From the IMG/VR virus record IMGVR_UViG_3300021962_008382, positions 94,916 to 158,915 of that record: a stretch of DNA of 64,000 nucleotides; one strand, written 5' to 3'. The notes below the pieces were generated by a model. The model made no database searches, was not told the origin of the DNA, and worked only from the letters and a program-made list of their open reading frames with translations. A program made the translations under genes and the position numbers. Source of the DNA: a virus. Below, one piece after another: positions 1-64,000 of this stretch. Position 1 is the first letter of the stretch, and each line of letters begins with the position of its first letter.

Positions 1-335
1 ACGGAATCGACCGCGCCCCCGCCAGTTGCGGTAGAGTTAATTCTACCATTAGCATCAATAGTAATACTTTGACCGGCTGTTAGAGCTGCTACAACTCTAG
101 CGTTAGTAAAGTATAAATTACCCGATTCGGCTATGTTAGCAGTTGTTAATACAGATATGTTACTGTTAAGGTTAGCAACATCTGTCTTTAAAGCTAAAGG
201 AAATCCCCCTGCAGTTGACCCGTCATGAACAACTACAGTCTTTTTAGAAGTATCTACTGTAACTTCTGCTGCAGCACCAGTAAATGTGCTGTGAGCAAGA
301 GTATTACCTTTTCTTAATTGAAGTTGAATGGCCAA
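1..335 (-). CDS. Tail fibre/adhesin N-terminus (partial, TTG start)
   Basis: Open on the minus strand to the window edge, so only about 111 N-terminal residues are visible. The start MAIQLQLRKGNT and the following segment ending VVHDGSTAGGFPLA resemble the N-terminal particle-binding domain of phage fibres and Mtd-like tropism determinants, a family known to attach adhesins to tails. No ATG is available. The best start is TTG at 335, directly after the TGA of the upstream gene and in the same frame, with GGGGA about 8 nt upstream as ribosome binding site. Alternatively TGA read-through could extend the upstream protein. Role as a receptor-binding fibre is inferred from family and neighbours. 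Confidence 0.6.
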   Translation of the reverse strand, partial: MAIQLQLRKGNTLAHSTFTGAAAEVTVDTSKKTVVVHDGSTAGGFPLALKTDVANLNSNISVLTTANIAESGNLYFTNARVVAALTAGQSITIDANGRINSTATGGGAVDS

Positions 336-830
336 TCAAAGATCCCCATAATCGACTGTAGCGCTACTAAACGGTTCATACACAAAACCATAATCAAAGG
401 CTCCGCTTGAAGTAGCAATATCTACAGTTACCTGACTACCAACAGCCGAAGCTGTTATTCCTGTTCCAGTAAAGTTAATCGATGATACTGAATTTGTTAT
501 GTAAGTGCCTTGATTAAGTACTGATAGGTTTGACTGAACCGCACTTACTTGTACTTTAGCTATACCATTAGCTCTATCAATAATATCAAAACCCGATTCA
601 TTAAACTGTAAGATTCTTACATCGGAAACGGATTTTGAGACTGTATTGCTTGTATCAGCTAGTTGAATGGTAAGATTAGAACCAACGACGATAACATTAC
701 CTGAACCGTCTTTGGTGTAGAGGATACGATCGACAAGGTTTACAACGGGTTCGCCGACTTGTACGTTAGCAGCGTCTGGTATTTTACCCGACACTGATGA
801 TCGTTTTAATTGTATACTATTGCCAGCCAT
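336..830 (-). CDS. Virion structural protein, fibre-like
   Basis: A 164-residue protein beginning with IQLKRSSVSGKIPD and a segment VGEPVVNLVDRILYTKDG. This N-terminal pattern is shared by many marine phage fibre and adaptor proteins (compare the 1108-3054 gene here). The middle is rich in T/S/V/N as in beta-structured fibres, and the C-terminus VDYGDL is a common ending of such proteins. There are no catalytic motifs. It lies in a string of minus-strand fibre genes, and its stop is followed in frame by the next ORF. The start ATG at 830 has AAAGGA about 11 nt upstream. Exact role unknown; probably a tail-fibre or adaptor component. Confidence 0.6.
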   Translation of the reverse strand: MAGNSIQLKRSSVSGKIPDAANVQVGEPVVNLVDRILYTKDGSGNVIVVGSNLTIQLADTSNTVSKSVSDVRILQFNESGFDIIDRANGIAKVQVSAVQSNLSVLNQGTYITNSVSSINFTGTGITASAVGSQVTVDIATSSGAFDYGFVYEPFSSATVDYGDL

Positions 831-847
831 TGACGGCTTTTTCCTTT

Positions 848-881
848 GCTATATAGCGAATTCTAGACTATGTAGTCTAGA
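848..881 (-). other. Two tandem palindromes in a short intergenic gap
   Basis: The 51-nt gap between the 882-1064 and 336-830 genes holds a perfect inverted repeat at 862-881 (TCTAGACTA, 2-nt centre, TAGTCTAGA), starting just after the upstream stop codon. A second perfect palindrome, GCTATATAGC, lies at 848-857. No T-run follows on the minus strand, so this is not a standard terminator. An mRNA-stabilising or processing hairpin is the likelier reading. Confidence 0.4.
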
Positions 882-1064
882 TTAATATTCTGAAGGTTTT
901 TCTTTTTTCTTCTGCTTATCAATCTGCTCGTTAAGTTTACTATTTATCTCTACTGCTAACTGCAATTGAGATTCTAAAACTATTACCTGGGCTTGTAAAT
1001 CATTTAATTTTTTATTAGTTTTTTCCATAACTAAATTCATAAATTTAGCGTTATCAATCTGCAT
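882..1064 (-). CDS. Small coiled-coil protein
   Basis: Sixty residues. Most of the chain (about 10-52) is a heptad-like helix with leucines and valines spaced as in a coiled coil (NDLQAQVIVLESQLQLAVEI), followed by a charged Lys-rich tail. No known catalytic domain. Short coiled-coil proteins of this kind often accompany fibre genes in marine T4-like phages and may act as fibre chaperones or trimerisation helpers, which is inference. The ATG at 1064 has GAGG four to five nt upstream, directly below a G/C hairpin. A similar-sized coiled-coil gene sits at 8870-9076 beside another fibre. Confidence 0.6.
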   Translation of the reverse strand: MQIDNAKFMNLVMEKTNKKLNDLQAQVIVLESQLQLAVEINSKLNEQIDKQKKKEKPSEY

Positions 1065-1075
1065 AAAACCTCATA

Positions 1076-1094
1076 AGGGGGGACAAGCCCCCCT
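1076..1094 (-). terminator. G6/C6 hairpin between fibre genes
   Basis: On the minus strand A-GGGGGG, loop CTTGT, CCCCCC-T forms a 7-bp stem 14 nt after the stop of the 1108-3054 gene. Only a short TTTT follows, 7 nt later, and the ribosome binding site of the next gene lies in the same stretch. It could be a leaky terminator or a structure limiting translation of the 882-1064 gene. Confidence 0.4.
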
Positions 1095-1107
1095 ATTTCA
1101 AAATTAA

Positions 1108-3054
1108 TTAATATGTACCACCATCAATACCCCCAAACACCGGAACACCAGAAGCATTTAGCTGAAGAACTTGATACGCTGTACCGGTAACAAGACCTAC
1201 TGCTGATGTACCTTGACCATACAGGATAGCATTTGTTGTTAAAGTACCTCTTCCTGTACCACCATCACCCACTGTAATATTGGCTGACAGACCAGATACG
1301 GTTCCTCCGGTTAAATTTGCTACCAGGGTAGCGATAGAATAACCATTACCAGAAATATTTACGGTAGTAGTTAGGTTACCACTACCTTGCAGACCTTGGA
1401 ATAATCTGAAATTACCATCAGATGCATCTCGGAATAAACCAGCGTGCTCGTGTTCACCCCCATCAGTGTTGTAGCTGCCGTAGAAACCAATATCAACAAC
1501 ATCAGAAGATGTATTGTTATTAGCAAGCTGAATTAAAGAGTCATTAATAATTAAATTATCAGCACTATGAGTAATTACATTACCGGTAACATTTAAGTTG
1601 CCGAGAACGTTTAAGTCTCTCGTTATAGTTACATCATCTGGTAAACCGACCGTGATAGAACCGTTTGCTGCAGATACAGTAATTTCATTTGTTGTACCAG
1701 CTAAACTTGTTACCCCGGTATTAACAATCGTAAAGGCGTTGCTTGCAACGCTTGTACCAATACCTGTACCACCTTTAATGGCAAGTGTCTCAGATGCAAG
1801 TGATAACGTATCAGAACCTGAATCACCTACTAGGCTTAGATCGGTTGAGATAGATACGTTAGCAGCTGATGTTAAGCGACCCTGGGCATCAACTACAAAG
1901 GTTGGGATCTGGGTAGTACCACCGTACGAACCGGCTGTTACTGCTGTGCTTGCCAGACTAATAGTTGGTGTGGCACCTTCAGTTCCGAAGTTAGAGCCTG
2001 TTAAGCCAGTGCCTGGTACAACGTTAGCAAGATAATTACCGGTAGTATCTGTACCAAGTCGAACAGAATTTTCTTGAATCGATGCAGAGAATGAACCACC
2101 ATCAGCAGTTGAAATGGTAAATGTATTACCAGATGCTGAGAAGTTAGTTACACCTGCTACAGCTACGTTAGCTGCAGATGTAATTCTACCATATTGATCA
2201 ACGGTTATTACAGGAATCTTCGATGCGCTGCCGTATGTGTTAGCAACTACACCGGATGTTTCGAGAGCAACGGTAATAGTATTATCAGTTAGAGAAGTAT
2301 CGATACCTGCACCACCAGATACTCTAAATACATCCCCGTTGTTAATGGTATCACCAGCGCCAGAATCAGCTGCTAATGTAAATGATACGGAAACACTTGT
2401 ATTGGTAGCAGATGTTATTCTGCCTTGAGCATCAACCACCAATGTTGGGATTTGAGTTGCACCACCGTAATGACCAGCAGAAACACCAGTGTTAGTTAGA
2501 GCAACAGTTGGTGTAGCTGTCTCACCGCCTTGGCCAGTTACGGTAATACCTGTACCAGCTAAGACGTTAGAAACATAATCACCGGTAGTGTCTGTACCTA
2601 ATGCAACAGAGTTAGATTTAACGTTTGCATTGATAGTAACATCACCCGTACCATCAAAATAGACATTACCTTCTAAGTCACCTGCAAGGGTAATGTTTCT
2701 AGCAGTCTGTAGTTTGGCTGCTGAATTAGCAACCCCGTCAATTACACCCTGTACGTTACCTACAAAAGTTGCAGCTGTAATAACGTTTGCGCTAAAACTA
2801 CCTAGGCTGTCTCTTAACACCAGGCTGTTTGCTGATGTACTGCTAGATGCATTATCAATCTTGTCGGTATAATACTTACCACCAAGAGTGTGTATTACAG
2901 GGCTGCTACCCGAGTCTAATACTTCAATATAAAGTTTGGCGTTTGCACCATTATTACTTTGATCATACGAGTAAGCTAATTCACCTTCTTCCAATACTGA
3001 AGTAGAAGGCGCTGCAATATTAGCAGAACGTTTTATCTGAATTAATGTTGACAT
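1108..3054 (-). CDS. Tail fibre protein with repeated VDAQGR motifs
   Basis: A 648-residue fibre protein. The N-terminus MSTLIQIKRSANIAAP followed by EEGELAYSYD and KLYIEV matches the virion-attachment segment of marine phage fibres. The shaft holds three copies of a module near residues 195-225, 275-305 and 375-405 (YGGATQIPTLVVDAQGRIT, YGSASKIPVITVDQYGRIT, YGGTTQIPTFVVDAQGRLT). Between them are blocks with TGTGIT or GDSGSGD-type turns typical of beta-helical shafts. The C-terminal part has VGDGGTGRGTLTTNAILYGQ, a common GGTG fibre motif, and ends in DGGTY, the same five residues that end the 3071-3295 product. It probably binds the host surface. Receptor unknown. Confidence 0.75.
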   Translation of the reverse strand: MSTLIQIKRSANIAAPSTSVLEEGELAYSYDQSNNGANAKLYIEVLDSGSSPVIHTLGGKYYTDKIDNASSSTSANSLVLRDSLGSFSANVITAATFVGNVQGVIDGVANSAAKLQTARNITLAGDLEGNVYFDGTGDVTINANVKSNSVALGTDTTGDYVSNVLAGTGITVTGQGGETATPTVALTNTGVSAGHYGGATQIPTLVVDAQGRITSATNTSVSVSFTLAADSGAGDTINNGDVFRVSGGAGIDTSLTDNTITVALETSGVVANTYGSASKIPVITVDQYGRITSAANVAVAGVTNFSASGNTFTISTADGGSFSASIQENSVRLGTDTTGNYLANVVPGTGLTGSNFGTEGATPTISLASTAVTAGSYGGTTQIPTFVVDAQGRLTSAANVSISTDLSLVGDSGSDTLSLASETLAIKGGTGIGTSVASNAFTIVNTGVTSLAGTTNEITVSAANGSITVGLPDDVTITRDLNVLGNLNVTGNVITHSADNLIINDSLIQLANNNTSSDVVDIGFYGSYNTDGGEHEHAGLFRDASDGNFRLFQGLQGSGNLTTTVNISGNGYSIATLVANLTGGTVSGLSANITVGDGGTGRGTLTTNAILYGQGTSAVGLVTGTAYQVLQLNASGVPVFGGIDGGTY

Positions 3055-3070
3055 TTATTACTCTCTCTCT

Positions 3071-3295
3071 TTAGTATGTGCCGCCGTCAGCAATTAGCTG
3101 CTTAGTCTTAAATTTTTTAGCCTCTTCATCATATGTTAAAATATAACCGTCTTCTAGTAAAGAAGTATCTACGTCTGTAAGACTCGTAAGAGTTATATCT
3201 CCAGCGCGTCTCACTACAATTGAGCTTGTGGAGCTTGTTCCTTGAACCACGGAAACCGGGTTTCTAGTACCTTGTATAACTCTTACGGCAGTCAT
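3071..3295 (-). CDS. Small fibre-associated structural protein
   Basis: Seventy-four residues. It has an Arg/Val-rich start (VRVIQGTRNPVSVVQGTSS) and a segment DITLTSLTDVDTSLLEDGYILTYDEE, which resembles the short module found near the ends of marine phage fibre proteins. The C-terminus DGGTY is identical to that of the neighbouring 1108-3054 fibre, suggesting a shared contact or a split fibre. Its ATG overlaps the stop of the 3292-3621 gene (ATGA), indicating translational coupling. It may be a minor fibre or an adaptor; no enzymatic motif is visible. Confidence 0.55.
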   Translation of the reverse strand: MTAVRVIQGTRNPVSVVQGTSSTSSIVVRRAGDITLTSLTDVDTSLLEDGYILTYDEEAKKFKTKQLIADGGTY

Positions 3296-3621
3296 TTGGT
3301 TACCTCGGGATAGACTGTTATTATTCCTTCTACAACTCTTTCAACGTAGTTGGTGGTTACAATTTCTACGTCATAGACATATCTACCAGCTTTCAAAGCA
3401 GACGTCTGTGTATCGGTTAATGAAAGGTCTATCTCACCTTCGGTCGGATTATCAATAGTAACGGTAAAAGCTGTATTAGTATTTGTGTAGTATGACCTCT
3501 TCAATTGAGCTCGACCAGTAAAACCTGTAAGATTTTTAGCGGTACCAGTATCATCAACTACCGAAATGGTAGCATTAAATGTTGTACCTTGGTCGATTGT
3601 AAGATTAGAAATAGAAGCCAT
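3292..3621 (-). CDS. Small beta-sandwich-like structural protein
   Basis: A 109-residue protein. The pattern ISNLTIDQGTTFNATISV, then DLTGFTGRAQLKRSYYT-like strands and AGRYVYDVEI, resembles BppU-like or Ig-like N-terminal modules of phage baseplate and fibre proteins. It probably attaches a fibre or decorates the tail tip; this is inferred from fold-like pattern and position. The gene is first in a transcription unit: a TATAAATA late promoter lies 18 nt upstream and CGAGGG serves as ribosome binding site. It overlaps the next gene by 4 nt. Confidence 0.6.
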   Translation of the reverse strand: MASISNLTIDQGTTFNATISVVDDTGTAKNLTGFTGRAQLKRSYYTNTNTAFTVTIDNPTEGEIDLSLTDTQTSALKAGRYVYDVEIVTTNYVERVVEGIITVYPEVTK

Positions 3622-3638
3622 ATTAACCCTCGTACCAT

Positions 3639-3646
3639 TATTTATA
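3639..3646 (-). promoter_or_regulatory. T4-type late promoter (TATAAATA)
   Basis: Exact minus-strand TATAAATA, the T4 late-promoter -10 element used with gp55/gp33/gp45, 18 nt upstream of the ATG at 3621. It would drive the 3621-to-1 fibre genes. Confidence 0.75.
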
Positions 3647-3676
3647 TTTTTAGAATTTGGATTAAGTAAATTTCTA

Positions 3677-3703
3677 AGTTACAACCCAAATATAGTTGTA
3701 ACT
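3677..3703 (-). terminator. Hairpin in the 167-nt gap after the decoration cluster
   Basis: AGTTACAAC and GTTGTAACT form a perfect 9-bp stem around a 9-nt loop between the stop at 3789 and the late promoter at 3639. The minus-strand downstream sequence TAGAAATTTAC is T-rich but has no clean T-run. A second short stem (ATAGT/ACTAT with TTTT close behind) lies near 3757-3775. Together they may terminate the upstream transcript. The rest of the gap contains no gene. Confidence 0.4.
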
Positions 3704-3788
3704 AATAGAATTCTTATAAAATATAATATATTGGAAACAAAGAACTTCTAGAAAAGTATAGTTAATCAGACTATCTTTTTACAGCATA

Positions 3789-4523
3789 TTACGGTTCTTT
3801 TCGATTTAACTTGAATATCTTTTTTACTGCATATAATTTTCGATAGAACTGCGGTGTGTCTCCATATGCTTCATTTTTTGTATAGTCAACTTGAGCGTCT
3901 GTACCGGGCCCGTATCCGGCAACAATATCTTTACCGTAGAAAGGTATAATATGCAGTAATGGTTCGCCTGCTTTAATATGAACATTGCATTTTCGTTTTG
4001 GCGAACATATAAAGTTCGTTACTGAGAATTTTTCATAATCAACAGAACCACTCCAAAGATGTAAATCATCTAGCCAGGTAGCATGATATAGCGGGGGTAA
4101 ACATAATGCAGAAATATTTTTCGAAGTACGTATATACCATGGGCACTCAAACTTTATAACCGTTAGTGGAACCCCATCCTCAGGTGTAAAGAACCCATCA
4201 ACAATAGAAGCATCCATGTTTATAGGCGGTCTAAAGCCTCTATCCCCCCTGATTGCTGAACCTATTTCACCAATAACACCTGCTTTATTTGCAAAAATTT
4301 TCATGTCAACCCAAGCTGGTATTATATAACCTAATCGACTATAGTCGATAATGCCAGGGCAATGAGGGAACTTAAACACACCGTATTTTTCTATTTGATT
4401 CGCTTTAGATTTAGGGGTAACATCCTGTGCTCGTTGTACGGGTAACCGATGATATGTCTGTCTCGATACATCAATAAACTCAAATTCAGGTGTTTTTTTC
4501 TTCAAAAAATTAAATAATTTCAC
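3789..4523 (-). CDS. Unknown protein, paralogue of the 4520-5251 product
   Basis: A 244-residue soluble protein of unknown function. It appears homologous to its upstream neighbour: both begin with a basic MxLF/MFNLW-type leader and a Pro-rich start. Both have a central hydrophobic strand (LGYIIPAWVDMKI versus IGFVIPLQADVGI), a tryptophan or aromatic strand before a Leu/Pro-rich turn, and a late strand ending in IIPF or AIPI (HIKAGEPLLHIIPFYGKD versus NAGTPIVVAIPIHRE). The pattern suggests a beta-rich, cupin-like fold, but no metal-binding HxH motif is evident. It overlaps the upstream gene by 4 nt and is last in the run with the sulfotransferase and oxygenase. I do not recognise a characterised family. 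Confidence 0.6.
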   Translation of the reverse strand: MKLFNFLKKKTPEFEFIDVSRQTYHRLPVQRAQDVTPKSKANQIEKYGVFKFPHCPGIIDYSRLGYIIPAWVDMKIFANKAGVIGEIGSAIRGDRGFRPPINMDASIVDGFFTPEDGVPLTVIKFECPWYIRTSKNISALCLPPLYHATWLDDLHLWSGSVDYEKFSVTNFICSPKRKCNVHIKAGEPLLHIIPFYGKDIVAGYGPGTDAQVDYTKNEAYGDTPQFYRKLYAVKKIFKLNRKEP

Positions 4524-5251
4524 TTGCGAGATTCTCTCAGTTCATTTGTATAAACCCCGTGTCTCGTACTTTGAGCTATTCGTATACGCTCTATCTCTCG
4601 GAATTCTTTTTTACTCATACTACGAATAATAGGTTCTTTAGATATTTTATAAATTTCTCGATGAATTGGTATAGCTACCACTATAGGTGTACCAGCATTA
4701 AGAACACCGTCAAAGTTAGCAGTGTGCCAAATTGCTGGGAAGTTGACTTCTTTTACATATGTATCTGTGTCTACTAAACCAGCTAGACATGTGAAGTGAG
4801 CTTGCTCTACGTCATTAATAATGGGCAGAAATAACGTCGACCACCCGGGCGCGGTCTTTACTACCCACCAGTTAAGAAATTTAATTGGTGGTGCCGGGTA
4901 CCCGGGCGCAGCAGAGCCTCCAATCTGATCAACATTATGAAACTCTACTGACTTGACGGTCGGTCCGTTTTTAGCTTCAATAATAGCACAAGTAGAGCTA
5001 GATCGTATACCAACATCAGCTTGTAACGGAATAACAAAACCGATTGACATTGCGTCAAGTAGCGGCATGCATTTTTTTGCAGTTAACCCAGGTCGTCCAA
5101 TACTATCGATACTATCTGGTAACGTAGGTTTTATCCTCTTAAACCAATCTGGAATGCACTTCGCAGCTGGCTTAGGAGGAAGTAATGATCCTTCAAATTC
5201 TGGGTGACACGTAAACTCGATTATAGGGGATTTGCGCCATAAATTAAACAA
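4520..5251 (-). CDS. Unknown protein, possibly DUF6065-like, paralogue of 3789-4523
   Basis: A 243-residue protein of unknown function. Segment CIPDWFKRIKP near residue 33, GLTAKKCMPLLDAMSIGFVIP, and FLNWWVVKTAPGWSTLFLP are reminiscent of a bacterial and phage family I recall as DUF6065. That assignment is from memory and uncertain. It shares strand order with the next gene. Its ATG overlaps the stop of the sulfotransferase gene by 8 nt, so it is translated from the same message. Because the set includes a 2OG oxygenase and a sulfotransferase, a role in building or binding a modified virion or host polymer is possible. That is inference only. Confidence 0.55.
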   Translation of the reverse strand: MFNLWRKSPIIEFTCHPEFEGSLLPPKPAAKCIPDWFKRIKPTLPDSIDSIGRPGLTAKKCMPLLDAMSIGFVIPLQADVGIRSSSTCAIIEAKNGPTVKSVEFHNVDQIGGSAAPGYPAPPIKFLNWWVVKTAPGWSTLFLPIINDVEQAHFTCLAGLVDTDTYVKEVNFPAIWHTANFDGVLNAGTPIVVAIPIHREIYKISKEPIIRSMSKKEFREIERIRIAQSTRHGVYTNELRESRK

Positions 5252-5945
5252 AAGACCTCTCCACGAAGGTTATACCTTTCTTTTCAAAAAAATCATAATC
5301 AGCTTTGTAGAACGCTTTAATTCGAGCCGCCTGTTCTGTAGTTACAGTATCATAATAGTCTGCTGCATCAGTGCTGTTCTGTCTACCTGCAGAATTATAA
5401 GACGGTAAATCTAACAGCGGGACTAATTTGTTATATTCAGCTTCATAATCATGGTAATTAAGTAATACTGTATTATCATTGATATATTCAGTTTGTAGCG
5501 AAAGAAGATCTACAGTTGTAAAAAACGCTCTAGATTCTAGAGCAGTTAGATATTCATCTAGAGTAACATTATTTAGTGTGGGTTTTTCATCGATATTAAA
5601 TTTCTTTCCCCAAATTAAATGAAATAGCGCAGCGCCTCTTGAATATACTTCAAAGCTTAGTTTAGGGTCGGTACGAGCTTTTTCCCATTGCGAAATAGAA
5701 TATCGCCAACCAGATACAAGTCTTTCTATAGGGTCTCTGTAGAATGCGTAGTGGGTTAGTTTACTATAATCTATTTCTGAAAAAAACTCTCCCATAACAC
5801 GCTGTAGCTGATCTTTCTTAATATGTGTCCAGACGCTAGCGTATTTAGATCGACCGTGTTTCGCCTGATATGCTAGCCGAACAGTAGTAGATCCTGTTTT
5901 AGGGATTTCTAAAAATAAACAACCTGTTGATTCGTTAATTATCAT
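5244..5945 (-). CDS. Sulfotransferase family protein
   Basis: A 233-residue PAPS-dependent sulfotransferase-like protein. The 5'-phosphosulfate-binding loop IPKTGSTT is at residues 14-21, with Lys16 in the expected place. The 3'-phosphate-binding motif YRDPIERLVSGW follows at 69-80, with Arg70 and Ser78. This matches the Sulfotransfer_2-type family, whose members add sulfate to carbohydrates. No signal peptide or membrane segment is seen, so it would act in the cytoplasm of the infected cell. The acceptor is unknown. It overlaps the oxygenase stop by 1 nt and the next gene by 8 nt, so these genes are co-translated downstream of the repeat fibre. A virion protein or host glycan could be the target. 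Confidence 0.8.
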   Translation of the reverse strand: MIINESTGCLFLEIPKTGSTTVRLAYQAKHGRSKYASVWTHIKKDQLQRVMGEFFSEIDYSKLTHYAFYRDPIERLVSGWRYSISQWEKARTDPKLSFEVYSRGAALFHLIWGKKFNIDEKPTLNNVTLDEYLTALESRAFFTTVDLLSLQTEYINDNTVLLNYHDYEAEYNKLVPLLDLPSYNSAGRQNSTDAADYYDTVTTEQAARIKAFYKADYDFFEKKGITFVERSFV

Positions 5946-6532
5946 TAAGCTATCCTCTCTCCTAATGCCCAGCTAACCAGTGTAACCCGCTTTCCTGATG
6001 TAACAGGTCTTACACGGTGTGGCATGAACGATGAAAAAAATACACAGTCCCCTCGTTTAGGCTTAAGGACTCTTGGGGCTTCTATATTACCTGTTGTAAC
6101 TATTTCGAGCTCACCACCTTCGTATTCTTCTGGATCGCTTAAAAATAATACACTGGATATCTTACGTTGATACTTTTCCCACCCAAATGCAGCATCCCAA
6201 TGCCAAGAATAGTGTTGATCAGGGTTGTATATAGTATACTGAAAACTATCAAAACCCTCAATATCTAACATAAAATGATCATGATTTACTTTTGCAAGGA
6301 TTATCCCATGAAGATAAAAAAGCCATTCAGAGTTATTATCACGATGTATCCAGGTAATATCGGAATTGCGAATTTTCGGGTCAGCATCAGTAGCTTGATT
6401 GCCAACCCCCCCTTTACGAAACTCTTGCAACTCTGCAAGAAATTTAATTTTATCTAACTCTTCTGCTGTATAGCCGTTTTCCCATACTGCAAAACACTCA
6501 AATCCCCCGCGGTATTTAGGTATCTGATACAT
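5945..6532 (-). CDS. 2-oxoglutarate/Fe(II) oxygenase, prolyl-4-hydroxylase-like
   Basis: A 195-residue P4H-type dioxygenase. The iron ligands are visible as HWD (His111, Asp113) and the distal His172. Arg182 in TSGKRVTLVSW is the 2-oxoglutarate-binding residue. The EEYEGGELEI strand (about 135-144) before the distal His is characteristic of the PKHD/P4H family. Such enzymes hydroxylate proline or other side chains; marine T4-like phages often carry them with no assigned substrate. Here the gene starts 21 nt after the stop of a fibre gene with dozens of PPNPG-type prolines, making that fibre an attractive substrate (inference). GAGGTG precedes the ATG. Confidence 0.85.
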   Translation of the reverse strand: MYQIPKYRGGFECFAVWENGYTAEELDKIKFLAELQEFRKGGVGNQATDADPKIRNSDITWIHRDNNSEWLFYLHGIILAKVNHDHFMLDIEGFDSFQYTIYNPDQHYSWHWDAAFGWEKYQRKISSVLFLSDPEEYEGGELEIVTTGNIEAPRVLKPKRGDCVFFSSFMPHRVRPVTSGKRVTLVSWALGERIA

Positions 6533-6553
6533 TATCTAATTCACCTCATGTTG

Positions 6554-7630
6554 TTAATTACTTTTAATAGTTACATAGCCCCCGGGCGGTACACTGACCG
6601 GGTATGTCTGTGAGTCAGGGACGTTGCTAGGATTTACTTTCGTTGCCGCAACTACAGATGCAGGTGTTCCTCCTACGTTAGAACCGGGGAGGGTAATACC
6701 TAAAGCGGTACTAGGGTTACCTGCTGCCCCGGGGTTACCTGGTGTATATGATGCCGGATAAGGGTTTCCTGGATTACCTGGTGTATATGATGCCGGATAA
6801 GGGTTTCCTGGATTACCTGGTGTATATGATGCCGGGAAAGGGTTCCCAGGATTACCCGGAGTATACGAACCTGGGTTCGGAGGATTAGAATTACCTGGTG
6901 TGTACGAACCTGGGTTCGGAGGATTAGGATTACCCGGTGTATACGAACCTGGGTTCGGGGGATTAGGATTACCCGGTGTATACGAACCTGGGTTCGGGGG
7001 ATTAGGATTACCCGGTGTATACGAACCTGGGTTCGGGGGATTAGCTGTAGGGTTATTCGGGTCTGTCGGGTTGCCTGGGTAGTACTGAGGTGGTATATAA
7101 AAACCACCGTAGTTATATCCAGGGTAATATGTCCCAGGGTTCGGGGGATTAGCATTACCTGGAGTAGAAGGTGTCGGATTACCTGGTGTGTATGAGCCCG
7201 CATTAGGTGGTGTTGGATTACCCGGTGTAAATGCGCCTGCATTAGGTGGTGTTGGATTACCCGGTGTAAATGCACCTGCATTAGGTGGTGTTGGATTACC
7301 CGGTGTAAATGCACCTGCATTAGGTGGTGTTGGATTACCCGGTGTAAAATTACCCGGATTAGGGGGATTAGTACCGCCTGGTGTAAAATTACCCGGGTTC
7401 GGGGGATTAGTACCGCCTGGTGTAAAATTACCCGGATTAGGGGGATTAGTACCGCCTGGTGTAAAATTACCCGGGTTTGCAGCGTTTCCCGTACCTCCAC
7501 GACCTTCTACTGTAATATCATAACGACCGTATGGTATTACATAATTACCTGGAGAGTTAAACGTTGTGGTACCCGTACCAGACGCACGCCACGTTTTTTC
7601 TAATCCAAATATAGGTGTTTTTCTAGTCAC
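6554..7630 (-). CDS. Pro/Gly/Asn-rich repeat fibre protein
   Basis: A 358-residue extended protein. Residues about 18-45 (TTTFNSPGNYVIPYGRYDITVEGRGG) form a short beta domain seen at the N-terminus of marine phage glycine-rich fibres. Residues about 52-300 are a tandem array of 13-residue units in four flavours (NPPNPGNFTPGGT, NPTPPNAGAFTPG, NPNPPNPGSYTPG, NPGNPYPASYTPG). The C-terminal about 50 residues end VPPGGYVTIKS, a likely cap strand. The chain is collagen-like in composition but has no strict Gly-X-Y register. It probably forms a flexible spike or glycine-rich tip that contacts the host. A prolyl-hydroxylase-like gene follows directly. Confidence 0.75.
   Translation of the reverse strand: MTRKTPIFGLEKTWRASGTGTTTFNSPGNYVIPYGRYDITVEGRGGTGNAANPGNFTPGGTNPPNPGNFTPGGTNPPNPGNFTPGGTNPPNPGNFTPGNPTPPNAGAFTPGNPTPPNAGAFTPGNPTPPNAGAFTPGNPTPPNAGSYTPGNPTPSTPGNANPPNPGTYYPGYNYGGFYIPPQYYPGNPTDPNNPTANPPNPGSYTPGNPNPPNPGSYTPGNPNPPNPGSYTPGNPNPPNPGSYTPGNSNPPNPGSYTPGNPGNPFPASYTPGNPGNPYPASYTPGNPGNPYPASYTPGNPGAAGNPSTALGITLPGSNVGGTPASVVAATKVNPSNVPDSQTYPVSVPPGGYVTIKSN
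6720..7480 (-). repeat. 39-bp tandem minisatellite in the fibre gene
   Basis: In-frame 39-bp units encoding 13-residue Pro/Gly repeats, grouped in four blocks of three to four near-identical copies: about 6740-6860, 6860-7045, 7190-7350 and 7350-7480. A non-repeat Tyr-rich linker sits at about 7045-7140. Copies within a block are nearly identical in DNA while blocks differ, which suggests recent block-wise duplication and easy copy-number change. Confidence 0.9.
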
Positions 7631-7642
7631 TAGAAGACCTCG

Positions 7643-8197
7643 TTACTTCGCGTCTTTCATTGCCAGAGAAACGTATACAGTAGTACCACCATCTACGGTA
7701 AATAGAGACCAAATATCTACGGCGTTAGCTGTAGTTGTTGCAGGAGGAACAACACCACCAGGGTAGTCAGATGAAGATGGCCAGGAGTATGTTCTACCTC
7801 CAGTTCCATCTTGTACAACTATAGCTGTAACAGCTGCAATTGTATTTGCGCCTGGTACACTTGTAAATGCAAAAGTAGTATTACCTGTTAGCCGCGTACG
7901 TACAACACCTTTTGTAAAATCGATATTAACATTACCGGATACGTTACCGAGATCGACATAATCACTGTTTGCGCCTGCGATGGTTATGTTACCCGAACCA
8001 TTGGTAACTACAATACCTGAACCAGCAGTAAGAGTAGCCTTGTTGAGAGTATTGCCAGTCGAGTTGCCGATTAAAAGCTGACCGTCAGTATACGTTGTCT
8101 GACCGGTGCCGCCTTGCGTAACTGTAAGTGCTGAGCCTAGGTTAGATAGATTTCTACTATTATCAATGACGGTTGTACCGCCAACTTGAATTGCCAT
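7643..8197 (-). CDS. Tail fibre protein (GGTG-type)
   Basis: A 184-residue fibre protein. It starts MAIQVGGTTVIDNSRNLSN, has the fibre motif VTQGGTGQTTYTDGQLLIGN at about 27-46, then NKATLTAGSGIVVTNGSGNITI, a unit repeated in many phage fibres. The C-terminal half (about 80-184) is a compact beta domain (TAIVVQDGTGGRTYSWPSS, WSLFTVDGGTTVYVSLAMK) found at fibre tips of marine phages. It lies between the S74-domain gene and the Pro/Gly repeat fibre, in the same direction. The ATG at 8197 is preceded by AAAGGAGAG. It is likely a distal tail-fibre component. Confidence 0.7.
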   Translation of the reverse strand: MAIQVGGTTVIDNSRNLSNLGSALTVTQGGTGQTTYTDGQLLIGNSTGNTLNKATLTAGSGIVVTNGSGNITIAGANSDYVDLGNVSGNVNIDFTKGVVRTRLTGNTTFAFTSVPGANTIAAVTAIVVQDGTGGRTYSWPSSSDYPGGVVPPATTTANAVDIWSLFTVDGGTTVYVSLAMKDAK

Positions 8198-8231
8198 CTT
8201 CGCTCTCCTTTAGAACTCGGCATTTTTTTTT

Positions 8232-8858
8232 TTATTTTTTATCTTTTAACATTTGAACTTCCTGTTTCAAATGTTTAATACTCTCAATCAAAATAGCGAT
8301 AAAGTTAAGATAGTTTATACCCTTTGTACCATCAGGCCTGTTTTTTACGACCTCAGGCAGTATTTTTTCAACTTCTTGAGCAGATAAACCTAAAGATTTT
8401 TCCCCCGAGTCTTTCCAGGTAAAGCTATAACCTGTAATTTGAGATAAGATATCAAGGGGGTTAGTTATCGGCTCAATATTGTCTTTGAGAGTCACATCGG
8501 AGGAAGAATTATAATCAGTAGAGGTTAAAAGACCCGTAGAAGGATTGAAAGTTAATTTAGTGCTGGTAATTTTTACCGCTGCATTCCCTGAGGAGGCTGC
8601 TACGAAGGTAGGAAATACCGTTGAGTTAGATGATGTATCATCTACTACTTTAATGTCTAAAGTTACATTTGAAACAGTGCCATTTGAAACAGAACTAGAT
8701 GTAGCAAGTTCATTAATAGCAGCTACTAGATTAGCTTTAGCGGTAGTTGAAAGATTACTAACAACACCTAGTTCGTTATTAATATTTGAAAAGTTATTAT
8801 CCACTTCTGTATTAGTAAGTGGAGAACCTTTTACGTTTCGTAAGACTAGAGTAGCCAT
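8232..8858 (-). CDS. Tail fibre with C-terminal S74 intramolecular chaperone
   Basis: A 208-residue protein. Residues about 115-208 match the peptidase S74 chaperone of endosialidase-type fibres: SDVTLKDNIEPI with Ser120-Asp121 and Lys125, GYSFTWKDSG, LGLSAQEVEKILPEVV, then a C-terminal helix (FIAILIESIKHLKQEVQMLKDKK). In this family the domain trimerises the fibre and cuts itself off before the Ser of the Ser-Asp pair. The N-terminal 110 residues resemble a short fibre module (GSPLTNTEVDNNFSNINNEL). A TATAAATA late promoter lies 26 nt upstream. A run of ten A on the coding strand follows the stop. Confidence 0.85.
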   Translation of the reverse strand: MATLVLRNVKGSPLTNTEVDNNFSNINNELGVVSNLSTTAKANLVAAINELATSSSVSNGTVSNVTLDIKVVDDTSSNSTVFPTFVAASSGNAAVKITSTKLTFNPSTGLLTSTDYNSSSDVTLKDNIEPITNPLDILSQITGYSFTWKDSGEKSLGLSAQEVEKILPEVVKNRPDGTKGINYLNFIAILIESIKHLKQEVQMLKDKK

Positions 8859-8869
8859 TTAATTTCTCG

Positions 8870-9076
8870 TTACACTATATTACTATTTATAAGTAATGCA
8901 TTAATCTTTTTGACTTCATTTTCAAGCAACTCAATTCGTTGCTGTTGTTTTAAGACTGTTTCAAAAAGTTTCTTCTTTTCTAAGTAAGTATTCAGACCTG
9001 CTTGATCAGTATTTATGATCGCTTTCGAGGCTGAGTCTCTTACTAAATTTGGTTTACCTTCTACTTTTAATTTCAT
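8870..9076 (-). CDS. Small coiled-coil protein beside the giant tail protein
   Basis: Sixty-eight residues. The first 25 are polar (KVEGKPNLVRDSASKAIINTD) and residues about 28-62 form a coiled-coil helix (YLEKKKLFETVLKQQQRIE, then LLENEVKKI). Its ATG overlaps the stop of the 2035-residue gene by 1 nt, showing translational coupling. Small proteins with the pattern N-x-V-R-D-x-x-S-x-A-I-I-N-x-D are frequent in marine phages next to tail genes. Function is not established. It could be an assembly helper for the fibre or baseplate. Confidence 0.65.
   Translation of the reverse strand: MKLKVEGKPNLVRDSASKAIINTDQAGLNTYLEKKKLFETVLKQQQRIELLENEVKKINALLINSNIV
8884..8891 (-). promoter_or_regulatory. 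T4-type late promoter (TATAAATA)
   Basis: Exact minus-strand TATAAATA inside the end of the 8870-9076 gene, 26 nt upstream of the ATG at 8858. It would start the 8858-to-3789 fibre and decoration genes. Confidence 0.7.
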
Positions 9077-12000
9077 TATGCGAGAGCAACTAACCTCAGA
9101 TTTTTACACTTAGGGGGCTTAGCGCTATTTGTAGATAGTAATACAATCTTTAGAACTATGCCAGTAAATGGGGTTAAATTATCTATCTGTTTTTCAACTT
9201 CATAATATTCACCACCTATAGAGTTAGGAATAGTTAAACCAGTAAGCTCGGTATATTCCTTATCTTTAATTGTAGTATCACTTGGTAGTTTAAGCTTGTA
9301 GTAGATCTTTAAATCTCCGTCAGATGGTTTAGCGATATCTAAACGCAGATTGAGAGATGTGGACGGATTTAAGAAATCTACCTGCTTAGTAATGTACTTA
9401 GCGAGAGCTGACCCCCCGGTAACCGCTTCTTCAGCTACAAAAGCAATACCGTTCGTTACTGTGATTACGTTAGCTGCAGCAGCATTGGTTATTGTACCAT
9501 AAACTTTAATGTTTGCCCCGTCATCAAGAACATCGAGTACTCTAAAAGTATTAGAATTAACGTTTGAATTAGATACTGTGACAGTTGTACCTTTGGTAAT
9601 AGTAGCGGCATTTGCTTTATCTAGGGCATCAGGTATAGTTATGTATCCAGTTGTTGTAGATATATTTGTAAAATAAATGTTTGCTGATCTTGCAACTGTA
9701 ACGATTTCAGATGAGAGATTTTCATTTGCATATGTTGGAGAATTCACTATATTATTTACAAATACTGCACCAAGAGATTGTATATCAATAACCGGAGAGA
9801 GTGTAGAAGAATCGGAGGACATTTCAAGACGAAGAGTTAACGGTCTTTGACCTGACATGCTCGCGCTTATATTTGTATTTCCTGCTAAAACTTTAGTAGC
9901 TGACAACTCTGTGTCATCTTTTGTTAGAGTAGTAAAGCTAGAATCAATTGTATATCCTACAGATGTACCTTTAAGCTTGTACACTACGTCTGTACCAGCT
10001 GGAGTTAAAGTAGATATAGCAGGGTATATCGTGTCGTACTTAACATCCTGAGTAGCAAACAGTCCTGCGCCACCACCACGAGTTACAGAGGTAACGCTAG
10101 GTGTTGACGGTAAGTTGATGGTGTATGAGTTAGGCTTAACGTTAGAGACTGCAAACTGAACTCCGCTTACTGTATCAACGTTAATTCCAAATATATTACC
10201 TATGGCAACATTAGCACGCATACCATCTAAATCAAAACCACTTAATACTACATACGAGCCGTTGGTAAGACCGTGATCACTGTGAAGTACTTTCATTGTA
10301 GTCTTGTTAGGATAAACTTCTAACGGGTCGCTACCTAATTTTTTATTAGAGTATTCTGCTGGGTTAACCACAAGATCCAGGGTACCGCTAGTGCTAGTAA
10401 ACTCCGCGTTATATAATTTAAACTTAAGATCTTGCAGTTGATCTGGGGTCCAAGAAACAGCATTTTGAGACTTATATAGAACACCTACGAACGGTTGCTC
10501 TGATATAACACGATTAGTATATACATCAGTTTCACCTATCTGAGAGATCCAGACGCTGTAGTTAATAGAGCTGGTTAACAATACAATTGAATATTGTCCC
10601 GGTTCGAGATAAACTAGACCATCAAAATAAATTGTAGTTGCTGTCTGACCATCGGTCGATGTAGTAATTTGACTTGGCTGTACTACAACGCGCGAGAATG
10701 GAACTACTGTTTGCGATGGAATACCTGCAACTAGAGGTCTAATCTCTACAAACATAGGTAGGACTTCATCCTTCGAGTAGAAGAATAAATCTACCTTACT
10801 GAGATAAACCGGGGATCCGGATATTGCGAATGTTTGCGCTAACGGGTCTGTACCGTAGCACACTCTACCAGTAGATATTGATGGTGCTGCTGTGGCAGCT
10901 ATGTTATCTGTATCTGCATCACTATTATTAACGATAGAAAGAACAAAATCTTTATATCCAGCCCCATCAGGGATTGAGTCTCTGGCAATTAACGCAGCAG
11001 TTATCTCAATAGAAGCTGCACGTATGGCAGCAGCTTCATCCAATCCTCTATTAATCCAAGATTGAACACCGCCCTGCGATTGTTCGGTACCGTGCTGTTG
11101 TAATCCGCGGGCCCAGCCATCTGATACCATCTCATGAACCGCATTAAATGCAGCTAATGTTTCTGCTGACGGTACATATGCACCAGTTCTAAGATCGTCA
11201 TCAATACTGTAGACGTCTATACCGCCACCTGAATCGATATAGCTAGCCGCGACGGCTTTTTCAGCAGTAGCAGCTACTGTATTAGTATTATCTAAAATTG
11301 TTGTTAATGTGCCTTTTTCTTCCCACTTAGTAGCTGTTTCTTGATCTACGGGTATTCTAAATGCATAGCTTACAATACCATCAGAAATTGTAGGCGGTGG
11401 GGTAGAAGCAGGTTCTACTATGTTCTCACCCCCGGGGCGTACAGTAACATCTGGTACGTCTCTTCTATCATACACTGTTTCAGCTGCTGTAGGTGCAAGT
11501 CGAATTAATTCACCTGAGGACTTAAATATAGCTTCTGCTTGAGTCTCGCTATCATTCCCGTTCGTGGTAGAATCAGATAATCTAAAGATTTTATCCCCGG
11601 TAGGTAATTGTAAGAACGCGCTATCATAATAAAAAGCACCGGTAACTACCCCTTGATAATTCGTGTATAGATTACCTTTATTGATTGCCATGTCAGCGAA
11701 TACGTTACCGCTTACAGCAACATTACCTCTGCAGAATTGAGTAACATTATAATTATCAAAGTAAGCATTAAGTTTAGTGTTAGGCTTTAACCCCCTGCCA
11801 ACAAAATTAATTACAATACTTCTCATTTTTGGAATAACAACTTTCGATATTACAACATCATTAGTTGATGTATTATCTACTGTTTCAGCAACTGTATATC
11901 TCGTACCAGTTCTCTCTTCGACACGATCATTACCGTACCATACTTCGCGCCAGTCACCCCATATAGTTTCAAACGATGCATTACTATTAGTTAGAGTAGA

Positions 12001-15000
12001 AAGATTTTCATTTTGATCTTTATATACTGCAGGAGCACGAACAGTATCAAACCAGATGTCAGAAGGAGGGTTTAATTCAATAGAACCAGTGAAGTTAACG
12101 ACGCTAAATGGATTGATATTTTCGCGTCTACTTGCTGCATTATTCTGAGCTATGACATTACTTGTATACGGGAATGTAATTACATTGCCAGTAAGTGCAT
12201 AATTATTAGAAGTTCTTTGGCTTGTAGATGTATTAAGTTCTTTTAATCTTAAAGTTTTTTGAGAGAACTTAGGGCGAATTTCCCTCTTATTAAAGTCCAT
12301 GGCAATCTTATAATCAGGGTTTGTGGTATCCCCGACTCTATGACCTTCAAAGTTATCGACTAAGAACCCGTTTTTAAATCTATCAAAACCTAGACTATCT
12401 TGAATTTGGAAAGACTCTGTATCTTTTTCAAGAAGAGATAAAGTTGTATAGTATTCTAGATTTTTAACCCGATTTTCTATACGACCGATATCTCTCATCG
12501 TATAGCGTTTGTTATCAATTATTGTAATATCAATATCTTGTTGCAGATCAAAGACATAAGGCTTCTGCTTAAGAACATAAAGAAGCATTGAGTTGTCAGG
12601 GGTCTTAGGTTCTTTAGGGTCTAACGAACTTGTTCCAGCTATGTATTTAAGCGACCCAGTGCTATCTAAAACTATCTTATCTGTTCTAGCTAGATAATAA
12701 GAATAATCTGTGAAGAGAGTGTCGTTAGGTTCGGGAATTTCAGATGGGGTAACGAATGTAGCACCATCGGTATTTATTCTAGGTCTAAAATCTAAGCAAT
12801 CTCTTAGCTGATAAGTAACATCCCCAGATGTAAAAGATGGTATATCTTTATAATCAATACCCGCATAAGATGATACCGAGAAGTAATCGCCTGCTGAGTG
12901 GGTAAAGTAGCTATATGTAACTCTTACTGGGCCGGTTGGTTTTGGCTGACCAGGCTTTAGACTTATGGATCCAAGATCATAATGTGTAAGTCTTTGACCG
13001 CTGTCTAGTGTGTATCGATCAGTAATATCTGTAGCATTAGAAGATGAATATGCTGTTCCAAAAGCGTTAGCGGACATGCTAACGCTTGTTAGTTCGAAGA
13101 TATCTGCCTGACCAAGAGAAAGTGTAGACAAAGCTGCGGTATTGCTAGTTGTAAAGTCTACAGTAGTTCCGGTAACTAAAGTCTTTACTTTCTTGTCAGC
13201 AGCAGAGTTAGTCTTATCTACTGTAGCCATTACTGTGATAGTGTCCGAGCCAAAGCTCGCACCTAATGTAATAGTTAGTGTTGTACCTCCGCCCCCTATA
13301 GTAATGTTAGAGGAATAAAGCGGGGGAATTGCGCCTGTCGTTCTATCAATAATAAGATAATTTTGAGTAGAAAATCCTGCAAAAGTTTCATCTGTACCAG
13401 CGGTAATAGTAACAGAGCCGGTTGTCAGGGTTCTGTTATAGTATCTTTTCGTGGTATATACAGTTTCAATGTTTGTAGGATCGACTTCTTTAATAGACTC
13501 ATACGGGAACGGATAAATGAAAGTATCGTATTGAGTATCACTTACAGTTGCCTGCTCAACAAATCCCGCCACACCAGAGAGATTGCCTACTACTGCTGCG
13601 CTAGCAACTAATGCTACATCACTGGTAATCGAAGATACAAGTATGGTGTTGCCGTTAACTCTTAAATAGTCCCCGGTACTAAGCTCGGTAGTGAAGCGAG
13701 TACCGGTACCAGTGACAGTTGTTGAGCCATTAGTAGTATTAATTGAACCGGTAAGCAACACAGTAGACGCAGAAACGTTTGCGGTAAAGTCTGCTCCAGA
13801 AGAATTATCAAAAAATAGTTGCCTAACATCCTGCTCGAACACATAACCAGTGCTCATGGATATATCGAATAAGTAGCATTTGTAAATAGCGGATGAACCT
13901 GATCCAGAAACATACTCGATATGTCTAACTCTTGCTGTACCTACTTGTGTACCGGAAGCAGTACCATTAGCTGCAGTGTAGGTATTATAGAGTTTTACGC
14001 GACTTAAAGTTGTAAAATCTGGTGCTGAATACATCCCCGTAATTAGAATATAGTTTCCGACAGTAAGCGATACTGGAGAGTTGTTTAGGGATATGAAATC
14101 TCGTGCCTTCGTTGCATTAAGATAACGGGTCTTTAGATTATCTATTTCATACCCTTGCACATACGCTTTACCTGGGGTTATAACGTTAACAAATAATTGA
14201 CTATTGCCGTTAACGTTTGCGGTAAGTAAACCATCTCGTACGCTGGTATTGCTTGTTCTTAGATGTTCGATAAGCTCTAAGCCATAAGGTCTAACAACAT
14301 AATTACCTGACTCATCATATGTTCTTCTAGCTAGTGTATCACCTAGAACGTTGTAATCTGTGTTTATTTTTTGATTTACAACAAAACCATCTTCTATTCT
14401 AAGAAGTTCTATAAAATTAACATCGTCTGCGGCAGTTGCAGTTAAATCTCTAGCTTCTAAAGTAAGAGTAATTGAATAGCGATCGGCTCCAGGGGCAAAA
14501 TAATTTGAAGATCCTAAAGCTGGGTCTAATAGATCAATATCATCTTGACTTGTTATAAAAGATTCTGTTATTACAAAGCCAGCCACTTTATTAAGACCGG
14601 CTGATTCACCACCGGTATATTTTGAGATTAAAACAGTTTGTTCGTCAAAATAAACAAGATTATTCTTTGTAAATATAACCCCGGAACGAATAGTTAAGGC
14701 TGTACCTACACCCGTAGCGCTAGATGATGCAACTGTTAGTGTGGTTGTAGAATCAGCGACTTGAAGTGTTTCGCTCGCTGTAAACCCGGTAGCTGTTCTA
14801 CTTGTACCTGAATCAAGATACTTTACATAGATAGTGGGAGGATCGTTATTTTCTGATTTAACTGCTTTCAGAATAATAGCGTTAACACCTGATGTTTGAC
14901 CGGTTATCTTACTACCTACCAAACTTTCGATAATTCCGTTATCTGCTGCTGTAAGTTTAACAAACTTATAGTAGTAGTCAATTTGCTGCTGTCCGTTTAA

Positions 15001-15183
15001 TACAAGCGAACCTTCTTTAAAAAAGTGCTTACCCAAATAACCAATTTGAGTCTGTATTTGAGTTTGAAGCTGAGTTAATTCTCTAGCCTGGACTGCACGA
15101 CCAGGTCTAAAAAGAATACGATAGAAGCCTTTAGATTCGCTAAAATCATCATAGTATGGGGCGGCATTAAATTCCAGCGTCAT
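9076..15183 (-). CDS. Giant tail/baseplate structural protein (DUF4815-type)
   Basis: A 2035-residue virion protein and the largest gene here. The N-terminus (EFNAAPYYDDFSESKGFYRI, RPGRAVQARELTQLQTQIQ, residues 5-45) is the signature of DUF4815 proteins of marine myophages. Residues about 890-1000 hold the conserved RYTMRDIGRIENRVKNLEYY helix and a DNFEGHRVGDT segment. A later region (about 1420-1600: YGTDPLAQTF, SKVDLFFYSKDE, EIRPLVAGIPS) is a second conserved beta domain. It lies between gp8 and the fibre genes, so it probably forms the baseplate periphery and fibre-attachment arm, taking the place of T4 gp7/gp10 (inferred). No enzymatic motif recognised. Confidence 0.75.
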   Translation of the reverse strand: MTLEFNAAPYYDDFSESKGFYRILFRPGRAVQARELTQLQTQIQTQIGYLGKHFFKEGSLVLNGQQQIDYYYKFVKLTAADNGIIESLVGSKITGQTSGVNAIILKAVKSENNDPPTIYVKYLDSGTSRTATGFTASETLQVADSTTTLTVASSSATGVGTALTIRSGVIFTKNNLVYFDEQTVLISKYTGGESAGLNKVAGFVITESFITSQDDIDLLDPALGSSNYFAPGADRYSITLTLEARDLTATAADDVNFIELLRIEDGFVVNQKINTDYNVLGDTLARRTYDESGNYVVRPYGLELIEHLRTSNTSVRDGLLTANVNGNSQLFVNVITPGKAYVQGYEIDNLKTRYLNATKARDFISLNNSPVSLTVGNYILITGMYSAPDFTTLSRVKLYNTYTAANGTASGTQVGTARVRHIEYVSGSGSSAIYKCYLFDISMSTGYVFEQDVRQLFFDNSSGADFTANVSASTVLLTGSINTTNGSTTVTGTGTRFTTELSTGDYLRVNGNTILVSSITSDVALVASAAVVGNLSGVAGFVEQATVSDTQYDTFIYPFPYESIKEVDPTNIETVYTTKRYYNRTLTTGSVTITAGTDETFAGFSTQNYLIIDRTTGAIPPLYSSNITIGGGGTTLTITLGASFGSDTITVMATVDKTNSAADKKVKTLVTGTTVDFTTSNTAALSTLSLGQADIFELTSVSMSANAFGTAYSSSNATDITDRYTLDSGQRLTHYDLGSISLKPGQPKPTGPVRVTYSYFTHSAGDYFSVSSYAGIDYKDIPSFTSGDVTYQLRDCLDFRPRINTDGATFVTPSEIPEPNDTLFTDYSYYLARTDKIVLDSTGSLKYIAGTSSLDPKEPKTPDNSMLLYVLKQKPYVFDLQQDIDITIIDNKRYTMRDIGRIENRVKNLEYYTTLSLLEKDTESFQIQDSLGFDRFKNGFLVDNFEGHRVGDTTNPDYKIAMDFNKREIRPKFSQKTLRLKELNTSTSQRTSNNYALTGNVITFPYTSNVIAQNNAASRRENINPFSVVNFTGSIELNPPSDIWFDTVRAPAVYKDQNENLSTLTNSNASFETIWGDWREVWYGNDRVEERTGTRYTVAETVDNTSTNDVVISKVVIPKMRSIVINFVGRGLKPNTKLNAYFDNYNVTQFCRGNVAVSGNVFADMAINKGNLYTNYQGVVTGAFYYDSAFLQLPTGDKIFRLSDSTTNGNDSETQAEAIFKSSGELIRLAPTAAETVYDRRDVPDVTVRPGGENIVEPASTPPPTISDGIVSYAFRIPVDQETATKWEEKGTLTTILDNTNTVAATAEKAVAASYIDSGGGIDVYSIDDDLRTGAYVPSAETLAAFNAVHEMVSDGWARGLQQHGTEQSQGGVQSWINRGLDEAAAIRAASIEITAALIARDSIPDGAGYKDFVLSIVNNSDADTDNIAATAAPSISTGRVCYGTDPLAQTFAISGSPVYLSKVDLFFYSKDEVLPMFVEIRPLVAGIPSQTVVPFSRVVVQPSQITTSTDGQTATTIYFDGLVYLEPGQYSIVLLTSSINYSVWISQIGETDVYTNRVISEQPFVGVLYKSQNAVSWTPDQLQDLKFKLYNAEFTSTSGTLDLVVNPAEYSNKKLGSDPLEVYPNKTTMKVLHSDHGLTNGSYVVLSGFDLDGMRANVAIGNIFGINVDTVSGVQFAVSNVKPNSYTINLPSTPSVTSVTRGGGAGLFATQDVKYDTIYPAISTLTPAGTDVVYKLKGTSVGYTIDSSFTTLTKDDTELSATKVLAGNTNISASMSGQRPLTLRLEMSSDSSTLSPVIDIQSLGAVFVNNIVNSPTYANENLSSEIVTVARSANIYFTNISTTTGYITIPDALDKANAATITKGTTVTVSNSNVNSNTFRVLDVLDDGANIKVYGTITNAAAANVITVTNGIAFVAEEAVTGGSALAKYITKQVDFLNPSTSLNLRLDIAKPSDGDLKIYYKLKLPSDTTIKDKEYTELTGLTIPNSIGGEYYEVEKQIDNLTPFTGIVLKIVLLSTNSAKPPKCKNLRLVALA

Positions 15184-15192
15184 GACCTACCT

Positions 15193-17784
15193 TTAATAAG
15201 TGAATACGGATTTTATTGATATTGATTGATTTTCAGTGGGTGTAAATGCAAGGCGATTATCTATATAAATTATCTTGCCAGAATATTTATCAACATCTGG
15301 AGTAGTTATATCAGTAGCGAACACCGTATTACCTAAGTAAGTAAACGTATCGTTAGCTGCTGGGGCTTTATCTTCTAACGGTGTAAGCAGCATAGCATTA
15401 TTTTCTGAGGTAATAATTTTAAATGTTGCACCATCGGACACTCTGCTTATAATTGCATCTTCCGTGAATACAGATGTGTTAACGTTACCAGAAACTAACC
15501 AGCAAGCTGAGCCGGTAATGTTATTAAAAAATCCAGTATCGCCGTAGCGACGCATATCTTTAATAAGACCAATTTGTCGAAAATCGTTCGTTACAACTAA
15601 ACCCTGATTTTTATCAGTACCTATTGTTGTATAGAAAGCAAGCGATCTCGCGTGGAGTTCTGATACTGGATCTCTACCGTGACCGTAGTATGGGGCAATT
15701 ATAGGTCTTGCCGCAGCGCCTGCACCTGTAGTATTAGAGGTAATAACTACATCTGCTTCAGTGTAGTTTTGCCCTTCAGTCAGTACATTTATTTTAGTTA
15801 CCCTTCCGTTGATTACTGTTGCATTTGCGGTACATCCCGTACCATTACCATTCACTGTAACAGTTACGTTACCCGGGTAGTTATATCCTTGTGATACAAC
15901 TTTAATAGCATGAATAGCACCCGGTACGGCTAATATTTCGCTCGTTGCTTGTACGGAATCAACATCACCTTCAACAAAGGATACCTCGAATTCAGCGTTA
16001 TCACCATCCCCTTCTGCAGTTACTGATGCGTAAGTATAACCTATACCACCATCTTGTATCTGAAAATTAACTATTTTACCCCCATCAACAACAGGGTAAA
16101 TAATAGCTTCTGATTTTTCTCCTCTCAACACCGCTGTTGCGTTAGAGCCAGCTCCGGTGATGGTAACGTTTGGTATACGATTGTATCCTGAGCCGTACTT
16201 TAAAGTGGCTGTTGCGGTTGCTCTAAACCCAGCATACGCTAAGTTAGCTGTTCCGAATGTCTGAGTACCTGTAGTATGTGTTGGCGGGGTTGCATTAGCA
16301 GTTCCCCCTGCTGTGCAGGTGTACAACCTTGTGTTGTAATATACCTGTGTGTTTATATCTAAGTTAGCATTAGCTACCCAACCGCTTCCTATCACAACTG
16401 TAGGTGCAGTAGTAAAATCTTTACCGCTGCTAACCATTACAACTCTGCCTACAGAATTACCATTCAACGTAGTAATAGCAGATGCCCCGGTACCTCCTCC
16501 CCCTGATATAGTAACATTAGGAGCATCAAGATACCCCGATCCACCTTCGCTTAGAGTAATATAACTAACAGCCCCGTTTAAATCTTTAAGTGTATCGATA
16601 GTACCAGCAGCTGTAACGTTAGCATTAGCAGTGAATGTTGTAGCTCTGTATTTTAATCCTACGGTTCCATTGCTTGTTGTACCACGAGTATGTACGGGGC
16701 CAGATGCACCTGATATGCCAGATTTTACAACTTCGTAAATGTTGTTTTGAAAATTTAAATACTGACCTGTAAAGTATGTATTTGATGATAACCAGTTTGT
16801 TGTACCTGAAATAGGGGGTTCTATAGTTACTGTAGTATTACCAGAGTAATACCCACTACCAGCATTCTCGACAACGGCTTGAATAATAACACATGGATTA
16901 TCTTCCTGATAACCATCACCTACAACTACCAGGGAAGCATATGTATAGTTATCCCCGGAATTAATTATATTAATTTTTCTAATTTCCCCGCTAGAATAAA
17001 ATTGATCGCTAAGCGATGTTTTAACCGGCATTTTTGTTGCGGATAAAAACTTACTCTGTAAGGACAGGGGAATCGTACCTATAAATTTCCATTTGTACCC
17101 GTCGCTGAGTGTAAACGGTTCAGGTTGAGTGGAGATAGGCTTAACTGTTGACAGTGAATCATTGTTGTTGTTTAGACATTTGTAGATATGATAATCTTCA
17201 GTTAATACATAGAAGTTTGCGTCTTGTATAGTATTAGCGCCAGAGTAAGAATACCCTAAAACCGCGTTAGCTAGAGCACCGGACCCGTAAGTATCTGTTA
17301 TGTTAATACTAATATTAGCAACATTATTTGTATAACCATATCCATTATTAAGCATCGTTATCGCAGTTATCACACCGTCTGTAATCGTAAGATTAGCAGT
17401 CGCACCTATACCGTTGCCCCCGGTAATAGATATAGCAGTATTAGCGCTATAATTTGATCCACCGTTTATTAAATTAATACCTATAATTTGATCTGAGCAT
17501 TGATCATCATACATATCATAAACAGTATTAGCGGTCCAATTAACCCGGTCAACGACATAGCTAACATCCCCCGGTTGCACCTGCTTTACTGAAACTATTC
17601 TTCGGCGAACGTATTGTTCGTATGAAGGTGAATCAACCGGGGTAGGGGGATTATCTGGATCATCCCACTCAACTACTTGACCAATAAAATAGAAGTACTT
17701 ACCTGCTCTCGAGGTAACTTCGTCATAAACAGCATCTGCTACTGTTGTAAATAGCAGTGGTTTAGTTAGAGTGGTAGATGACAT
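15193..17784 (-). CDS. 8: Baseplate wedge protein gp8-like, with GxGY beta repeats
   Basis: An 863-residue wedge protein. The N-terminal 110 residues (FYFIGQVVEWDDPDNPPTPV, RRRIVSVKQVQPGDVSYVV) and the block at about 180-260 (FYVLTEDYHIYKCLNNN, DGYKWKFIGTIPLSL, KMPV) match the gp8 family of T4-like baseplates. Unlike the 334-residue T4 gp8, about nine copies of a module with GSGY, then P-NVTISGGGGTGA are inserted. They occur near residues 105-170, 280-310, 400-520 and 540-700 and probably form extra beta domains. The C-terminal part (HARSLAFYTTIGTDKNQGLV, RQIGLIKDMRRYGDT) is again conserved. It sits between the giant tail protein and the small tail protein. Confidence 0.75.
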   Translation of the reverse strand: MSSTTLTKPLLFTTVADAVYDEVTSRAGKYFYFIGQVVEWDDPDNPPTPVDSPSYEQYVRRRIVSVKQVQPGDVSYVVDRVNWTANTVYDMYDDQCSDQIIGINLINGGSNYSANTAISITGGNGIGATANLTITDGVITAITMLNNGYGYTNNVANISINITDTYGSGALANAVLGYSYSGANTIQDANFYVLTEDYHIYKCLNNNNDSLSTVKPISTQPEPFTLSDGYKWKFIGTIPLSLQSKFLSATKMPVKTSLSDQFYSSGEIRKINIINSGDNYTYASLVVVGDGYQEDNPCVIIQAVVENAGSGYYSGNTTVTIEPPISGTTNWLSSNTYFTGQYLNFQNNIYEVVKSGISGASGPVHTRGTTSNGTVGLKYRATTFTANANVTAAGTIDTLKDLNGAVSYITLSEGGSGYLDAPNVTISGGGGTGASAITTLNGNSVGRVVMVSSGKDFTTAPTVVIGSGWVANANLDINTQVYYNTRLYTCTAGGTANATPPTHTTGTQTFGTANLAYAGFRATATATLKYGSGYNRIPNVTITGAGSNATAVLRGEKSEAIIYPVVDGGKIVNFQIQDGGIGYTYASVTAEGDGDNAEFEVSFVEGDVDSVQATSEILAVPGAIHAIKVVSQGYNYPGNVTVTVNGNGTGCTANATVINGRVTKINVLTEGQNYTEADVVITSNTTGAGAAARPIIAPYYGHGRDPVSELHARSLAFYTTIGTDKNQGLVVTNDFRQIGLIKDMRRYGDTGFFNNITGSACWLVSGNVNTSVFTEDAIISRVSDGATFKIITSENNAMLLTPLEDKAPAANDTFTYLGNTVFATDITTPDVDKYSGKIIYIDNRLAFTPTENQSISIKSVFTY

Positions 17785-17785
17785 G

Positions 17786-18250
17786 TTATACTATCGAGAT
17801 CGTCCAGGTAATCGTAATAGCATCACTTGCAGATTTATTAATTACGGGGAACACAGTTCTACACAACATTGAACCCGTGGTACCATTGTTAAAAATGCCA
17901 GCCTCAGCAAGCGCACCTGTACCTGTACCTGCAGGATAAGATGCAGAATACGAAATAGTATTTGATGATGGGGAACCACCCGCAACCGTTAGTGCCACTC
18001 TAGCAAGCTCAGTTTCTAGAGTTGTATTGCCAACTACAGGTGATGTATTACCAGTTCCTACTGCCATATGGCTCATAACAGCAGCGGTATTACCTGCTAG
18101 GCGAGCGGCAATTACCGACTTACCTGCAGTAACCACAAGATTCTTGTGATGGTACTCTTCTCTCGCACCATCAACTTCTGATGTCTTTACAACAATTAAA
18201 TCGCCAACAACTTTTAGATTGTTGGAAATATCTTCATTAAAGGTTAGCAT
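17786..18250 (-). CDS. Small conserved tail structural protein
   Basis: A 154-residue protein. It contains a widespread phage tail pattern: NLVVTAGKSVIAARLAGNTA at about 42-61, MSHMAVGTGNTSP, ELARVALT, YPAGTGTGALAEAGIFN, then MLCRTVFPVINKSASD and a final TITWTISIV. Proteins of this family occur next to baseplate wedge genes in T4-like and other myophages and are virion components; the precise location is unknown. A TATAAATA late promoter is 26 nt upstream, and GTAGGAGAA gives a strong ribosome binding site for the ATG at 18250. The gp8 gene follows after 1 nt. Confidence 0.7.
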   Translation of the reverse strand: MLTFNEDISNNLKVVGDLIVVKTSEVDGAREEYHHKNLVVTAGKSVIAARLAGNTAAVMSHMAVGTGNTSPVVGNTTLETELARVALTVAGGSPSSNTISYSASYPAGTGTGALAEAGIFNNGTTGSMLCRTVFPVINKSASDAITITWTISIV

Positions 18251-18275
18251 TAGTTTCTCCTACGGGATATTCTAT

Positions 18276-18283
18276 TATTTATA
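18276..18283 (-). promoter_or_regulatory. T4-type late promoter (TATAAATA)
   Basis: Exact minus-strand TATAAATA in the 38-nt gap before the small tail gene, 26 nt upstream of the ATG at 18250 and followed by AGGAGA. It would drive the 18250-to-8870 block (tail protein, gp8, giant protein). Confidence 0.75.
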
Positions 18284-18288
18284 ATAAA

Positions 18289-19965
18289 CTACGATACAGT
18301 TATATCTATTTCATCGCTGAAAGATATAAAGCTTGCACTTAGATTTTCAACATAGTCTTCTAAGAAATACTCTGAAGCATACGGTGCTTCAGTTGTAATG
18401 AAATTTAACGATATATCCAACGATAACGAATCAGTAATAGAAATATTGCTTTCTATATTACTAGAGATTTCTAAAACATGAAAATCGGATACGGTTGTGT
18501 TACTGGCTTGAACTGCCCCGTACAGATAGGTAAAGTTATCATTTGGTGTAGTATTGTCCGATAAGATCTTAGACATACTATATTGAAGAGAGTCAACAGC
18601 AGAATAAGAGTCTGTAAGTATACTTCTTAAGAAGTTAACAGTTGACGCTATTTCAGTAATAACGTTGAAATTAGATTCAAGGACTAACTCACCAAACATT
18701 CGTGTACCTGCAGGATGAATAATATCCATCACTGCTTTTTTGTATTTTTCTAACCGTTCGTCTATACGGAGAACATAAGAATACGGTTGATAATAGGCAT
18801 CGTCCTCAAGATACATAACATCACTTAAGAAGCCATCTGTAGTATCATAATGACCTGGATAATTAATTACTGAGCCAAGCTCTACGAATATGGAAGCGTC
18901 AGATAATGAGCCAAGAGATGTTGATCCTAGATCTGATATGGCTGTAGAAGTTACAAAGTCTCTTAATAAAGTACCAGTAAAATCTTCAGCGAAATAACTT
19001 AGAGCATAATTACCTTCTAGTGATACTGTACCACGATCTACAAAACCTCTAGTGCTATCTGTAATAGTAGCTGCACCACCAATGAAGGTAAAGGTTGTAG
19101 ATGCGGGCGCACGCGTAGAAGAGGTAAAGAAATTATAAAAATCACTAGTGTATCCTATACCAGAACTTACTAGCTGTACGTTTACAATACCCCCACCAGT
19201 AGATATTTTAGTTACTTTAATTCTTGTGGTATTACCTGCACCGGCTTCTAAAGTAAAAACATCGCCCACTCTGAAGCCTGTCCCGGGGTTTGAAATTGTA
19301 AACTTATTAGGTACAGCGATTACAATCCCTTTATAATTAGGGGCTTCAACTCTATCCCCTACATTAATTGGAACGTTCTGTCTATTATCAATAAAAAATT
19401 CAAATATATCTTCACTTATACCGGCAAGAGAAGAGCATATATCTTTTTCTTGAACAAATAAAGTATACTGAGATGTATCCGATGTAATTAGTACGTTTTT
19501 ATCTAAGATTGTATCAGGATTACCGTATACAGTTTGGAGAAAAATTGAACTTCTTTGAATCCATTTGCCGTCAGATGCTCTAAGTATTTGATTAGACGGG
19601 TAATAAACTTCTACCTCTTTATCAAATAATAATCTAAAAAGTAAATGAAAACCTTTTTCGGTACCTTTACTTGTATACAGATCTTTTATTTTTTTAACTA
19701 AAACTTTCTTATCTAAGGAGGCAATTCTAGGTATATCGTCGCAGTACTGTCTTTGAAAATTCTCTATAAAGCTAGTTATAGTTCTATCAACATCATTATA
19801 TGAAAGAGCGTTTTGTAAAACTTCTTGTGCACCGCTATCTTGCTCTAAAAACTTATAGTATGCTTCTACGAAAGCAACAAATGTAGGAAAGTCGCTCTGT
19901 ACAAACTCAGGTACTTGATTGCTAACTATCGCTGATAGTTTTTCTGTTATTCTAGTCGTGGTCAT
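18289..19965 (-). CDS. Baseplate wedge protein, gp7/gpI-like
   Basis: A 558-residue protein directly downstream of gp6, overlapping it by 4 nt. The N-terminal 150 residues (VPEFVQSDFPTFVAFVEAYY, DDIPRIASLDKKVLVKKIKD, SKGTEKGFHLLFRLLFDKE) are the conserved helical region of wedge proteins that pair with gp6 in marine myophages. Residues about 390-430 (YSYVLRIDERLEKYKKAV, DIIHPAGTRMFGEL) are a second conserved stretch. In contractile tails the gene after the gp6/gpJ homologue encodes its wedge partner (gp7 or gpI), so I infer that role. Two short GTGF/GIGY modules in the middle resemble those of gp8. Confidence 0.65.
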   Translation of the reverse strand: MTTTRITEKLSAIVSNQVPEFVQSDFPTFVAFVEAYYKFLEQDSGAQEVLQNALSYNDVDRTITSFIENFQRQYCDDIPRIASLDKKVLVKKIKDLYTSKGTEKGFHLLFRLLFDKEVEVYYPSNQILRASDGKWIQRSSIFLQTVYGNPDTILDKNVLITSDTSQYTLFVQEKDICSSLAGISEDIFEFFIDNRQNVPINVGDRVEAPNYKGIVIAVPNKFTISNPGTGFRVGDVFTLEAGAGNTTRIKVTKISTGGGIVNVQLVSSGIGYTSDFYNFFTSSTRAPASTTFTFIGGAATITDSTRGFVDRGTVSLEGNYALSYFAEDFTGTLLRDFVTSTAISDLGSTSLGSLSDASIFVELGSVINYPGHYDTTDGFLSDVMYLEDDAYYQPYSYVLRIDERLEKYKKAVMDIIHPAGTRMFGELVLESNFNVITEIASTVNFLRSILTDSYSAVDSLQYSMSKILSDNTTPNDNFTYLYGAVQASNTTVSDFHVLEISSNIESNISITDSLSLDISLNFITTEAPYASEYFLEDYVENLSASFISFSDEIDITVS

Positions 19966-21806
19966 GAAATAGCAGTAATGTTAATAGTTAGACCGGCAGT
20001 TCTATTAGCTGGGATACTCTTTGTACTATTATCATAAGTTACGATTTGATTACGAGTAGCGATAATATTATAACTATCTTTCTGAAGATCTACGTTAAAT
20101 CTTACATCAAATTGACCGGCTGGATAACCTATAGGTATAATATCATTTATAACAATTTCACCCAGTCTATAATTGATTGTACCTACAGCACCAAGATCTA
20201 CATCTGTAAGGAAGTTATATAATCGAAGAGTACCGGTGCCATTAAGATCTGGCGGCATTGAGTCTGGCAGGTCTCTTATAATTACCCCAACACTTTCGCC
20301 CAGATAAGATACGTAGAATAGAGTTGACGTGAGCGTACCAGGTTGTAGTTTGTTACTGAATTTAAGTTTAGAATCACTTAGGTAGGAGTTGGAAACGTTG
20401 AGAACTGGTTGTATTCTTTTTTGTAACTCTATTTGAGCAACTGCACTAATTATTGATGTATTAACAGCCAAAACTTTATTAATAAGCTGAGAATAGTAGA
20501 ACGGTGTTTCAAACTCTTGAAGTGTATTTGTAAAATAATTTATTACAGCTGTATTTACTAAGCTACTTATCTGAGCAGCTGTTGATGTTGTTCTATTCTT
20601 GTTATAAGAAACATCGACGGTCAAACCAACGTACGTGTAATCTGGATCTACAAATTCTGGAAATACTGTAAGAACTTGTCTTTCTTTTAATAAGGTATTT
20701 TTAATAGACTGCTTAGTAGCTTCATTAATTACATACCCTTCGTACGGTTTAAGAGATATAAAAACTTTGCCGTAAATAGGAGGGTCGTTATCTTCACCGC
20801 CCCAGACCGATACAGCTTCTACCTGCGGATAAGAGGCTTTAATTATCGAAGAATAGTCATTTTTAGTTACAGCTCTATCCATAGACAGATAGGCTCTTGG
20901 TGCATTAAACTTAATCGAGGTAATGCTCTCTTTAGCAGATCCGTTAGTAGAATTGCTTACAGTTGTAATAGCGATATCGTTTGATCCCCCTATCGCACCA
21001 CCTGACTGAAACGTCTGGGCAATATTACCTGATACATTAGTTTCTGCACCAACTGAAACTAGATATTTAATTGTTATAATATTACCCGCAGTTAGTTTCT
21101 TACCTATTATTCCATCACCAAAATAAATCTGATACTTACCTAATGGGTTTTCTTCTAGGAAATATACCGTTGAAGCGCTATCTACATCTACGATTGTATT
21201 TGAATTAGTATACGTGGTAGTTGTAGTATCTGAAGTAGAAGTCTGTACGGTAACTAACATTGTAGTTGTATCGACGTCAACGTTAGGTATTTCATACTTC
21301 TCGTCTGGACCCGGCGCAACGACCGTAAAGGAATACTGAAGTAACGTTCCCTGCTTAACAGTAATATTATCAAACAAATAAACCCCGTTTGATGGGGTTA
21401 TTGTATACGCTTGAGTTGTTAAGAATGTATATTGCGAGCTATTAATCGTCGTAGTAAACGGTGAGTAGATAGGTAATGTTAAAGATGTAGGTAGGTTAAC
21501 TGGATTATTAACTGTGACGTCTAGAACGGCAGTTGAGCCTACGATTGATCTAGGTGTATACCCGAGATGCTTAGCTATTGAAACAGCAGATGATCTTTTA
21601 ACAGCTGAATCTAAAAACATCTCATTAACTAACATATTAGCTAAGTATGCGTTATAATGAGTATTATAAGCAAGCAGATCGATAAGAACCGATAGACCAG
21701 ACCCTTCAAAATCGTAATCTGTAAATTCATTTTGAGCATTCAGAAATGTCTTTAAATTAGTTTTGATTGTATCAAAATCTAACTCTGTAATTCTCAGATT
21801 AGCCAT
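19962..21806 (-). CDS. 6: Baseplate wedge protein gp6
   Basis: A 614-residue gpJ/gp6-type wedge subunit. Residues 1-110 show the classic signature: LDFDTIKTNLKTFLNAQNEF, DYDFEGSGLSVLIDLLAYNT, NMLVNEMFLDSAVKRSSAVS, KHLGYTPRS. A central region (FNAPRAYLSMDRAVTKNDY at about 303-321, then VEAVSVWGGED) is also diagnostic. In T4, gp6 dimers with gp7 form the inner ring of the baseplate that closes around the hub. It directly follows gp25 with no gap and overlaps the gp7-like gene, the usual wedge gene order. Length is close to T4 gp6 (660 residues). Confidence 0.9.
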   Translation of the reverse strand: MANLRITELDFDTIKTNLKTFLNAQNEFTDYDFEGSGLSVLIDLLAYNTHYNAYLANMLVNEMFLDSAVKRSSAVSIAKHLGYTPRSIVGSTAVLDVTVNNPVNLPTSLTLPIYSPFTTTINSSQYTFLTTQAYTITPSNGVYLFDNITVKQGTLLQYSFTVVAPGPDEKYEIPNVDVDTTTMLVTVQTSTSDTTTTTYTNSNTIVDVDSASTVYFLEENPLGKYQIYFGDGIIGKKLTAGNIITIKYLVSVGAETNVSGNIAQTFQSGGAIGGSNDIAITTVSNSTNGSAKESITSIKFNAPRAYLSMDRAVTKNDYSSIIKASYPQVEAVSVWGGEDNDPPIYGKVFISLKPYEGYVINEATKQSIKNTLLKERQVLTVFPEFVDPDYTYVGLTVDVSYNKNRTTSTAAQISSLVNTAVINYFTNTLQEFETPFYYSQLINKVLAVNTSIISAVAQIELQKRIQPVLNVSNSYLSDSKLKFSNKLQPGTLTSTLFYVSYLGESVGVIIRDLPDSMPPDLNGTGTLRLYNFLTDVDLGAVGTINYRLGEIVINDIIPIGYPAGQFDVRFNVDLQKDSYNIIATRNQIVTYDNSTKSIPANRTAGLTINITAIS

Positions 21807-22199
21807 TTATCGGATTCTCGTTAATGCAGTCTTTACGGTTATCGGTCTTTCATTATTTACTGTTCGAAATACTACCTCTACCTCTATACCATTTTCATCT
21901 ACCTGCTCATCTATATTAACTTCTAGAACTATAACTCTAGGTTCGAATTTTGCAAGCACATCGAATATAGTTCTTCTCATAACAGAAACAGTAATCGGTG
22001 AGAAGTTTTCAAAGAGAAGAGAATATATTTGACAACCTATCTCTGGATGAAACGGTCTTTCATAATGCTGAGTCGATATCAAGTTTCGTACCGACTGTTT
22101 TATAGCTTCTTCATCATACTTTAAAACAACATCTCCTGTCGAAGGATGTTGTGTAAAGCTTAATCCTAAATCAGAAAATTGTCTGGATGATCTTGCCAT
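21807..22199 (-). CDS. 25: Baseplate wedge protein gp25
   Basis: A 130-residue gp25/gpW-type protein, the most conserved component of contractile baseplates. In T4 it binds gp6-gp7 and nucleates the sheath. Seen here: DLGLSFTQHPSTGDVVLKYD, AIKQSVRNLISTQHYERPFH with the EPR-like loop (YERPFHPEIGC, about 64-74), and RRTIFDVLAKFEPRV. Length matches T4 gp25 (132). The ATG at 22199 lacks a clear ribosome binding site. A CATAAATA late-promoter-like element lies 15 nt upstream, so the late message would have a very short leader. The gp6 gene follows directly. Confidence 0.9.
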   Translation of the reverse strand: MARSSRQFSDLGLSFTQHPSTGDVVLKYDEEAIKQSVRNLISTQHYERPFHPEIGCQIYSLLFENFSPITVSVMRRTIFDVLAKFEPRVIVLEVNIDEQVDENGIEVEVVFRTVNNERPITVKTALTRIR

Positions 22200-22213
22200 A
22201 TGCTTTTCTATAG

Positions 22214-22221
22214 TATTTATG
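22214..22221 (-). promoter_or_regulatory. Probable late promoter (CATAAATA) before gp25
   Basis: Minus-strand CATAAATA, one base from the T4 consensus, across the stop of the needle gene and 15 nt from the gp25 ATG. It would produce a leader of only about 8-9 nt. Confidence 0.5.
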
Positions 22222-24451
22222 CCAGTTTGGATAGACCATCACTGTGTTTTCTATTGTTCCAGAACGTCATAACTTGCTTTCGATTGTTTTCCCCTTTATA
22301 GGAGATATGAATCCAAGGGGTATTCGAATAGCTGGTATATTCCAATATTAACTGATCGTAGTTTAATACTCGTGCTAGGCGTTTAGCTATATTAAAATAA
22401 TCAGATGGTTTATAACCTAAGAATTGAATATCTACACATGAACCGAATGGGTGTTCTGAGTTGATAGAACTTATGTCTTTAGACCGATAACCAGAAGCTA
22501 TAATAAGACTAGGGAATAAACTAGCCGCTGGTTCCAAGATATTAAGTGCTACCTGTTGCAGATTATAATAAATCTGACCAGAATTTTCTGATTGAGGTAT
22601 TCTGCTTCTAACAAGGGACGCTTTAGCAGATAACATATCAACTGTAAAGCTAGATGACAAGAAGAAGTTACCTGGTAGGGGATTTTTTGAGAGCAGGGAT
22701 TCAGATGCAGTAATCAATTTACTCTGCTGGCTTTGTATTGAGGCAGTCTCAATAACTTTAGGCTGCCTTTCAAAGTCAACTATCGAGGATAGTCCTGAGA
22801 GTACAATAAGACTCTTATGATTATCATATTCACCTTCTGCGGCTAAATCTTCCTCTAATCTTAAAGCGTAAGGATCTGCTATTGTGGGAACAACGGGATC
22901 ATCAATTTCTACCGGATCAATATCTTTTCTACCATCAAGTACACCAAACTTTGATCTTCCAGCGGTAGCTGCGATAGGGCCCTGAGGTTTTATCGAGGTA
23001 CCTACGTTTTCGTTTATTAATGGTGAATCAATATTAAATGTTTGAGCTGCTGTAAAATAAAAATTACCAGCTGTATTACCATACCTGTCGTTACCAATTT
23101 GCTCATGTAAATCAAGTACAGTACGAATGTAGTTGTACACACTATATGTGTACATATAAAAGGACTTAATGTTTAAATTCTCATCTGCGAGCATATTCAA
23201 GTCTTTATTTGAATATAAATTCAACGCAACATTAGCTTCTATATTAACATTGCTGCTAGAAATATTAAACTCTTCTGCTGCTGAAAGATTAAACTTACCC
23301 CCTGCAGCTGCTGATATATCATTATGACAAGTAATGCTTGTATTACCTTCTACTTCAATATTAGCATCGGTACCTACGTAGATATTACATCCTCCGTTAA
23401 CTGAAATATCAGCTTTACCAGAGATAGCAATCTTACCGTTGCGATCAATAATTTCATAAGAAGAACCTGTAGTGCGCTTAGTTACTGAGCCACTTGCATC
23501 AATTTCGACAAAGGTACCTGATCTATGGTAGATATGAAGTCGTTCAGAACCAGGAGTATCATCCATTTCAATAATATGACCCCTTTCAGTCTGTATTACT
23601 TTATTGAAAGGATACTCACCCACGAATGGAGAAAGAGGTTGACTCCAAGATTCTTCACCAGGTAGTTTAGCACCTTGCATTCTATTTAAATTTTTCTTTT
23701 GAACTATAGTACCTCTAATATCACCAACAGCTAGCTTATTAACATCAGTTAAGCCTTGGTATTCTTTAGTAGGATAGGTACCTGTAGGGTCCACAAAGCC
23801 TAAAGAGGTGGTTGAGACAATGTTTGTATTTTCTACGTTGTCAGTATTATACGTCTCAGATTTAGAAAGTTCATTATTTACGGTTTGATCAGAATAATTT
23901 TGTGTAGCTGTCTCTACAAGATTATCACGATCTTGCTCTGCTGCTTCTGCTGCGGATGTCTCGACCGCGTCTTTAACTTTTTTTGGTTTAAATAATCCGG
24001 ATATAGCCGAGAATAGCGAAGAGACTATAGAAGACTTAACTGAGCTACTTAAACTACCAGCAAGAGCTTCAATATTAAGTATTGAAGCTTTATCTGTAGG
24101 TAACGCGTTAATCAACTCACCTTGCAGCTTATTTGCAAATTTAGATGTGATATCATCAACTAGTTGATTTTGTATCTCGGTTTTAAGGGTATTAGTTAAT
24201 TCACTGGATGAAAAGTTACCAGCTACAATGTCTACTGGATTCGAAGTTCCTATTAGATTATTTTTTACATCATTAATTGTCTGGTTAGTAGACCTATTAA
24301 CACTCTGTACAAGTTCATTAGAAATTTCTTGCGAAACTTTGCCCGCGATATTATTAGCATTTGTATTATCAAGACCTGTTGCATCTATAATCGCTTGTGA
24401 TGCAGATGTCTTAAGCTCTTCGTTTACTTGTGATTGTATATTAGTCGTCAT
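22217..24451 (-). CDS. Tail needle/spike with C-terminal M15 peptidase
   Basis: A 744-residue protein corresponding to the C-terminal needle of T4 gp5 but encoded apart from the OB-fold domain. Residues about 1-210 are Ser/Thr/Asn-rich helices. Residues 285-450 carry the needle pattern (RGHIIEMDDTPGSERLHIYH, VEIDASGSVTKRT, GKADISVNGGCNIYVGTDA), as in gp5/VgrG beta-helices. The C-terminal about 100 residues match peptidase M15 (D,D- or L,D-carboxypeptidase): SGYRS, SEHPFGSCVDI with His667 and Asp674, Glu704 in LILEY, and WIHIS with His715. It probably pierces the outer membrane and cuts cross-link peptides in murein. It follows the OB-fold gene after 1 nt. Confidence 0.8.
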   Translation of the reverse strand: MTTNIQSQVNEELKTSASQAIIDATGLDNTNANNIAGKVSQEISNELVQSVNRSTNQTINDVKNNLIGTSNPVDIVAGNFSSSELTNTLKTEIQNQLVDDITSKFANKLQGELINALPTDKASILNIEALAGSLSSSVKSSIVSSLFSAISGLFKPKKVKDAVETSAAEAAEQDRDNLVETATQNYSDQTVNNELSKSETYNTDNVENTNIVSTTSLGFVDPTGTYPTKEYQGLTDVNKLAVGDIRGTIVQKKNLNRMQGAKLPGEESWSQPLSPFVGEYPFNKVIQTERGHIIEMDDTPGSERLHIYHRSGTFVEIDASGSVTKRTTGSSYEIIDRNGKIAISGKADISVNGGCNIYVGTDANIEVEGNTSITCHNDISAAAGGKFNLSAAEEFNISSSNVNIEANVALNLYSNKDLNMLADENLNIKSFYMYTYSVYNYIRTVLDLHEQIGNDRYGNTAGNFYFTAAQTFNIDSPLINENVGTSIKPQGPIAATAGRSKFGVLDGRKDIDPVEIDDPVVPTIADPYALRLEEDLAAEGEYDNHKSLIVLSGLSSIVDFERQPKVIETASIQSQQSKLITASESLLSKNPLPGNFFLSSSFTVDMLSAKASLVRSRIPQSENSGQIYYNLQQVALNILEPAASLFPSLIIASGYRSKDISSINSEHPFGSCVDIQFLGYKPSDYFNIAKRLARVLNYDQLILEYTSYSNTPWIHISYKGENNRKQVMTFWNNRKHSDGLSKLA

Positions 24452-24452
24452 G

Positions 24453-25562
24453 TTACGCTGTTGTTACCAAGTTTAATAGACTGCTTTCTTCAGAACTAAA
24501 TCGATTTTTAACACTATTTCTTAAATCAGCGGAACTAGACGCAAAGTGCGTAGATACTGACGACACTTTATATGCACTTACCAATCTAATTATATCTGAA
24601 TCTGAAAGATTTGTTTTATTTTTAAGCGGATTTAAAAAAATACTTACAGCGCTAGAACCGGGACCATACTGAACTGCAGTCGACCAGATCAGATCTTGTA
24701 CGCCGGGACCACGCCTAGAAAGATCACAACCCTGTCTTTGTAAATTAGAAAGCAGAACTGAATAGTAAGTTTCTTTTATAAAGTTATACTGTTCAGTTTC
24801 AAACTGTGTACCATATTCAGCTGCAATTTCTCTCCACTTAGCATCGAATGCCGGGGTACCAGGGGCAAGAGATTTAAATTTATCTTTAAATGAACTCCAA
24901 TTAAGAAATTGAACAACAGGCGGGAAGTGAGCTGTTCTTCTTGATTTTCCGCTTTTCATTATAGCGGGTTGATACGAAACCAGCTGATATGTACCATATG
25001 ATGCACCGCCTGGGTCATTTCCTGCACCTCCTCTATAATCATTAATAGCAGAAGGACCTCTATTACCCGACTCATATTGCTTAGAAGTTTGACCAAGTAC
25101 CCATCCGTCTACCGGTGTAGTAGCTGCAGGCACAGGTACATCATCTTCATCCGTTACTGCTTCATTGGTGTTCTCATCGATAAGTACCCCTGTATCAGCA
25201 TTACTGACCTGCTGACGTGATGCTGGGGCTGGGAATGCGACCGCTGTACCAGGTATCTTAGAAGCAATTGTACCAAACATTGCTGGTTGCTGACCATCGG
25301 CACCGTCGAGAAAGAAGCCGACAACCCAGGTACCTTCTACAGGACCAAGAGGAGAAATACCTATACCTGAAATAGCAGCAGACGTTATTGGTTGGATAGG
25401 TATACACCAGGGGAGGTCGTATGTAGGTAGTAAGGTCTTATTCTCGGTATGGTAACCGAATATTCTTACCTTACAGCGACCTAATTTTTCCGGGTCGTAT
25501 CTGTCCTCTACGACCCCAACCCACCACACAAAACCGTCTTTATTAAAAATATTTTGTATCAT
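24453..25562 (-). CDS. 5: Baseplate hub OB-fold protein with lytic-like domain (gp5-like)
   Basis: A 369-residue protein. Residues 8-105 match the N-terminal OB-fold of gp5 (WWVGVVEDRYDPEKLGRCKV, TYDLPWCIPIQPITSAA, GPVEGTWVVGFFLDGADG, PAMFGTI). After a Pro/Asp-rich linker (about 106-150), residues 155-345 form a second domain beginning GQTSKQYESGNRGP with Glu164, then GGASYGTYQLVS. It includes helical segments EIAAEYGTQFETEQYNFIKE and VQDLIWSTAVQYG. This looks like the murein-hydrolase-like domain seen in VgrG-related proteins, replacing the T4-lysozyme domain of gp5. Catalysis by Glu164 is inferred. It overlaps the gp27-like gene by 4 nt, so hub partners are coupled. Confidence 0.75.
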   Translation of the reverse strand: MIQNIFNKDGFVWWVGVVEDRYDPEKLGRCKVRIFGYHTENKTLLPTYDLPWCIPIQPITSAAISGIGISPLGPVEGTWVVGFFLDGADGQQPAMFGTIASKIPGTAVAFPAPASRQQVSNADTGVLIDENTNEAVTDEDDVPVPAATTPVDGWVLGQTSKQYESGNRGPSAINDYRGGAGNDPGGASYGTYQLVSYQPAIMKSGKSRRTAHFPPVVQFLNWSSFKDKFKSLAPGTPAFDAKWREIAAEYGTQFETEQYNFIKETYYSVLLSNLQRQGCDLSRRGPGVQDLIWSTAVQYGPGSSAVSIFLNPLKNKTNLSDSDIIRLVSAYKVSSVSTHFASSSADLRNSVKNRFSSEESSLLNLVTTA

Positions 25563-26899
25563 AATACACCTAAGGAATCTTTAACAATTTCCATTGTCAT
25601 ATAATGAGATTTTAAAGTGACGGTATGGTGTATAGCAGTAATAAGATAGTATCCAGAATAAATTACATCCTCTGTAACCCCGTTATTAGTTCTATCGCCT
25701 CCACCGAGAACCGGGTAAGAAAGATACAACGATGTACCTACCTCAACGTCAGTTCGACCCGGTACTACCAAATTTGCTTTTATATTATCTATATCTAATA
25801 AACTAGATCTTCTATTACCATGAATAGCGGTAATAACATCACTAAAATTTTCTGTTGTATTATCGTATAGGCGAGGATTAACTGGGTAAAAAGATGTTTT
25901 AGCAGCAGGGTTTCTCATTATATTTGAAGAGAACACCGGTATACTCTTATTGTTCTCCCCTGTAGTATGGAACTGTTTTTTATATTCTGAAACGTAATCA
26001 TAGTCTGTTACAGTATATTTTTTATTATGAAAATCAAGGGTTATAAGTCTATTTGCTAGATACCCATTACTTATGTTCTTAACATTATCTACGTTTTCTA
26101 TTATTTTAAAATTTTTGGCAAGAAAATATTCTCGGTTAATACTAGAGGCATCAGGATTAGACGAATCTACCGCTATATTAGATGCACCAACAGTATACTT
26201 ACCTATGGAAAGTTGTTTTATATTTTTAAGCAAAGCTTCTACACAGGCAAAACAAAATCTTTGGCTGGTTTCGAAAAATAAAAAACTCTTAGCAACATAA
26301 TCTTTAGGTATAGCTTTTGTAGCAAGCCAGTTTATGCATTTCGAAGGAAGCCACCCAGGAGAAACAAATTTTACTTTATTAGAGGTCTCCCCAATAAATG
26401 ATATAGTTGATTTATTTGTTCCTGTTAAGTAAGAACCTTCTTCCGCAGTATATTCTCTTTCTGTTGAAATAAAATTATTAAAAATATTAGTTACTATATT
26501 TTTAATATCCCCCTCAAAAGGAAGAAAAAGAGGTAGGGTAATGTCGTATATAAATTCCAGAGATGTAAAATGCATTACAAAAATTTGAGTACTAGTATCT
26601 AAAGCTATAGATCGATCGCTTATTCGGTATACTCTAAATGCTTTAGATATACTGGTTGGAAAAGAAGGGGTCTTAAATTTAACGAGTAATATCTCTTCAC
26701 CTTTTAGATTAAGAAGTTCTACAAGATTCCTACTATCTGTAAGGGCTATATTACCCGTGATGAAATTAGAAAAAATATCCTCATATAAATTTAATTCAAC
26801 AAGAAAGTCTTTTAGACTTATTAAACCACCACTACTGCTTATAACAGCAATATCTTCAATTAGCACCGCACCAGCGTGTGTGATAAATTCGTTAGACAT
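25559..26899 (-). CDS. 27: Baseplate hub protein, gp27-like
   Basis: A 446-residue protein with the layout of gp27/gpD-type hub proteins: an N-terminal beta barrel (LKDFLVELNLYEDIFSNFIT, DSRNLVELLNLKGEEILLVK), a DRSIALDTSTQIFVMHFTS strand, and a helical section around a SPGWLPSKCINWLATKAI motif. A C-terminal barrel ends YSGYYLITAIHHTVTLKSHY. In T4, gp27 trimers link the tail tube to the gp5 needle. Position between gp53 and the gp5-like OB protein supports this. The stop overlaps the next ATG by 4 nt and the start overlaps the gp53 stop by 1 nt. Confidence 0.7.
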   Translation of the reverse strand: MSNEFITHAGAVLIEDIAVISSSGGLISLKDFLVELNLYEDIFSNFITGNIALTDSRNLVELLNLKGEEILLVKFKTPSFPTSISKAFRVYRISDRSIALDTSTQIFVMHFTSLEFIYDITLPLFLPFEGDIKNIVTNIFNNFISTEREYTAEEGSYLTGTNKSTISFIGETSNKVKFVSPGWLPSKCINWLATKAIPKDYVAKSFLFFETSQRFCFACVEALLKNIKQLSIGKYTVGASNIAVDSSNPDASSINREYFLAKNFKIIENVDNVKNISNGYLANRLITLDFHNKKYTVTDYDYVSEYKKQFHTTGENNKSIPVFSSNIMRNPAAKTSFYPVNPRLYDNTTENFSDVITAIHGNRRSSLLDIDNIKANLVVPGRTDVEVGTSLYLSYPVLGGGDRTNNGVTEDVIYSGYYLITAIHHTVTLKSHYMTMEIVKDSLGVL

Positions 26900-27387
26900 T
26901 ATAGTTTAATCTTTCTATTAAACTCGTTAACTATAGCTGCTACGAATAACGGCTTAATAACTTTAATTCTTCTTTTAGTTTCATTAAGATCTTCTTCGTA
27001 CTGGTAGTTTGAGACTGGCGTTGCGCCCGAGGCAGATGAATTTACAATATAGCCGTCTGTATCTACGTAGTGATGTGTGCCAGCTGGGTTATTGTATTTA
27101 GAACTTACATAGTCGCTAAGCTGTTTATTAGAAAGCACCCATTCAAATCTTGGATCTAAAATATCATTAGTGTGAAGTATTAACCAATGATACTCTGTAG
27201 TTCCGTAGAGATTAAAGGAAACTATTTCTGGGGTTTCACCTTCCTTAATATCATACTCATCGTAGATTGCTAGTTTATTTTTTATATCTTCCGAAAAAGA
27301 TATTCTTAGAAAAATATTGCGAACATACTGAGCTGACGCTTTATCATCAAGTGTGTATAAAGTAACAGGAAATTGAGAAAAATACAT
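26899..27387 (-). CDS. 53: Baseplate wedge protein gp53
   Basis: A 162-residue wedge protein. The gp53 signature is clear: MYFSQFPVTLYTLDDK at the start, then VRNIFLRISFSEDIKN, the segment YDEYDIKEGETPEIVSFNLY, and GTTEYHWLILHTNDILDPRF at about 82-101. In T4, gp53 joins adjacent wedges into the closed baseplate. The C-terminal 60 residues (HHYVDTDGYIV, then RIKVIKPLFVAAIVNEF) are the usual LysM-like or extended tail of the family. The gene lies 2 nt after the tail-tube-like gene and overlaps the gp27-like ATG by 1 nt. Confidence 0.85.
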   Translation of the reverse strand: MYFSQFPVTLYTLDDKASAQYVRNIFLRISFSEDIKNKLAIYDEYDIKEGETPEIVSFNLYGTTEYHWLILHTNDILDPRFEWVLSNKQLSDYVSSKYNNPAGTHHYVDTDGYIVNSSASGATPVSNYQYEEDLNETKRRIKVIKPLFVAAIVNEFNRKIKL

Positions 27388-27389
27388 TT

Positions 27390-28019
27390 TTATTTTCCTC
27401 TAAACAAGGTATCAATAATCGGTATACCTGGTGTGGTAAGGATTCTAGAAATAGCTGTTATAGCTTTGGCTGTAGAAGAATTATATCCTTTACTGGTATC
27501 TACCCAATATTTAAAGCTAAAATTAACATTAAGTCTGTGTGTCTGGTTACTCGATAAGTTACTAACATCCATCTGACCAACTAAAACTGGAAACGCTTCT
27601 ATGAATTCAATTTCATACGTTACATTATCTTTTTCGTCAAGCTGTCGTAAAAAAATACTAGACGCATAATCTCTCTGATAATTAACGGTAAAATTAGTAG
27701 GGGAAATAACTGTATGTACCCAGTTGTCAAAATACTCTTTAACCTTCATATCTCTATCAACATGAAATACGAATTGTACTGCACTGCTATATTCAGATGT
27801 GATCGGCCTTATTCTAGGAGGACCGAAAATTTTTTGTGTACGAGTAGGTACAGATAAAGCAGGAAACTGTGCTTGCTCACACATTAAACTTACAAAATTA
27901 GGCTTAGCCTTGCTACCAGGCTTAGATGGTAATATTACCTCAAAGCGATTAGTTCTAGCTAAGCTGTCATTCCGTACAGCAGATACGAAATCACTTAAAG
28001 AAAAATTAGATTTAGCCAT
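27390..28019 (-). CDS. 54: Tail-tube-type protein, probably tube initiator gp54
   Basis: A 209-residue tube-fold protein. NRFEVILPSKPGSKAKPNFV, EQAQFPALSVPTRTQKIFGP, VQFVFHVDRDMKVKEYFDNW and YEIEFIEAFPVLVGQMDVSN are the successive strands typical of gp19/gp54 proteins. Because it lies among gp48, gp53 and gp4, away from a sheath gene, it is more likely the tube initiator gp54 than the major tube gp19. The two are homologous, so this is a context call. In T4, gp54 sits on gp48 and starts tube polymerisation. It starts 2 nt after the gp2-like gene. Confidence 0.65.
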   Translation of the reverse strand: MAKSNFSLSDFVSAVRNDSLARTNRFEVILPSKPGSKAKPNFVSLMCEQAQFPALSVPTRTQKIFGPPRIRPITSEYSSAVQFVFHVDRDMKVKEYFDNWVHTVISPTNFTVNYQRDYASSIFLRQLDEKDNVTYEIEFIEAFPVLVGQMDVSNLSSNQTHRLNVNFSFKYWVDTSKGYNSSTAKAITAISRILTTPGIPIIDTLFRGK

Positions 28020-28021
28020 TC

Positions 28022-28585
28022 TTATCTCTTATTAGTCTGCTTCCAGACATCCTGTTTTGTTTTACCGATAAATTTTTCAACTGGGAGCATTGCAGCAGTT
28101 GTCCAATCCGGGTACTTTATATTTAAAAATTTTGTTTCAAGCTGACTATAAAGATAATGTTTTACCGTTTTCTGCACTGGGGCTACTCTAGTCATGTTTT
28201 GCAGTAGATTCCAGCTTAGTTTCAATCTTGTTTTCTCACTAATCTTTTCAGATGTAGTATATTCTTGTAATGCACCGAGTAATTTAAATCTAAGCAAATA
28301 TGGTAAATAGTGTAAATTAATACCATAGAAGCCGTCCGATACTTTTCTAAATGGTAAGACTAGCGGAAATCTATCGTATACAGGTAGAGTTTCTTTATGT
28401 TTAGGATCATAAAGAAACATATACATCATACCAGGTAATATAACTGTAGTTAAATCTGGTGTGTTTCTCATTAACTGAGTGGAACTTAATGCACGTAGAT
28501 TACTAACTTGTTGTCTGTACCAGTTAAATGATTTCTCAGTATCCCCGGCTTTGACTCTTATATTTTGAAATAGATTTTCTGCCAT
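28022..28585 (-). CDS. 2: Probable DNA end protector (gp2-like)
   Basis: A 187-residue protein. The block VILPGMMYMFLYDPKHKETL followed by VYDRFPLVLPFRKVSDGFYG and LHYLPYLLRFKLLGAL (about 48-108) is highly conserved in marine T4-like phages in genes usually labelled DNA end protector gp2. T4 gp2 binds packaged DNA ends and shields them from RecBCD. Adjacency to gp4, the head-completion partner of gp2, supports the call. Direct similarity to T4 gp2 cannot be judged by eye. The ATG at 28585 has no ribosome binding site and an AATAAATA element sits only 5 nt upstream. Confidence 0.5.
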   Translation of the reverse strand: MAENLFQNIRVKAGDTEKSFNWYRQQVSNLRALSSTQLMRNTPDLTTVILPGMMYMFLYDPKHKETLPVYDRFPLVLPFRKVSDGFYGINLHYLPYLLRFKLLGALQEYTTSEKISEKTRLKLSWNLLQNMTRVAPVQKTVKHYLYSQLETKFLNIKYPDWTTAAMLPVEKFIGKTKQDVWKQTNKR

Positions 28586-28590
28586 AGGAA

Positions 28591-28598
28591 TATTTATT
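28591..28598 (-). promoter_or_regulatory. Late-promoter-like element (AATAAATA), start-adjacent
   Basis: Minus-strand AATAAATA ending 5 nt before the ATG at 28585 and overlapping the end of gene 4. With usual T4 late spacing transcription would start at or next to the ATG, giving a leaderless message. It may also be chance. Confidence 0.35.
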
Positions 28599-29046
28599 AC
28601 AGGGGTACACCCAGATCTTTTTCGGTTAGTACTAAAAACTTCAGATTATTCTTATTACAGTAGCTATCAGCTGCTTTCCATTTAGCCTGATTTGTACCAT
28701 ATTGAAACACTTCTTCTATAAACTTACGCGTCTTACGTTTAGGTATCTCTGGCGGCTTTGTAAACTTCTCAGGCTTAATTTCTATAAGATACTTCTGAAC
28801 ACTTCCGTTCTTATCTTTAATCTTTACATAGAAGTCTACAAAATAACGATGTACTTTGTTGTCAACTGGTGATTTATAAGGTATTACAGCAATCTCTGAG
28901 CCCCATTCTAAAACGGATTCGTTTTGATCGCACCATTTCATAAACTGAAGTTCCCAGGATGATCTATAAACTACATCTCCAGAATCACCTTTATACTTGG
29001 TAGTATTTTTAACTTTATACCGACCTTTATAAACACTGTTGTACAT
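28597..29046 (-). CDS. 4: Head completion protein gp4 (nuclease-like fold)
   Basis: A 149-residue gp4/gp50-type protein. The sequence shows YRSSWELQFMKWCDQNESVL (Glu32), HRYFVDFYVKIKDKN (Asp71) and YLIEIKPE (Glu89, Lys91), a TnsA/PD-(D/E)xK-like arrangement, followed by a helical tail (KTRKFIEEVFQYGTNQAKW). In T4, gp4 is needed to finish heads before tail joining. Length equals T4 gp4 (150). It is the first gene of the minus baseplate/neck block. A GATAAATA late promoter lies 26-34 nt upstream, inside the short divergent gap with gp48. Confidence 0.85.
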   Translation of the reverse strand: MYNSVYKGRYKVKNTTKYKGDSGDVVYRSSWELQFMKWCDQNESVLEWGSEIAVIPYKSPVDNKVHRYFVDFYVKIKDKNGSVQKYLIEIKPEKFTKPPEIPKRKTRKFIEEVFQYGTNQAKWKAADSYCNKNNLKFLVLTEKDLGVPL

Positions 29047-29047
29047 G

Positions 29048-29055
29048 GATAAATA
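29048..29055 (+). promoter_or_regulatory. Late promoter (GATAAATA) for the plus-strand tail block
   Basis: Plus-strand GATAAATA 28 nt before the ATG at 29084. It shares the 37-bp divergent gap with an identical element on the other strand. Confidence 0.6.
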
Positions 29056-29072
29056 TTACATAACCTTTAACA

Positions 29073-29080
29073 GTATTTAT
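29073..29080 (-). promoter_or_regulatory. Late promoter (GATAAATA) for gp4 and the minus block
   Basis: Minus-strand GATAAATA 26 nt before the gp4 ATG at 29046. The paired elements face away from each other, so the two late transcripts overlap for about 25 bp. Confidence 0.6.
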
Positions 29081-29083
29081 CCT

Positions 29084-30280
29084 ATGTCTTACCTAAAAGA
29101 TCAACTTAAAAGACGCTTTAAAGAAACTTTAAGTAATGTTGTTGAAGATACTATTGGTTCTGCAATACGTAAGATCTTTAATATTGGTTTGTACACTTAC
29201 CCGGCTGATCTTACAAGTCAGGACTCACTACACTATGTCGAATTTACTATTGTTGAGCGGGGTAAGTCTATTAGAGCGTCTCCAAATAGATCTAAGATAA
29301 AAGAAGGAGATGCTCCAAGCCAAGGAGCTGTTGATAATCCTACTGAAGAAGAGTTAGCTAACGTAGCTACAACAACAGCAGCAGTAGCAGGGGGTATCGG
29401 TCTAAGCCGGTTAGTCTCAAGCACCGGTGCAGGCGGTCAGTTTGTCGCTGGCGTCGTGGGTGCGGTAGCCGTAGATTTTTTAATCGAAGATTTTAGTTTA
29501 ATTGAACCTGACACCAAATACATACTTACAGATGTAATAACGTTACATGTTGATGGACCTCCTTCAGTTAAATACAATGTTAATTATTCTAATAAAGATA
29601 TCGGAATGTTAGCGGGTCTAGTCGGTCCAGGTAGTGCAATAGTAGATGCTATTAGTAGTAGAAATATGGATAATTTTAAATCGGCTGTAACCGGAGCTGG
29701 AGCAGCAGTCGGTACCGCTGTACTTTCAAAACTTGTAAGTATACCTTCTTTTTTAGGTATCGGGGATATAGGGGCTGCATTAAGCGCTGGTACCGGTCGT
29801 ACTTTAAACCCTTTTAGAGAAGTTATTTTTGAATCAATGGATCCTAGATCCTTCACTTTTAAGTATAAATTCTTACCTAAGAGTAAAACTGAAACGAACA
29901 TGGTTCGTGATATTATTAATTTGTTTAAATATCACATGCATCCAAATATAACTAATGACAAGCTTTTCTTTATTTACCCTTCAGAGTTTGATATTAAATA
30001 CTATTTTAGAGGTCGTGAAAACGAATACATACACAAATTTGCACGTTGCGTATTAACATCGATGGATGTTACATATGGTGGGGATCAATTTTCTTCTTTC
30101 AACGATGGCTCGCCCACCGAAGTAAACGTGTCGCTCAGCTTCCAGGAAGTTGATATCCTCACTAAGAAATCCCCACAAATTGACATTGGAGGCAGATTCC
30201 TTGAAGAAGCAGCAGATACCGGTGCGAGATCATATCCAGCAGATTTTGGACCGCCTCTTGTCAGAAGACCATTACCATAA
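29084..30280 (+). CDS. 48: Baseplate tail-tube cap gp48
   Basis: A 398-residue protein if started at MSYLKDQLKR. An in-frame ATG at 29039 would add 15 residues but lies upstream of the GATAAATA late promoter, so 29084 is preferred. There is no clear ribosome binding site. The C-terminal part is the tube-fold signature of gp48: SMDPRSFTFKYKFLPKSKTE, VRDIINLFKYHMHPNI, YPSEFDIKYYFRGREN, RCVLTSMDVTYGGDQFSSF. The middle (about 100-250) has Gly/Ala-rich hydrophobic stretches (VAGGIGLSRLV, FVAGVVGAVAVDFLI) like membrane or packing helices, common in this family. In T4, gp48 caps the baseplate hub and receives gp54 and the tube. Confidence 0.8.
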   Translation: MSYLKDQLKRRFKETLSNVVEDTIGSAIRKIFNIGLYTYPADLTSQDSLHYVEFTIVERGKSIRASPNRSKIKEGDAPSQGAVDNPTEEELANVATTTAAVAGGIGLSRLVSSTGAGGQFVAGVVGAVAVDFLIEDFSLIEPDTKYILTDVITLHVDGPPSVKYNVNYSNKDIGMLAGLVGPGSAIVDAISSRNMDNFKSAVTGAGAAVGTAVLSKLVSIPSFLGIGDIGAALSAGTGRTLNPFREVIFESMDPRSFTFKYKFLPKSKTETNMVRDIINLFKYHMHPNITNDKLFFIYPSEFDIKYYFRGRENEYIHKFARCVLTSMDVTYGGDQFSSFNDGSPTEVNVSLSFQEVDILTKKSPQIDIGGRFLEEAADTGARSYPADFGPPLVRRPLP

Positions 30281-30299
30281 TATATTGAGAAAATAACAT

Positions 30300-31010
30300 A
30301 TGTCATTACCAGTACTTCAGACTCCCGTCTATGAGTTGAATATACCATCCACAAACGAAACAATTAAATACAGACCTTTTCTTGTTAAAGAATATAAAGT
30401 TCTTTTAACAATGATTGAAGCTAGCAACGACGAGATTTCGAGAATTATTAAAGAAGTTATTTCTACATGTACTTTTAATAAACTGAATACAAAAGATCTA
30501 ACTCATTTTGATATAGAGTATATTTTTCTAATGCTTAGATCAAGATCAATCGGTGAGATAGTAGAGGTACAGGTAACTTGCGATTGTGGTAATAAGATAC
30601 CAACAAAATACAACATCGATGATGTTAAGATTGTAAAAGACCCAGAACATACGAATATGATAGATCTTAATAATGATTACGGTATAGAAATGATGTACCC
30701 AAAAATTGAAGATGTTTTTAACGTATATGGTAATAAAAAAACTAAGGTTGTAGATGGTATTATAAATCTTATTTGTAACAATATAAAAGGCATATACAAG
30801 AAAGATGGATCCTCGTACTGGGGTGGAGAAGATATTACTAAGAAAGAAAAAGAAGAATTTGTTCTTTCTTTAAATCAAAATCAATTTAAAAAACTCGAAT
30901 TATTTTTTAAATCATCACCTAGGGTAGTGCAAGAAATACATGTACAATGCGGAGTTTGTAATAAGCCAATTAATAAAAAAATAGAAGGTATTGGAAATTT
31001 TTTCGTCTAA
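30300..31010 (+). CDS. 26: Baseplate hub assembly protein gp26
   Basis: A 236-residue protein. The conserved N-terminus (PVYELNIPSTNETIKYRPFL, VKEYKVLLTMIEA) and LTHFDIEYIFLMLRSRSIGE at about 74-93 are diagnostic of the gp26 family. Two cysteine pairs, CDCG near residue 98 and CGVC near residue 222, look like a split zinc site. T4 gp26 takes part in building the baseplate hub. It begins 19 nt after gp48 and is followed by the gp51-like gene, the usual marine T4-like order. Confidence 0.8.
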   Translation: MSLPVLQTPVYELNIPSTNETIKYRPFLVKEYKVLLTMIEASNDEISRIIKEVISTCTFNKLNTKDLTHFDIEYIFLMLRSRSIGEIVEVQVTCDCGNKIPTKYNIDDVKIVKDPEHTNMIDLNNDYGIEMMYPKIEDVFNVYGNKKTKVVDGIINLICNNIKGIYKKDGSSYWGGEDITKKEKEEFVLSLNQNQFKKLELFFKSSPRVVQEIHVQCGVCNKPINKKIEGIGNFFV

Positions 31011-31030
31011 GCCTTTCTCATAGTAATTTA

Positions 31031-31204
31031 ATGAATTATTACGTGTTGAATTTTTCGTTAATGCAGCATCACAAATATTCATTAACAGAACTAGAAGATA
31101 TGATACCGTGGGAAAGGGAAATTTACGTAGCTATGCTAACCGACTTTATAAAAAAAGAAAACGAAAAGATTAAGGCCCTAAATCAAAACCTAAAGAATAG
31201 CTAA
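31031..31204 (+). CDS. 51: Small hub-assembly protein, gp51-like
   Basis: A 57-residue protein, ATG at 31031, stop TAA at 31202-31204. The core SLMQHHKYSLTELEDMIPWE, REIYVAMLTDFIKKENEK resembles the short helix-turn-helix hub catalyst (gp51) that follows gp26 in marine T4-like phages, and also the phage T/GT tail chaperones with a W-E-R-E-I-Y pattern. It overlaps the next small ORF by 1 nt (TAATG). Naming rests on position and the PWEREIY motif. Confidence 0.6.
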   Translation: MNYYVLNFSLMQHHKYSLTELEDMIPWEREIYVAMLTDFIKKENEKIKALNQNLKNS

Positions 31205-31347
31205 TGGAAACTTTACAAGATATTATCGACGACTTCAAACAACAGAATTCTGAAGACCCCTCCGATCATTCGCTGGGAGATGGCTTCGATAGCACTGTTA
31301 TTCTCAGAGAGATAGCGGATTCTTTTATATCACAGAACGCTAGTTAG
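31204..31347 (+). CDS. 47-residue ORF, perhaps the split N-terminus of the tape-measure gene
   Basis: Runs from ATG at 31204 to TAG at 31345-31347: METLQDIIDDFKQQNSEDPS, then TVILREIADSFISQNAS. It overlaps the previous stop by 1 nt. The following large ORF is open from 31344 in the -1 frame and reads on as LENISLNVQSITDGILEKEN, although it has no ATG. The continuity of the joined peptide (ISQNAS-LENISLNVQS) suggests that the two could once have been, or still are, one polypeptide. No slippery heptamer is present. It may otherwise be an independent short gene. Confidence 0.5.
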   Translation: METLQDIIDDFKQQNSEDPSDHSLGDGFDSTVILREIADSFISQNAS

Positions 31348-31388
31348 AAAATATTTCTTTAAACGTACAATCTATTACTGACGGTATA

Positions 31389-32684
31389 TTGGAAAAAGAA
31401 AATTTAGATGAACAAAATATATCTAATTTACTTACTAGTTTTCTTGATTCTGAACTAATAAGAACAGCATTCGAGAAGTTAGGAAATGTATATGATGTTG
31501 TACAAGAATGGGCAGTAGACGCACTTAACGTTATTGAGGACTGGTATAGATCCACTTTAGATATATTTAATAATATTAAAGAGCTTTTTGATAGTAGAAA
31601 CGCAATACTCACTGCAAACCCTAATGCTGCTGCTAACCCGGAAGCAGATAATGTAGTTTCTGCTGATGAAGAGCAAGCAGAAGGTATTACTAAGTTAGTA
31701 GGATTAATTGAAACAAGTAATCAGCTTCTTACCGGTATACTGAATGGTTCTTTAGATAATACCGAAGCAGATATTAGTAGAGAAGATGAAGATAAAAAAC
31801 AAAGTAAAAAGAAAGAAAATACTGATTCAAGTTTATTTGGTGTACTGGGTGGGATTTTAGGAAGTTTTCTAGATTCTGAATTAGTAAAATCAGCATTCGA
31901 GAAGTTAGGAAAGGCATATGATGTTATTAAAGGATGGGCTACAGATGTTTTAGATTTTTTTAGAGAAGTATTTGGTGGTATTGCAGATTTTTTTAGAGGA
32001 GGCGCAGAAGCCCGAGATCAAGCTGCTGTAGATCAAGCTCGCATTCAAAGTTACGGTTATTTTAATAATGCAATACAGGATATAAAGGGTGATATTCCGA
32101 ATAATCTTAATAATTTATTGCCTGATGACCGGGCTGAGATTCAGAATCGTGTTAATCAAATTAGATATGAAGCTCAAGAATATAAGAAAAGACCTGAAAT
32201 GCAGGACCCTGTACAGCAAGAGGAGTTTGATAAATTTATCGAAACCTCTCTTCAAGGCATACCGCAAGAATTCTTAAATACAGATTTAAGTACGTATACA
32301 CCCAAAGAAAAAATAGGACTACCCTCCTGGCTTGATTTTAAAATTGGGGGTCCTTCAGATAGTTCAGCTATGACCCCTCTCCCGAGTACTCCACCGACAT
32401 CGGGTATAGAGAACAGTGCAGAGCCGGGCGTGGTATATGGTGTACCAGGTCAAAGGGTTTATTCAGGGCAGGTAATTCGAGCTGCTCCTGAAACTACCTC
32501 CAATCAGCTACTAGAACAGATGGATCAAAATAATAATTACAATCTCGCGAATAAGACGTCTAGTATTAATCAGATTAATATGCCAGTGATTAATAATAAC
32601 ACTAATGTAAATAACAGTTCTTATAGCGGTGGGTCATCCTCGACCCCTAGAAACAATATCTCACCTCTTGTCGGTATCCTATAA
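31389..32684 (+). CDS. Tape-measure/hub-like tail protein with internal duplication
   Basis: 431 residues if started at TTG 31389; the frame is open back to 31344 but holds no ATG. Residues 14-46 and 156-188 are two copies of one helical unit (TSFLDSELIRTAFEKLG, then YDVVQEWAVDAL; GSFLDSELVKSAFEKLG, then YDVIKGWATDVL). Later comes a helix-rich section, then a Pro-rich stretch and an Asn/Ser-rich tail (NMPVINNNTNVNNSS). The layout, position after gp26/gp51 and polar repetitive C-terminus fit a tail-length or hub protein such as gp29, but no direct match is visible. The last plus-strand gene, it ends at a hairpin terminator. Confidence 0.5.
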   Translation: MEKENLDEQNISNLLTSFLDSELIRTAFEKLGNVYDVVQEWAVDALNVIEDWYRSTLDIFNNIKELFDSRNAILTANPNAAANPEADNVVSADEEQAEGITKLVGLIETSNQLLTGILNGSLDNTEADISREDEDKKQSKKKENTDSSLFGVLGGILGSFLDSELVKSAFEKLGKAYDVIKGWATDVLDFFREVFGGIADFFRGGAEARDQAAVDQARIQSYGYFNNAIQDIKGDIPNNLNNLLPDDRAEIQNRVNQIRYEAQEYKKRPEMQDPVQQEEFDKFIETSLQGIPQEFLNTDLSTYTPKEKIGLPSWLDFKIGGPSDSSAMTPLPSTPPTSGIENSAEPGVVYGVPGQRVYSGQVIRAAPETTSNQLLEQMDQNNNYNLANKTSSINQINMPVINNNTNVNNSSYSGGSSSTPRNNISPLVGIL

Positions 32685-32686
32685 AA

Positions 32687-32707
32687 AACGGGGCTCTAGG
32701 CCCCGTT
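32687..32707. terminator. Bidirectional hairpin terminator between converging genes
   Basis: AACGGGGC, loop TCTAG, GCCCCGTT: a perfect 8-bp stem between the stop codons at 32684 and 32712. On the minus strand it is followed by six T, a strong intrinsic terminator for gene 32. On the plus strand only TTCTTAT follows, so it is weaker for the tail block. Confidence 0.85.
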
Positions 32708-32711
32708 CTTA

Positions 32712-33614
32712 TCAATCATCGTTTGCTAATTTAGCAAAATAACTTAATGACGAATCATCGTCATCAATGTCAATATTTGCCTTAGGTTTAGATACTTTAA
32801 CAGTAGGTTTATCAAACGGGATTGTATCATTATCATCCAGTGAAACATCAACAGCGGACTTAGCCGGCTGACTAGTCGCAGTAAGAACCTGTTCAAGCTT
32901 CTTCTTAAGCTCATCATAGGTCTTGAAGTTTTTAGGATCCAAAAACTCACTCAACGAATGCTGGTTGTTCCAGATGCTTTCCATCTTATTATCTTCTGCT
33001 AGCGCTGATGAAGTTTCGAACTCCGACTTATCGTAGTTACGATACCCCTCAACGTTACGTGCTTTCAGTTTAAAGTTTGCCCCAGCCCAGAAGTCAAACG
33101 GGTTAACAGGGGTCTCATCTTCAAACTGCGGCTGCATAAGATCTTTAATCTTATCAAAGATCTTCTTACCGAACTTAAAGAGAAATACTTTACCTTCATT
33201 CTCAGGATGCGCTGGATCTTTAACAACATAGATATTAGAGATATAAGTCAGACGGCGTTTCTGCTTACGCGCGATCTCTTTATCTGCTTCATTACCCGTG
33301 TTCCAGAGCTGCGTATTAAGCTCAGATACCGGGTCAGGCTTATTAAGAGTAGTAAGCGAGTTTTCGATATACCACTTACCAGTAGGACCTTGAAAGCCAT
33401 GATTCCAGATTCGTACCCAGGGAAGATCTTCACCTTTAGGAGGAGGAAGGAATCGAATAACAGCGTATCCGTTACCAGCTTTATCTACTTCAAGAGACCA
33501 GAAACGATCATCGCTCTTTGCTGCTTCAGCAGGTTGCGCAATCTTTTCTACTTCTTTGAGAATGGAGTCGAGGGAACCACGACCTTTTTTAAGAGAGGAA
33601 AAATCAATAGCCAT
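32712..33614 (-). CDS. 32: Single-stranded DNA-binding protein gp32
   Basis: A 300-residue gp32. The N-terminal cooperative-binding segment is basic (DFSSLKKGRGSLDSILKEVE). The core shows DRFWSLEVDKAGNGYAVIRF, LPWVRIWNHGFQGPTGKWYI, RRLTYISNIYVVKDPAHPEN and VFLFKFGKKIFDKI. The C-terminus is acidic (DIDDDDSSLSYFAKLANDD), as needed for contacts with replication partners. There is no cysteine in the protein, so the zinc site of T4 gp32 (one His, three Cys) is absent. The transcript ends at a strong hairpin. It follows gp59 and a 59-residue gene. T4 gp32 coats ssDNA in replication and recombination. Confidence 0.9.
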   Translation of the reverse strand: MAIDFSSLKKGRGSLDSILKEVEKIAQPAEAAKSDDRFWSLEVDKAGNGYAVIRFLPPPKGEDLPWVRIWNHGFQGPTGKWYIENSLTTLNKPDPVSELNTQLWNTGNEADKEIARKQKRRLTYISNIYVVKDPAHPENEGKVFLFKFGKKIFDKIKDLMQPQFEDETPVNPFDFWAGANFKLKARNVEGYRNYDKSEFETSSALAEDNKMESIWNNQHSLSEFLDPKNFKTYDELKKKLEQVLTATSQPAKSAVDVSLDDNDTIPFDKPTVKVSKPKANIDIDDDDSSLSYFAKLANDD

Positions 33615-33659
33615 TTTTATTGCTCCGTATTTGCGTTGTATGTTAGTGTATGCGAAGTA

Positions 33660-33839
33660 TTAACGTTGTATTTCATTACGAGCTACTACGTCACTTTCGT
33701 CATCGGATGATTTGCGATATCGCTCATAATCCGATAACATATTATATAGGCTTTTTTTATATTTGCCAGTTTTACTTCCCTTCACTACCCTGTGAATTTT
33801 CTTGTCCTTGTTATCCCAACTATCTTTAACTGTTTTCAT
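33660..33839 (-). CDS. 59-residue basic protein between gp59 and gp32
   Basis: ATG at 33839, TAA at 33660-33662. The product MKTVKDSWDNKDKKIHRVVK continues with a Lys/Tyr-rich stretch (GSKTGKYKKSLYNMLSDYE) and an acidic end (SSDDESDVVARNEIQR). AAGGA lies just upstream of the ATG, which overlaps the gp59 stop by 14 nt, so the gene is translationally coupled. Neither strand offers a better ORF here. No known domain. Its place between helicase loader and SSB suggests a replication-linked accessory, which is inference. Confidence 0.65.
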   Translation of the reverse strand: MKTVKDSWDNKDKKIHRVVKGSKTGKYKKSLYNMLSDYERYRKSSDDESDVVARNEIQR

Positions 33840-34449
33840 TTCCTTGTTGATTAATATGCTTAGACAGTATAGTACTGTACTTGTTAACGTTTACTGATAA
33901 GAACGGTTTATATTTTGTAATCAGTCTCGATATATCTGGCCACATCAAGTCATTAGCTAAGCTTAAATTCAATGACTCACTGTAGTTAAGAATACATTCG
34001 AGAATTACCAAGGTTTCAATCGATACATCTTTCCGTAAATAAAGCTTTACAATGAAGGGGTGTTGATTGTTTACACTCTCAAACATCTTTCTAAATTGTA
34101 TGCCTTTGTTACTGCAAAAGTTAAGTATCTTACTAACTTCTTTTTCAAACGTATAGGTGAGAGCTTCGATACGCTTTTTCCATTCGGTGTATCTATCTTT
34201 TGCTTCGGTATCGAATACCCCGCCCCATCTATCACCACTCACAAAATTACTGACAAGAAAGTTTACTACCTCTTTGTCAGAATACGTCTCAGCCACACGC
34301 CTGATAGCAATAAGATCTTTACGCTTCAAGAATGCTTGCTTAGACGCTTTCACCTTACCTCGCTGTTTAACTGCATCGTAAGTATCTGTAGTAAAATGCA
34401 GTCTTAGAGCGAGATAATATCTATAAACTTCGTATGCGTCCATAATCAT
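33826..34449 (-). CDS. 59: Helicase loader gp59
   Basis: A 207-residue protein with the gp59 pattern: AYEVYRYYLALRLHFTTDTY, DAVKQRGKVKASKQAFLKRK (about 25-44), then NFLVSNFVSGDRWGGVFD and EWKKRIEALTYTFEKEVSKI. T4 gp59 (217 residues) loads helicase gp41 onto gp32-coated forks. It is sandwiched by gp33 (4-nt ATGA overlap) and the gp32 region, the order found in T4. A second in-frame ATG two codons later is an alternative start. Confidence 0.85.
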   Translation of the reverse strand: MIMDAYEVYRYYLALRLHFTTDTYDAVKQRGKVKASKQAFLKRKDLIAIRRVAETYSDKEVVNFLVSNFVSGDRWGGVFDTEAKDRYTEWKKRIEALTYTFEKEVSKILNFCSNKGIQFRKMFESVNNQHPFIVKLYLRKDVSIETLVILECILNYSESLNLSLANDLMWPDISRLITKYKPFLSVNVNKYSTILSKHINQQGNENS

Positions 34450-34715
34450 ACTGGGAGTCGCCCGATAGGTTTAATGAGTTTATATTCTTCTGCTTCAAGT
34501 CTTATTTTATCTCTTAACTTACTATTAATCAACGGGCTTACTGATTCAATATCTATATCTACATCTGTGCAGTACTTTACAATCGCTTCCATATAACTTA
34601 TTCGTAAGCGGTTAACCATCTCATCAATATAGATTGCAAATTCGTTAGGGGATCTAAAACGTTTTGTAATTACTAGCGTATCGGTTAGTTTAGTGTTACT
34701 TTGTTCTTCTGTCAT
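34446..34715 (-). CDS. 33: Late transcription coactivator gp33
   Basis: Eighty-nine residues. FRSPNEFAIYIDEMVNRLRI, SYMEAIVKYCTDVDIDIESV and LINSKLRDKIRLEAEEYKLI (about 20-80) correspond to the helices of gp33, which bridges RNA polymerase and the gp45 clamp at late promoters. The acidic and hydrophobic C-terminus that binds gp45 in T4 is here a short KPIGRLPV. Presence of gp33 fits the many TATAAATA-type late promoters in this window. Overlaps gp59 by 4 nt. Confidence 0.8.
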   Translation of the reverse strand: MTEEQSNTKLTDTLVITKRFRSPNEFAIYIDEMVNRLRISYMEAIVKYCTDVDIDIESVSPLINSKLRDKIRLEAEEYKLIKPIGRLPV

Positions 34716-34742
34716 TAGGACCTCTTCAATGTCGACAAGACA

Positions 34743-35420
34743 TTATAAAGATTTTTTGTGTCTAGTGCCATTGTTTTTTTCGTAAAGATCCCGAAAGTAC
34801 AGAAGTTGGTCAACGTATTTGTCTCTCTTCTCGGTAAATACTTGAGGCTCTGAATCGTCTACCGAAATTAAGACTGCAGTTTTAGAAACCGGAATACCGA
34901 AGCGTTCTTCAAACATAATAGCGTAAGCTGAGGCTTGCATGAAGTAGTTATCTATTTGGTCTTTATCTTTAAGCTTGCGCGAGGTTTTAAAATCGATTAC
35001 AGACAATTTACCATCGAACTCACCGATACAGTCAACAGTACCAGCTACTCGTAAATGGTCAGAATACATCCTAAGCTCTTGACAGTAGATATTGTTAATG
35101 CGGTTTAGTACTGGTTTGAATACATTAAATGTGTTTTTATCGATCAGATCTTTATAATTAGGTTCGGTGTTGTTGAGATACTCTTCACATAGCTTGTGAA
35201 TACGAGTCCCTCTATTTGACGCGGTGCGAGAAATTTTGTTTGCCTCAGCCTCTCCTACTCGCTGACGCCACTCCATGATGTGTTTGATATTGTATTGAGA
35301 TAGGACTGTGGTAACAGAGGGGTACTTAGCCCCCTCTGGTGTTACGTAATACCTGGTACCGTCTACATTTACTTGCTGGAGCTTAGGTAGCTCTTGATCA
35401 ATTGATACATGATTAAACAT
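34743..35420 (-). CDS. RecB-like PD-(D/E)xK exonuclease
   Basis: A 225-residue nuclease. GTRIHKLCEEYL (71-82) is the Gx-x-H motif of RecB/Cas4-type nucleases. GTVDCIGEFDGKLSVIDFKT carries the catalytic Asp130, Asp143 and Lys145 in PD-(D/E)xK spacing, and DNYFMQASAYAIMFEE (about 156-171) is the QxxxY motif. Such genes are common in marine T4-like phages near gp33/gp59 and probably process DNA ends in recombination or degrade host DNA. No cysteine cluster, so it is not an iron-sulfur Cas4. It lies 27 nt upstream of gp33 in the same transcript. Confidence 0.8.
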   Translation of the reverse strand: MFNHVSIDQELPKLQQVNVDGTRYYVTPEGAKYPSVTTVLSQYNIKHIMEWRQRVGEAEANKISRTASNRGTRIHKLCEEYLNNTEPNYKDLIDKNTFNVFKPVLNRINNIYCQELRMYSDHLRVAGTVDCIGEFDGKLSVIDFKTSRKLKDKDQIDNYFMQASAYAIMFEERFGIPVSKTAVLISVDDSEPQVFTEKRDKYVDQLLYFRDLYEKNNGTRHKKSL

Positions 35421-35434
35421 AACGTATTATATTA

Positions 35435-36049
35435 TCATTTTAGCATTTCGGCAAACTTTTTGGTTTTTTCTATCCTATCTGGTAAGCCGTGTGTACCACC
35501 ATTTATCTTTCTAGTTAATTCTGTAATAGCTGCATCAGTAATACCTTTATCGCATATTGCCCACAGTTTATTCTTTTCAAAGAAATAAAGAGCGCTATCA
35601 AAAGAATACTTAGTAGATACTAGATCAGGATCATTAATTACTTCTGGGTCTTTTACAAAGTCAGCGAAGGCTTTGTAATTATCTTTACCGGTTAGTTGAA
35701 GCGCTCCTCTCCCTCGATACTTCCACCCGTCACCCGACGCTTCATCCCCATTACCCATTCTATTAGCATATACTTTATTAGCTATCTTCTCGGGTTGACG
35801 TTCATATTGTTTAGCCATCTCTTCGGTTGTAAAGTACTTGCCAAATATACTACGAAGACCAGAAGCACCGTAATTTAAATTCTCAGTAAAAGATTTAAAG
35901 TTACCCGACTCATGAGCCGTCTGTGCAAAGAAATGAGCCGCACGAATATTAGTAAGCTTCAAAGCCGTTACTGCTGCTTTAATAGTACCCGGTCCAAAAC
36001 TTCCGTCTGGCTTAATACCAATTCTTTCTTGTAGACTTTTTAAAGACAT
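35435..36049 (-). CDS. GH19-type endolysin with N-terminal peptidoglycan-binding motif
   Basis: A 204-residue lysozyme/chitinase-fold endolysin. Residues 1-32 (LQERIGIKPDGSFGPGTIKA) form a reduced peptidoglycan-binding motif. The GH19 catalytic domain follows: FFAQTAHESGNFKSFTENLN with the general acid Glu47 and Glu56, GWKYRGRGALQLTGKDNYKA, and a C-terminal RKINGGTHGLPDR. It would cleave murein glycan at lysis. No signal peptide is present, so a holin or membrane protein must release it. It overlaps the PhoH stop by 1 nt (TAATG). The spanin pair is encoded about 10 kb away at 45504-46221. Confidence 0.85.
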   Translation of the reverse strand: MSLKSLQERIGIKPDGSFGPGTIKAAVTALKLTNIRAAHFFAQTAHESGNFKSFTENLNYGASGLRSIFGKYFTTEEMAKQYERQPEKIANKVYANRMGNGDEASGDGWKYRGRGALQLTGKDNYKAFADFVKDPEVINDPDLVSTKYSFDSALYFFEKNKLWAICDKGITDAAITELTRKINGGTHGLPDRIEKTKKFAEMLK

Positions 36050-36801
36050 TATTGTATCCTATCGTTATAAACCTGCTCATAGTTCATTCTTGCTAAGATA
36101 TACTCGCGTACTAGACTTGAACGTACAATATCTTCTACTTCAAACTCTACTGTCTTAAATGATGGCATGTTATCTGCAATCATCATAAACTTCTTTAAGC
36201 CAGACATATCATTCTTTCTATAGAGATCAGTCTGTCTGAAGTCACCGCAAAACAGTATCTTAGAGTTTTCACCGACACGAGTAATAATGCTATTTAGCTC
36301 CATATCGGTCATATTTTGACACTCATCTACCAAAATGATAGAGTTGTCGAGAGTAATACCTCTTACAAAAGAGGTAATTATAAACTGTACATGTCCTTGT
36401 TCAGTAAGACGTTGATAAGCATCTTTTCTATTGAATAAATCGCGACAGATTTCAATATACGGTTGCTGGTATACTTCTGTCTTTTCTTTCTCGTCACCAG
36501 GGAGGTGACCGATTTCTCGGGAGGGGACTGCAGATCGAACTATTACAACTTGATTATAAGGATTGCCTCTATCTAGTACTTCTTCTAGAGCTTTGTATAG
36601 GGCGATATAGGTCTTACCGGTTCCTGCCACACCATGAAGCAGCAGAAGAGGGGCTTGATTGCGGTAGAAGTCAAAAAACTTTTTTTGATTTTCTGTTAGA
36701 GGCTGTACCGTCTTTAAATCGTCTATTCTTATTTTTAGTGTGTTGTTTACTACCTTTAATGGACCTTCAGTGGAAGTTAGTTGAGGTTTGTTACGAGCCA
36801 T
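36049..36801 (-). CDS. phoH: PhoH-like ATPase
   Basis: A 250-residue PhoH-family P-loop protein. Walker A is HGVAGTGKTY (56-65) and Walker B IILVDECQNMTD is near residue 155; ITRVGENSKILFCGDFRQTD is the following sensor-like motif. PhoH genes are very common in marine phages. The biochemical role is unsettled (predicted RNA-helicase/NTPase linked to phosphate stress in bacteria). It starts just below a strong hairpin terminator, so it probably uses a promoter in the 36802-36850 region that I cannot identify. It leads into the endolysin gene. Confidence 0.9.
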   Translation of the reverse strand: MARNKPQLTSTEGPLKVVNNTLKIRIDDLKTVQPLTENQKKFFDFYRNQAPLLLLHGVAGTGKTYIALYKALEEVLDRGNPYNQVVIVRSAVPSREIGHLPGDEKEKTEVYQQPYIEICRDLFNRKDAYQRLTEQGHVQFIITSFVRGITLDNSIILVDECQNMTDMELNSIITRVGENSKILFCGDFRQTDLYRKNDMSGLKKFMMIADNMPSFKTVEFEVEDIVRSSLVREYILARMNYEQVYNDRIQ

Positions 36802-36810
36802 GGTACCCTC

Positions 36811-36849
36811 TAAAAAGAAAAAGGGACGCTGGCAAAGCCAGGTCCCTTT
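36811..36849 (-). terminator. Strong intrinsic terminator upstream of phoH
   Basis: On the minus strand AAAGGGAC-CTGGC, loop TTT, GCCAG-(C)-GTCCCTTT forms a 13-bp stem with one bulge, followed by TTTTCTTTTT. It ends the transcript coming from the 36874-37122 gene and separates it from phoH. Confidence 0.85.
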
Positions 36850-36873
36850 AGTTGTGTGAATAAAAGATTAATT

Positions 36874-37122
36874 TCATCTTCTAGATAGTTTATCAGCTAG
36901 ATTACTTTTATAGTTTGCAGAATGAATACGAGATAGAACTTCATTAAATCCTGCGTCGGGTTTACGGATACCCAAACGAACAGAGTCTCCTATTGCAGGA
37001 GCGTTACCTATAATACTAACTAGATCAGGATTGCTCTCTAAAAAAGTTTCTTTATCACTGATAGACATAAACTTTTCAAAAACTTCTTCAGTCTTAGTAT
37101 TGCGAAACGTGTATGTTGGCAT
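36874..37122 (-). CDS. Conserved small protein (MPTYTF-type)
   Basis: 82 residues from the ATG at 37122, giving MPTYTFRNTKTEEVFEKFMS, then LESNPDLVSIIGNAPAIGDS and GFNEVLSRIHSANYKSNLAD. The start resembles FmdB-type regulators (MPTYEYRC) but all zinc-binding cysteines are missing. Closely similar small proteins occur in many marine T4-like phages, function unknown. A longer reading from 37167 would run through the end of the 37131-37664 gene and is unlikely. A TATAAATA late promoter ends 5 nt before the ATG, with no ribosome binding site. The transcript ends at the hairpin at 36811-36849. Confidence 0.65.
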   Translation of the reverse strand: MPTYTFRNTKTEEVFEKFMSISDKETFLESNPDLVSIIGNAPAIGDSVRLGIRKPDAGFNEVLSRIHSANYKSNLADKLSRR

Positions 37123-37127
37123 AATAT

Positions 37128-37135
37128 TATTTATA
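37128..37135 (-). promoter_or_regulatory. Late promoter (TATAAATA) directly before an ATG
   Basis: Exact minus-strand TATAAATA over the stop of the 37131-37664 gene and 5 nt from the ATG at 37122. Usual T4 late spacing would place the first transcribed base at or next to the ATG, so a leaderless late message is possible. Confidence 0.55.
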
Positions 37136-37664
37136 CAAACCAGGTTGGGGTGGATCTGTTCTTCCATCGCGCAAAGCGTTTTTTATCACCTATATAGTAG
37201 TTGCGATAACTAATAATCGAGTTACTATTTTTATAAATATCCGGCATTGCAGGAGTAGGATCACTTAGCCAACCTTTATCAGGTATATTTAAAGGTGTGA
37301 AAAGAAATATGTTTTTCTTTTCCGACACTTTATGTATTTTACCGTATCGAAAAGTATATTCTTCTAGTAATTCTAACCAGAGATTATACAGCCACTGATA
37401 ATGCTGCTTCGAAGAACGAACCCAGAGCCCGGACGGGTGCTTAATATGTGAAGCTTTCCACATCGTGTTTTCTCTTTCGTCAGGAAGTAGCCATCTAGCT
37501 ATTCTACGGCCTTTGGCAGTCTTACCTTCGTAGAATACCCCGTCAAGCACTCGGTGAGCAGTAGACATTAACTGACCGTACTCAAGTATCATCTTTACAA
37601 CATGTTTATCAACATGTTGCTTTGCACACTCAGCGGGGTCATTGCTGAGAAAAAATATATTCAT
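37131..37664 (-). CDS. Conserved His-rich phage protein, unknown function
   Basis: A 177-residue protein beginning MNIFFLSNDPAECAKQHVDK with HVVKMILEYGQLMSTAHRVL next, then HIKHPSGLWVRSSKQHYQWL. This is a well-known conserved protein of marine and other myophages and resembles enzymes with a helical core and clustered histidines (His17, His21, His37, His73, His76), but no function has been assigned to my knowledge. A relation to pyrimidine-dimer excision-like proteins has crossed my mind and is unproven. It overlaps the upstream gene by 4 nt. Confidence 0.65.
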   Translation of the reverse strand: MNIFFLSNDPAECAKQHVDKHVVKMILEYGQLMSTAHRVLDGVFYEGKTAKGRRIARWLLPDERENTMWKASHIKHPSGLWVRSSKQHYQWLYNLWLELLEEYTFRYGKIHKVSEKKNIFLFTPLNIPDKGWLSDPTPAMPDIYKNSNSIISYRNYYIGDKKRFARWKNRSTPTWFV

Positions 37665-37936
37665 GAGTATATTACGTTCTTAATAATCTTTTTAATTATT
37701 CGCTTAACTTTAGTTGAAAGTATATTGTCATCTACAGCGGTTTTTAAGCATAACAAAATTGTGTCGGGATCTAGCGATTCAACAGTATAGCTATTATAAC
37801 GTGTATCATCTACAATATAAAGGTTTACGCAAATAATTACTGCATCCACTTCGGCGTCAGTATACAAAGGTATACTAATAACGTAAGGTGAGTACGGTTT
37901 CTTTATATTAGGAAAAGAGTAAATCTTAGCTGTCAT
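37661..37936 (-). CDS. Small conserved protein (MTAKIYSFPN-type)
   Basis: 91 residues from the ATG at 37936. GGGAGG about 8 nt upstream decides this start over a TTG five codons earlier. The N-terminus AKIYSFPNIKKPYSPYV is common to short marine phage proteins. The rest has two hydrophobic strands (DAVIICVNLYIVDD, DTILLCLKTAVDD) and a basic amphipathic end (STKVKRIIKKIIKNVIYS). No known domain and no clear membrane helix. Overlaps the next gene by 4 nt, so it belongs to the same coupled run of small genes. Confidence 0.6.
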   Translation of the reverse strand: MTAKIYSFPNIKKPYSPYVISIPLYTDAEVDAVIICVNLYIVDDTRYNSYTVESLDPDTILLCLKTAVDDNILSTKVKRIIKKIIKNVIYS

Positions 37937-37958
37937 TGGGGTCCCTCCCAATATATAG

Positions 37959-38150
37959 CTACCGTTTAATAAACATTCCTGCTAAAGGGTCCTTAATCGT
38001 AAAAACATTAAAAGAAACATTATTATATAATGAAAGGGCTGTGTTCTTTGCTTGTTCTAACCCTTCTTCTGTTCGGTGCAGACCACCATTCATTGAGGTC
38101 CGAACACGACCTGCTTTATCTAGAAGATTAATCTCTAAATTAAATATCAC
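37959..38150 (-). CDS. Small hypothetical protein
   Basis: Sixty-three residues, ATG at 38150 overlapping the DsbA-like stop by 4 nt. IFNLEINLLDKAGRVRTSMN, GGLHRTEEGLEQAKNTALSL, then NVFTIKDPLAGMFIKR. The alternation suggests a small alpha/beta fold. No family recognised. Coupling and codon pattern support a real gene. Confidence 0.55.
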   Translation of the reverse strand: MIFNLEINLLDKAGRVRTSMNGGLHRTEEGLEQAKNTALSLYNNVSFNVFTIKDPLAGMFIKR

Positions 38151-38407
38151 GATATAACACCCACCAGTTCTTGATACATCGACTCAAACTCTTCATGATC
38201 GGCAACCTCAATAGAAAAGTTACGCTTATGATGAGTTTTAGCCATTCGCCGGAAAGTCTTTTTTGACAGCTGGTGTTGTTCGCATGTCTCTTTAATTGCT
38301 TCTCTAATATAGTCTCGCTCTGCATCAATACGAGTCATAGCATTAGAGATTTCATCTAGTTGCTTTTTAATTTCCGATCTTACTTTAGGGTCTTGTGGAA
38401 GGCTCAT
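38147..38407 (-). CDS. dsbA: DsbA-like late-transcription DNA-binding protein
   Basis: Eighty-six residues. RIDAERDYIREAIKETCEQH, LSKKTFRRMAKTHHKRNFSI and DHEEFESMYQELVGVI align by eye with T4 DsbA (89 residues), in which an IR-x-x-A helix, a MFNRLLALYHKDN helix and an E-E-x-x-E-L-Y end occur in the same order. T4 DsbA binds double-stranded DNA near late promoters and enhances late transcription. As in T4 it is encoded near genes 33, 59 and 32. Its start GTGAGGATATTATGAG closely resembles the T4 gene 44 RegA operator. Confidence 0.6.
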   Translation of the reverse strand: MSLPQDPKVRSEIKKQLDEISNAMTRIDAERDYIREAIKETCEQHQLSKKTFRRMAKTHHKRNFSIEVADHEEFESMYQELVGVIS

Positions 38408-38418
38408 AATATCCTCAC
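38405..38418 (-). promoter_or_regulatory. RegA-like translational operator at the dsbA-like start
   Basis: Minus-strand GTGAGGATATTATG spans ribosome binding site and start. T4 RegA recognises AAUGAGGAAAUUAUG at gene 44; this differs by two bases in the shared part. Confidence 0.4.
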
Positions 38419-38419
38419 T

Positions 38420-38782
38420 TTAGTTACGACGCATTTTAGCGAGTGAAACAGCTTCATCGCCACTGAATACCGGCACATAATTAGACTTATGCATTGAAGC
38501 AATGCCAAGAAGTTTATCACCAGTATATACTTGCTTCTGCCGACCGGTAGTTACAGCACCAAGTACAACAGAATTAAGACTTGAATATTTTTCTTCCGAT
38601 CTTTTCGGAACAGAAGACGAAGGAACGTAAGTCTTTACGTTATAAGTTTTCGGTTTAGTCGCTCTTCGACCATTATACGGACTAACACCTAACTCTTTAC
38701 AGAGACTCTCGTACGCTAGTCGCTGAGCCTTAGTCTTACTCTTAGGCTTACGCTTATAGGTATTCTTACAGTATATCATCAT
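38420..38782 (-). CDS. Conserved basic marine-phage protein
   Basis: 120 residues from the ATG at 38782, chosen because GGAGGG is 8 nt upstream; a TTG five codons earlier overlaps that site. The N-terminus MMIYCKNTYKRKPKSKTKAQ is very basic. The C-terminus LGIASMHKSNYVPVFSGDEA, then VSLAKMRRN is a highly conserved tail found in proteins of many unrelated marine phages (podo- and myoviruses), function unknown. The middle is Ser/Lys/Thr-rich and probably disordered. It lies 12 nt upstream of the DsbA-like gene. Confidence 0.65.
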   Translation of the reverse strand: MMIYCKNTYKRKPKSKTKAQRLAYESLCKELGVSPYNGRRATKPKTYNVKTYVPSSSVPKRSEEKYSSLNSVVLGAVTTGRQKQVYTGDKLLGIASMHKSNYVPVFSGDEAVSLAKMRRN

Positions 38783-38824
38783 ATATTCACCCTCCAAGGT
38801 AGAGGTATTATAAAGTATTACGTC

Positions 38825-38971
38825 TTACTTTTCAATCTTACGTTTAATAAGACGTGTATCAAAGAACTTTTCTTCAGGTAAAGCGTTACTGTCAGTAATC
38901 CAGTTACTGATTACTCTTTGCTTCCAGGTTTCTTTTTTACGAAACCAATTTAGGATACTTCTAAAGGGCCC
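38825..38971 (-). CDS. 46-codon ORF without start codon, candidate -1 frameshift extension
   Basis: In the -1 frame relative to the 38950-39414 gene, an ORF runs from the heptamer G GGC CCT (38971-38965) to TAA at 38825-38827: FRSILNWFRKKETWKQRVIS, NWITDSNALPEEKFFDTRLI, KRKIEK. Its composition looks coding, yet it has no ATG, GTG, TTG or CTG codon and its upstream frame is closed by TAA. GGGCCCT sits exactly in X-XXY-YYZ register with the upstream frame. AAAGGAAG lies 6-10 nt before it, and a GGTTTC/GAAACC hairpin 18 nt after it. A frameshift product would have about 196 residues. A non-standard start or sequence error are alternatives. Confidence 0.5.
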   Translation of the reverse strand, partial: GPFRSILNWFRKKETWKQRVISNWITDSNALPEEKFFDTRLIKRKIEK

Positions 38972-39414
38972 TTGGCTTCCTTTACCTTAGGAGGAAGAAG
39001 ACCAGGGAATGCTTCCCGTACAATTTCTTCCTTAAGAGACTTATACTTCTTGGTAAGTTTCTTATCCTTAATAAGACAGATAAGTTCTGCTTCAGAAGAA
39101 TGAAGACCTTCGAGCATTTCGATGAAGAGATTTTCTTTCTTCGACCTAGGTAGATTAGTTTTTGGATCAAGCCAGATATAAAAACGTCTATACTCAGTAA
39201 GAAGATTTGTCTCTTGATATCCTGCAGGCTTGTTTGTTTCTTTGCGGAAAGGAGGCTCCCCCTCCGGTAGCTTCATGTCTACACTTGGATCAAAATTAAT
39301 TTTAAGTAGACCTCTTAAAGCAGGTCTCTCGTTACGTTTCAGCAGGGTAATTTTTTCTTCCTTGGTCTTTGCTTTATCAATCTGTTCAAATAGTTCAGAA
39401 TAAAGAACGTGCAT
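38950..39414 (-). CDS. DUF6433-like conserved protein
   Basis: A 154-residue protein. LYSELFEQIDKAKTKEEKIT, then LLKRNERPALRGLLKINFDP, PEGEPPFRKETNKPAG, EYRRFYIWLDPKTNLPRSKK, FIEMLEGLHSSEAELICLIK and EEIVREAFPGLLPP form a pattern conserved throughout marine T4-like phages that I recall as DUF6433. Function unknown. It directly follows rnh (stop at 39415, start at 39414). Near its 3' end a G GGC CCT heptamer could shift ribosomes into the 46-codon ORF at 38825-38971. The zero-frame product ends AKGPLEVS. Confidence 0.7.
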   Translation of the reverse strand: MHVLYSELFEQIDKAKTKEEKITLLKRNERPALRGLLKINFDPSVDMKLPEGEPPFRKETNKPAGYQETNLLTEYRRFYIWLDPKTNLPRSKKENLFIEMLEGLHSSEAELICLIKDKKLTKKYKSLKEEIVREAFPGLLPPKVKEAKGPLEVS

Positions 39415-40308
39415 TTAAAATTCCTCCAAATGCTCAATCATGAGCTTCATTTTCTTAGCAATAAAGTAATTCAGCAATACGTTTCGATCTCTAGTAACGG
39501 TTAGCTGAGGGTTACTGAAAGTATTTATAATATTTTCACTAATATCTGAAGGAATCGAATCGAGATCTACTAGCATCTTATTACGATCAAAGTTCCTTTT
39601 AAATCTTTCATCAGTAGGCATAGAAGAAGGATCTTCTATCCACGCTTTCATTTTTTCACTTGATACCGGCTTCTGTCTCTCACCTTCAACAATTGCATTA
39701 TCAGAAGTAAGTACATTAGGTACACCATCACCTTTATCCCCTTTAAAAATATGCTCAAGAACATAGTGAGAAGATGGCATAGTAGCCTTTACAAACTTCT
39801 TTTGTATAGGAGAATATTGCCTTACATTACTATATTTCTGCAGCTGAATAAAGTCATGATCGCCTGAGACAATCAAAAACGGGCTTGGTTCCGGGATGAG
39901 AGATCCTTCCTTGTAATCGTTAGTGTATGCCCACTTAGCAAGGGTTGCGATAATATCATCAGCTTCAGCACCCTCGACTTCAACAACGCGATAAGGAAAG
40001 TATGTACTTAACTCTTCCTTTATCAGGTTGATAGCATCGAAGATCATAGTCCAATCGTAACCAGACTCTTGTCTAGCTTTTTTACGATTAGCTTTGTAGT
40101 ACGGGAATACTTGCTTACGCCAATACTTTCTACTGTCGCAGGCAATAACCAGCTCACCAAACTCTTTACTAAATCGAACCTTATGACTTCTTATAGTATT
40201 GACTACCATATGGCGCACAAGGTCAACATCAAGAGTTACATCTTTTCTATTTCCAATCTCAGCCATAATGCTTGAGATTATGGCCTGACTGTAATCAACA
40301 ACTATCAT
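39415..40308 (-). CDS. rnh: RNase H / 5'-3' exonuclease
   Basis: A 297-residue T4-type RNase H (FEN1/RAD2-like). The N-terminal acid is in MIVVDYSQAIISSIMAEIGN. VIACDSRKYWRKQVFPYYKA, NRKKARQESGYDW and VEVEGAEADDIIATLAKWAY followed by LIVSGDHDFIQLQKYSNV carry the metal-binding aspartates of this family. KGDKGDGVPN is the helix-hairpin-helix DNA-binding motif. It removes RNA primers and flaps during lagging-strand synthesis. It overlaps the upstream gene by 4 nt. T4 RNase H has 305 residues, so it is full length. Confidence 0.9.
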   Translation of the reverse strand: MIVVDYSQAIISSIMAEIGNRKDVTLDVDLVRHMVVNTIRSHKVRFSKEFGELVIACDSRKYWRKQVFPYYKANRKKARQESGYDWTMIFDAINLIKEELSTYFPYRVVEVEGAEADDIIATLAKWAYTNDYKEGSLIPEPSPFLIVSGDHDFIQLQKYSNVRQYSPIQKKFVKATMPSSHYVLEHIFKGDKGDGVPNVLTSDNAIVEGERQKPVSSEKMKAWIEDPSSMPTDERFKRNFDRNKMLVDLDSIPSDISENIINTFSNPQLTVTRDRNVLLNYFIAKKMKLMIEHLEEF

Positions 40309-41393
40309 TTAATAACTCTCACAATGATACATTCTTCGTTTATACGCCCGTTAAGAGGCATATCTTTTGTAGTAAGGTCTTCAAAGATACGTCGCAACTG
40401 AATCTTACCTGCACTCAGCACCGACTTAAGAACATCTTTAGGTTTACGAAGCGACTTATGATCCGACATATCCGGGTCATAGTTCTGCAAAGTAGTACCT
40501 TTGATCTGGATACCTTGACTAGAGTCGCAGCGGTAAGCTGCCAGACGTTTATACTTCGTATTATATATCCACACCTGCTCGGCACCAACTATTTCAGAAG
40601 GATGAATCGACTTAACACCAAGCTCAGTATCTTCTTTCTTATATTTTACTTTCGCAGCTTGAACCGAAGGGGGTTTAACTTTCTTGATTCGAGGTTTACG
40701 ATTTGCTTTCTTAAACTGAGCATACTTGTTAAGATCTTCAATCCACTGACCTAGAAGAGAGATCATACCAGTAAGTTTACGTTTACCGATGTTCGAATAA
40801 CCTTCTTTATAGTCAGGGTCGTCAGTCTCGTAAACAAATATATACTGAGACAAGGTGAGGTCTAGCCAACTCTTGATATACGAACAGTACGGCATAGGTA
40901 CAGTTTTACTTTTAAGATCTACGCCGAGGTCAAATTCTTTTCCTGATGAAAGATAATCATCAAGTCGACCCTCTAGTTCACCGATATATTCCCGAGCTTT
41001 ACCTTCGGTATTCTCGCGTACACCTTTTTTACTTACTGCTTCTTCTTCGATGTCTTCAATTACTACACCAGCAGCAGGGGTGAGTAGCTCTTTCATGTAT
41101 GTCTGAAAGGCACCGAGGTGCTTAGGAGAAAGGGAACCTCCAAGCGTAAGAATACGAGCAGCCCAACCGTAAGTCATATTGACACGGGAATCAGGCAGCG
41201 TGTTAAAGTAGCTTAGTAAGTCTTTAGAATAGTTTGCCTTGACGTAAGCTTTGATAAAGTCGCGAGCATCTTTGCGCTCGCGTTCTTGATTATACCAGTT
41301 GAACGACTTACCGATATCAGTATCGTAAGTCTTCTGTCCATACACACAAGGTTTAGGTTCACTACCGTTAGGTTCGAATGTCTTAGTCTTCAT
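40305..41393 (-). CDS. Conserved unknown protein with possible DNA metabolism link
   Basis: A 362-residue protein. The first 110 residues are helical and polar (KSFNWYNQERERKDARDFIK, YGWAARILTLGGSLSPKHLG). The centre is charged (VVIEDIEEEAVSKKGVRENT). Residues about 235-265 are Lys/Arg-rich (KKANRKPRIKKVKPPSVQAA). The C-terminal 90 residues contain YNTKYKRLAAYRCDSSQGIQ and PKDVLKSVLSAGKIQLRRIF, a segment I have seen in marine T4-like proteins of unknown function. No catalytic motif recognised. It overlaps rnh by 4 nt and the WYL_2-like gene by 11 nt, so it is translated with replication genes; a nucleic-acid role is inferred from charge and context. Confidence 0.6.
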   Translation of the reverse strand: MKTKTFEPNGSEPKPCVYGQKTYDTDIGKSFNWYNQERERKDARDFIKAYVKANYSKDLLSYFNTLPDSRVNMTYGWAARILTLGGSLSPKHLGAFQTYMKELLTPAAGVVIEDIEEEAVSKKGVRENTEGKAREYIGELEGRLDDYLSSGKEFDLGVDLKSKTVPMPYCSYIKSWLDLTLSQYIFVYETDDPDYKEGYSNIGKRKLTGMISLLGQWIEDLNKYAQFKKANRKPRIKKVKPPSVQAAKVKYKKEDTELGVKSIHPSEIVGAEQVWIYNTKYKRLAAYRCDSSQGIQIKGTTLQNYDPDMSDHKSLRKPKDVLKSVLSAGKIQLRRIFEDLTTKDMPLNGRINEECIIVRVIK

Positions 41394-41631
41394 ATTTTAC
41401 CTCTTTAATAGAGTCATAACGAAACGACCGCCATTCTTTTACGTCAACGTCAAATACTGCGCAGACACCCTCGTTAGGTGTCTTTGTACGTTCGGTTTTC
41501 TTTTCATAGGCAGCAGTAAGATCAGGGCTCAATGTACAGCGCATGATTCTTTCTGACCCATCTTTCTTAGTAAACGTTACGGTTACTATACCGCTACGTA
41601 ACTTACTATCGAGTAACTCGCGTTCAAACAT
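41383..41631 (-). CDS. Small SH3-like beta-barrel protein (WYL_2/DUF2693-like)
   Basis: Eighty-two residues. SGIVTVTFTKKDGSERIMRC, TLSPDLTAAYE and VCAVFDVDVKEWRSFRYDSI match the family I know as WYL_2 (formerly DUF2693), short phage proteins with an Sm/SH3-like barrel that may bind nucleic acid. Function unproven. Its stop overlaps the start of the 40305-41393 gene by 11 nt. Confidence 0.65.
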   Translation of the reverse strand: MFERELLDSKLRSGIVTVTFTKKDGSERIMRCTLSPDLTAAYEKKTERTKTPNEGVCAVFDVDVKEWRSFRYDSIKEVKYED

Positions 41632-41685
41632 AACAAATCTCCATTCAACATATACATTATAGCTAGTTACGTCCGAAAAATCCAG

Positions 41686-42081
41686 CTACTTTACATGAGA
41701 TTTGTGTACTTTGACTTGAATCCAAGAGTTATACCAGTTACTAGAGTCCTCTAGCACTTCTCTAAGAAACTGCTCTTTAGCTTCATAATAATTAGTAGTC
41801 CCTTTGGAGGGGCAAAGATGAAGTATTTCTCTGCTGAAGTTTGTTTCACCTAGCAGTAAAACATCAGCTTTCAGTTCTTCGCTTGAAGACCAGTAACTTC
41901 GCCAGTCGGATTCTATAATGTAAGATTTTCTTTTCTTATTAACTTGCTTTCGCTTTTTTGACCAGAAAAACTTTTTACCAATATACTTCCGACTGTTAGT
42001 AAGATTAGTTATAACGTAAACAAAACCATAATAGTCGCCTGGTTCAGTAAACTGTTGACCTTTGTAATACCACTCACTCAT
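41686..42081 (-). CDS. GIY-YIG-type putative endonuclease
   Basis: A 131-residue protein. DYYGFVYVITNLTNSRKYIG shows the GIY and YIG elements (GFVYVI at 19-24, KYIGK at 32-36). Also seen are a basic stretch KKFFWSKKRKQVNKKRKSY, the ESDWRSYWSSS segment, and a Glu-rich KEQFLREVLEDSSNWYNSW. Such short nucleases occur in many T4-like phages and resemble the catalytic part of homing endonucleases without a DNA-recognition tail. It may cut host DNA or act in recombination. The start ATG at 42081 overlaps the Zn-ribbon gene by 8 nt. Confidence 0.7.
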   Translation of the reverse strand: MSEWYYKGQQFTEPGDYYGFVYVITNLTNSRKYIGKKFFWSKKRKQVNKKRKSYIIESDWRSYWSSSEELKADVLLLGETNFSREILHLCPSKGTTNYYEAKEQFLREVLEDSSNWYNSWIQVKVHKSHVK

Positions 42082-42226
42082 TATAATCTTCTAGTTCATC
42101 TTCGTCATCCTCTGGCTCGATATCACCTCCACAGAAAGGACAAAAGCTTACCACGAAATAATCTTGATTTTGAGAATGTTTAATTTTAAAGTCAGCATCA
42201 CACTGACTGCAGTTATACGATTCCAT
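42074..42226 (-). CDS. 50-residue zinc-ribbon protein
   Basis: ATG at 42226, TGA at 42074-42076: MESYNCSQCDADFKIKHSQN, then DYFVVSFCPFCGGDIEPEDD and an acidic tail. The CSQC and CPFCG pairs form a four-cysteine zinc ribbon like those in phage and archaeal nucleic-acid-associated small proteins. AGAGGAG lies 6-7 nt upstream. It sits between dCMP deaminase (3-nt gap) and the GIY-YIG gene (8-nt overlap). Partner unknown. Confidence 0.75.
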   Translation of the reverse strand: MESYNCSQCDADFKIKHSQNQDYFVVSFCPFCGGDIEPEDDEDELEDYNE

Positions 42227-42229
42227 GTA

Positions 42230-42697
42230 CTACTCCTCTAATAACTTAATAGAATCTATACCACATCGACGTAAAAATTCCCGACCCGATGCGTCTCTGT
42301 AATAATGTCTATAATAAACTTTCTGTATACCTGCACCGTAAATTAGCTTAGCACACTCCATACACGGTGCGTGGGTTATAAACATAATACTATCTTTACC
42401 TGATTCATTACTTCTAGCTAACTTAGCGATGGCATTAGCTTCTGCATGAATAACTTCAGGTTTAGTTTTAAGATCTTTGCTTTCTATAATTTGGCTCTCA
42501 CCGTATATTGCATCTGAAAAATTTACTTCCATATATTCACAAGTATTATCCCACCCAGCTGGTGTTCCGTTATACCCAATAGAAATAATACGATCGTCCT
42601 TTACTATAATAGCGCCTACTTTAAGTTTTTGTGCTGTTGATAGTTCCCCGTATCTTGTAGCCACATCCATATGAGCTTGTATCATTTTATCTTTCAT
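42230..42697 (-). CDS. cd: dCMP deaminase
   Basis: A 155-residue zinc deaminase converting dCMP to dUMP, the substrate of thymidylate synthase. HAEANAI (His84, Glu86) and PCMECAKLI (Cys112, Cys115) form the catalytic zinc site. SIGYNGTPAGWDNTCEY (39-55) is the substrate-binding segment of dCMP deaminases. Slightly shorter than T4 Cd (193). It overlaps NrdB by 4 nt, forming a nucleotide-synthesis operon with NrdB, NrdA and, further up, ThyX. Confidence 0.9.
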   Translation of the reverse strand: MKDKMIQAHMDVATRYGELSTAQKLKVGAIIVKDDRIISIGYNGTPAGWDNTCEYMEVNFSDAIYGESQIIESKDLKTKPEVIHAEANAIAKLARSNESGKDSIMFITHAPCMECAKLIYGAGIQKVYYRHYYRDASGREFLRRCGIDSIKLLEE

Positions 42698-43677
42698 GAT
42701 GCCCAGACCGAATCCCAGGAACCAGACAGGGCGCCTTTCGCGTAATCGGTTGCACGATTTTCAAAAAAGTTAGTGTGTGTAGGAGCATTAATCATCTCTT
42801 CAACCCAAGGTAGAGGGTTTTTCTTACGCTTGAAAATACCTTTCATACCTAAAGAGATAAGTCTACGATCAGCTATGTATCTAATATATTCCTTTACATC
42901 GGCAGCAGATAGGTTTTGTATACCTCCTGTCTCAAATGCTAGATCAATAAACTTGTCTTCTAACTCTACCATTCTTTCTGCAATGGTGTATATGTTACTC
43001 TTTAACTCATCGTTCCATATACCTTTATTTTCTTCTACGTATGCTCGGAATAGTTTAATCATTGACTCAGCGTGCTGAGTCTCATCGACGATGGACCAGG
43101 TGATGATCTGACCCATTCCTTTCATCTTACCATTACGAGGAAAGTTTAGTAGCATAATGAATGATGAAAATAACTGCATACCTTCTGTAAACGCAGAAAA
43201 CAATGCTATGTTCTCTGCAATAGTGGCAGGATATGTTACTGCATTAGAGCGGTTAAGAATGTAGTCATGCTTGTCTTTCATCGCTTGGTATTCTAGGAAT
43301 TGATTGTACGTTGAATCAGGTAGTCCTAGAGATTCTATAAGGTGAGAATAAGCGGCTACATGGAGAGCTTCACGGGCAGCGAACCCAAGTAACATCATTC
43401 GTATCTCAGGCAGCTTGAAGAAGGGTAGGTAGTTCTTTACATATCCCCCAGCAACGTCGATATCCCCTTGTGTAAAGAATCTAAAGATATGAGTAAGAAA
43501 GTTCTTTTCATCAATAGTAAGTTTCTTCTTCCAGTCTTTTATATCTTCAAGCATAGGTACTTCGGTATGTAACCAATGGCTTTGCTCGTGCTTTAGCCAG
43601 GCATCGTACGCCCATGCGTATGTAAATGGTTTGAACGAAGATCTTTCATCCATTAAACTGTAATCAGATTTTTTCAT
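42694..43677 (-). CDS. nrdB: Ribonucleotide reductase small subunit NrdB
   Basis: A 327-residue class I small subunit. The ligand-bearing helices are visible: TIDEKNFLTHIFRFFTQGDI (Asp in GD), FAAREALHVAAYSHLIESLG with Glu, His and the radical Tyr in the E-x-x-H-x-x-x-Y spacing of class Ia enzymes, then FSAFTEGMQLFSSFIMLLNF and SIVDETQHAESM with Glu and His. The C-terminal tail (GSWDSVWAS) is the contact with NrdA. It sits 1 nt after nrdA. Confidence 0.9.
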   Translation of the reverse strand: MKKSDYSLMDERSSFKPFTYAWAYDAWLKHEQSHWLHTEVPMLEDIKDWKKKLTIDEKNFLTHIFRFFTQGDIDVAGGYVKNYLPFFKLPEIRMMLLGFAAREALHVAAYSHLIESLGLPDSTYNQFLEYQAMKDKHDYILNRSNAVTYPATIAENIALFSAFTEGMQLFSSFIMLLNFPRNGKMKGMGQIITWSIVDETQHAESMIKLFRAYVEENKGIWNDELKSNIYTIAERMVELEDKFIDLAFETGGIQNLSAADVKEYIRYIADRRLISLGMKGIFKRKKNPLPWVEEMINAPTHTNFFENRATDYAKGALSGSWDSVWAS

Positions 43678-43678
43678 A

Positions 43679-45475
43679 TTATCCTTCGCAAGCCAGGCAA
43701 GTATCGCCTTCTGTTAAAGCTTTCATATCAAGTTCTTTAATCACTTCTCGTTCGATCTTCTTAGCTACCTTATCTGCTTTACCTATTTTTTCTGAACGAC
43801 AATAGTAGAGAGTTTTTAATTTAAGCTTCCAGGCTAGGTAGTGGATGGCATGTAAGTATCTAACATCAACATCCGGTCTAAAGAATAAGTTAAGAGATTG
43901 AGCTTGGTCGATGTATTCTTGCCTATCTGCAGCATGCTCAATAATCCAGCGCTGATCGATTTCCATGCTAGTCTTGTATGTATCTTTTTGCCAGTCATCT
44001 AGGATATCTAAGTGCTGTACCGAACCATCGTTCGCAATAATGCTAGACCAGATTTCATTATAGTCTATTTGTTCGTTCTCTTTACACTTAGTTTGTATTA
44101 TCTTATCAAGATAGCGATTTTTATTTAAAAACGAACCGGAAAGGGTATCTTGTCTATACGCATTAGCACGATAAGGTTCAATCGACGGGCTAGTATTACC
44201 CATTATAATGGAGCTGCTGGCGTTAGGTGCAATAGCCATCATATGACTAAACCTACGACCAGTGCCTTGAGCATCTGGCGCCTCGCCTCTTTCTTTACCT
44301 AGATCTAGATTTGCTTCTTCTAGTTTAGTTTTAATATGCTTAAACATTCTTATATTAGCGCTTTTCGCGCCAACACTTTCCCAAGGTAAGTTGTTCTTTT
44401 GTAGATAAGCGTGAAAACCTAAAGCCCCTATACCGATAGATCTTTCTCGGGTGGCAGAAAACTTTGCTTTCTTAACTGCAGAAGGAGAATTGTCGATAAA
44501 ATATTGCAATACGTTATCTAACATCTCTGCAACATCACGTAAAAATAAAGTATTATTTTTCCACTTATCATAATACTCTAGATTAACGGAAGAGAGACAG
44601 CATACTGCTGTTCTCTTTTTATCTGTAGGTAGGATGATCTCGCTGCAAAGATTAGACTGCCGTATACTTAGACCAATTTTCTTTTGAAACTCTGGCATAC
44701 TATTATTCGAGGTATCAATAAAGTGCAGATATGGTTCACCGGTCTGCATTCTAATCTCTAGTATTCTCTGCCACAGCTCTTTTGCTGATATAGTATCTTT
44801 TACTTCGCCGGAATGAGGATCCTTGAGATTCCAGGTATCATCTGTAGTATTATCGACCATGCATTTTTCAATCAGTTGCATAAAATCATCAGTAATATTA
44901 ATACCGTGGTGAAGATTTAATGCTCTCATATTCGGGTCGCCAGTTGGCTTACGAATATCTAAGAATAGAAGAATATCGGGATGACTAATATCAAGATAGG
45001 CTGCATACGAGCCTCTACGGGTTCGCCCTTGGCGATAAGCCAGGGAAGAGGCGTCATATGTACGAAGGTGAGGCATTACACCAACGGATTTATCATCGGC
45101 ACTGCGAATACCGATACCAATACCAACACCGCCGCCAAGCATTGATAACCAGTTTACTTCCGACAGAGTGTCGACCAGACCCTCTGCAGAGTCATCCAGG
45201 TAAGGGAGAAAACAAGATATAGGCAGACCGCGGCTACTGCGACCAAAACTAAGAATAGGGGTACTATAAGATAACCAATGCTGGCTACTATATTCATAAA
45301 GTCTTTGAGCGTGTTCATCGTTCGATGAAAAAGCTTTTGAAACATAAGCGAACCTCTCCTGGGGAGAAGCTTCGTCTTCTCTCATATAAGACTCTTTTAG
45401 TCTTCTTACCCCCAACTCATCAAATAAAGAATCTCGAGATAAATCTACCTTAATACCGTGAACAGTAGTCGTCAT
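43679..45475 (-). CDS. nrdA: Ribonucleotide reductase large subunit NrdA
   Basis: A 598-residue catalytic subunit. It shows the redox cysteines (GLPISCFLPYL; CCLSSVNL), the thiyl loop SNLCSEIILP with Cys and Glu, the phosphate-binding PNASSS, the tyrosine pair KTLYYCR on the radical path, and a C-terminal CLAC pair. It is shorter than bacterial NrdA (about 760) because the N-terminal ATP-cone is missing, so dATP feedback inhibition through that cone is probably absent. With NrdB it makes dNTPs for phage replication. Confidence 0.92.
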   Translation of the reverse strand: MTTTVHGIKVDLSRDSLFDELGVRRLKESYMREDEASPQERFAYVSKAFSSNDEHAQRLYEYSSQHWLSYSTPILSFGRSSRGLPISCFLPYLDDSAEGLVDTLSEVNWLSMLGGGVGIGIGIRSADDKSVGVMPHLRTYDASSLAYRQGRTRRGSYAAYLDISHPDILLFLDIRKPTGDPNMRALNLHHGINITDDFMQLIEKCMVDNTTDDTWNLKDPHSGEVKDTISAKELWQRILEIRMQTGEPYLHFIDTSNNSMPEFQKKIGLSIRQSNLCSEIILPTDKKRTAVCCLSSVNLEYYDKWKNNTLFLRDVAEMLDNVLQYFIDNSPSAVKKAKFSATRERSIGIGALGFHAYLQKNNLPWESVGAKSANIRMFKHIKTKLEEANLDLGKERGEAPDAQGTGRRFSHMMAIAPNASSSIIMGNTSPSIEPYRANAYRQDTLSGSFLNKNRYLDKIIQTKCKENEQIDYNEIWSSIIANDGSVQHLDILDDWQKDTYKTSMEIDQRWIIEHAADRQEYIDQAQSLNLFFRPDVDVRYLHAIHYLAWKLKLKTLYYCRSEKIGKADKVAKKIEREVIKELDMKALTEGDTCLACEG

Positions 45476-45503
45476 ACACCCTTCTTAAAATAATTGCTAC
45501 TTG

Positions 45504-45788
45504 TTATTCTTCAAAATCTATTTCATTATATATTGTAGACTGATCGTTATACCATTGAATCCAAGCTTGTACTTTAACACTGCATTCATGATACTTACCA
45601 TAATTAGCAGTAACTATTGCAAGTGTCTCGCTTAAGGTTATAGTACCGGGGGGTACTTGTTGCAGCTCCGGGCACTCTTCCATAAGAGACTGAATAGCCT
45701 CTGGAAAGGTTGGCTTCACCGGAACAGTTGTCGTACCACACCCCACAAGTAGCATAATAAAAAGTAACCATACTTTATTGACTACCAT
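45504..45788 (-). CDS. Outer-membrane spanin lipoprotein (Rz1-like)
   Basis: A 94-residue lipoprotein. The signal peptide WLLFIMLLVGCGTTTVPV has a lipobox LVGC, so the mature protein starts at Cys17 and would be anchored in the outer membrane. Prolines follow directly (VPVKPTFPEA), as in o-spanins. The C-terminal part is helical with two cysteines. The start lies inside the end of the upstream i-spanin-like gene (14-nt overlap), the usual spanin architecture. AGGA 9 nt upstream is the ribosome binding site. Predicted to fuse inner and outer membranes at lysis. Confidence 0.7.
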   Translation of the reverse strand: MVVNKVWLLFIMLLVGCGTTTVPVKPTFPEAIQSLMEECPELQQVPPGTITLSETLAIVTANYGKYHECSVKVQAWIQWYNDQSTIYNEIDFEE

Positions 45789-46221
45789 CCTCTTGTATCC
45801 TATTATCGGCTGCTGTGTTTAGAATATCAAGAGCTTCTGGAGTAATCTTACACTCTTTATCGATAAGTTTTTCAACTTCTCGAATTCGCTCTTGAACAAC
45901 ATACTGAACATCAGTCACCGTTTGGACACGGTCTACATATTGTATTTCAATTTGCGTATTTGCGTTCTTTGCTTTAGCTTCAGCAATCAAAGCCTTAGCT
46001 TCCATCTGCTTTACTTTTGTTTGCCAACCAGCTTCATTAGCAATCATACCTTCAAAGTAAATACCAGCTACTAATAAGCATATAGATGCTATTTGTATTG
46101 GTAATTTATATTGATTTAATAACGGAAAAATACCTAGAAAATAGGAAGTAAATAACCCGACAACACCAGCGAAGGTTATAATATGAAATGCTATATCGGG
46201 TAAGAAATTTAGAATCCACAT
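45775..46221 (-). CDS. Inner-membrane spanin/holin-like protein
   Basis: A 148-residue protein with two hydrophobic segments (IAFHIITFAGVVGLFTSYFL at about 10-29 and IQIASICLLVAGIYFEG at about 42-58). A long coiled-coil-like helix follows (KQMEAKALIAEAKAKNANTQ, VQERIREVEKLIDKECKI). The tail ITPEALDILNTAADNR resembles the end of phage Rz-type spanins. It probably spans the inner membrane and contacts the lipoprotein encoded next; a holin role for the two-TM part is possible. A TATAAATA late promoter ends 7 nt before the ATG. Confidence 0.65.
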   Translation of the reverse strand: MWILNFLPDIAFHIITFAGVVGLFTSYFLGIFPLLNQYKLPIQIASICLLVAGIYFEGMIANEAGWQTKVKQMEAKALIAEAKAKNANTQIEIQYVDRVQTVTDVQYVVQERIREVEKLIDKECKITPEALDILNTAADNRIQEDGSQ

Positions 46222-46228
46222 ACTGAGG

Positions 46229-46236
46229 TATTTATA
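46229..46236 (-). promoter_or_regulatory. Late promoter (TATAAATA) for the spanin genes
   Basis: Exact minus-strand TATAAATA that overlaps the ThyX stop codon and ends 7 nt from the ATG at 46221. It would give the lysis genes late expression, with almost no leader, although they sit among early nucleotide genes. Confidence 0.6.
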
Positions 46237-46960
46237 GATCTACTAGGGTATCTATCATTGGGAAAATTCTATGAATAGCATATGCACATTCTCTAGCAAT
46301 CATAATATGCTCCAGCTGAGTGCCATGAGCAGCTCGTAATTGTATATAGTGTATCCAAGATCTCAAGGTACCGTTCATATAGAGTTTAGATACCGTATTA
46401 CCTTCAGGTAGAACTGCTCGAGCTTGCTCTTTAGCTATACCATTGCTAATAGCCCAGTTATATGCCATCTTAGCTTCATGAATAACTAACTGCTGCTTTG
46501 CATACCATTGAGCTTCTAAATTTTTTTCTTCCTGACTATCACCCAGCTGAAGACTATTTTGTCTATTCTTATTATCCTGTAATCTAGCTTTTCTAATAAC
46601 AAAATTTAAATTGTCTACTGGGTTAGCATAGCGCTGACTAAACTCTTGAAACGAAAACGATCTATGACGAAGAATCTGTCTTGCAATATCTCTTGTGGTG
46701 GTAATTTCCATACACGCAGATACCATCTCAAGTGGAGACCAGTGTTGATGTTCGATAAGATATTTAATTAATTTATCTGATGTTTGTACATTATACTGGT
46801 TTTGAGGGTTAGAAACTCTTGCGCAGAATGCAACTAGTAACTCTAAATCCTTTATTTCCGCTATATCTCGTACTGGGGTAGAATGCGAAATAAGTCTAAC
46901 TTTCTGAATCTCTTCGCTTAGCTTAAGACCTCCTACATTGTATTCATGCAACGTTTCCAT
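46232..46960 (-). CDS. thyX: FAD-dependent thymidylate synthase ThyX
   Basis: A 242-residue ThyX. The signature RHRSFSFQEFSQRY is at 98-111 (family motif RHRxxSxNxxSxRY), preceded by HQHWSPLEMV (71-80) and TTRDIARQILRHR. Downstream RAVLPEGNTVSKLYMNGTLR and SWIHYIQLR are the folate/FAD-binding segments. It methylates dUMP to dTMP using flavin, pairing with the dCMP deaminase of this operon. The start overlaps the primase gene by 28 nt. Confidence 0.9.
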   Translation of the reverse strand: METLHEYNVGGLKLSEEIQKVRLISHSTPVRDIAEIKDLELLVAFCARVSNPQNQYNVQTSDKLIKYLIEHQHWSPLEMVSACMEITTTRDIARQILRHRSFSFQEFSQRYANPVDNLNFVIRKARLQDNKNRQNSLQLGDSQEEKNLEAQWYAKQQLVIHEAKMAYNWAISNGIAKEQARAVLPEGNTVSKLYMNGTLRSWIHYIQLRAAHGTQLEHIMIARECAYAIHRIFPMIDTLVDL

Positions 46961-47967
46961 GCTATAAACCTCGCTTGTGCAGTAAGACCACTAAATGTAT
47001 TGTTTTTAATAATATTAAAAATATTTTTATCTGCTTGTATCATCTGATTTATATCTTTTTGTTCTAATGTTTGCGGCCAGATTACAACACTAAAACCTTT
47101 ATCTATATTTTTTTTAATGATAGCACATACTTCTTTATTTCTAGGCTGATTATCGAACACAAGCACTAGTTTATCTTTACTTATACCTAAGCTGCCTACT
47201 TTATCAAAAGAAGTTCCGTTAGCTGCAATTGCATTATCCAAAAACAAGCTATCAATAGGGCCTTCAACGCAATATACGGTCTTATTCTTATTTACTTTAT
47301 TTAAGTTAAATATTAACGGGTCATCTTCTTTAATTTTAATTGTTATGTAACGTAAAGCTTCACCTCTAATAGCTCTGCAGGTTACTCCTGAGAGTTGTAA
47401 TTGCTCATTATAAAACGGAAATACTAACCGAGGCTCTTCCCCTACAATACTTTCTTTATATTTACTATTAAGCTGTACAATATCTTTTATATTAGGTATG
47501 AAGTAGATGTCTTGATAACGACCCTCAGGTATTTTTCTTTCTTTACAGTACTGAATCGCTTCGTGATCATCGGGTAGTCTATCTAATCGTTCTAATAATG
47601 AGTCAAGAAGTGAATCTGGTTTAGGTTGAGTAAATACAGGTTGAGCAAAAACAGCACTTATATTATTAGCTTGAGTATTAACGGTTTTACCTTCCGAATA
47701 TTTCTCTACAACGTATTGAGAATAAAGCTGAGAGTCAAGTTGTTTTAAGAAGGTACTAAACGCCATACTGCAATCGCAATTATGACATTTATATCTGAGA
47801 TCGTTTTTCTTATTAAAGAAGTAACCGCGTGCTTTGCGTACATTCTTAAGAGAATCCCCGCATATAACACATCTACAATTATAAAGATTATCAGACTTCT
47901 TCTTGAATAGAGGAAGTCGGTTACTTATTAGAGAAAGATACTTCTGATCAAGATACAATGACATCAT
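46933..47967 (-). CDS. 61: DNA primase gp61
   Basis: A 344-residue DnaG-type primase. The N-terminal zinc ribbon is YNCRCVICGDSLKNVRKARG with Cys33/Cys36, then RYKCHNCDCSMAF with Cys61/Cys64. The TOPRIM domain includes NKTVYCVEGPIDSLFLDNAI with the catalytic Glu, and LGISKDKLVLVFDNQPRNKE with the Asp strand. In T4, gp61 makes pentanucleotide primers with helicase gp41, which is encoded here at 60448. Length is close to T4 gp61 (342). Confidence 0.88.
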   Translation of the reverse strand: MMSLYLDQKYLSLISNRLPLFKKKSDNLYNCRCVICGDSLKNVRKARGYFFNKKNDLRYKCHNCDCSMAFSTFLKQLDSQLYSQYVVEKYSEGKTVNTQANNISAVFAQPVFTQPKPDSLLDSLLERLDRLPDDHEAIQYCKERKIPEGRYQDIYFIPNIKDIVQLNSKYKESIVGEEPRLVFPFYNEQLQLSGVTCRAIRGEALRYITIKIKEDDPLIFNLNKVNKNKTVYCVEGPIDSLFLDNAIAANGTSFDKVGSLGISKDKLVLVFDNQPRNKEVCAIIKKNIDKGFSVVIWPQTLEQKDINQMIQADKNIFNIIKNNTFSGLTAQARFIAWKRCMNTM

Positions 47968-48015
47968 ACACTCCTATAAGTGTATTGTATGCTACTGTAT
48001 GCTAATAATCAACTA

Positions 48016-48381
48016 CTATTGTAATAAAACGGAAAAATCTACCAGAGCAAATACATAACCTAAAACAGCTGCTGTTACGGTAGCTCCCCCGACCAGCATC
48101 CATTTCCACCGATTTAGCTCTTCGATCTGATCGTGAATAACTTTGTGCTGAGCCGTACTTGAAGCAGTCTGCTCATCTAATTTTTGTATTAACTTCTCGT
48201 GCTTATTATCTAATTCCAACCTGAAATCATCTCGTAGCTCACTAATACGGTGATGTAGAACTGCGTAACTAGAGTCTACTTTTTGCTCTAATTTAGTTAC
48301 ATTGGAAGTTATATTATCTACTTGAGATTCTAAAACTGAGACTCTCGACAGAGTAGACTCTTTAGCATTTCTTGTTGACAT
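48016..48381 (-). CDS. Coiled-coil protein with C-terminal membrane anchor
   Basis: 121 residues from the ATG at 48381 (GGAA 7 nt upstream); a GTG at 48393 overlapping the previous stop is the alternative. Residues about 5-90 are one long coiled coil (SRVSVLESQVDNITSNVTKL, EQKVDSSYAVLHHRISELRD). A C-terminal hydrophobic helix WMLVGGATVTAAVLGYVFAL would insert in the inner membrane. This resembles small phage proteins linked to lysis timing or membrane attachment, but no family is recognised. It is last of the late virion block. Confidence 0.6.
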   Translation of the reverse strand: MSTRNAKESTLSRVSVLESQVDNITSNVTKLEQKVDSSYAVLHHRISELRDDFRLELDNKHEKLIQKLDEQTASSTAQHKVIHDQIEELNRWKWMLVGGATVTAAVLGYVFALVDFSVLLQ

Positions 48382-48392
48382 CGACGCTTCCA

Positions 48393-48626
48393 CTATTTTT
48401 TCTTGTTCTTTCTTGGCTTACGGGGTTTCTTAATATCGATGGGCTGTAATACGGGTTCGTTTATTCTAATAAGAGGTGTATCATCTAAACGAAATGTAGA
48501 TTCGTGAGTAGTAGTTATAGGTTCTGGCACTTCTGGGATAATTGGTAAAGGAGATTCTTCAGCTGAACATTTTGCTGGTGGTTCCGGTTTACTCCCTATT
48601 AAGAATTTTAATAACATACCAATCAT
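48393..48626 (-). CDS. Small Pro-rich protein
   Basis: Seventy-seven residues. A short hydrophobic start (MIGMLLKFLIGSKPEPPAKC) is followed by a Pro/Glu/Thr-rich middle (SPLPIIPEVPEPITTTHEST) and a very basic end (IKKPRKPRKNKKK). Probably disordered apart from the N-terminal helix. Overlaps the upstream gene by 4 nt. Function unknown; the basic tail could touch DNA or membrane. Confidence 0.55.
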   Translation of the reverse strand: MIGMLLKFLIGSKPEPPAKCSAEESPLPIIPEVPEPITTTHESTFRLDDTPLIRINEPVLQPIDIKKPRKPRKNKKK

Positions 48627-49150
48627 GATTGTCCTCTCCGCTTCACTATTTTAATTTTCTTCTTTTTAACTCCTAATGTCTCAGGAGTAAAACCTGCAAT
48701 ACCTGGTGTTGCAGATGCATTGTTAGCTGGTACTTCTTCTATAAAGTATTTAAATGTCAGAAATCGTTTATTATTTATAGTTTCTGTTACGAAATTTAAT
48801 TCTTCAGATAAATTTTGGTTTTGTCTATCAAAAAATCTGGCCTCTAAATCAATAACTTCAGTCTTATCTTCTAGGTGTTCTTTTATTAGAGATAAAGCAG
48901 CAGCAAAAGATAGAAGCTTTTTATTTTCTAGAGGTACTTTTTCTATTATTTTTTTCAGACGATATACCATTCTATGAAGAAGGGTATATGATTCTCTTTC
49001 TTGAATTGTATTAAGTGAACTCATCTTTTTGAGTTCATGACCTTTTTTATCTATAATCCCTAAACGATAAGCATCAGTTTCTTCAAATGGCGTAACTAGC
49101 ATTCGAAGAATGCGGTAAGCAATAAGAGAGTCTATGAATTTAGTAGCCAT
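48623..49150 (-). CDS. Conserved marine T4-like structural-region protein
   Basis: A 175-residue protein. The N-terminal half (KFIDSLIAYRILRMLVTPFE, TDAYRLGIIDKKGHELKKMS, ERESYTLLHRMVYRLKKIIE) is strongly conserved in marine T4-like phages, where it is found beside virion genes. It is helical and soluble with no catalytic motif. The C-terminus is Ala/Pro-rich then basic (GVKKKKIKIVKRRGQS), a feature of head-internal proteins. It overlaps its downstream neighbour by 4 nt and the upstream gene by 1 nt. Confidence 0.6.
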   Translation of the reverse strand: MATKFIDSLIAYRILRMLVTPFEETDAYRLGIIDKKGHELKKMSSLNTIQERESYTLLHRMVYRLKKIIEKVPLENKKLLSFAAALSLIKEHLEDKTEVIDLEARFFDRQNQNLSEELNFVTETINNKRFLTFKYFIEEVPANNASATPGIAGFTPETLGVKKKKIKIVKRRGQS

Positions 49151-49530
49151 TATAGTTTAGAAAGTTTTTCCAGAATATTTTGATCTATAGGTATGTCATA
49201 CCCAGGGGTATCATATATTACTAAACCTATTGGCATATAATTTAAAAATACTAAAAAGGTTTTAAGCTGAGTCCAGAATTTTTTTTCTATCTTAAAGAAT
49301 AACATTCTAGTAGCTGCATCAACACCGAACAAATTATAAAGAACAACAATATGATTTATAATTAATCTTTCTTTAAGCTCATCACCTGCATCATACTTTC
49401 TAAATAAGCGCTTTAAATATCTAAATCGCTTTAAATCGTCTATAAATTCGGATGTACCTTTGCATGTAGGATTATCATAATACTTCATTGCATATAGAAC
49501 AAAATTTTCTTCAGTGAGTTCACGATTCAT
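49150..49530 (-). CDS. Conserved small protein of the virion block
   Basis: 126 residues from the ATG at 49530, directly after the previous stop (TAATTATG). A longer reading from 49569 would overlap 37 nt. MNRELTEENFVLYAMKYYDN, PTCKGTSEFIDDLKRFRYLK, RLFRKYDAGDELKERLIINH and FKIEKKFWTQLKTFLVFLNY are conserved in marine T4-like phages. Probably a helical head or neck-associated protein; no function assigned. Confidence 0.6.
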   Translation of the reverse strand: MNRELTEENFVLYAMKYYDNPTCKGTSEFIDDLKRFRYLKRLFRKYDAGDELKERLIINHIVVLYNLFGVDAATRMLFFKIEKKFWTQLKTFLVFLNYMPIGLVIYDTPGYDIPIDQNILEKLSKL

Positions 49531-49532
49531 AA

Positions 49533-49970
49533 TTAAGTAATACTTGCGGTTCCCCCTATAACGAACCATTTACTATTAGTATATAATAGCGTGGCAGTAT
49601 CACCTACTGCGTTAAAAGATACGTTAGCACCAGCTGCAATATTAGATGAGATGGTGTAGGTTCCACCAGCTGCAGAGATCATAGTAATGATTTTAATTTG
49701 ATTTGTCTTAGTAGCATTTGGAATAGTTATCGTACCATTAGCTGCTGAAACAGTAAGATGTGTAACTGGTTTAGTAAGATCTATAATACCAGGAGAGGCA
49801 AGAAGCTGAACTGTAGAGTCAAGAGAAACATTACCTTTCAAAACAGGATCAAACAGGTTTTCAAACAATACAGACGCATTCGCTTTCTTCGAAGAATTAG
49901 CCTGTACAACATACAGTAAATCGCTGCGTCCAACGTTGGACGCAGCGGTTAGTTCACTTAACTTACTCAT
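49533..49970 (-). CDS. Small beta-rich virion protein
   Basis: A 145-residue protein. LSELTAASNVGRSDLLYVVQ, then VSAANGTITIPNATKTNQIK, SAAGGTYTISSNIAAGANVS and a final TLLYTNSKWFVIGGTASIT. The first part resembles the attachment segment of phage fibre/neck proteins and the second a C-terminal beta cap with the sequence pattern W-x-V-I-G-G. It probably decorates the capsid or neck. It is followed after 2 nt by the next gene. Confidence 0.6.
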   Translation of the reverse strand: MSKLSELTAASNVGRSDLLYVVQANSSKKANASVLFENLFDPVLKGNVSLDSTVQLLASPGIIDLTKPVTHLTVSAANGTITIPNATKTNQIKIITMISAAGGTYTISSNIAAGANVSFNAVGDTATLLYTNSKWFVIGGTASIT

Positions 49971-49983
49971 CTATAATACCGTA

Positions 49984-50778
49984 TTAGTCAGGGAAAACAG
50001 TATCTTCAAAGTCACCTGCAGTACCAGCTGTAAAGTTCTTAGACATTGCAACTAGTACTTCTGACTTCTTACGAACTGAACCATTAGCATCTATATAGGT
50101 TGTAAAGTGTGTCCAACCTGTATGAGAGGCATTTGATACACCTGTACCGGAGGTAAACGAAATATCAGCTGTAGCGTTTTGTGTAGGAACAGCGGCACCA
50201 GTTGTAGCAATCGTCACTGTGGTGTTAGCTTGAACCTCAGCTGTGTATCCTGCACCGGCGTTAGTGATAGTAAAGCTTGTTACGTTGGCACCAGTATAAT
50301 TAATAGTAGCGGTAGCATTTACAGTTGGCTGTGAAGCACCGGATGTTGAAATAGTCGCTGTAGTATTGGCTTTTGCAGCAGTTGTGTAGTTACCTGCAAC
50401 GTTAGCTGTAAGCGCAGATACTCTAGAAGTCTTCATTTCTGAAGAATCTACACCGTAGATGTTTTCAATGTTATAAACATTGCTTTCTCTACCAGCACGA
50501 CCGGAGTAAACAGTAACGTTACCACCAACATACTTAGGGCCTTGCTGAAGGTATGCTGTAGCTCCAGAGACAGCTGAAAACCCTGCTCTCGTTAAGAACA
50601 AGTTTGTATTAGATACAACATTGCTTACTTGATATTTGCGACCGGAAATAAGCAGGTAGTCTCCGTCTTTTACATTTGAAGTAAAATAGGTTGAGGAACC
50701 TACTACATTAGCATTAGCTGTATACAGTGTCACTGTACCGGCTATAGCAACATTATCTGTATAACCCCATGAAGACAT
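49984..50778 (-). CDS. Virion structural protein with GxGY-type repeat
   Basis: A 264-residue protein. The N-terminal 90 residues (SSWGYTDNVAIAGTVTLYTA, GSSTYFTSNVKDGDYLLISG, YLQQGPKYV) and C-terminal part (ASHTGWTHFTTYIDANGSVR, SEVLVAMSKNF) are conserved in marine T4-like phages as a structural protein. Between residues about 130 and 210 two copies of ANTTATISTSGASQPTVNAT / ANTTVTIATTGAAVPTQNAT flank a GAGYT turn. That module type also occurs in the gp8-like protein. The exact virion position is unknown. Confidence 0.6.
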   Translation of the reverse strand: MSSWGYTDNVAIAGTVTLYTANANVVGSSTYFTSNVKDGDYLLISGRKYQVSNVVSNTNLFLTRAGFSAVSGATAYLQQGPKYVGGNVTVYSGRAGRESNVYNIENIYGVDSSEMKTSRVSALTANVAGNYTTAAKANTTATISTSGASQPTVNATATINYTGANVTSFTITNAGAGYTAEVQANTTVTIATTGAAVPTQNATADISFTSGTGVSNASHTGWTHFTTYIDANGSVRKKSEVLVAMSKNFTAGTAGDFEDTVFPD

Positions 50779-50793
50779 TTAGTTTCTCCTTAA

Positions 50794-51693
50794 TTATTCC
50801 CCAGCAGAAACCGTGCTGCTGGAGTGAATATATCTATAGTGATTTCCGGAGTCTTTATCTTTTACGATATACTCCACGTAGATATCACCGCTTTCGGTAT
50901 TATATTTAGGCTCTGAAACTTCGTGACCTTCGTTTACAAGGGTGTCGATCTTCTGATCAACAGCGTCTTCTAAAGCAGCTAATTCAATAAAAGCATTGTT
51001 CTGAACATTATAAGACTCATTAGCAATGTTAATTGCTTCTTCCTCTCCTACTAACCGCTTTGCAGCAAGAAGATGTTCGGAAAAGGAGTAACGATCTTTT
51101 GGTTCGAAGTTATTCACTACTAATACGCTTTCGCTATATTGTACTGATTCTTCCATATCGTCTTTTTTAGTAGAAGCCATTCCTTTAGTGGCCCCTGACT
51201 GAGACATGTGTTTCTTAGCTGCAGATTTAGCTAGTCTTTCTTGTTCTTTATTTTTCTTGGCGATCTTTTCTGCGGCAGCTTTAATCATAGGAAGACGCTT
51301 AGCTTTCAACTCTGCCGAAGCTGCTTCTTCGATATCATCTTTCTTTGTAGATGCCATTCCTTTTGTAGCACCTGATTGAGACATATGCTTCTTAGCTGCA
51401 GACTTAGCTAGTCTTTCTTGCTCTTTATTTTTCTTAGCAATCTTTTCAGCAGCTGCTTTAATCATAGGTAGACGCTTAGCTTTGAGCTCCGCTGACACGG
51501 CTTCTACCATATCAACTTCTTCTTTCATCTTAGCTTTTTTACCGGTACGAAGCATCTCAAAATCTTTTGATGTGAGTTCATCCTTTTCTGGTTCGTGAAC
51601 ATCTAGCTTCTGCTGATTAGGGTGTTTAATCTTACCTTCTAAAACTTCGCGAGCTGCATTTTGTAGTGATTTGGAAATTGATTTCATATCCAT
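50794..51693 (-). CDS. Head-internal/scaffold-like protein with 59-residue tandem repeat
   Basis: A 299-residue, very charged protein. Residues 66-121 and 125-180 are nearly identical 59-residue-period units (SAELKAKRLPMIKAAAEKIA, KKNKEQERLAKSAAKKHMSQ, SGATKGMASTKKDD). The N-terminal 60 residues are helical (SKSLQNAAREVLEGKIKHP) and the C-terminal 120 form a mixed domain (DRYSFSEHLLAAKRLVGEEE, GDIYVEYIVKDKDSGNHYRY). Ala/Lys/Glu-rich, helical, repetitive composition suggests a prohead core or packaged internal protein (inferred). It lies in the late block with other basic proteins. Confidence 0.55.
   Translation of the reverse strand: MDMKSISKSLQNAAREVLEGKIKHPNQQKLDVHEPEKDELTSKDFEMLRTGKKAKMKEEVDMVEAVSAELKAKRLPMIKAAAEKIAKKNKEQERLAKSAAKKHMSQSGATKGMASTKKDDIEEAASAELKAKRLPMIKAAAEKIAKKNKEQERLAKSAAKKHMSQSGATKGMASTKKDDMEESVQYSESVLVVNNFEPKDRYSFSEHLLAAKRLVGEEEAINIANESYNVQNNAFIELAALEDAVDQKIDTLVNEGHEVSEPKYNTESGDIYVEYIVKDKDSGNHYRYIHSSSTVSAGE
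51157..51510 (-). repeat. 177-bp tandem duplication
   Basis: Two in-frame 177-bp copies inside the 50794-51693 gene. The encoded 59-residue units are nearly identical, whereas the DNA differs at many third codon positions (compare GTGGCCCCTGACTGAGAC with GTAGCACCTGATTGAGAC). This implies an older duplication held by selection on the protein. Confidence 0.85.
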
Positions 51694-51724
51694 TTTGTTA
51701 TACCTTATTTTAGTTAAATTAAAA

Positions 51725-52264
51725 TTACCATTGACGACAAGACCAGTATCTCGCTTTAGTTCTTGGACCAGGGTTATCGCAATTATGTCTAGCTCTAAAA
51801 GATCGTCTTCTAGCAGGAATATTCTTTTTAATTGTCATGTTAGGATCACCGAAGTTAACTTTTACAACATTACCTTTTTCGTTCTTTACATAAACAGCTC
51901 GCTTTTTAGGACCACCTGGGGTAAGGAAAGGTTTACCGAGACTAACTCTTCTTTTCTCTTCCCCTTCTAACAAATAAGCTTCTTCTACAGGTTCGCCCCA
52001 ATCTTCATACTGTTCATTCCCGGTAACCTCGAATACATCTTCTACTGAACCATATTCGGCATCTTCACAATCTTCACAGCACGCTTCTTCCTTCATTGCC
52101 GCCATATTATCCACAAGGTTGGGATAGGGTCTTCCAGCAGCTTTAGCCCGGCGCTTTGCTTCTGCTTTTTGTCCAGGCGACATTGACCCTTTGGTTTTTT
52201 TAGGGTTAGGCTGATCCCATACTGCTTCTAGTAAATCTTGTCTTAGGGTTTTTAAATTTTTCAT
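51725..52264 (-). CDS. Conserved phage protein with Cys-rich C-terminal motif
   Basis: A 179-residue protein. N-terminus KTLRQDLLEAVWDQPNPKKT, then GSMSPGQKAEAKRRAKAAGR, an acidic middle (EEACCEDCEDAEYGSVEDVF). The strongly conserved C-terminal domain is LGKPFLTPGGPKKRAVYVKN, VVKVNFGDPNMTIKK, SFRARHNCDNPGPRTKARYW, SCRQW. The latter is shared by proteins of many unrelated phages (I recall DUF5872) and is thought to be virion-linked; function unknown. Overlaps its downstream partner in transcription order by 4 nt. Confidence 0.65.
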   Translation of the reverse strand: MKNLKTLRQDLLEAVWDQPNPKKTKGSMSPGQKAEAKRRAKAAGRPYPNLVDNMAAMKEEACCEDCEDAEYGSVEDVFEVTGNEQYEDWGEPVEEAYLLEGEEKRRVSLGKPFLTPGGPKKRAVYVKNEKGNVVKVNFGDPNMTIKKNIPARRRSFRARHNCDNPGPRTKARYWSCRQW

Positions 52265-52491
52265 ACTACTTTAATTGCTAATTTAACTACCTTCGCTGCC
52301 CAGTTACGAGTTGCTTCGTCTTTAGCTTTTTTACTAGCTTCTAGAGTAGCAAAAACTTCTTCTACAAGCTCTTCTTTTTCTTTTACAGTTATAGTGCCAT
52401 CTTTATAGTCGTCAAGAATACCTTGAAGCTCGCGTGCAAGGTCTCCTCTTATGGATTTTTCTTGCAAATAAGGTGTTAGTTCATCTACCAT
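52261..52491 (-). CDS. Small helical hypothetical protein
   Basis: Seventy-six residues, mostly helix: ELTPYLQEKSIRGDLARELQ, GILDDYKDGTITVKEKEELV, ASKKAKDEATRNWAAKVVKL. No family recognised and no membrane segment. The ATG overlaps the upstream lipoprotein stop by 7 nt and its stop overlaps the next ATG, so it is part of the coupled late block. Confidence 0.6.
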   Translation of the reverse strand: MVDELTPYLQEKSIRGDLARELQGILDDYKDGTITVKEKEELVEEVFATLEASKKAKDEATRNWAAKVVKLAIKVV

Positions 52492-52862
52492 CTTGTACTC
52501 CAGGCTTGTCTAAGCACATCCATTCTTGTCTTACTTAGATTCAGCCAGCGATTACATGCACCTTCTGATGCCGTTTCAGCTTTTTCTAAGTTTACCATTA
52601 TAGCTTCTGTATTTTCTATCTGCGGATCTTTTTTAAATAACGCGTATCTGTGTAGCCATTGGGCGTCCATTACCGCTTCTTCAAAATTAGATTTATCTAT
52701 ACAATCTATCTTTTCTAATGAAACATCTAAATCTATAAAACCAGCTACCATTGCCGGATCATGTTTTCTAGGAATCATAGACTTTACTTTATCTAGCGGT
52801 GCTTTTACCGAAGCACAGCCAATCATTAGTATTATCAATGAACCAAGAACAAAGCGTTTCAT
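52485..52862 (-). CDS. Phage lipoprotein
   Basis: A 125-residue predicted lipoprotein. Signal peptide MKRFVLGSLIILMIGCASVK with lipobox MIGC, mature Cys16. The rest (MIPRKHDPAMVAGFIDLDVS, EKIDCIDKSNFEEAVMDAQW, LHRYALFKKDPQIENTEA) is a small helical domain with two more cysteines. It probably sits in the inner or outer membrane; superinfection exclusion or lysis assistance are possible roles without direct evidence. It follows the 52864-53643 gene by 1 nt. Confidence 0.65.
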   Translation of the reverse strand: MKRFVLGSLIILMIGCASVKAPLDKVKSMIPRKHDPAMVAGFIDLDVSLEKIDCIDKSNFEEAVMDAQWLHRYALFKKDPQIENTEAIMVNLEKAETASEGACNRWLNLSKTRMDVLRQAWSTRW

Positions 52863-52863
52863 T

Positions 52864-53643
52864 TTATTTTTTAGATCTATATCCCGCCAGTCTTTTTTGC
52901 TCGATCGATCTTAACTTAGGCAGCATACGATTTACAATAGTATTCTGCATATATTTCATTCTTTGAACTTGCTGTTCAATACGATCTTTTTCTGCAGCAG
53001 ATAAAGATGCTTTATCTCTCCCGCGAAGCAGTCTTCTGTATACGGCATTTCTAGCTGCTACAATAGCTCGCTTTTTTAATACTTGTGTTGAAGATGCCCG
53101 ACGTAATTTAATATTTCGAGCTACTGTTCGCTTAGGTTTCTGTCTTTTAAACGATTGACGTTTTCTTAAACGAGACTGTGCAGTTAATCTTTCTTCTAAA
53201 TATTCTTCCTCAACAATCTCTTCGTCGTCGTAAAGATCTACAATATCTTCCCACTCGATACTTTCTACTATTTCATCAATATTAATATCTTCTTGTTCAT
53301 CTAAAACAAAATTGGAAAAGCTTACTAGCTTAGATTCTTCTACCTCACCCATATCAGCCTTAGGTACATGAGCGTAAGGTAAGTCTGCAATGGTTGAATC
53401 TTTATGCCCATGGAGTTTGAGAAGATCTTCTGTATGAACTTGCATATATGGCTGATGTTTATCTAACACACCGAGTGTCTGTAAAGCATCATGAGCTCTG
53501 CTCATATGATAACTAAAATCATGAAGCATAGTATTTGTAGCCATGCCTTTTTCCATTGCAGCTTTTTTTACTGAAAGATAGTTATCAGTAGCTTCTAAAG
53601 CTGTCTTAAGAAGTTCGTGCTGCTGTAAAATTTCTGTATTCAT
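52864..53643 (-). CDS. Head-internal-like protein with basic C-terminal domain
   Basis: A 259-residue protein. Residues 1-75 form a helical domain (TALEATDNYLSVKKAAMEKG, HDFSYHMSRAHDALQTLGVL). The middle is very acidic (DINIDEIVESIEWEDIVDLY, DDEEIVEEEYLEE). Residues 150-259 are strongly basic and match a C-terminal module common in marine T4-like phages (KKRAIVAARNAVYRRLLRGR, DKASLSAAEKDRIEQQVQRM). The acid-then-basic layout suggests proteolytic maturation and packaging with DNA, as for T4 internal proteins (inferred). It overlaps the Dps-like gene by 4 nt. Confidence 0.6.
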   Translation of the reverse strand: MNTEILQQHELLKTALEATDNYLSVKKAAMEKGMATNTMLHDFSYHMSRAHDALQTLGVLDKHQPYMQVHTEDLLKLHGHKDSTIADLPYAHVPKADMGEVEESKLVSFSNFVLDEQEDINIDEIVESIEWEDIVDLYDDEEIVEEEYLEERLTAQSRLRKRQSFKRQKPKRTVARNIKLRRASSTQVLKKRAIVAARNAVYRRLLRGRDKASLSAAEKDRIEQQVQRMKYMQNTIVNRMLPKLRSIEQKRLAGYRSKK

Positions 53644-54071
53644 TTAGTAAAGGACCTCAGCATCCACGCATGCTTTTCGTGTTCGCTAATTATATCTTGT
53701 AACTTGTTTGATATTCCGAATTCAGACGACTTCTCAGCAGAATCATACGCATTATAGAGAGCGGCCAGATAGGTTGAATTGTCGTTATAGAGATTTTTTA
53801 TCATAGTCGAGCTATTAGGAATAACATCTGTTGATTCTTCCATGGTCTTGAGCTCCATTACTCTACCTAGCGAAACAGGAGCATATACATCTAAAGTTCT
53901 AATTAATTCGGCAATAATATCAGTATTGTTCCAGACGCTTTTATAAAAGTTACCTAAGAATTCATGATACTGTTGAAAATCTGGGCCTTCGACATTCCAA
54001 TGATATGAATGAGCCTTAAAATATATAACAAAGGTATCAGATAAAAGATTTTTAAGAATATCAGCTAGCAT
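53640..54071 (-). CDS. dps: Dps-like ferritin
   Basis: A 143-residue Dps/ferritin-family protein. KAHSYHWNVEGPDFQQYHEF, then WNNTDIIAELIRTLD, places His24, His36, Asp51 and Glu55 with the same spacing as the ferroxidase residues His51, His63, Asp78 and Glu82 of E. coli Dps. The position equivalent to Asp67 is Gly40. A C-terminal helix DIISEHEKHAWMLRSFTK is the standard Dps ending. There is no Lys-rich DNA-binding tail. It could store iron or detoxify peroxide in the infected cell, or be packaged, since it lies between late virion genes. Confidence 0.8.
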   Translation of the reverse strand: MLADILKNLLSDTFVIYFKAHSYHWNVEGPDFQQYHEFLGNFYKSVWNNTDIIAELIRTLDVYAPVSLGRVMELKTMEESTDVIPNSSTMIKNLYNDNSTYLAALYNAYDSAEKSSEFGISNKLQDIISEHEKHAWMLRSFTK

Positions 54072-54074
54072 AAT

Positions 54075-54971
54075 TTATTGATCCGTGTACTGCTTGAATC
54101 TCATTCTCTTGAGAAGACTTATAGGTGACATATTCATCGCTTTCGGATCAGGCTGCGGAAGTACTTCCCCTAATGGTTTTCCAGATCTAATATCTTCTAT
54201 ATGCTGCTTAAAAAGCTTATAAGCGCTTGGGCATGCATCCAGGTTTCTGGTTTGAATACCATCGAATTCAAGCTGCATAGAATCGTTCTCTTTTAAATTA
54301 TTTTTTTCACCCGGGGTTATTTTCTTCATTTTATTAACCCCTTCCTTCTCTCCCCACTGATACTTAGAAACTTTAAGATGTGGGTCATAAATCTCATTGG
54401 TTGTTAGAGACTTTTTAACGTGATTATATACTTCTTCTTTATGTTTATCTGAAAGCTTTGACATTAAACCGGATTTGAATTTTTCCTTATTACCTGCAAT
54501 TGCGTGCGAACGTAATTTAGTTCCGGACATTCCTTCGGCGCCTTCGGCGTCTGGGTCTCGGTGACCGGCGGACACGACTTTGATTGTTTTAAAGTTGTAT
54601 AGCGCTTTATCGTGTGTACCGTTATAGTGCTTGAGCTTATCTTCATATTCTTTTACCCTGTCTGAACCAGCTACCATTACTAGATGCTTATGACCTTCAT
54701 CATGAAGCTTCTTTGCAATGTGAAGCATAGAAGGCGTTTCTTTACTGGAAGCTGCTACATGCGCATCTGGATACGCATGTTTTATTAATTTAACTTTATG
54801 TTCGCCGGATAACGGGTTTTTCTTTGAATCTTGAGAATGAGATGTAAAAATATGAGCTGTAGTATCATGTTCTTTAGCGACAGACATAGTTTTATCGAAC
54901 AGTTTTTCATGTCCAATAGTTGGAGGGTTGTTCCTACCATATGTAAATACAGCTGTTTTTTCCTGAGCCAT
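54075..54971 (-). CDS. Cytidylyltransferase-like nucleotidyltransferase
   Basis: A 298-residue protein with an HIGH-type nucleotidyltransferase domain. YGRNNPPTIGHEKL (11-24) is the nucleotide-binding T-x-x-H motif. HLVMVAGSDRVKEYEDKL is the central strand. MSGTKLRSHA near residue 150 is the ISGTxxR-like motif that binds phosphate. The family includes NMN and phosphopantetheine adenylyltransferases; the substrate is unknown and the 120-residue C-terminal extension has no obvious domain. Homologues are common among marine T4-like late genes. A GATAAATA late promoter lies 28 nt upstream. Confidence 0.7.
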   Translation of the reverse strand: MAQEKTAVFTYGRNNPPTIGHEKLFDKTMSVAKEHDTTAHIFTSHSQDSKKNPLSGEHKVKLIKHAYPDAHVAASSKETPSMLHIAKKLHDEGHKHLVMVAGSDRVKEYEDKLKHYNGTHDKALYNFKTIKVVSAGHRDPDAEGAEGMSGTKLRSHAIAGNKEKFKSGLMSKLSDKHKEEVYNHVKKSLTTNEIYDPHLKVSKYQWGEKEGVNKMKKITPGEKNNLKENDSMQLEFDGIQTRNLDACPSAYKLFKQHIEDIRSGKPLGEVLPQPDPKAMNMSPISLLKRMRFKQYTDQ

Positions 54972-54997
54972 GTCTAATTTTTCAAGGTATTGACCAT

Positions 54998-55201
54998 TTA
55001 TTTATCTTTCTTTCTACCGCTGTGCATATTAATAAACCAGTGTGCAAGCTGTTTTTTACGTGGAGATGCGCTCTTAGATGATCTAATTTTTTTAAGTTGA
55101 GATATAGATTTACCTTTTAAACCATGCCTAGCCATATCCCCTTTATCTTGAGGATTACGACCATCTTGAAAGTTTTCTCTAAGTTCTTTAAATGTTTTCA
55201 T
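54998..55201 (-). CDS. Small conserved basic protein
   Basis: Sixty-seven residues. The pattern KGDMARHGLKGKSISQLKKI, RSSKSASPRKKQLAHWFINM is conserved in many marine phages, function unknown. The high Lys/Arg content suggests nucleic acid or head interaction. It overlaps the fibre gene stop by 4 nt. Its own stop TAA is part of the GATAAATA late promoter of the next gene. Confidence 0.65.
   Translation of the reverse strand: MKTFKELRENFQDGRNPQDKGDMARHGLKGKSISQLKKIRSSKSASPRKKQLAHWFINMHSGRKKDK
54999..55006 (-). promoter_or_regulatory. Late promoter (GATAAATA)
   Basis: Minus-strand GATAAATA at the end of the 54998-55201 gene, 28 nt upstream of the nucleotidyltransferase ATG at 54971. Confidence 0.6.
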
Positions 55202-56832
55202 AAATTGATCTGATGTATAACAAACACCGCTGAGGATGTATTAGGGGAAAAAGCTGTAGTTGTAGAAGATAAGGATATATCGGTTGAAGAAACAGCCCAT
55301 ACAACCGATATTCTATCCCCTGCATTTAAGGTGACGTTTCTAGACCATATAGGTGCATTAGAGAAACCGTTGCCAGCAGAGGACACCCTAATAGTACTAT
55401 CCGGTATATCGATACCGTTTTTACGACCCCATACGTATATTTGTTGCTGAGAAGCATTGGAGGATATAAATTGAAGCTTTGCTCTTACATTGTACAAACC
55501 TGTATTTAATGCAGTGATTTCAGTATTACTATTATTTTTTGTAAACCCGCTTGTAACACCCTGATTGTTGAAGATTACACTATGGCCAAAGTCAGTATTA
55601 GGGGCTACTTGATTTTGGCTGCTGGAAAATTCCCCGTAGTACAGTCTAGGAAAAATAGTTGGTCTTACAAGCAACACCCCATCTGTGGGGTCTGCTTTTA
55701 AAACTGCGGCGACGGAAACTGCTACGTTAGGGGCTGTGGGTTGGGTTATTGTTAATTTACCTGGAATACTAGGGTGCGCCCAAAGCAAGTTACCAGCATA
55801 CCAGGTTTCACCCACAACATTACCGGTAGTGTTTAATTTTCTAACCTCACCTAAAACAGTGGCTCTACCGGTACTATTATTTTGAACGTCAGACGTAAGT
55901 ACACCTACGCTATAAAGAGGGACAGCGTTTGCATCAGCTAAAAATTTATCTACTTTAGGTAAAGGGTCACCGGGGGTACCATTTATACCGGCGAAAACAA
56001 CAAACTCGCCGTCTAATAATATATTACCCGTTTCATTGGATACTCTTATGTAGTTTTCTAGACCTACTTGCAATATGGTACCATCTGCTTGATGGATATC
56101 CAGACAATCTTTATTTGCATTCCAGGCTGTAAGCCCGGCAGCCACATTTGCGTTGCCAGTATAACCTACAGTATCATACTTTAGAGAATATATCTCACCC
56201 TGGTCACCGGTTAGAAAACCAAACGTGACTCCATCGAATGCGGGGTTGTTATTAGGCTCATACTTTAATATTTTGTGGCGGTCTCTACCTTGCCAAGATT
56301 GATAGTTAACATCATCCAGTCTAAGAAATCTTGTTTCACCAGAACCAGGACCGGTTGCAGCTATCTTGCTAATAGCCTGTTCCAGAAATTTTAATTTTTT
56401 CTGTACTGCTTCTAAATTTTTTTCAACTAATGTAGGGTCTGGTTGTTGGAAAGAATCAGCTTTTTCTTCTAGCTTGACTTCTTTAGTAATATGTTCGGCT
56501 GCTCTTTCAGCCAAAGATTTAGGTGTTTCATTCTTAGAGGCTTCTTCATTAGTCTGGGTTTGAGCCAATTCATTCTGCTCCTCCTTTAATACTTCTAATA
56601 GTTCATTAAGGGTAGGGGGCTTGGGGTATTCATTTGTAAGTTTCTCAACAACCTTCTCTGCTACTACCGTGGCTTCTTGCAGATCTTTAATCGTGTTACT
56701 ACGAACAGATTCAAGAATTTCCTGCTGAAGTTTATTGTAACGATTGACCTCTTCTTGTAGCAGGGGGTCGACATCATCCCCCATTGCCTTGGCCCATTTA
56801 ACTAGAAGTTGTTTTTCTTTTATCGATTTCAC
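55198..56832 (-). CDS. Virion fibre/decoration protein with C-terminal jelly-roll
   Basis: A 544-residue protein. Residues 1-160 are helical and coiled-coil-like (EEVNRYNKLQQEILESVRSN, VEKNLEAVQKKLKFLEQAIS). Residues 165-395 form beta modules including VTFGFLTGDQGEIYSLKYD and IPGKLTITQPTAPNVAVSVA. Residues 405-544 look like a C1q/TNF-like jelly-roll (FGHSVIFNNQGVTSGFTKNN, TGLYNVRAKLQFISSNASQQ, LNAGDRISVVWAVSSTDISL, SSAVFVIHQINL), as found at the tips of phage fibres and head decorations. It may be a whisker or head fibre, by position in the late block. Overlaps its neighbours by 4 nt. Confidence 0.65.
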   Translation of the reverse strand: MKSIKEKQLLVKWAKAMGDDVDPLLQEEVNRYNKLQQEILESVRSNTIKDLQEATVVAEKVVEKLTNEYPKPPTLNELLEVLKEEQNELAQTQTNEEASKNETPKSLAERAAEHITKEVKLEEKADSFQQPDPTLVEKNLEAVQKKLKFLEQAISKIAATGPGSGETRFLRLDDVNYQSWQGRDRHKILKYEPNNNPAFDGVTFGFLTGDQGEIYSLKYDTVGYTGNANVAAGLTAWNANKDCLDIHQADGTILQVGLENYIRVSNETGNILLDGEFVVFAGINGTPGDPLPKVDKFLADANAVPLYSVGVLTSDVQNNSTGRATVLGEVRKLNTTGNVVGETWYAGNLLWAHPSIPGKLTITQPTAPNVAVSVAAVLKADPTDGVLLVRPTIFPRLYYGEFSSSQNQVAPNTDFGHSVIFNNQGVTSGFTKNNSNTEITALNTGLYNVRAKLQFISSNASQQQIYVWGRKNGIDIPDSTIRVSSAGNGFSNAPIWSRNVTLNAGDRISVVWAVSSTDISLSSTTTAFSPNTSSAVFVIHQINL

Positions 56833-58004
56833 TTTTTATTCTTCAAAAAATTCAGTCTACTAAATTCAGCTCTATCAACTATCTTGGTAGGTCTGTTATT
56901 AATTACTGCAACATGGCCTTCCGGCTTTACAGTAGTACCGCTGACAGTATGATGGAAATCTTGATGAGATGCAAGGGCATTTGATAAAATATTTTTAGCG
57001 GCCTGAAGGTGGTGATGAACTTCAAGCGTTTTGTTAAATGAATGCTCGCTGCTGCCTATCTCTTTAAGATGTCGATCGCTTATAGCTTTCTGATTAGCTT
57101 TACCGGCCTCTGATTTCAAGGCGGCAGCTTTTTTAAGGTAATGACCAATAATATGATTTTTGTAACCTTTAATAGACGGCTTTGTACCTTCTTTAACTGT
57201 TGAGTTAATATAGGTTTTTAAATGTGTTTCATGGCCTTCGAGATGACCGTAATCATCAATTTGATTGTGAGCATCAATAGCGTTTTGCATATGCTCTTTA
57301 AATTTTTTCTGAGCATCAGGGGTATAGTGAACTTTATTATGATCATACTTTGCAGAGATCATATGTACGCTAGGGTGTTTTCCGAAGTGAGAAAGGTCTG
57401 GGTTATATTCTGCCTTCTGGTTCTCCATGTTAGTACCATGATATGCAGTATGAACTACAAAGCCTATATCGGAATTTTTTATCTTTTTACCTTCTTCTGA
57501 GTTCTTTTTTGTAGAATAGGTAATGGTATTAGGGGTAAAATGATAACTATCTCCTTGAGAATGAACATCGTTATCACCTTTATGATACATGAAGTCACCC
57601 TGGTATATACCTCTGTTAGGGGTAACTTTAGGCATATGTTCAAGAGCAGCTTTTAGTTTCGATACCAGACCGGGCGCATGCCCGTGGTTCTTTTCGATAT
57701 CAGCTACTGTATAGTTGATCTTAGGATTTACATTAAATACGGATTTAGAAGCAACAAAAAATCTACCTGTTTCTGGATGATGACCAAAAACAACAGACGG
57801 TTTTCCATCATATTTAGTTGAGATAGATACTTTAGAATCTTTACCGGTTAGCTTCTGATGTACACCATGAAGAGTATCAAAGGCGTGTTTAAAGCCTTTA
57901 CTACCATCGTTGATTACATGGTCCTCTGCATGCTCAAGGTGGGTTAGTTTTTCTTCTTTATCTTCTGAAAAAGCTTCTGTTAAATAACTTAATAGGGTTT
58001 TCAT
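56829..58004 (-). CDS. Ligase-like protein with KxDG motif (DUF6267-like)
   Basis: A 391-residue protein. ISTKYDGKPSVVFGH with Lys64 resembles motif I (KxDG) of DNA/RNA ligases and capping enzymes. ETGRFFVASKSVF, GIYQGDFMYHKGD and DIGFVVHTAYHG have the order of the following nucleotidyltransferase motifs. I recall the family as DUF6267, without a known activity. The C-terminal 150 residues are helical and His-rich (KTLEVHHHLQAAKNILSNAL). If active, Lys64 would carry AMP or GMP. It overlaps the nuclease-like gene by 4 nt, so nuclease and ligase-like proteins are made together late in infection. Confidence 0.6.
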   Translation of the reverse strand: MKTLLSYLTEAFSEDKEEKLTHLEHAEDHVINDGSKGFKHAFDTLHGVHQKLTGKDSKVSISTKYDGKPSVVFGHHPETGRFFVASKSVFNVNPKINYTVADIEKNHGHAPGLVSKLKAALEHMPKVTPNRGIYQGDFMYHKGDNDVHSQGDSYHFTPNTITYSTKKNSEEGKKIKNSDIGFVVHTAYHGTNMENQKAEYNPDLSHFGKHPSVHMISAKYDHNKVHYTPDAQKKFKEHMQNAIDAHNQIDDYGHLEGHETHLKTYINSTVKEGTKPSIKGYKNHIIGHYLKKAAALKSEAGKANQKAISDRHLKEIGSSEHSFNKTLEVHHHLQAAKNILSNALASHQDFHHTVSGTTVKPEGHVAVINNRPTKIVDRAEFSRLNFLKNKK

Positions 58005-58744
58005 AATGGTAGCTTAATATTGTTGTTTAAAATTTCAACTGATGTTTTTGTAATTGGGGCAATATTAAACGGAGATTTTGCTCTCATTCTAAAATTCATT
58101 TCAAAAGTAAACTGATAGTTTCCACTACCTTTATATTGCACTCTAGCTCTCCAACCGGCTGTGGAAGAAGATGAAAACTTAGGTACACCAGTAAACTTTA
58201 AAGGATTTAATCCCCCGAAGAGATAAAAACCATGTGTCCCAATATTAACGTAATATGTATCTTTCTTATTATAATATTGTTCTACCTTAGAAGGAGATAT
58301 ATCACCTTTTAATTCTGGAAAGGTTGTAAGATCTCTTTCATATCGAGCTTGATTTGGGATACCTTCAACCATTTTTTTCCATTGAGGTGTTTGAAATTCC
58401 TTATCAAGTCTATATGGGGTTTTGTTCCATTTGGCATTTATCTCTTTAAACAGCCCTACCGATTCCGCCACACCCATTATAAATGCTTTTTCAGGATCAT
58501 CTTTGCTTTTAGGGTCGAACGCCCATTTTTTCGTTTTAGGGTTATATTTTAAAACTAATGATCCTGCAGAGGCATCAGTTATCTTCAATTCACACCCAAC
58601 GGGTTTACTTTCACCCCTCATAATCATTAAATCAGGTACACTTGATCCTGCGCCTGCAGGGGTGAAACCTACCGGTACAAAACCCAAGGGGATGAGGGCT
58701 TCTGCTGCATTTTTTTCGTATTGGAAGCCTTGTTGCGCAGCCAT
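58001..58744 (-). CDS. PD-(D/E)xK-like putative nuclease
   Basis: A 247-residue conserved protein of marine T4-like phages. GFQYEKNAAEALIPLGFVPV with Glu10, then SSVPDLMIM with Asp38 and CELKI with Glu52/Lys54 reproduce the E...PD...ExK layout of restriction-type nucleases. The C-terminal 90 residues form a beta-rich domain (HGFYLFGGLNPLKFTGVPKF, GSGNYQFTFEMNFRMR). Catalysis is inferred from motif only. It is the first gene of the late block, with a GATAAATA promoter 30 nt upstream and AGGGG as ribosome binding site, just below the terminator of the preceding unit. Confidence 0.6.
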   Translation of the reverse strand: MAAQQGFQYEKNAAEALIPLGFVPVGFTPAGAGSSVPDLMIMRGESKPVGCELKITDASAGSLVLKYNPKTKKWAFDPKSKDDPEKAFIMGVAESVGLFKEINAKWNKTPYRLDKEFQTPQWKKMVEGIPNQARYERDLTTFPELKGDISPSKVEQYYNKKDTYYVNIGTHGFYLFGGLNPLKFTGVPKFSSSSTAGWRARVQYKGSGNYQFTFEMNFRMRAKSPFNIAPITKTSVEILNNNIKLPL

Positions 58745-58773
58745 TTTAGATAACCCCTATATATTGTTCCATA

Positions 58774-58781
58774 TATTTATC
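58774..58781 (-). promoter_or_regulatory. Late promoter (GATAAATA) for the 58744-to-48016 block
   Basis: Minus-strand GATAAATA immediately after the T-run of the terminator at 58783-58812 and 30 nt before the ATG at 58744. Confidence 0.65.
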
Positions 58782-58782
58782 C

Positions 58783-58812
58783 AAAAAAGAAACCCCCTCG
58801 AGGGGGGTTTCT
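58783..58812 (-). terminator. Intrinsic terminator after the winged-helix gene
   Basis: On the minus strand AGAAACCCCC, loop CTCGA, GGGGGTTTCT followed by a further TTTTT: a 10-bp stem with a T-run, 25 nt after the stop at 58838. It separates the early-type genes from the late block. Confidence 0.88.
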
Positions 58813-58837
58813 GCTGGTTTCTTTACCAGTCTAGCTG

Positions 58838-59086
58838 TTAATTAAACAGCGCGCTTCCAGCTACTGCGAAGGCAGCTGCAACCATTGCACGGGAAGGACG
58901 ACCCATGCGATAGGCAGTTTTACCATTCTTAGTGATGTTGGTGTAGATAGCGTGACCTCCTGCTCGAAGATCGCTTACGCGAGCTACAACAGTGTCTTCA
59001 GTAGTCCCAAAGAGCCCAGCAATCTGAGCTGCGGTATACTGACGACCGGATTTAAGAACGTTAAGTACTTTAGTCTGAATAGACAT
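58838..59086 (-). CDS. Small winged-helix DNA-binding protein
   Basis: 82 residues from ATG 59086; AGGA 8 nt upstream favours this over ATGs at 59092 and 59101. VLNVLKSGRQYTAAQIAGLF, GTTEDTVVARVSDLRAGGHA and IYTNITKNGKTAYRMGRPSR form helix-turn-helix then a beta wing, as in small phage repressor-like proteins of marine T4-like genomes. The C-terminal hydrophobic stretch (AMVAAAFAVAGSALFN) is unusual for a regulator and could pack a dimer or touch membrane. Targets unknown. It lies between a hairpin leader and a strong terminator, so it may be abundantly expressed as a short message. Confidence 0.65.
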   Translation of the reverse strand: MSIQTKVLNVLKSGRQYTAAQIAGLFGTTEDTVVARVSDLRAGGHAIYTNITKNGKTAYRMGRPSRAMVAAAFAVAGSALFN

Positions 59087-59101
59087 TTTCATTTTCCTCA
59101 T
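59084..59101 (-). promoter_or_regulatory. RegA-like translational operator
   Basis: Minus-strand ATGAGGAAAATGAAAATG spans ribosome binding site and start of the winged-helix gene and shares UGAGGAAA with the T4 gene 44 RegA site. Confidence 0.35.
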
Positions 59102-59127
59102 AGTTAAGGTTTCCCCGCCATATTAAG

Positions 59128-59162
59128 AGCTATGCTGAGCGGCGGTCTTTCTCAGCATAGCT
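59128..59162 (-). other. 12-bp perfect hairpin between two small genes
   Basis: AGCTATGCTGAG and CTCAGCATAGCT pair perfectly around an 11-nt loop, starting 7 nt after the stop at 59169. No T-run follows on the minus strand (CTTAATATGG). It is more likely an mRNA-stabilising or processing structure than a terminator. Confidence 0.6.
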
Positions 59163-59168
59163 GTTGGA

Positions 59169-59486
59169 TTAGCCTGCGATCGCTGCGAGTTTTTCGATTT
59201 CTGGATCAGTTTTAGGTTGCTCAATAACCAGCTTAGGTTTAGCTGCAACCGTTTCTTTCTTCTTCATAATCTCGCTGATATCCGCAGCGTACTTACTGAA
59301 GTTAGGGTCGTTCAGAAGATACTGACAAGCTTCGAGCTTAGTCATTGGACTAGGAAGATCGATAAGCTGGATATCAGTGTCGCCTTGCTTCTGCAAGTTC
59401 TTGATACGTAGAATCAGATCAGAACAGAAGCGTACTTTGACGCTGTCTTTATGAATCGAAACACCTGCTACTGTAAACGTGGTCAT
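59169..59486 (-). CDS. Small conserved marine-phage protein
   Basis: 105 residues from ATG 59486. The ATG at 59501 is part of the ribosome-binding ATGAGGAAA and is rejected. TTFTVAGVSIHKDSVKVRFC, SDLILRIKNLQKQGDTDIQL, IDLPSPMTKLEACQYLLNDP form a compact alpha/beta domain conserved in marine T4-like phages, function unknown. The Lys/Pro-rich C-terminus is probably disordered. It follows a 100-nt region (59502-59607) in which I see no gene; it probably carries an early promoter. Confidence 0.65.
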   Translation of the reverse strand: MTTFTVAGVSIHKDSVKVRFCSDLILRIKNLQKQGDTDIQLIDLPSPMTKLEACQYLLNDPNFSKYAADISEIMKKKETVAAKPKLVIEQPKTDPEIEKLAAIAG

Positions 59487-59501
59487 ACTCAATTTCCTCA
59501 T
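59484..59501 (-). promoter_or_regulatory. RegA-like translational operator
   Basis: Minus-strand ATGAGGAAATTGAGTATG: the first 11 bases equal the core of the T4 gene 44 RegA recognition element, AAUGAGGAAAUUAUG, and cover the ribosome binding site of this gene. Confidence 0.45.
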
Positions 59502-59607
59502 GATATAATATTAAGTTATTACTGGGTTAAGATCAACTACTTCGGTACATCTTAGGGCTCTATTTCCTACCCTAGCCAGCATATTATAAATGGTTACTCG
59601 TTACTAA

Positions 59608-59778
59608 TCAACTATCATTTTCAGTATCTACCAAATCTTCCTCTTTTACTATCCCAGACTCTATGAGTGCAGTCATTAGAGAGTTTGCCCCTTTAGAGAA
59701 ACCGTAAAGGTAAGACAGAGTCGAAAAAAGAATGTTAATAGCAAATAGAGCAGTATAAAGCCAAAGATTATCTATCAT
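59608..59778 (-). CDS. 56-residue single-span membrane protein
   Basis: ATG at 59778, TGA at 59608-59610: MIDNLWLYTALFAINILFST, LSYLYGFSKGANSLMTALIE, SGIVKEEDLVDTENDS. Residues 5-27 form one transmembrane helix, with an acidic cytoplasmic-type tail. It overlaps the stop of the HEXXH gene by 11 nt, so it is translationally coupled. No family recognised; small proteins with this layout are common in T4-like early regions. Confidence 0.65.
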   Translation of the reverse strand: MIDNLWLYTALFAINILFSTLSYLYGFSKGANSLMTALIESGIVKEEDLVDTENDS

Positions 59779-60421
59779 TATATACCGTTACGTGTGGTAG
59801 CCATTTCATTACTTTTTTTAAAAGCTTGGTTCGAATCGTTTTCCATTTTTCCCTATCGTTACAAAACGTACGCTTATAGTAATAATAAGTTCCAAGTTTC
59901 TTTAAGCGATGTATGTTCTTAATAATTTTTTCTGGGGCTTTGTTAGAATAGTAATGTTTTATTTCCATAGCTAGATCATGGCCATAAGCATCTATTTCAT
60001 CTGGATCGGAGAGGTATCTCTGATCTTGCTTTTTATTGTTGCCTAGATCTCTAAAATCTACCTCTAAACTTTTATATGAATCAGGATCTCTATTTTGCCA
60101 CTGGCATTGGTGTACTGTCTCATGCTGACATACTTGAGAGACATTAAATTTAAATTCGTTCCATTTTCGTATATCTATGTATTTTGATCTGGATGAAAAA
60201 GAAAATATAACGTATTTAATATCCTGATCAATATCATAAAGACCTGAGATGCAATACTCATCTTTTTTTATATTTTTTTGCTTATTATAGGAAAATTTAA
60301 AAGGTGCTTTTTTGCAAAAAGATCTATTTAACGTCGTGCAGACATCTTTAAAGGTTATTCTACCTTGTAACTTATCTTTTTTGGATTCTAAAATTTCATC
60401 TATTAGGCTAGCAAGGTACAT
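59768..60421 (-). CDS. HEXXH putative metalloprotease
   Basis: A 217-residue protein. VCQHETVHQCQWQNRD contains the zincin motif H100-E101-x-x-H104, and SDPDEIDAYGHDL (about 138-150) offers Glu142 as third zinc ligand, as in gluzincin-like peptidases. FCKKAPFKFSYNKQKNIKKD and YVIFSFSSRSKYID are the preceding strands. The enzyme has no signal peptide, so it would act inside the cell. The target may be a host or phage protein; nothing in the sequence identifies it. It starts 26 nt after gp41 and continues into a small membrane-protein gene. Confidence 0.65.
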   Translation of the reverse strand: MYLASLIDEILESKKDKLQGRITFKDVCTTLNRSFCKKAPFKFSYNKQKNIKKDEYCISGLYDIDQDIKYVIFSFSSRSKYIDIRKWNEFKFNVSQVCQHETVHQCQWQNRDPDSYKSLEVDFRDLGNNKKQDQRYLSDPDEIDAYGHDLAMEIKHYYSNKAPEKIIKNIHRLKKLGTYYYYKRTFCNDREKWKTIRTKLLKKVMKWLPHVTVYNDR

Positions 60422-60447
60422 AGACCCCCCTGTGTTGCCGCTCAGAT

Positions 60448-61836
60448 TCAGCTTGTAGGCAACGATTTGAAAAAATTAGAAAAATTATAACTACCCTCAT
60501 CATCACTACCCGAACCCGAGTCTGCAATATTAACTTGCGCAGACGGTTCTAGATCAAATAACTTCATCTTGGACCTATCCACCCCTATCATAAATCTTTT
60601 ATGAAGAGTTGGATCATTATAACGGTTTTTTAACTGCTTGACCATCAGCTGACCGAGTTGCTCCAGTTCTTCTGTACTTATTAGAGCAAACATAAAGTCT
60701 GCTGTTGCTGGTAGTCCGAATGACTCGGAAGTATCGGTCAGTTCTACATCAGTGTTCGAGTAACCCGAACGAGTAGTCTGAGTAGCTGATACGATCGGTA
60801 CGTTATATTCTACAGCAAGACCGCGCAACTCTTCTGCTATGGCCTTAACATATGTATAAGAATTTACACTTCCACCGGGTTTGAATCGCGAAGATGCACA
60901 GATATTTAAGTAATCTATAAATATTATATCTGGCTTAAAGTTACGTTTTAATGCTAATTCAGACAGTAGACTCTTAAAATGACCTACATGAGCTGAAGCC
61001 GTAGGGTATTCTTTAATGATTAGTTTACCTTTAGTTTTCGATTGAATCTTCGTAACTCGGTTTTCAAACATAGACTTCGGTAGATTTTTCAGCTGATCTA
61101 TTTCAACATTCAGTAGATTAGAATCTATACGTTCCGCAATCCTTTCTTCTGCCATTTCCATAGTAATATACAGTACATTCTTACCCTGAGATAAAGCACC
61201 TGCAGCAACATGGCACATAAAGAGAGACTTACCAACCCCCGTACCAGCCAGCGCAATATTAAGAGTTTTATTCGGTAGCCCACCCTGGGTTATTTTATTG
61301 AATAGATCTAAGTCAAAAGGTATACGGGCTTCGACCTTATTATAATAATCAAATCTGCTCGATAAGTCCTCAAAGTAGTCATGCCCGACTGCATTATCAA
61401 AACACACCCCTAACGCTGTCTGTAAAAGCGAGGGTATTCCATCTTTACTGAATGACTTATCATGACCTTCAAGAACAGATATCGATTTTAAGATAGCATT
61501 ATAAACTGCTTTGTCTTTGCAAAACTTTTCCGTCTCATCTAACAACCATTTGTCATTAGTATCATCATTATCTTCTAATATAGAGGCTATGTCTTTAATA
61601 GCCTCATACGCTTCTTTAAATACAGCTTCACCGGTATTAGAATTTTGCAGAGATATAATTAAAGCTTCCAAGGAAGGAGAGGTATTGTACTTATCAATGA
61701 AATCTCTAGCTAACCGGTACAGCGTCTTATCGCAAGTTTCTGTAAAGTATTCTTCTTTAAGAAACGGAAGAATTTTACGCATGTATTCTTCATTGCGAAT
61801 TATATTACGTAGTATAATATGTTCAATTCTTTTCAT
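60448..61836 (-). CDS. 41: Replicative helicase gp41
   Basis: A 462-residue DnaB-family helicase. The N-terminal domain (about 1-150) is helical. Walker A is GTGVGKS (198-204), followed by LYITMEMAEERIAERIDSNL (motif H1a). Then IIFIDYLNICASSRFKPG is Walker B, and IVSATQTTRSGYSNTDVELT is the H3 sensor. The C-terminal arginine-finger region is RYNDPTLHKRFMIGVDRSKM. In T4, gp41 hexamers unwind the fork with gp61, loaded by gp59. Overlaps the upstream gene by 14 nt; length equals T4 gp41 (475) within a few residues. Confidence 0.92.
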   Translation of the reverse strand: MKRIEHIILRNIIRNEEYMRKILPFLKEEYFTETCDKTLYRLARDFIDKYNTSPSLEALIISLQNSNTGEAVFKEAYEAIKDIASILEDNDDTNDKWLLDETEKFCKDKAVYNAILKSISVLEGHDKSFSKDGIPSLLQTALGVCFDNAVGHDYFEDLSSRFDYYNKVEARIPFDLDLFNKITQGGLPNKTLNIALAGTGVGKSLFMCHVAAGALSQGKNVLYITMEMAEERIAERIDSNLLNVEIDQLKNLPKSMFENRVTKIQSKTKGKLIIKEYPTASAHVGHFKSLLSELALKRNFKPDIIFIDYLNICASSRFKPGGSVNSYTYVKAIAEELRGLAVEYNVPIVSATQTTRSGYSNTDVELTDTSESFGLPATADFMFALISTEELEQLGQLMVKQLKNRYNDPTLHKRFMIGVDRSKMKLFDLEPSAQVNIADSGSGSDDEGSYNFSNFFKSLPTS

Positions 61837-62107
61837 TTTTAACCAGGTCTATAGCTTCTTTAACAATATCCAACATTACGGTCTGTAATACCTGTTCCCA
61901 CAAGGGACTAGATAAATCTACTGAATCTGGCTTGTTTAAAGTATGGTAATCCACTAACAGGGATTCTTCATTGTTAAAATCCATTTCTGTTATCTGTATT
62001 ACCACACCAGTAAATTCACCGTCTAAAATTTCAACACCCCATTCAGGTTTTTCTTCTTCTGCACCCGCTTTAGTAACCCAGGGTTTGTATAACTCATTCC
62101 TTAGCAT
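61823..62107 (-). CDS. Small conserved protein between UvsX and gp41
   Basis: 94 residues from ATG 62107 (GGAG 7 nt upstream; a TTG two codons earlier is less likely). LRNELYKPWVTKAGAEEEKP, EWGVEILDGEFTGVVIQITE, LLVDYHTLNKPDSV, LWEQVLQTVMLDIVKEAIDL. The same small gene separates uvsX and 41 in many marine T4-like phages; function unknown. Its start overlaps the uvsX end by 14 nt and its end overlaps gp41 by 14 nt, so the three are tightly coupled. Confidence 0.65.
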   Translation of the reverse strand: MLRNELYKPWVTKAGAEEEKPEWGVEILDGEFTGVVIQITEMDFNNEESLLVDYHTLNKPDSVDLSSPLWEQVLQTVMLDIVKEAIDLVKNEKN

Positions 62108-63152
62108 TTTCAAACTCCAGCTCTATATCTTCAGAGGTGAGATCTGACCCCATGATAGCATTACCAGATATCTGATAGCGATCAATGATAAATTGCTGGA
62201 AGTCTGCTGAAGCTAGAATAGGAAGCCAAAACTCTTTACTATAAGTATCTTTAATTCTATACTTCTGATCTTCGCCTTTTTTAGCATACCAACCATTAGA
62301 AGGTTTAGTTACAAACCCCCCTTCAAGAGCTACGTCTAGTAGACCTGACCACTTACTTATACCACCTTCGAATGATACCTCAACCGGGATCTTCGATTTT
62401 TCGCGTACATGCCTTGACTTCTCTACGTTAATGATAAAGTTATATCCTGTAAGTTCTGTACCATCTTTTTCTTGCTGACGACCGATAATATAGATATTAT
62501 CTGCAGAATAGTAAACACCGGTTCCTCCAGATACAATATCTTTCGGAAACATACCAATCTCTTTATAGGTATGATTAACTACAATCATCGGAATATCTTT
62601 CAAAGTAAGATGAGGGGTAATCATACGGAATAGCGACTTCAGCTGCTTAGCACGAGACATATCAGCCACTGACTTACCATCTAAAGCGTCGTCTACCTCT
62701 TTACGAGAAGCTAAGTTACCTACTGAATCAACAACAACGATAACATGATCACCGCGCTCAATGTTACTAAGTTGAGCCATTGCATCATGTTTAAGCTGCT
62801 CAATATCAGTGATCGGGGTATGTAAAACTCTTGAAGGTTCGATCCCAAATGAAGTGAAATAAGATTGAGGAGAGCCAAATTCAGAATCATAAAACAACAC
62901 CACAGCATCATTGTATTTCTCCAGATAAGATTTAGCAAGAAGCAATGCAAACGCGGTCTTAAAATGCTTACTAGGCCCGGCAAATACTGTAAGCCCGGGA
63001 GTTAGACCCCCATCTAGTCTACCAGACAGAGCTACGTTTACCATCGGCACCGGGGTTTGTATTACGTCTTTAGCGTTAAAAAATTTAGATTCGGAAAGTA
63101 TTTCCGTATCTTTGATAGTAGAATTCTTCTTAAGTTTATCTAACAATTGCAT
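62094..63152 (-). CDS. uvsX: RecA-like recombinase UvsX
   Basis: A 352-residue RecA/UvsX-type recombinase. Walker A is GPSKHFKT (59-66), as in UvsX. VVLFYDSEFGSPQSYFTSFG holds the catalytic-site Glu, HVIVVVDSVGNLASRKEVDD is Walker B, and IPMIVVNHTYKE and SGGTGVYYSADNIYIIGRQQ form the following DNA-binding loops. It drives strand exchange in recombination-dependent replication and repair. Length is near T4 UvsX (391). A RegA-like operator covers its ribosome binding site. Confidence 0.92.
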   Translation of the reverse strand: MQLLDKLKKNSTIKDTEILSESKFFNAKDVIQTPVPMVNVALSGRLDGGLTPGLTVFAGPSKHFKTAFALLLAKSYLEKYNDAVVLFYDSEFGSPQSYFTSFGIEPSRVLHTPITDIEQLKHDAMAQLSNIERGDHVIVVVDSVGNLASRKEVDDALDGKSVADMSRAKQLKSLFRMITPHLTLKDIPMIVVNHTYKEIGMFPKDIVSGGTGVYYSADNIYIIGRQQEKDGTELTGYNFIINVEKSRHVREKSKIPVEVSFEGGISKWSGLLDVALEGGFVTKPSNGWYAKKGEDQKYRIKDTYSKEFWLPILASADFQQFIIDRYQISGNAIMGSDLTSEDIELEFENAKE

Positions 63153-63165
63153 ATTAATTCCTCAT
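63150..63165 (-). promoter_or_regulatory. RegA-like operator at the uvsX start
   Basis: Minus-strand ATGAGGAATTAATATG includes ribosome binding site and start codon of uvsX and shares UGAGGAA-U-UA with the T4 gene 44 RegA element. Confidence 0.4.
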
Positions 63166-63211
63166 CATGTCTTGACATTATAATGTATAACTTAGTTAAC
63201 ATCAACAATAC

Positions 63212-64000
63212 TTATCCGAATAGTCCTTCTAACGTAGCTTGTTCTTTTAACTGCCAACCAATACAGTTAAGTAACGAGTTAAGAGGATCTAGGAAAGCTT
63301 TTTCGAACATTTTATCGTAATCTATGTAATTTTGCAATCTAAATTCTTGAGGAAGTTCCCCAAGGAAAGAGATGACGTGAGAACCTAAAGGGTTCGGTTC
63401 CTTTAGGTATATGAATTTAATTTTATCCCCTTCCTGAATATACTGATGCTGCTTTTCAAGACCGAGATTCTTAATCATATGATTATATATCAACGAACCT
63501 CTTACATGGATAGGAGTACCTTTCTTAAAGATAGAATTAGAATCACTGTATTCTTTTACACCGTTAACCCCTCGAGGAAACGCAATAGACTCCGGATCTA
63601 GCTTATGCCATTTTTTCTCGATTTCACTCACGTACTGCTTAATACTACTTTCATCTTTCGTAAGTACAATTTCTACCGCCTCTTTAAGCGCTTTTCTAAC
63701 AGGGGCCGGGGTAGAAGTACGAACAATCTCCATACCCAGAACTTTGAGTTTAGGAGGATCGTATACCACCCCTTCAGCATTGTGTACGGTCAGGGCATAT
63801 CTTTTCTTAGCAATCCATACACCCCTCTCGGCAATAACTTCCCGCTTAAACTTAATCTTACTCTGCAGTGTATTTAAGTAACTTGAAAATTCTTCGCATG
63901 TCTTACTGATAGCAGGTTCGATAACTTTCGTACAATATTTGTCGAGTACATCTACAGTTTCTTTTGTCGTCTTGTTAGGTATAACAGCCTTAACTATCTC
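63212..64000 (-). CDS. 43: DNA polymerase gp43, C-terminal part (truncated by the window)
   Basis: The frame is open to the window edge, giving the last 262 residues of a family B polymerase. KREVIAERGVWIAKKRYALT and VYDPPKLKVLGMEIVRTSTP are the thumb-side motif and the KKRY loop that binds primer-template in T4/RB69 gp43. SIAFPRGVNGVKEYSD and GTPIHVRGSLIYNHMIKNLG are typical of the thumb. The C-terminus KEQATLEGLFG is a clamp-binding peptide for gp45, like the T4 LDFLFG end. The 59-nt gap to uvsX holds no gene. Confidence 0.92.
   Translation of the reverse strand, partial: EIVKAVIPNKTTKETVDVLDKYCTKVIEPAISKTCEEFSSYLNTLQSKIKFKREVIAERGVWIAKKRYALTVHNAEGVVYDPPKLKVLGMEIVRTSTPAPVRKALKEAVEIVLTKDESSIKQYVSEIEKKWHKLDPESIAFPRGVNGVKEYSDSNSIFKKGTPIHVRGSLIYNHMIKNLGLEKQHQYIQEGDKIKFIYLKEPNPLGSHVISFLGELPQEFRLQNYIDYDKMFEKAFLDPLNSLLNCIGWQLKEQATLEGLFG

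Follow-up and report, generated by a model that had tools for sequence, protein, structure and literature searches.

Conserved linkage of a repeat tail fibre and a 2OG-Fe(II) oxygenase in aquatic phages: a candidate fibre-modification module

Genes for prolyl-hydroxylase-like enzymes are frequent among the "auxiliary" genes of aquatic phages, and recent surveys give no substrate for these enzymes (PMC12774648, PMC9301287). An older review discusses phage 2OG oxygenases in DNA repair (PMC2984593). What such an enzyme might act upon is the question raised by a locus in a 64,000-nucleotide stretch of an IMG/VR virus record (IMGVR_UViG_3300021962_008382, positions 94,916 to 158,915), here called the window, in which the gene for a repeat fibre is followed by genes for an oxygenase, a sulfotransferase, and two paralogues, parA and parB. 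Dozens of phage contigs bring together, in adjacent genes, a candidate substrate, the enzyme that would modify it, and interchangeable enzymes for capping, so that the substrate question is directly testable by mass spectrometry. The locus is probably a tail-fibre adhesin module in which the phage's own oxygenase hydroxylates the fibre before a sulfate or sugar cap is added. If this is true, phage receptor-binding proteins bear purpose-made chemical decoration, which would matter for host range and for an understanding of fibre stability, and a viral enzyme class found throughout aquatic phages would gain a role.

Genes and proteins of the cassette

The first-pass annotation had placed a five-gene minus-strand cluster at 3789-7630, and this layout was confirmed to the base, including the gap of 21 nt between the fibre and oxygenase genes and the later overlaps of 1, 8, and 4 nt (Table 1). 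Chance neighbourhood was ruled out by the same gene order in dozens of distinct phage contigs, and a frame or assembly artefact was ruled out by the agreement of independent contigs. A promoter and terminator scan gave no signal above shuffles worth noting.

Table 1. Features of the fibre-oxygenase cassette (window coordinates)
Feature	Position	Strand	Details
Upstream tail-fibre protein orf7643, phrog_31660/7760	7643..8197	-	putative shaft role
Repeat fibre/adhesin gene	6554..7630	-	358 aa, GTG start
N-terminal base domain of fibre, ~residues 1-52	7475..7630	-	TxTFNxPGxYxxPYGR...GRGGTGN; high pLDDT
Repeat arm 1 of fibre	7139..7474	-	13-aa units GGTNPPNPGNFTP / GNPTPPNAGAFTP
Central fibre tip, non-repetitive, aromatic-rich	7064..7138	-	PGTYYPGYNYGGFYIPPQYYPGNPT; proposed receptor-binding loop
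Repeat arm 2 of fibre	6743..7063	-	13-aa units GNPNPPNPGSYTP / GNPGNPYPASYTP
C-terminal base domain of fibre	6557..6742	-	LGITLPGS...VSVPPGGYVTIK
2OG-Fe(II) oxygenase, PKHD/PiuC type, phrog_61	5945..6532	-	195 aa; H111, D113, H172, R182
PAPS sulfotransferase, PF03567	5244..5945	-	233 aa; optional in module
parA (paralogue A)	4520..5251	-	243 aa; core module protein, phrog_7084, dUTPase-like fold predicted
parB (paralogue B)	3789..4523	-	244 aa; second core phrog_7084 paralogue

The oxygenase scored 71.5 bits against PF13640, a double-stranded beta-helix profile (cut-off, 27; E value, 1e-19). The iron triad (H111, D113, and H172) and the 2OG-binding R182 were invariant in 18 relatives, which upholds the complete HxD...H...R site read from the sequence earlier. 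The nearest solved structures were the PKHD enzyme PiuC, bacterial and algal prolyl 4-hydroxylases, and EGLN1. The score against the PKHD equivalog NCBIfam PRK05467 was 64 bits, below the cut-off of 143; judged by its sequence, the oxygenase is a relative of PKHD-type hydroxylases and not a PRK05467 equivalog. The assignment of the next gene as a PAPS-type sulfotransferase also held, both by its PF03567 score (40.4 bits; cut-off, 22; E value, 5e-10) and by its 5'-PSB loop (P15-K16-x-G18) and 3'-PB motif (R70.P72.....S78), which were invariant in four relatives. When the sulfotransferase alignment was searched against PDB sequences, all matches were at chance level.

The last two genes had been described as mutually related paralogues of unknown nature. 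Their relatedness stood, with a shared match to phrog_7084 (2e-45 and 5e-18) and ~20% identity between them, but both proved to be core members of the module, and the structure prediction that had been proposed for the paralogues, run for parA, gave a dUTPase-like (beta-clip) fold. The ten best PDB matches of the predicted model were all dUTPases (best E value, 2e-4; target TM, 0.51 to 0.64). The motif GLVDTDTY, kept in parA, resembles uridine-binding motif 3 of dUTPases. The parA profile match to dUTPase was weak (P = 0.009), the PF00692 (dUTPase) profile gave no Pfam match for parA, and a PDB sequence search for parA and parB found no match. Motifs 2, 4, and 5 of dUTPases were not recognisable in parA, and a role of the pair as active dUTPases was rejected because the catalytic motifs are missing. 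When the parA alignment was scanned against 84,980 genomes of bacteria and archaea, 92 pattern matches resulted, and no relative was among them. In haloarchaeal viruses, parA homologues lie near genes for thymidylate synthase (as in HRTV-2) or ribonucleotide reductase and have neither the oxygenase nor the repeat fibre with them, settings that would fit nucleotide metabolism.

The window fibre (Pro, 25%; Gly, 16%; Asn, 16%) is built of 13-aa Pro/Gly/Asn units. TRF detected two 39-nt tandem arrays encoding them, one at 6735-7044 and the other at 7154-7474, the best sub-arrays of which had 93-95% matches. The 18 to 20 repeats counted earlier were close to the ~17-18 units found, which are split over two arms. 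Across 37 distinct fibres, the lengths of the two arms correlated with r = 0.93 (r = 0.88 once close relatives were removed), compared with a mean r of -0.39 under a null of random tip position, and the tip lay at ~0.48 of fibre length. In these fibres, a variable tip separates two repeat arms of equal length. No published description of this symmetric two-arm architecture was found. The AlphaFold model of the fibre (mean pLDDT, 54) had high confidence at the two ends only, with the arms unresolved, and a Foldseek search with this model gave no significant match. Homologues of orf7643 precede the fibre gene in many relatives, and its product is proposed to be the shaft bearing the adhesin. The two-arm-and-tip design and the glycosyltransferase of relatives, described below, were both absent from the first-pass annotation.

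Linkage across viral contigs

In a survey of viral contigs, the oxygenase was present with parA in all 34 parA clusters, parB was present in 29 of the 31 main-clade clusters, and the repeat fibre was found in 30 of 30 main-clade clusters that were testable. A reverse search from the fibre, with a profile built from cassette-linked fibres, found the enzymes in 27/27 distinct fibres with enough downstream DNA. The proposal that the enzymes belong with the fibre was borne out in both directions: main-clade core enzymes never occurred without the repeat fibre, nor the fibre without the enzymes, in the co-occurrence survey that had been suggested as a refutation test. The genes flanking the cassette vary between clusters and the cassette itself is constant, so that it behaves as a unit. 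Fibre and enzymes are a module and not an accident.

Two parts of the earlier description were not supported as they stood. The sulfotransferase is not part of the core; it is an optional add-on that was present in 5 of the 34 parA clusters at a variable position. Nor is a Pro-rich fibre the constant partner, for proline makes up 4-6% and Asn ~22% of the fibres in clusters L007 and L015. A PF11397 glycosyltransferase directly followed parB in 18/31 main-clade clusters. A PF11397 search of the window phage's record gave no match, with the search control also silent, and the window phage is therefore not filed under a PhyA/Gnt1-type pathway. Among oxygenase clusters without parA, 17 of 31 had a Gly/Pro-rich ORF at most 5 kb away, and L181 encodes a second oxygenase of the same family near a Gly-rich fibre. 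Isolated phages gave no match in tblastn with the window sulfotransferase and fibre; thus, the module near its window form is known from metagenomic contigs only.

Proposed mechanism and alternatives

Genomic linkage falls short of proving an enzyme-substrate pair. From the gene content and its conservation we infer a scheme that covers the substrate, the modified residue, the sequence of reactions, what parA and parB do, and the benefit. The repeat protein would be the receptor-binding fibre tip, with its N- and C-terminal ends folded into one base domain, and the chain would run out along one repeat arm, turn at the variable aromatic tip, and come back along the equal second arm. In the host cytoplasm, during assembly, the 2OG-Fe(II) oxygenase would hydroxylate many arm residues, proline most likely and asparagine next. 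The new hydroxyls, or Tyr, Ser, or Thr of the repeats, would then be capped by the optional transferase, with sulfate in the window phage and a PF11397-type sugar in many relatives. The phrog_7084 pair, near-obligate members of the module, may serve as a chaperone or scaffold, or may bind a nucleotide sugar or the substrate. The likely gain would be arms that are stiff and resist proteases, together with a host-binding surface that can vary.

The low proline content of the L007 and L015 fibres speaks against proline as the only target of the oxygenase. In-register conservation in the arms does not single out a target residue, since it constrains aromatic, Asn, and Pro positions to the same degree. 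An asparaginyl hydroxylase acting on [Y/F]-N repeats, or on an aromatic/Asn motif, could explain why [YFW]N was seen 587 times in the arms versus 230 expected, why the Asn content of the fibres is never below 7% and reaches 26%, and why L007 and L015 retain the oxygenase, parA, parB, sulfotransferase, and glycosyltransferase. However, asparagine seems an unlikely target, given that the structures nearest the oxygenase are prolyl hydroxylases and PKHD enzymes, that the PF11397 precedent concerns hydroxyproline, that the window fibre is poor in [YF]N and has recurrent [YF]-T-P-G instead, and that some N-P-A-S-Y units persist even in L007 and L015.

It is also conceivable, if somewhat unlikely, that the module is linked to the fibre but that parA and parB catalyse a further modification (e.g., nucleotide-sugar or PAPS handling), with the oxygenase merely preparatory. 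The paralogues are nearly as constant as the oxygenase, parA keeps its motif 3-like sequence, and PF11397 enzymes use UDP-sugars. The weak dUTPase profile match argues against catalysis by the pair, as does the fact that we know of no biochemistry for phrog_7084. That the enzymes target the host surface or host proteins, and adjoin the fibre only since both are host-range genes recombining together, would suit the optional transferases and the shifting position of the sulfotransferase, as expected of host-range cargo. This seems quite unlikely in light of the constant oxygenase-parA-parB order, which was invariably joined to one unusual fibre family whichever end the search began from, and of the second oxygenase near a Gly-rich fibre in L181. 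A nucleic acid substrate for the oxygenase (AlkB-like repair), or a part for it in nucleotide metabolism with the dUTPase-fold pair, would be in line with the parA fold, with the thymidylate synthase near the HRTV-2 homologue, and with the discussion of cyanophage 2OG oxygenases, with UvsX and UvsY as neighbours, as repair enzymes (PMC2984593). However, the cassette is without any nucleotide or repair gene, parA lacks recognisable dUTPase motifs 2, 4, and 5 and a PF00692 match, and the neighbour is always a fibre, which makes such a function very unlikely.

Comparison with known systems

The favoured reading, modification of the fibre by the phage's own enzymes, has partial precedents. The PF11397 family takes its name from a transferase that glycosylates hydroxyproline. 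In Dictyostelium, PhyA hydroxylates a proline of Skp1 and Gnt1 then glycosylates the hydroxyproline (PMC3515798). There, as proposed here, a 2OG oxygenase is followed by a PF11397-family transferase on the new hydroxyl, and relatives of the cassette hold both gene types. In contrast, the Skp1 pathway modifies a single proline in a signalling protein of the cytosol and not a multi-repeat virion fibre, and the window phage has a sulfotransferase in place of the glycosyltransferase. A viral prolyl 4-hydroxylase is encoded by PBCV-1, and 4-hydroxyproline has been reported in viral proteins (Eriksson et al. 1999, as cited in PMC9301287). Both are virus-encoded 2OG enzymes, and prolyl 4-hydroxylases are among the structural matches of the window oxygenase; however, PBCV-1 is a eukaryotic algal virus, no operon of enzyme, substrate, and transferases is described in that account, and the window oxygenase is nearer the PKHD/PiuC branch. 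EGLN3-like 2OG oxygenases of marine phages belong to the same PHROG family, phrog_61, are widespread in aquatic phages, and were presented with no substrate (PMC12774648); the cassette adds a constant neighbour as a candidate. parA resembles the dUTPase superfamily (T5 dUTPase, PF00692) in predicted fold and in GLVDTDTY but is ~100 residues longer and fibre-linked, besides the unrecognisable motifs.

To our knowledge, hydroxylation of gp38, the adhesin of Salmonella phage S16, has not been reported. gp38 is a tail-fibre adhesin with a polyglycine type II sandwich (Dunne et al. 2018, as described in PMC6851490). As is presumed for the window fibre, it is an adhesin at the tail-fibre tip in which loops of few residue types extend from a beta base and the tip segments vary. 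Adhesins of the gp38 type are encoded after a tail fibre gene, and orf7643 lies upstream of the window fibre gene. By profile, the N-terminal domain of the window fibre's family is common to Gly-rich phage adhesins, which themselves lie beside oxygenases of the same family. Unlike the ten short Gly-rich helices of gp38, the window fibre has two long Asn/Pro/Gly/aromatic repeat arms, and the attachment helix bundle was not recognised in it. With 16% Gly it does not have the Gly-rich motifs of a polyglycine II lattice; it may work like a gp38-type PGII adhesin but is not filed as one. More broadly, we suggest tentatively that in many aquatic phages a dedicated oxygenase and a dUTPase-fold pair place many hydroxyls on each chain of a two-armed repeat adhesin and that these hydroxyls are then capped with sugar or sulfate. 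The arms would set the reach of the adhesin, and its host binding would be set by transferases and tips that can be exchanged. Such a system would be the phage counterpart of collagen/Skp1 hydroxylation-glycosylation.

Conservation of the probable fibre-modification locus

The five genes described in the first-pass annotation were recovered with exactly the order, gap and overlaps that it had reported. The IMG/VR record containing the window is 158,915 bases long. The window fibre gene contains 39-nt units in two blocks (Tandem Repeats Finder). The oxygenase belongs to PF13640 and phrog_61, and its nearest curated models are PKHD/YbiX-type hydroxylases, with a score under their equivalog cut-off. 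The family of the two paralogues designated parA and parB, phrog_7084, is without assigned function. The Peptidase_S74 protein encoded just upstream of the module has a different C terminus (poly-Lys run) in the near-identical contig L003 (L-numbers denote collected viral contigs and their clusters), possibly an assembly difference.

Features of the window and parA homologues of haloarchaeal viruses
Feature	Location	Length	Strand	Remarks
Five-gene cluster	3789-7630		minus	ORF reading
Fibre	6554-7630	358 aa	minus	first in order; 21-nt gap before oxygenase
Oxygenase		195 aa	minus	1-nt overlap with sulfotransferase
Sulfotransferase		233 aa	minus	PF03567; 8-nt overlap with parA
parA	4520-5251	243 aa	minus	phrog_7084; 4-nt overlap with parB
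parB	3789-4523	244 aa	minus	phrog_7084; last of five
Tail protein	8232-8858			Peptidase_S74 (endosialidase-type intramolecular chaperone)
Tandem repeat	51143-51518			177 nt, 2.1 copies, 84% matches; within ORF 50794-51693
parA homologue	L001 5896-6768 (HRTV-2)		opposite tail genes	haloarchaeal Hafunaviridae; without oxygenase
parA homologue	L002 5899-6789 (HF1)		opposite tail genes	haloarchaeal Hafunaviridae; without oxygenase

Contigs were collected with parA and the oxygenase as first queries and then with a parA alignment. The 113 contigs with a parA homologue formed 36 clusters at 90% parA identity, two of which, the haloarchaeal viruses HF1 and HRTV-2, have parA without the rest of the cassette. 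In all 34 remaining clusters the oxygenase accompanies parA, either immediately before it or one gene off; the intervening gene is the sulfotransferase, except in one small clade, where it is a different gene. In that clade (3 of the 34 clusters; L017, L019 and L022) a Gly-rich tail fibre replaces the repeat fibre. The gene order in the second parA clade (L016-L026) is Gly-rich tail fibre, 124-aa small gene, oxygenase, phrog_2954 gene, parA and further unidentified genes; the label "ferrochelatase" for the phrog_2954 gene seems doubtful.

Among the 31 main-clade clusters, parB directly follows parA in 29, and the repeat fibre was present in all 30 that could be judged (L005 was too short): upstream by profile in 26, upstream by eye in three that the profile missed (L164, L166 and L174) and downstream in one (L177). 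A reverse search from the fibre N-terminal domain, with a profile that was built from cassette-linked fibres and covers these rather than remote relatives, found the oxygenase and parA behind all 27 distinct fibres with enough DNA downstream. Four other distinct fibres were at a contig end, and the 1,150 bases behind the fibre of L233 hold a cassette-type sulfotransferase. The co-occurrence of fibre and enzymes expected in the first-pass annotation was thus borne out for the core enzymes of the main clade from both ends. The flanking genes vary from cluster to cluster, so the cassette stays together while its surroundings change. The locus is best read as a conserved fibre-modification module with fibre-oxygenase-parA-parB as its core.

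Optional transferases and the parA and parB proteins

The sulfotransferase was found in five clusters (window/L003, L007, L015, L031 and L119), between the oxygenase and parA in two and ahead of the oxygenase in three, and the three enzymes aligned with that of the window were 26-30% identical to it. The sulfotransferase is therefore an accessory, probably gained more than once. A glycosyltransferase lies immediately behind parB in 18 clusters, and the three run against Pfam matched PF11397 (E 2e-23 to 4e-33). Both transferases are present in L007 and L015. No PF11397 match was detected in the record of the window phage, which apparently has the sulfotransferase only, or in the control genomes of the search. 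A second 2OG oxygenase follows parB in L009. In three contigs, genes encoding ~200-250 aa separate the fibre from the sulfotransferase or oxygenase (L007:5909-6661, L031:6550-7290 and L029:381-977); they gave no family over the cut-off in a Pfam search. The first-pass proposal of fibre modification largely stood, with the sulfotransferase as one of several optional caps rather than part of the core, and with proline as an unproven target.

The predicted parA model (pLDDT 85) resembles dUTPases, including those of T5 (E 2e-4; target TM, 0.58) and Aquifex (target TM, 0.64), and in a profile comparison GLVDTDTY of parA aligned with dUTPase motif 3, a match that is weak on its own. The other dUTPase catalytic motifs were not recognisable in parA, and its classification as a dUTPase was therefore rejected. 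From its homology to parA, parB would be expected to have the same fold. In the haloarchaeal viruses the parA homologue is a few kb from tail fibre/adhesin genes and has thymidylate synthase or ribonucleotide reductase as a near neighbour, and thus a nucleotide role is possible there. Because parA and parB are nearly as constant as the oxygenase, it is most economical to regard them as partners of modification or folding, through substrate presentation, scaffolding, or nucleotide or nucleotide-sugar binding.

Fibre architecture and the candidate hydroxylated residue

The fibres have a common N-terminal segment (TxTFNAPGxYxxPYGK...GRGxSGN) and C-terminal segment (LGVTFPGG...VPPGGYVTIK), separated by up to 580 residues that are chiefly tandem repeats with a period that varies by phage. 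An AlphaFold model gave short beta strands at both ends (pLDDT about 80-95) and left the repeats unresolved. The least repetitive stretch, or tip, is aromatic-rich, often has a Cys pair and has a median position of 0.48 of the length. When the whole fibre, rather than its middle alone, was searched for the tip, the lengths of the repeat arms on either side of it correlated with r = 0.93 and a median asymmetry of 0.06 (37 distinct fibres, 251-697 aa). For random tip positions, r averaged -0.39 and reached at most 0.06 in 5000 trials, with an asymmetry of 0.43. The correlation was 0.88 over 19 fibres once similar N termini were removed. The equality of the arms across very different fibre lengths suggests that they run alongside each other, and we infer a hairpin in which the chain goes out and back and the tip is farthest from the base. 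Fibres of the L125-type group range from 394 to 697 aa. The fibre of L003 (5661-6698) is that of the window with one 13-aa unit fewer, showing that repeat number varies among close relatives.

Proline is enriched in the arms of most fibres (median, 14%) and accounts for only 4-6% in L007 and L015, where Asn reaches 22% and the 8-aa repeats are ASYNAQNV. Asn is at least 7% in every fibre, and an aromatic-Asn motif is 2.6 times over-represented. In-register conservation of the repeats did not tell Pro, Asn and aromatic positions apart. The nearest solved structures to the oxygenase are PiuC, prolyl 4-hydroxylases and EGLN1. In our judgement, proline ranks first and asparagine second as the hydroxylation target.

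Relation to known systems

The fibre N-terminal profile also matches, at 27-33 bits, Gly-rich adhesins (28-34% Gly; L033, L035, L036 and L181) that adjoin other oxygenases of the same family. Of the 31 oxygenase clusters that lack parA, 17 have a Gly/Pro-rich ORF within 5 kb, compared to a single ORF of this kind in all 64 kb of the window. L181 (IMGVR_UViG_3300043442_000834; 3719-8619) contains the parA that belongs to the repeat-fibre module. Another oxygenase of this family lies 2-4 kb downstream of it, together with a Gly-rich adhesin and a P4H-like gene, giving two fibres with an oxygenase near each. Collagen-like (GPP)n tail proteins adjoin an oxygenase in L074 (5185-7376), and one has a segment resembling a Hint/intein domain (CACFLDGTKVLMLNGFEKNIEDIKVGDRI). 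Gly-rich adhesins that act in host range are present, too, in the haloarchaeal viruses with a parA homologue (PMC8651126).

The fibre family and the Gly-rich adhesins that match its N-terminal profile are reminiscent of gp38, the adhesin of phage S16, in which Gly-rich loops extend from a beta base (PMC6851490). The module itself was not found described in the open-access literature searched; the general idea of viral prolyl hydroxylases acting on viral fibres was raised before, as far as the citation of PBCV-1 work in PMC9301287 conveys, and that paper terms the role of prolyl hydroxylases in viruses cryptic. The Skp1 GlcNAc-transferase belongs to PF11397; in Dictyostelium, PhyA hydroxylates a proline of Skp1 and Gnt1 then glycosylates the hydroxyproline (PMC3515798).

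Follow-up and report, generated by a model that had tools for sequence, protein, structure and literature searches.

A probable programmed −1 frameshift at C_CCU_UUA close to the end of DUF6433 in a T4-like phage

Probable frameshifting into an ORF that has no start codon

In a T4-like phage, a DUF6433 gene very probably ends in a programmed −1 frameshift that uses C_CCU_UUA as its slip site, which is by a wide measure the best explanation, taken as a whole, of what its relatives have conserved. Most ribosomes would stop at the 0-frame TAA and release a protein of 154 residues. Some would be held as 16S rRNA pairs with an AAGG ~10 nt upstream of C_CCU_UUA, move back by one base on that heptamer and read the −1 frame to position 38828. 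The long product would then have roughly 196 residues, with an extra tail of 46 residues ending in ...KRKIEK, and this tail may be a peptide for docking, present on a minority of the molecules of a DNA-binding factor that would act in Okazaki-fragment maturation beside RNase H. Comparison of relatives supports the slip site, its register, the position of the Shine–Dalgarno (SD)-like element, protein-level selection on the tail and the homology of the tails; we infer from them that ribosomes slip in the host, and likewise the efficiency of slippage and the role of the tail.

The DNA analysed (the window, 64,000 nucleotides) is part of a 158.9-kb T4-like phage record, and ARAGORN found no tRNA genes in it. 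On the minus strand the gene order is RNase H, DUF6433, the start-less −1 ORF, a phrog_27048 gene (38420-38779) and a DsbA gene (38147-38407). The RNase H is of the T4 type, a 5′-3′ flap exonuclease (39415-40308; Pfam 5_3_exonuc_N and RNaseH_C; phrog_107 exonuclease), and lies directly 5′ of the DUF6433 gene (38950-39414; PF20025, E 6.7e-35). The latter ends in AAG GGC CCT TTA GAA GTA TCC TAA, with the stop, read directly, at 38950-38952. With the CCC of the slip site as its first codon, the −1 frame runs for 47 codons plus TAA (38825-38968, minus strand; PFRSILNWFRKKETWKQRVISNWITDSNALPEEKFFDTRLIKRKIEK) and is related to the tails of the relatives by HMM homology. As the original prediction had it, this frame contains no ATG, GTG, TTG or CTG; it holds only ATC (twice) and ATT (three times) and ends with the TAA at 38827-38825. 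Having no start codon, the tail escapes ordinary gene calling. An upstream TAA does close the −1 frame, six codons 5′ of the first heptamer and not seven as had been stated, and leaves 37 nt of overlap when counted to the end of the 0-frame stop.

Which heptamer would the ribosome slip on? The site first proposed, G_GGC_CCT (38971-38965, minus strand), is indeed in the 0-frame register, as a direct reading confirms. A second heptamer, C_CCT_TTA (38968-38962), had been overlooked. It overlaps the first 3 nt downstream, and both are in exact X_XXY_YYZ register within the ORF overlap. In the window's ORFs of at least 100 aa, X_XXY_YYZ occurs in register at 0.6% of codons (112 of 18,676), with three instances of CCCTTTA and two of GGGCCCT, so that ~0.07 would be expected by chance in a 12-codon overlap. 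Set against chance, the heptamer of the window is suggestive when taken alone and strong once the comparative evidence is added.

Relatives and the choice of slip site

Relatives were found by searching viral contigs with RNase H and then with the relatives' fused proteins. A DUF6433 gene followed by a −1 tail is present at 67 loci in two clades (36 in set C and 31 in set A), plus the single contig L004. In set C, all of whose loci are viral and which comprises 26 distinct junctions, the gene ends NNC CCT TTA, one further codon (mostly GAA) and TAA or TGA as the stop. In set A it ends GCA AAA AAA (A_AAA_AAA), seven more codons and the stop, and L004 has CCA AAA AAG (A_AAA_AAG) with AAGGAGGAAGAGG upstream. 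C_CCT_TTA is invariant in all 36 loci of set C, in register and at one position. Among the 25 distinct full-length sequences of this set, CCT and TTA are single-codon columns, as against three to four codons in other proline columns that are invariant in amino acid and two to four in most other leucine columns; the exceptions are two other single-codon leucine columns, both within the first nine codons. The codon before CCT varies (ATC, GTC, GCC or TCC in set C, GGC in the window) and always has C as its third base, compared with only 12% C among third bases.

The original prediction of a frameshift into the start-less ORF thus gains strong support from the relatives, which have conserved heptamers, a tail under selection and no conserved start. 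Homologues were to be searched for a conserved heptamer and −1 ORF; both exist, with C_CCT_TTA or A_AAA_AAR as the heptamer. The proposal of GGGCCCT as the slippery sequence is probably wrong: it is absent from every relative that has a homologous tail, among them the 36 in which C_CCT_TTA is invariant. Slippage on G_GGC_CCT is in exact register and would yield a nearly identical product, with F for L at the junction (GPF followed by RS, where C_CCT_TTA would give ...AKGPL followed by RSILNWF). In E. coli, C_CC.U_UU.A is among the heptamers that shift above 0.10% without stimulators, CCN codons are poor in the A site, and even the IS3 pseudoknot does not lift G_GG.C_CC.A above threshold (Sharma et al. 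2014, PMC4066793). As G_GGC_CCT occurs in no such relative, and C_CC.U_UU.A is shifty in E. coli where CCN is poor, the slip is assigned to 38968-38962, and a genuine frameshift that takes place on G_GGC_CCT instead is very unlikely. C_CCU_UUA is a moderate heptamer on the E. coli scale.

The window is rather distant from the two clades (48-59% identity in DUF6433, 20-43% in the tail) and shares the identical heptamer and AAGG spacing with set C. Other DUF6433 genes (L037-L040, L053, and L087 with its kin) have no homologous tail. In marine cyanophages DUF6433 (PF20025; phrog_461) is the same domain and adjoins or lies near RNase H in several, and the following gene of those checked starts at an ATG of its own that overlaps or lies near ...WGGRS-stop, with no homologous tail seen; they were rejected as frameshift cases for this ATG-started gene. 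The heptamer thus co-occurs with the homologous start-less tail. An A_AAA_AAG at the DUF6433 end of the L043 type was likewise excluded, the next gene's own ATG overlapping the stop. Among cultured phages, searched in a phage collection, no homologous tail was found (matches there reached only E of about 3 or worse); all tailed relatives are uncultivated contigs.

Could the two frames simply be one ORF, split by a sequencing or assembly indel or by a recent break? A start-less in-frame tail is just what a single-base error would produce. Against this, an error private to one contig is excluded by a second IMG/VR contig (L001/L041), 100% identical to the window over at least 6.4 kb, although both contigs may share a sampling source. 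The same frame relation also recurs with slippery heptamers in 67 relatives of two clades plus L004, which makes an indel extremely unlikely. Slippage of the RNA polymerase on homopolymers, in place of the ribosome, is an equally improbable account: the A7 runs of the A_AAA_AAA clade could slip in this way, but CCCTTTA holds no long homopolymer, and the SD-like element, equally distant in both clades, acts only in translation.

The SD-like element and downstream structures

What would stimulate slippage on C_CCU_UUA? An SD-like sequence just 5′ of the heptamer had been noticed before, and AAAGGAAG is present there; within it, the AAGG at 38979-38982 (minus strand) is the putative stimulator, 10 nt 5′ of C_CCT_TTA. 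A scan of the 60 nt upstream shows the mean anti-SD pairing energy lowest at an almost identical position in set A, set C, the window and L004, and in all four groups the strongest pairing begins 15-17 nt before the heptamer. AAGG, AAAG or GAGG occupies positions −14 to −11 from the heptamer, except in three distinct sequences that have AAGA. The spacing resembles that of dnaX, whose SD precedes the shift by 10 nt (PMC5009743); in nearly all of the tailed relatives and in the window, the SD-like element likewise lies ~10 nt 5′ of the slip. AAGG, at this dnaX-like position, is probably the main stimulator in the window.

Downstream structures are less uniform. The 6-bp hairpin GGTTTC-N8-GAAACC that had been pointed out is present (38927-38946, minus strand; arms 38946-38941 and 38932-38927), starts 15 nt after C_CCT_TTA and folds with −7.7 to −9.2 kcal/mol (z about −2). 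The hairpin is weak and distant, and its role as a stimulator is doubtful; no conserved downstream structure was found in the C_CCT_TTA clade, which has no counterpart of it. Set A has an 11-bp stem 6 nt downstream, unchanged but for one G-U while the 6-nt spacer changes; being near-invariant, the stem gives no covariation evidence. A pseudoknot in set A was rejected, as the second pairing (GGTTC/GAACC) is not conserved.

The tail: selection, homology and the question of a start

Is the tail a protein sequence under selection? In set C, after the 0-frame stop, pN/pS is 0.146 in the −1 frame vs 2.0 and 2.8 in the other frames; set A is less lopsided, with 0.42 vs 0.69 and 1.22. Values for the DUF body, which had included partial loci, are left out. 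Against an HMM of the tails of sets A and C the window tail reaches 20.5 bits, rising to 32.4 bits with L004 in the model, compared with 12.7 for the best of 1000 shuffles; the window tail was left out of the HMMs that scored it. Homology of the tails across lineages is supported by these scores.

The tail could also be a separate small protein, made by termination and reinitiation at the 0-frame stop from a non-standard start (ATC at 38956-38954 or CTA at 38953-38951). The tail frame does begin near that stop, TTG overlaps it (TTGA) in most of set A, and in L124 and L126 of the C_CCT_TTA type a tail-frame ATG overlaps it (ATGA) with C_CCT_TTA kept, so both routes may work there. The start itself is never conserved. 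In set A the overlapping codon changes to CTA in L023 and CTG in L035, all encoding Leu, so that what is retained is the leucine and not a start. Set C has no conserved start codon in its tail, its sole candidate being ATA, ATG or TTA, and the window has nothing canonical. Moreover, the distance of the SD-like element suits the slip site and not those codons, and it is the slip heptamers that are conserved instead of starts. Reinitiation is accordingly as improbable as a slip on G_GGC_CCT, and the indel and the rare start that the original prediction had kept as alternatives are both unlikely by the same comparison of relatives.

With the −1 frameshift as the preferred reading, the tail would be a C-terminal extension with a predicted N-terminal helix, an invariant Trp, an acidic/Pro segment and a basic end. 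Its structure is predicted with low confidence (mean pLDDT 59.7), with the helix at residues 2-15. A PIP-box-like pattern, hxx[ILMV]xx[FWY][FWY], is found in the window, L004 and all set A tails but L023 (background 0.03 per 47 aa). Since this pattern is missing from the C_CCT_TTA clade, clamp binding by the tail stays a guess. The tail (38828-38968) gives a weak match to the C-terminal part of phrog_5254, a family whose function is not known (E 0.15). An identification of the tail as gp33 was rejected: no tail matches phrog_254, and the phage has its own gp33-like late transcription co-activator elsewhere (34467-34664, minus strand; phrog_254, E 7.1e-18).

The DUF6433 protein and comparison with known systems

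The DUF6433 product scores 120 bits against PF20025 (gathering cut-off 38.9). AlphaFold2 models of 27 DUF6433 proteins have a mean pLDDT of 85.6, with a low-confidence C-terminal linker after the domain. A sequence search against solved structures gave nothing significant, and a match to phrog_114 was sub-threshold (E 0.083); apart from this match, it was the fold search that connected the protein with ligases. With Foldseek, the top 39 PDB matches are all ligases or ligase complexes, the best of them weak (E 0.025). VIA-align matches the fold of the whole domain to the DNA-binding domain of T4 DNA ligase, with Z 13.9 for 5wfy (130 of 132 residues, 12% sequence identity), 13.8 for T4 ligase (6dt1) and 8-9 for more distant ligases. 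A Z of about 13 can be reached by chance in helical folds, so the case rests on two points: a single family, matched in one and the same domain, fills the whole top of the list, and RNase H is the neighbouring gene. Unlike T4 ligase, the window protein has neither a nucleotidyltransferase nor an OB domain, and from these models it is likely a stand-alone DNA-binding domain of the T4-ligase type. This would give a likely identity to a family listed in Pfam as of unknown function.

Why would a phage keep this domain alone? The 158.9-kb record, which may be incomplete, has no match to PF01068, phrog_114 or PF01653 for an ATP- or NAD-dependent ligase, and no adenylation domain of an ATP-dependent DNA ligase was found in it. 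T4 ligase binds gp45 via a separate loop (PMC6698739), which makes a docking tail on a stand-alone domain plausible. One speculative scheme, to which we give a low probability, is that in a phage without a ligase the frameshift puts a peptide that docks to the clamp or the host ligase on a set fraction of the stand-alone domain, beside the flap exonuclease, and so recruits host ligase to the nicks between phage Okazaki fragments, with a slip site that differs by lineage (A_AAA_AAR or C_CCU_UUA). If true, one gene would encode an adaptor in two doses.

The closest mechanistic parallel is E. coli dnaX (tau/gamma), which also combines X_XXY_YYZ with an internal SD ~10 nt upstream in a replication-related gene; L004 even has A_AAA_AAG. 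In DUF6433, however, shifting would give the longer of the two products, by a short tail. Only set A has a clear hairpin, the window has C_CCU_UUA and the protein is unrelated. Tail assembly chaperones account for most of the −1 frameshifts annotated in phages. Those of the lambda G/GT type likewise involve a phage gene, a −1 shift near its 3′ end and a minority C-terminal extension, but DUF6433 has the fold of a ligase domain and lies between RNase H and dsbA in a replication/late-transcription region, and no tail genes were seen next to the locus. The mechanism is known, and its use in DUF6433 provisionally appears to be new: in the open-access literature we found nothing that names DUF6433 or describes frameshifting of this gene in cyanophages or myoviruses. 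The frameshift would belong to a replication-linked gene, in 67 relatives of two clades plus L004, and no fewer than three slip heptamers combined with an unvarying SD element would provide a natural experiment in slip-site turnover.

Other DUF6433 genes with in-register heptamers

Three further groups of contigs have slippery heptamers in DUF6433. In L163 and L164 (168-kb contigs), C_CCT_TTA is in register 205 and 193 nt, respectively, before the end of the 0-frame stop and both frames continue open, which would make a frameshift with a long dual-coding stretch possible; the −1 product of L163 ends ...GLLTTLFGRDDWTTVDPNTELKEWLDTRKTNNQGFVE. L008 and L010 have CGA AAA AAC (A_AAA_AAC in register) at the DUF6433 end with GAGGG upstream, and a different −1 tail with an internal ATG, possibly an independent case of frameshifting. 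In L054, L055 and L056, 58 nt separate an in-register A_AAA_AAG from the end of the 0-frame stop; the −1 frame is open, with a tail not recognisably related, and in L054 the heptamer is preceded by GGAGG.
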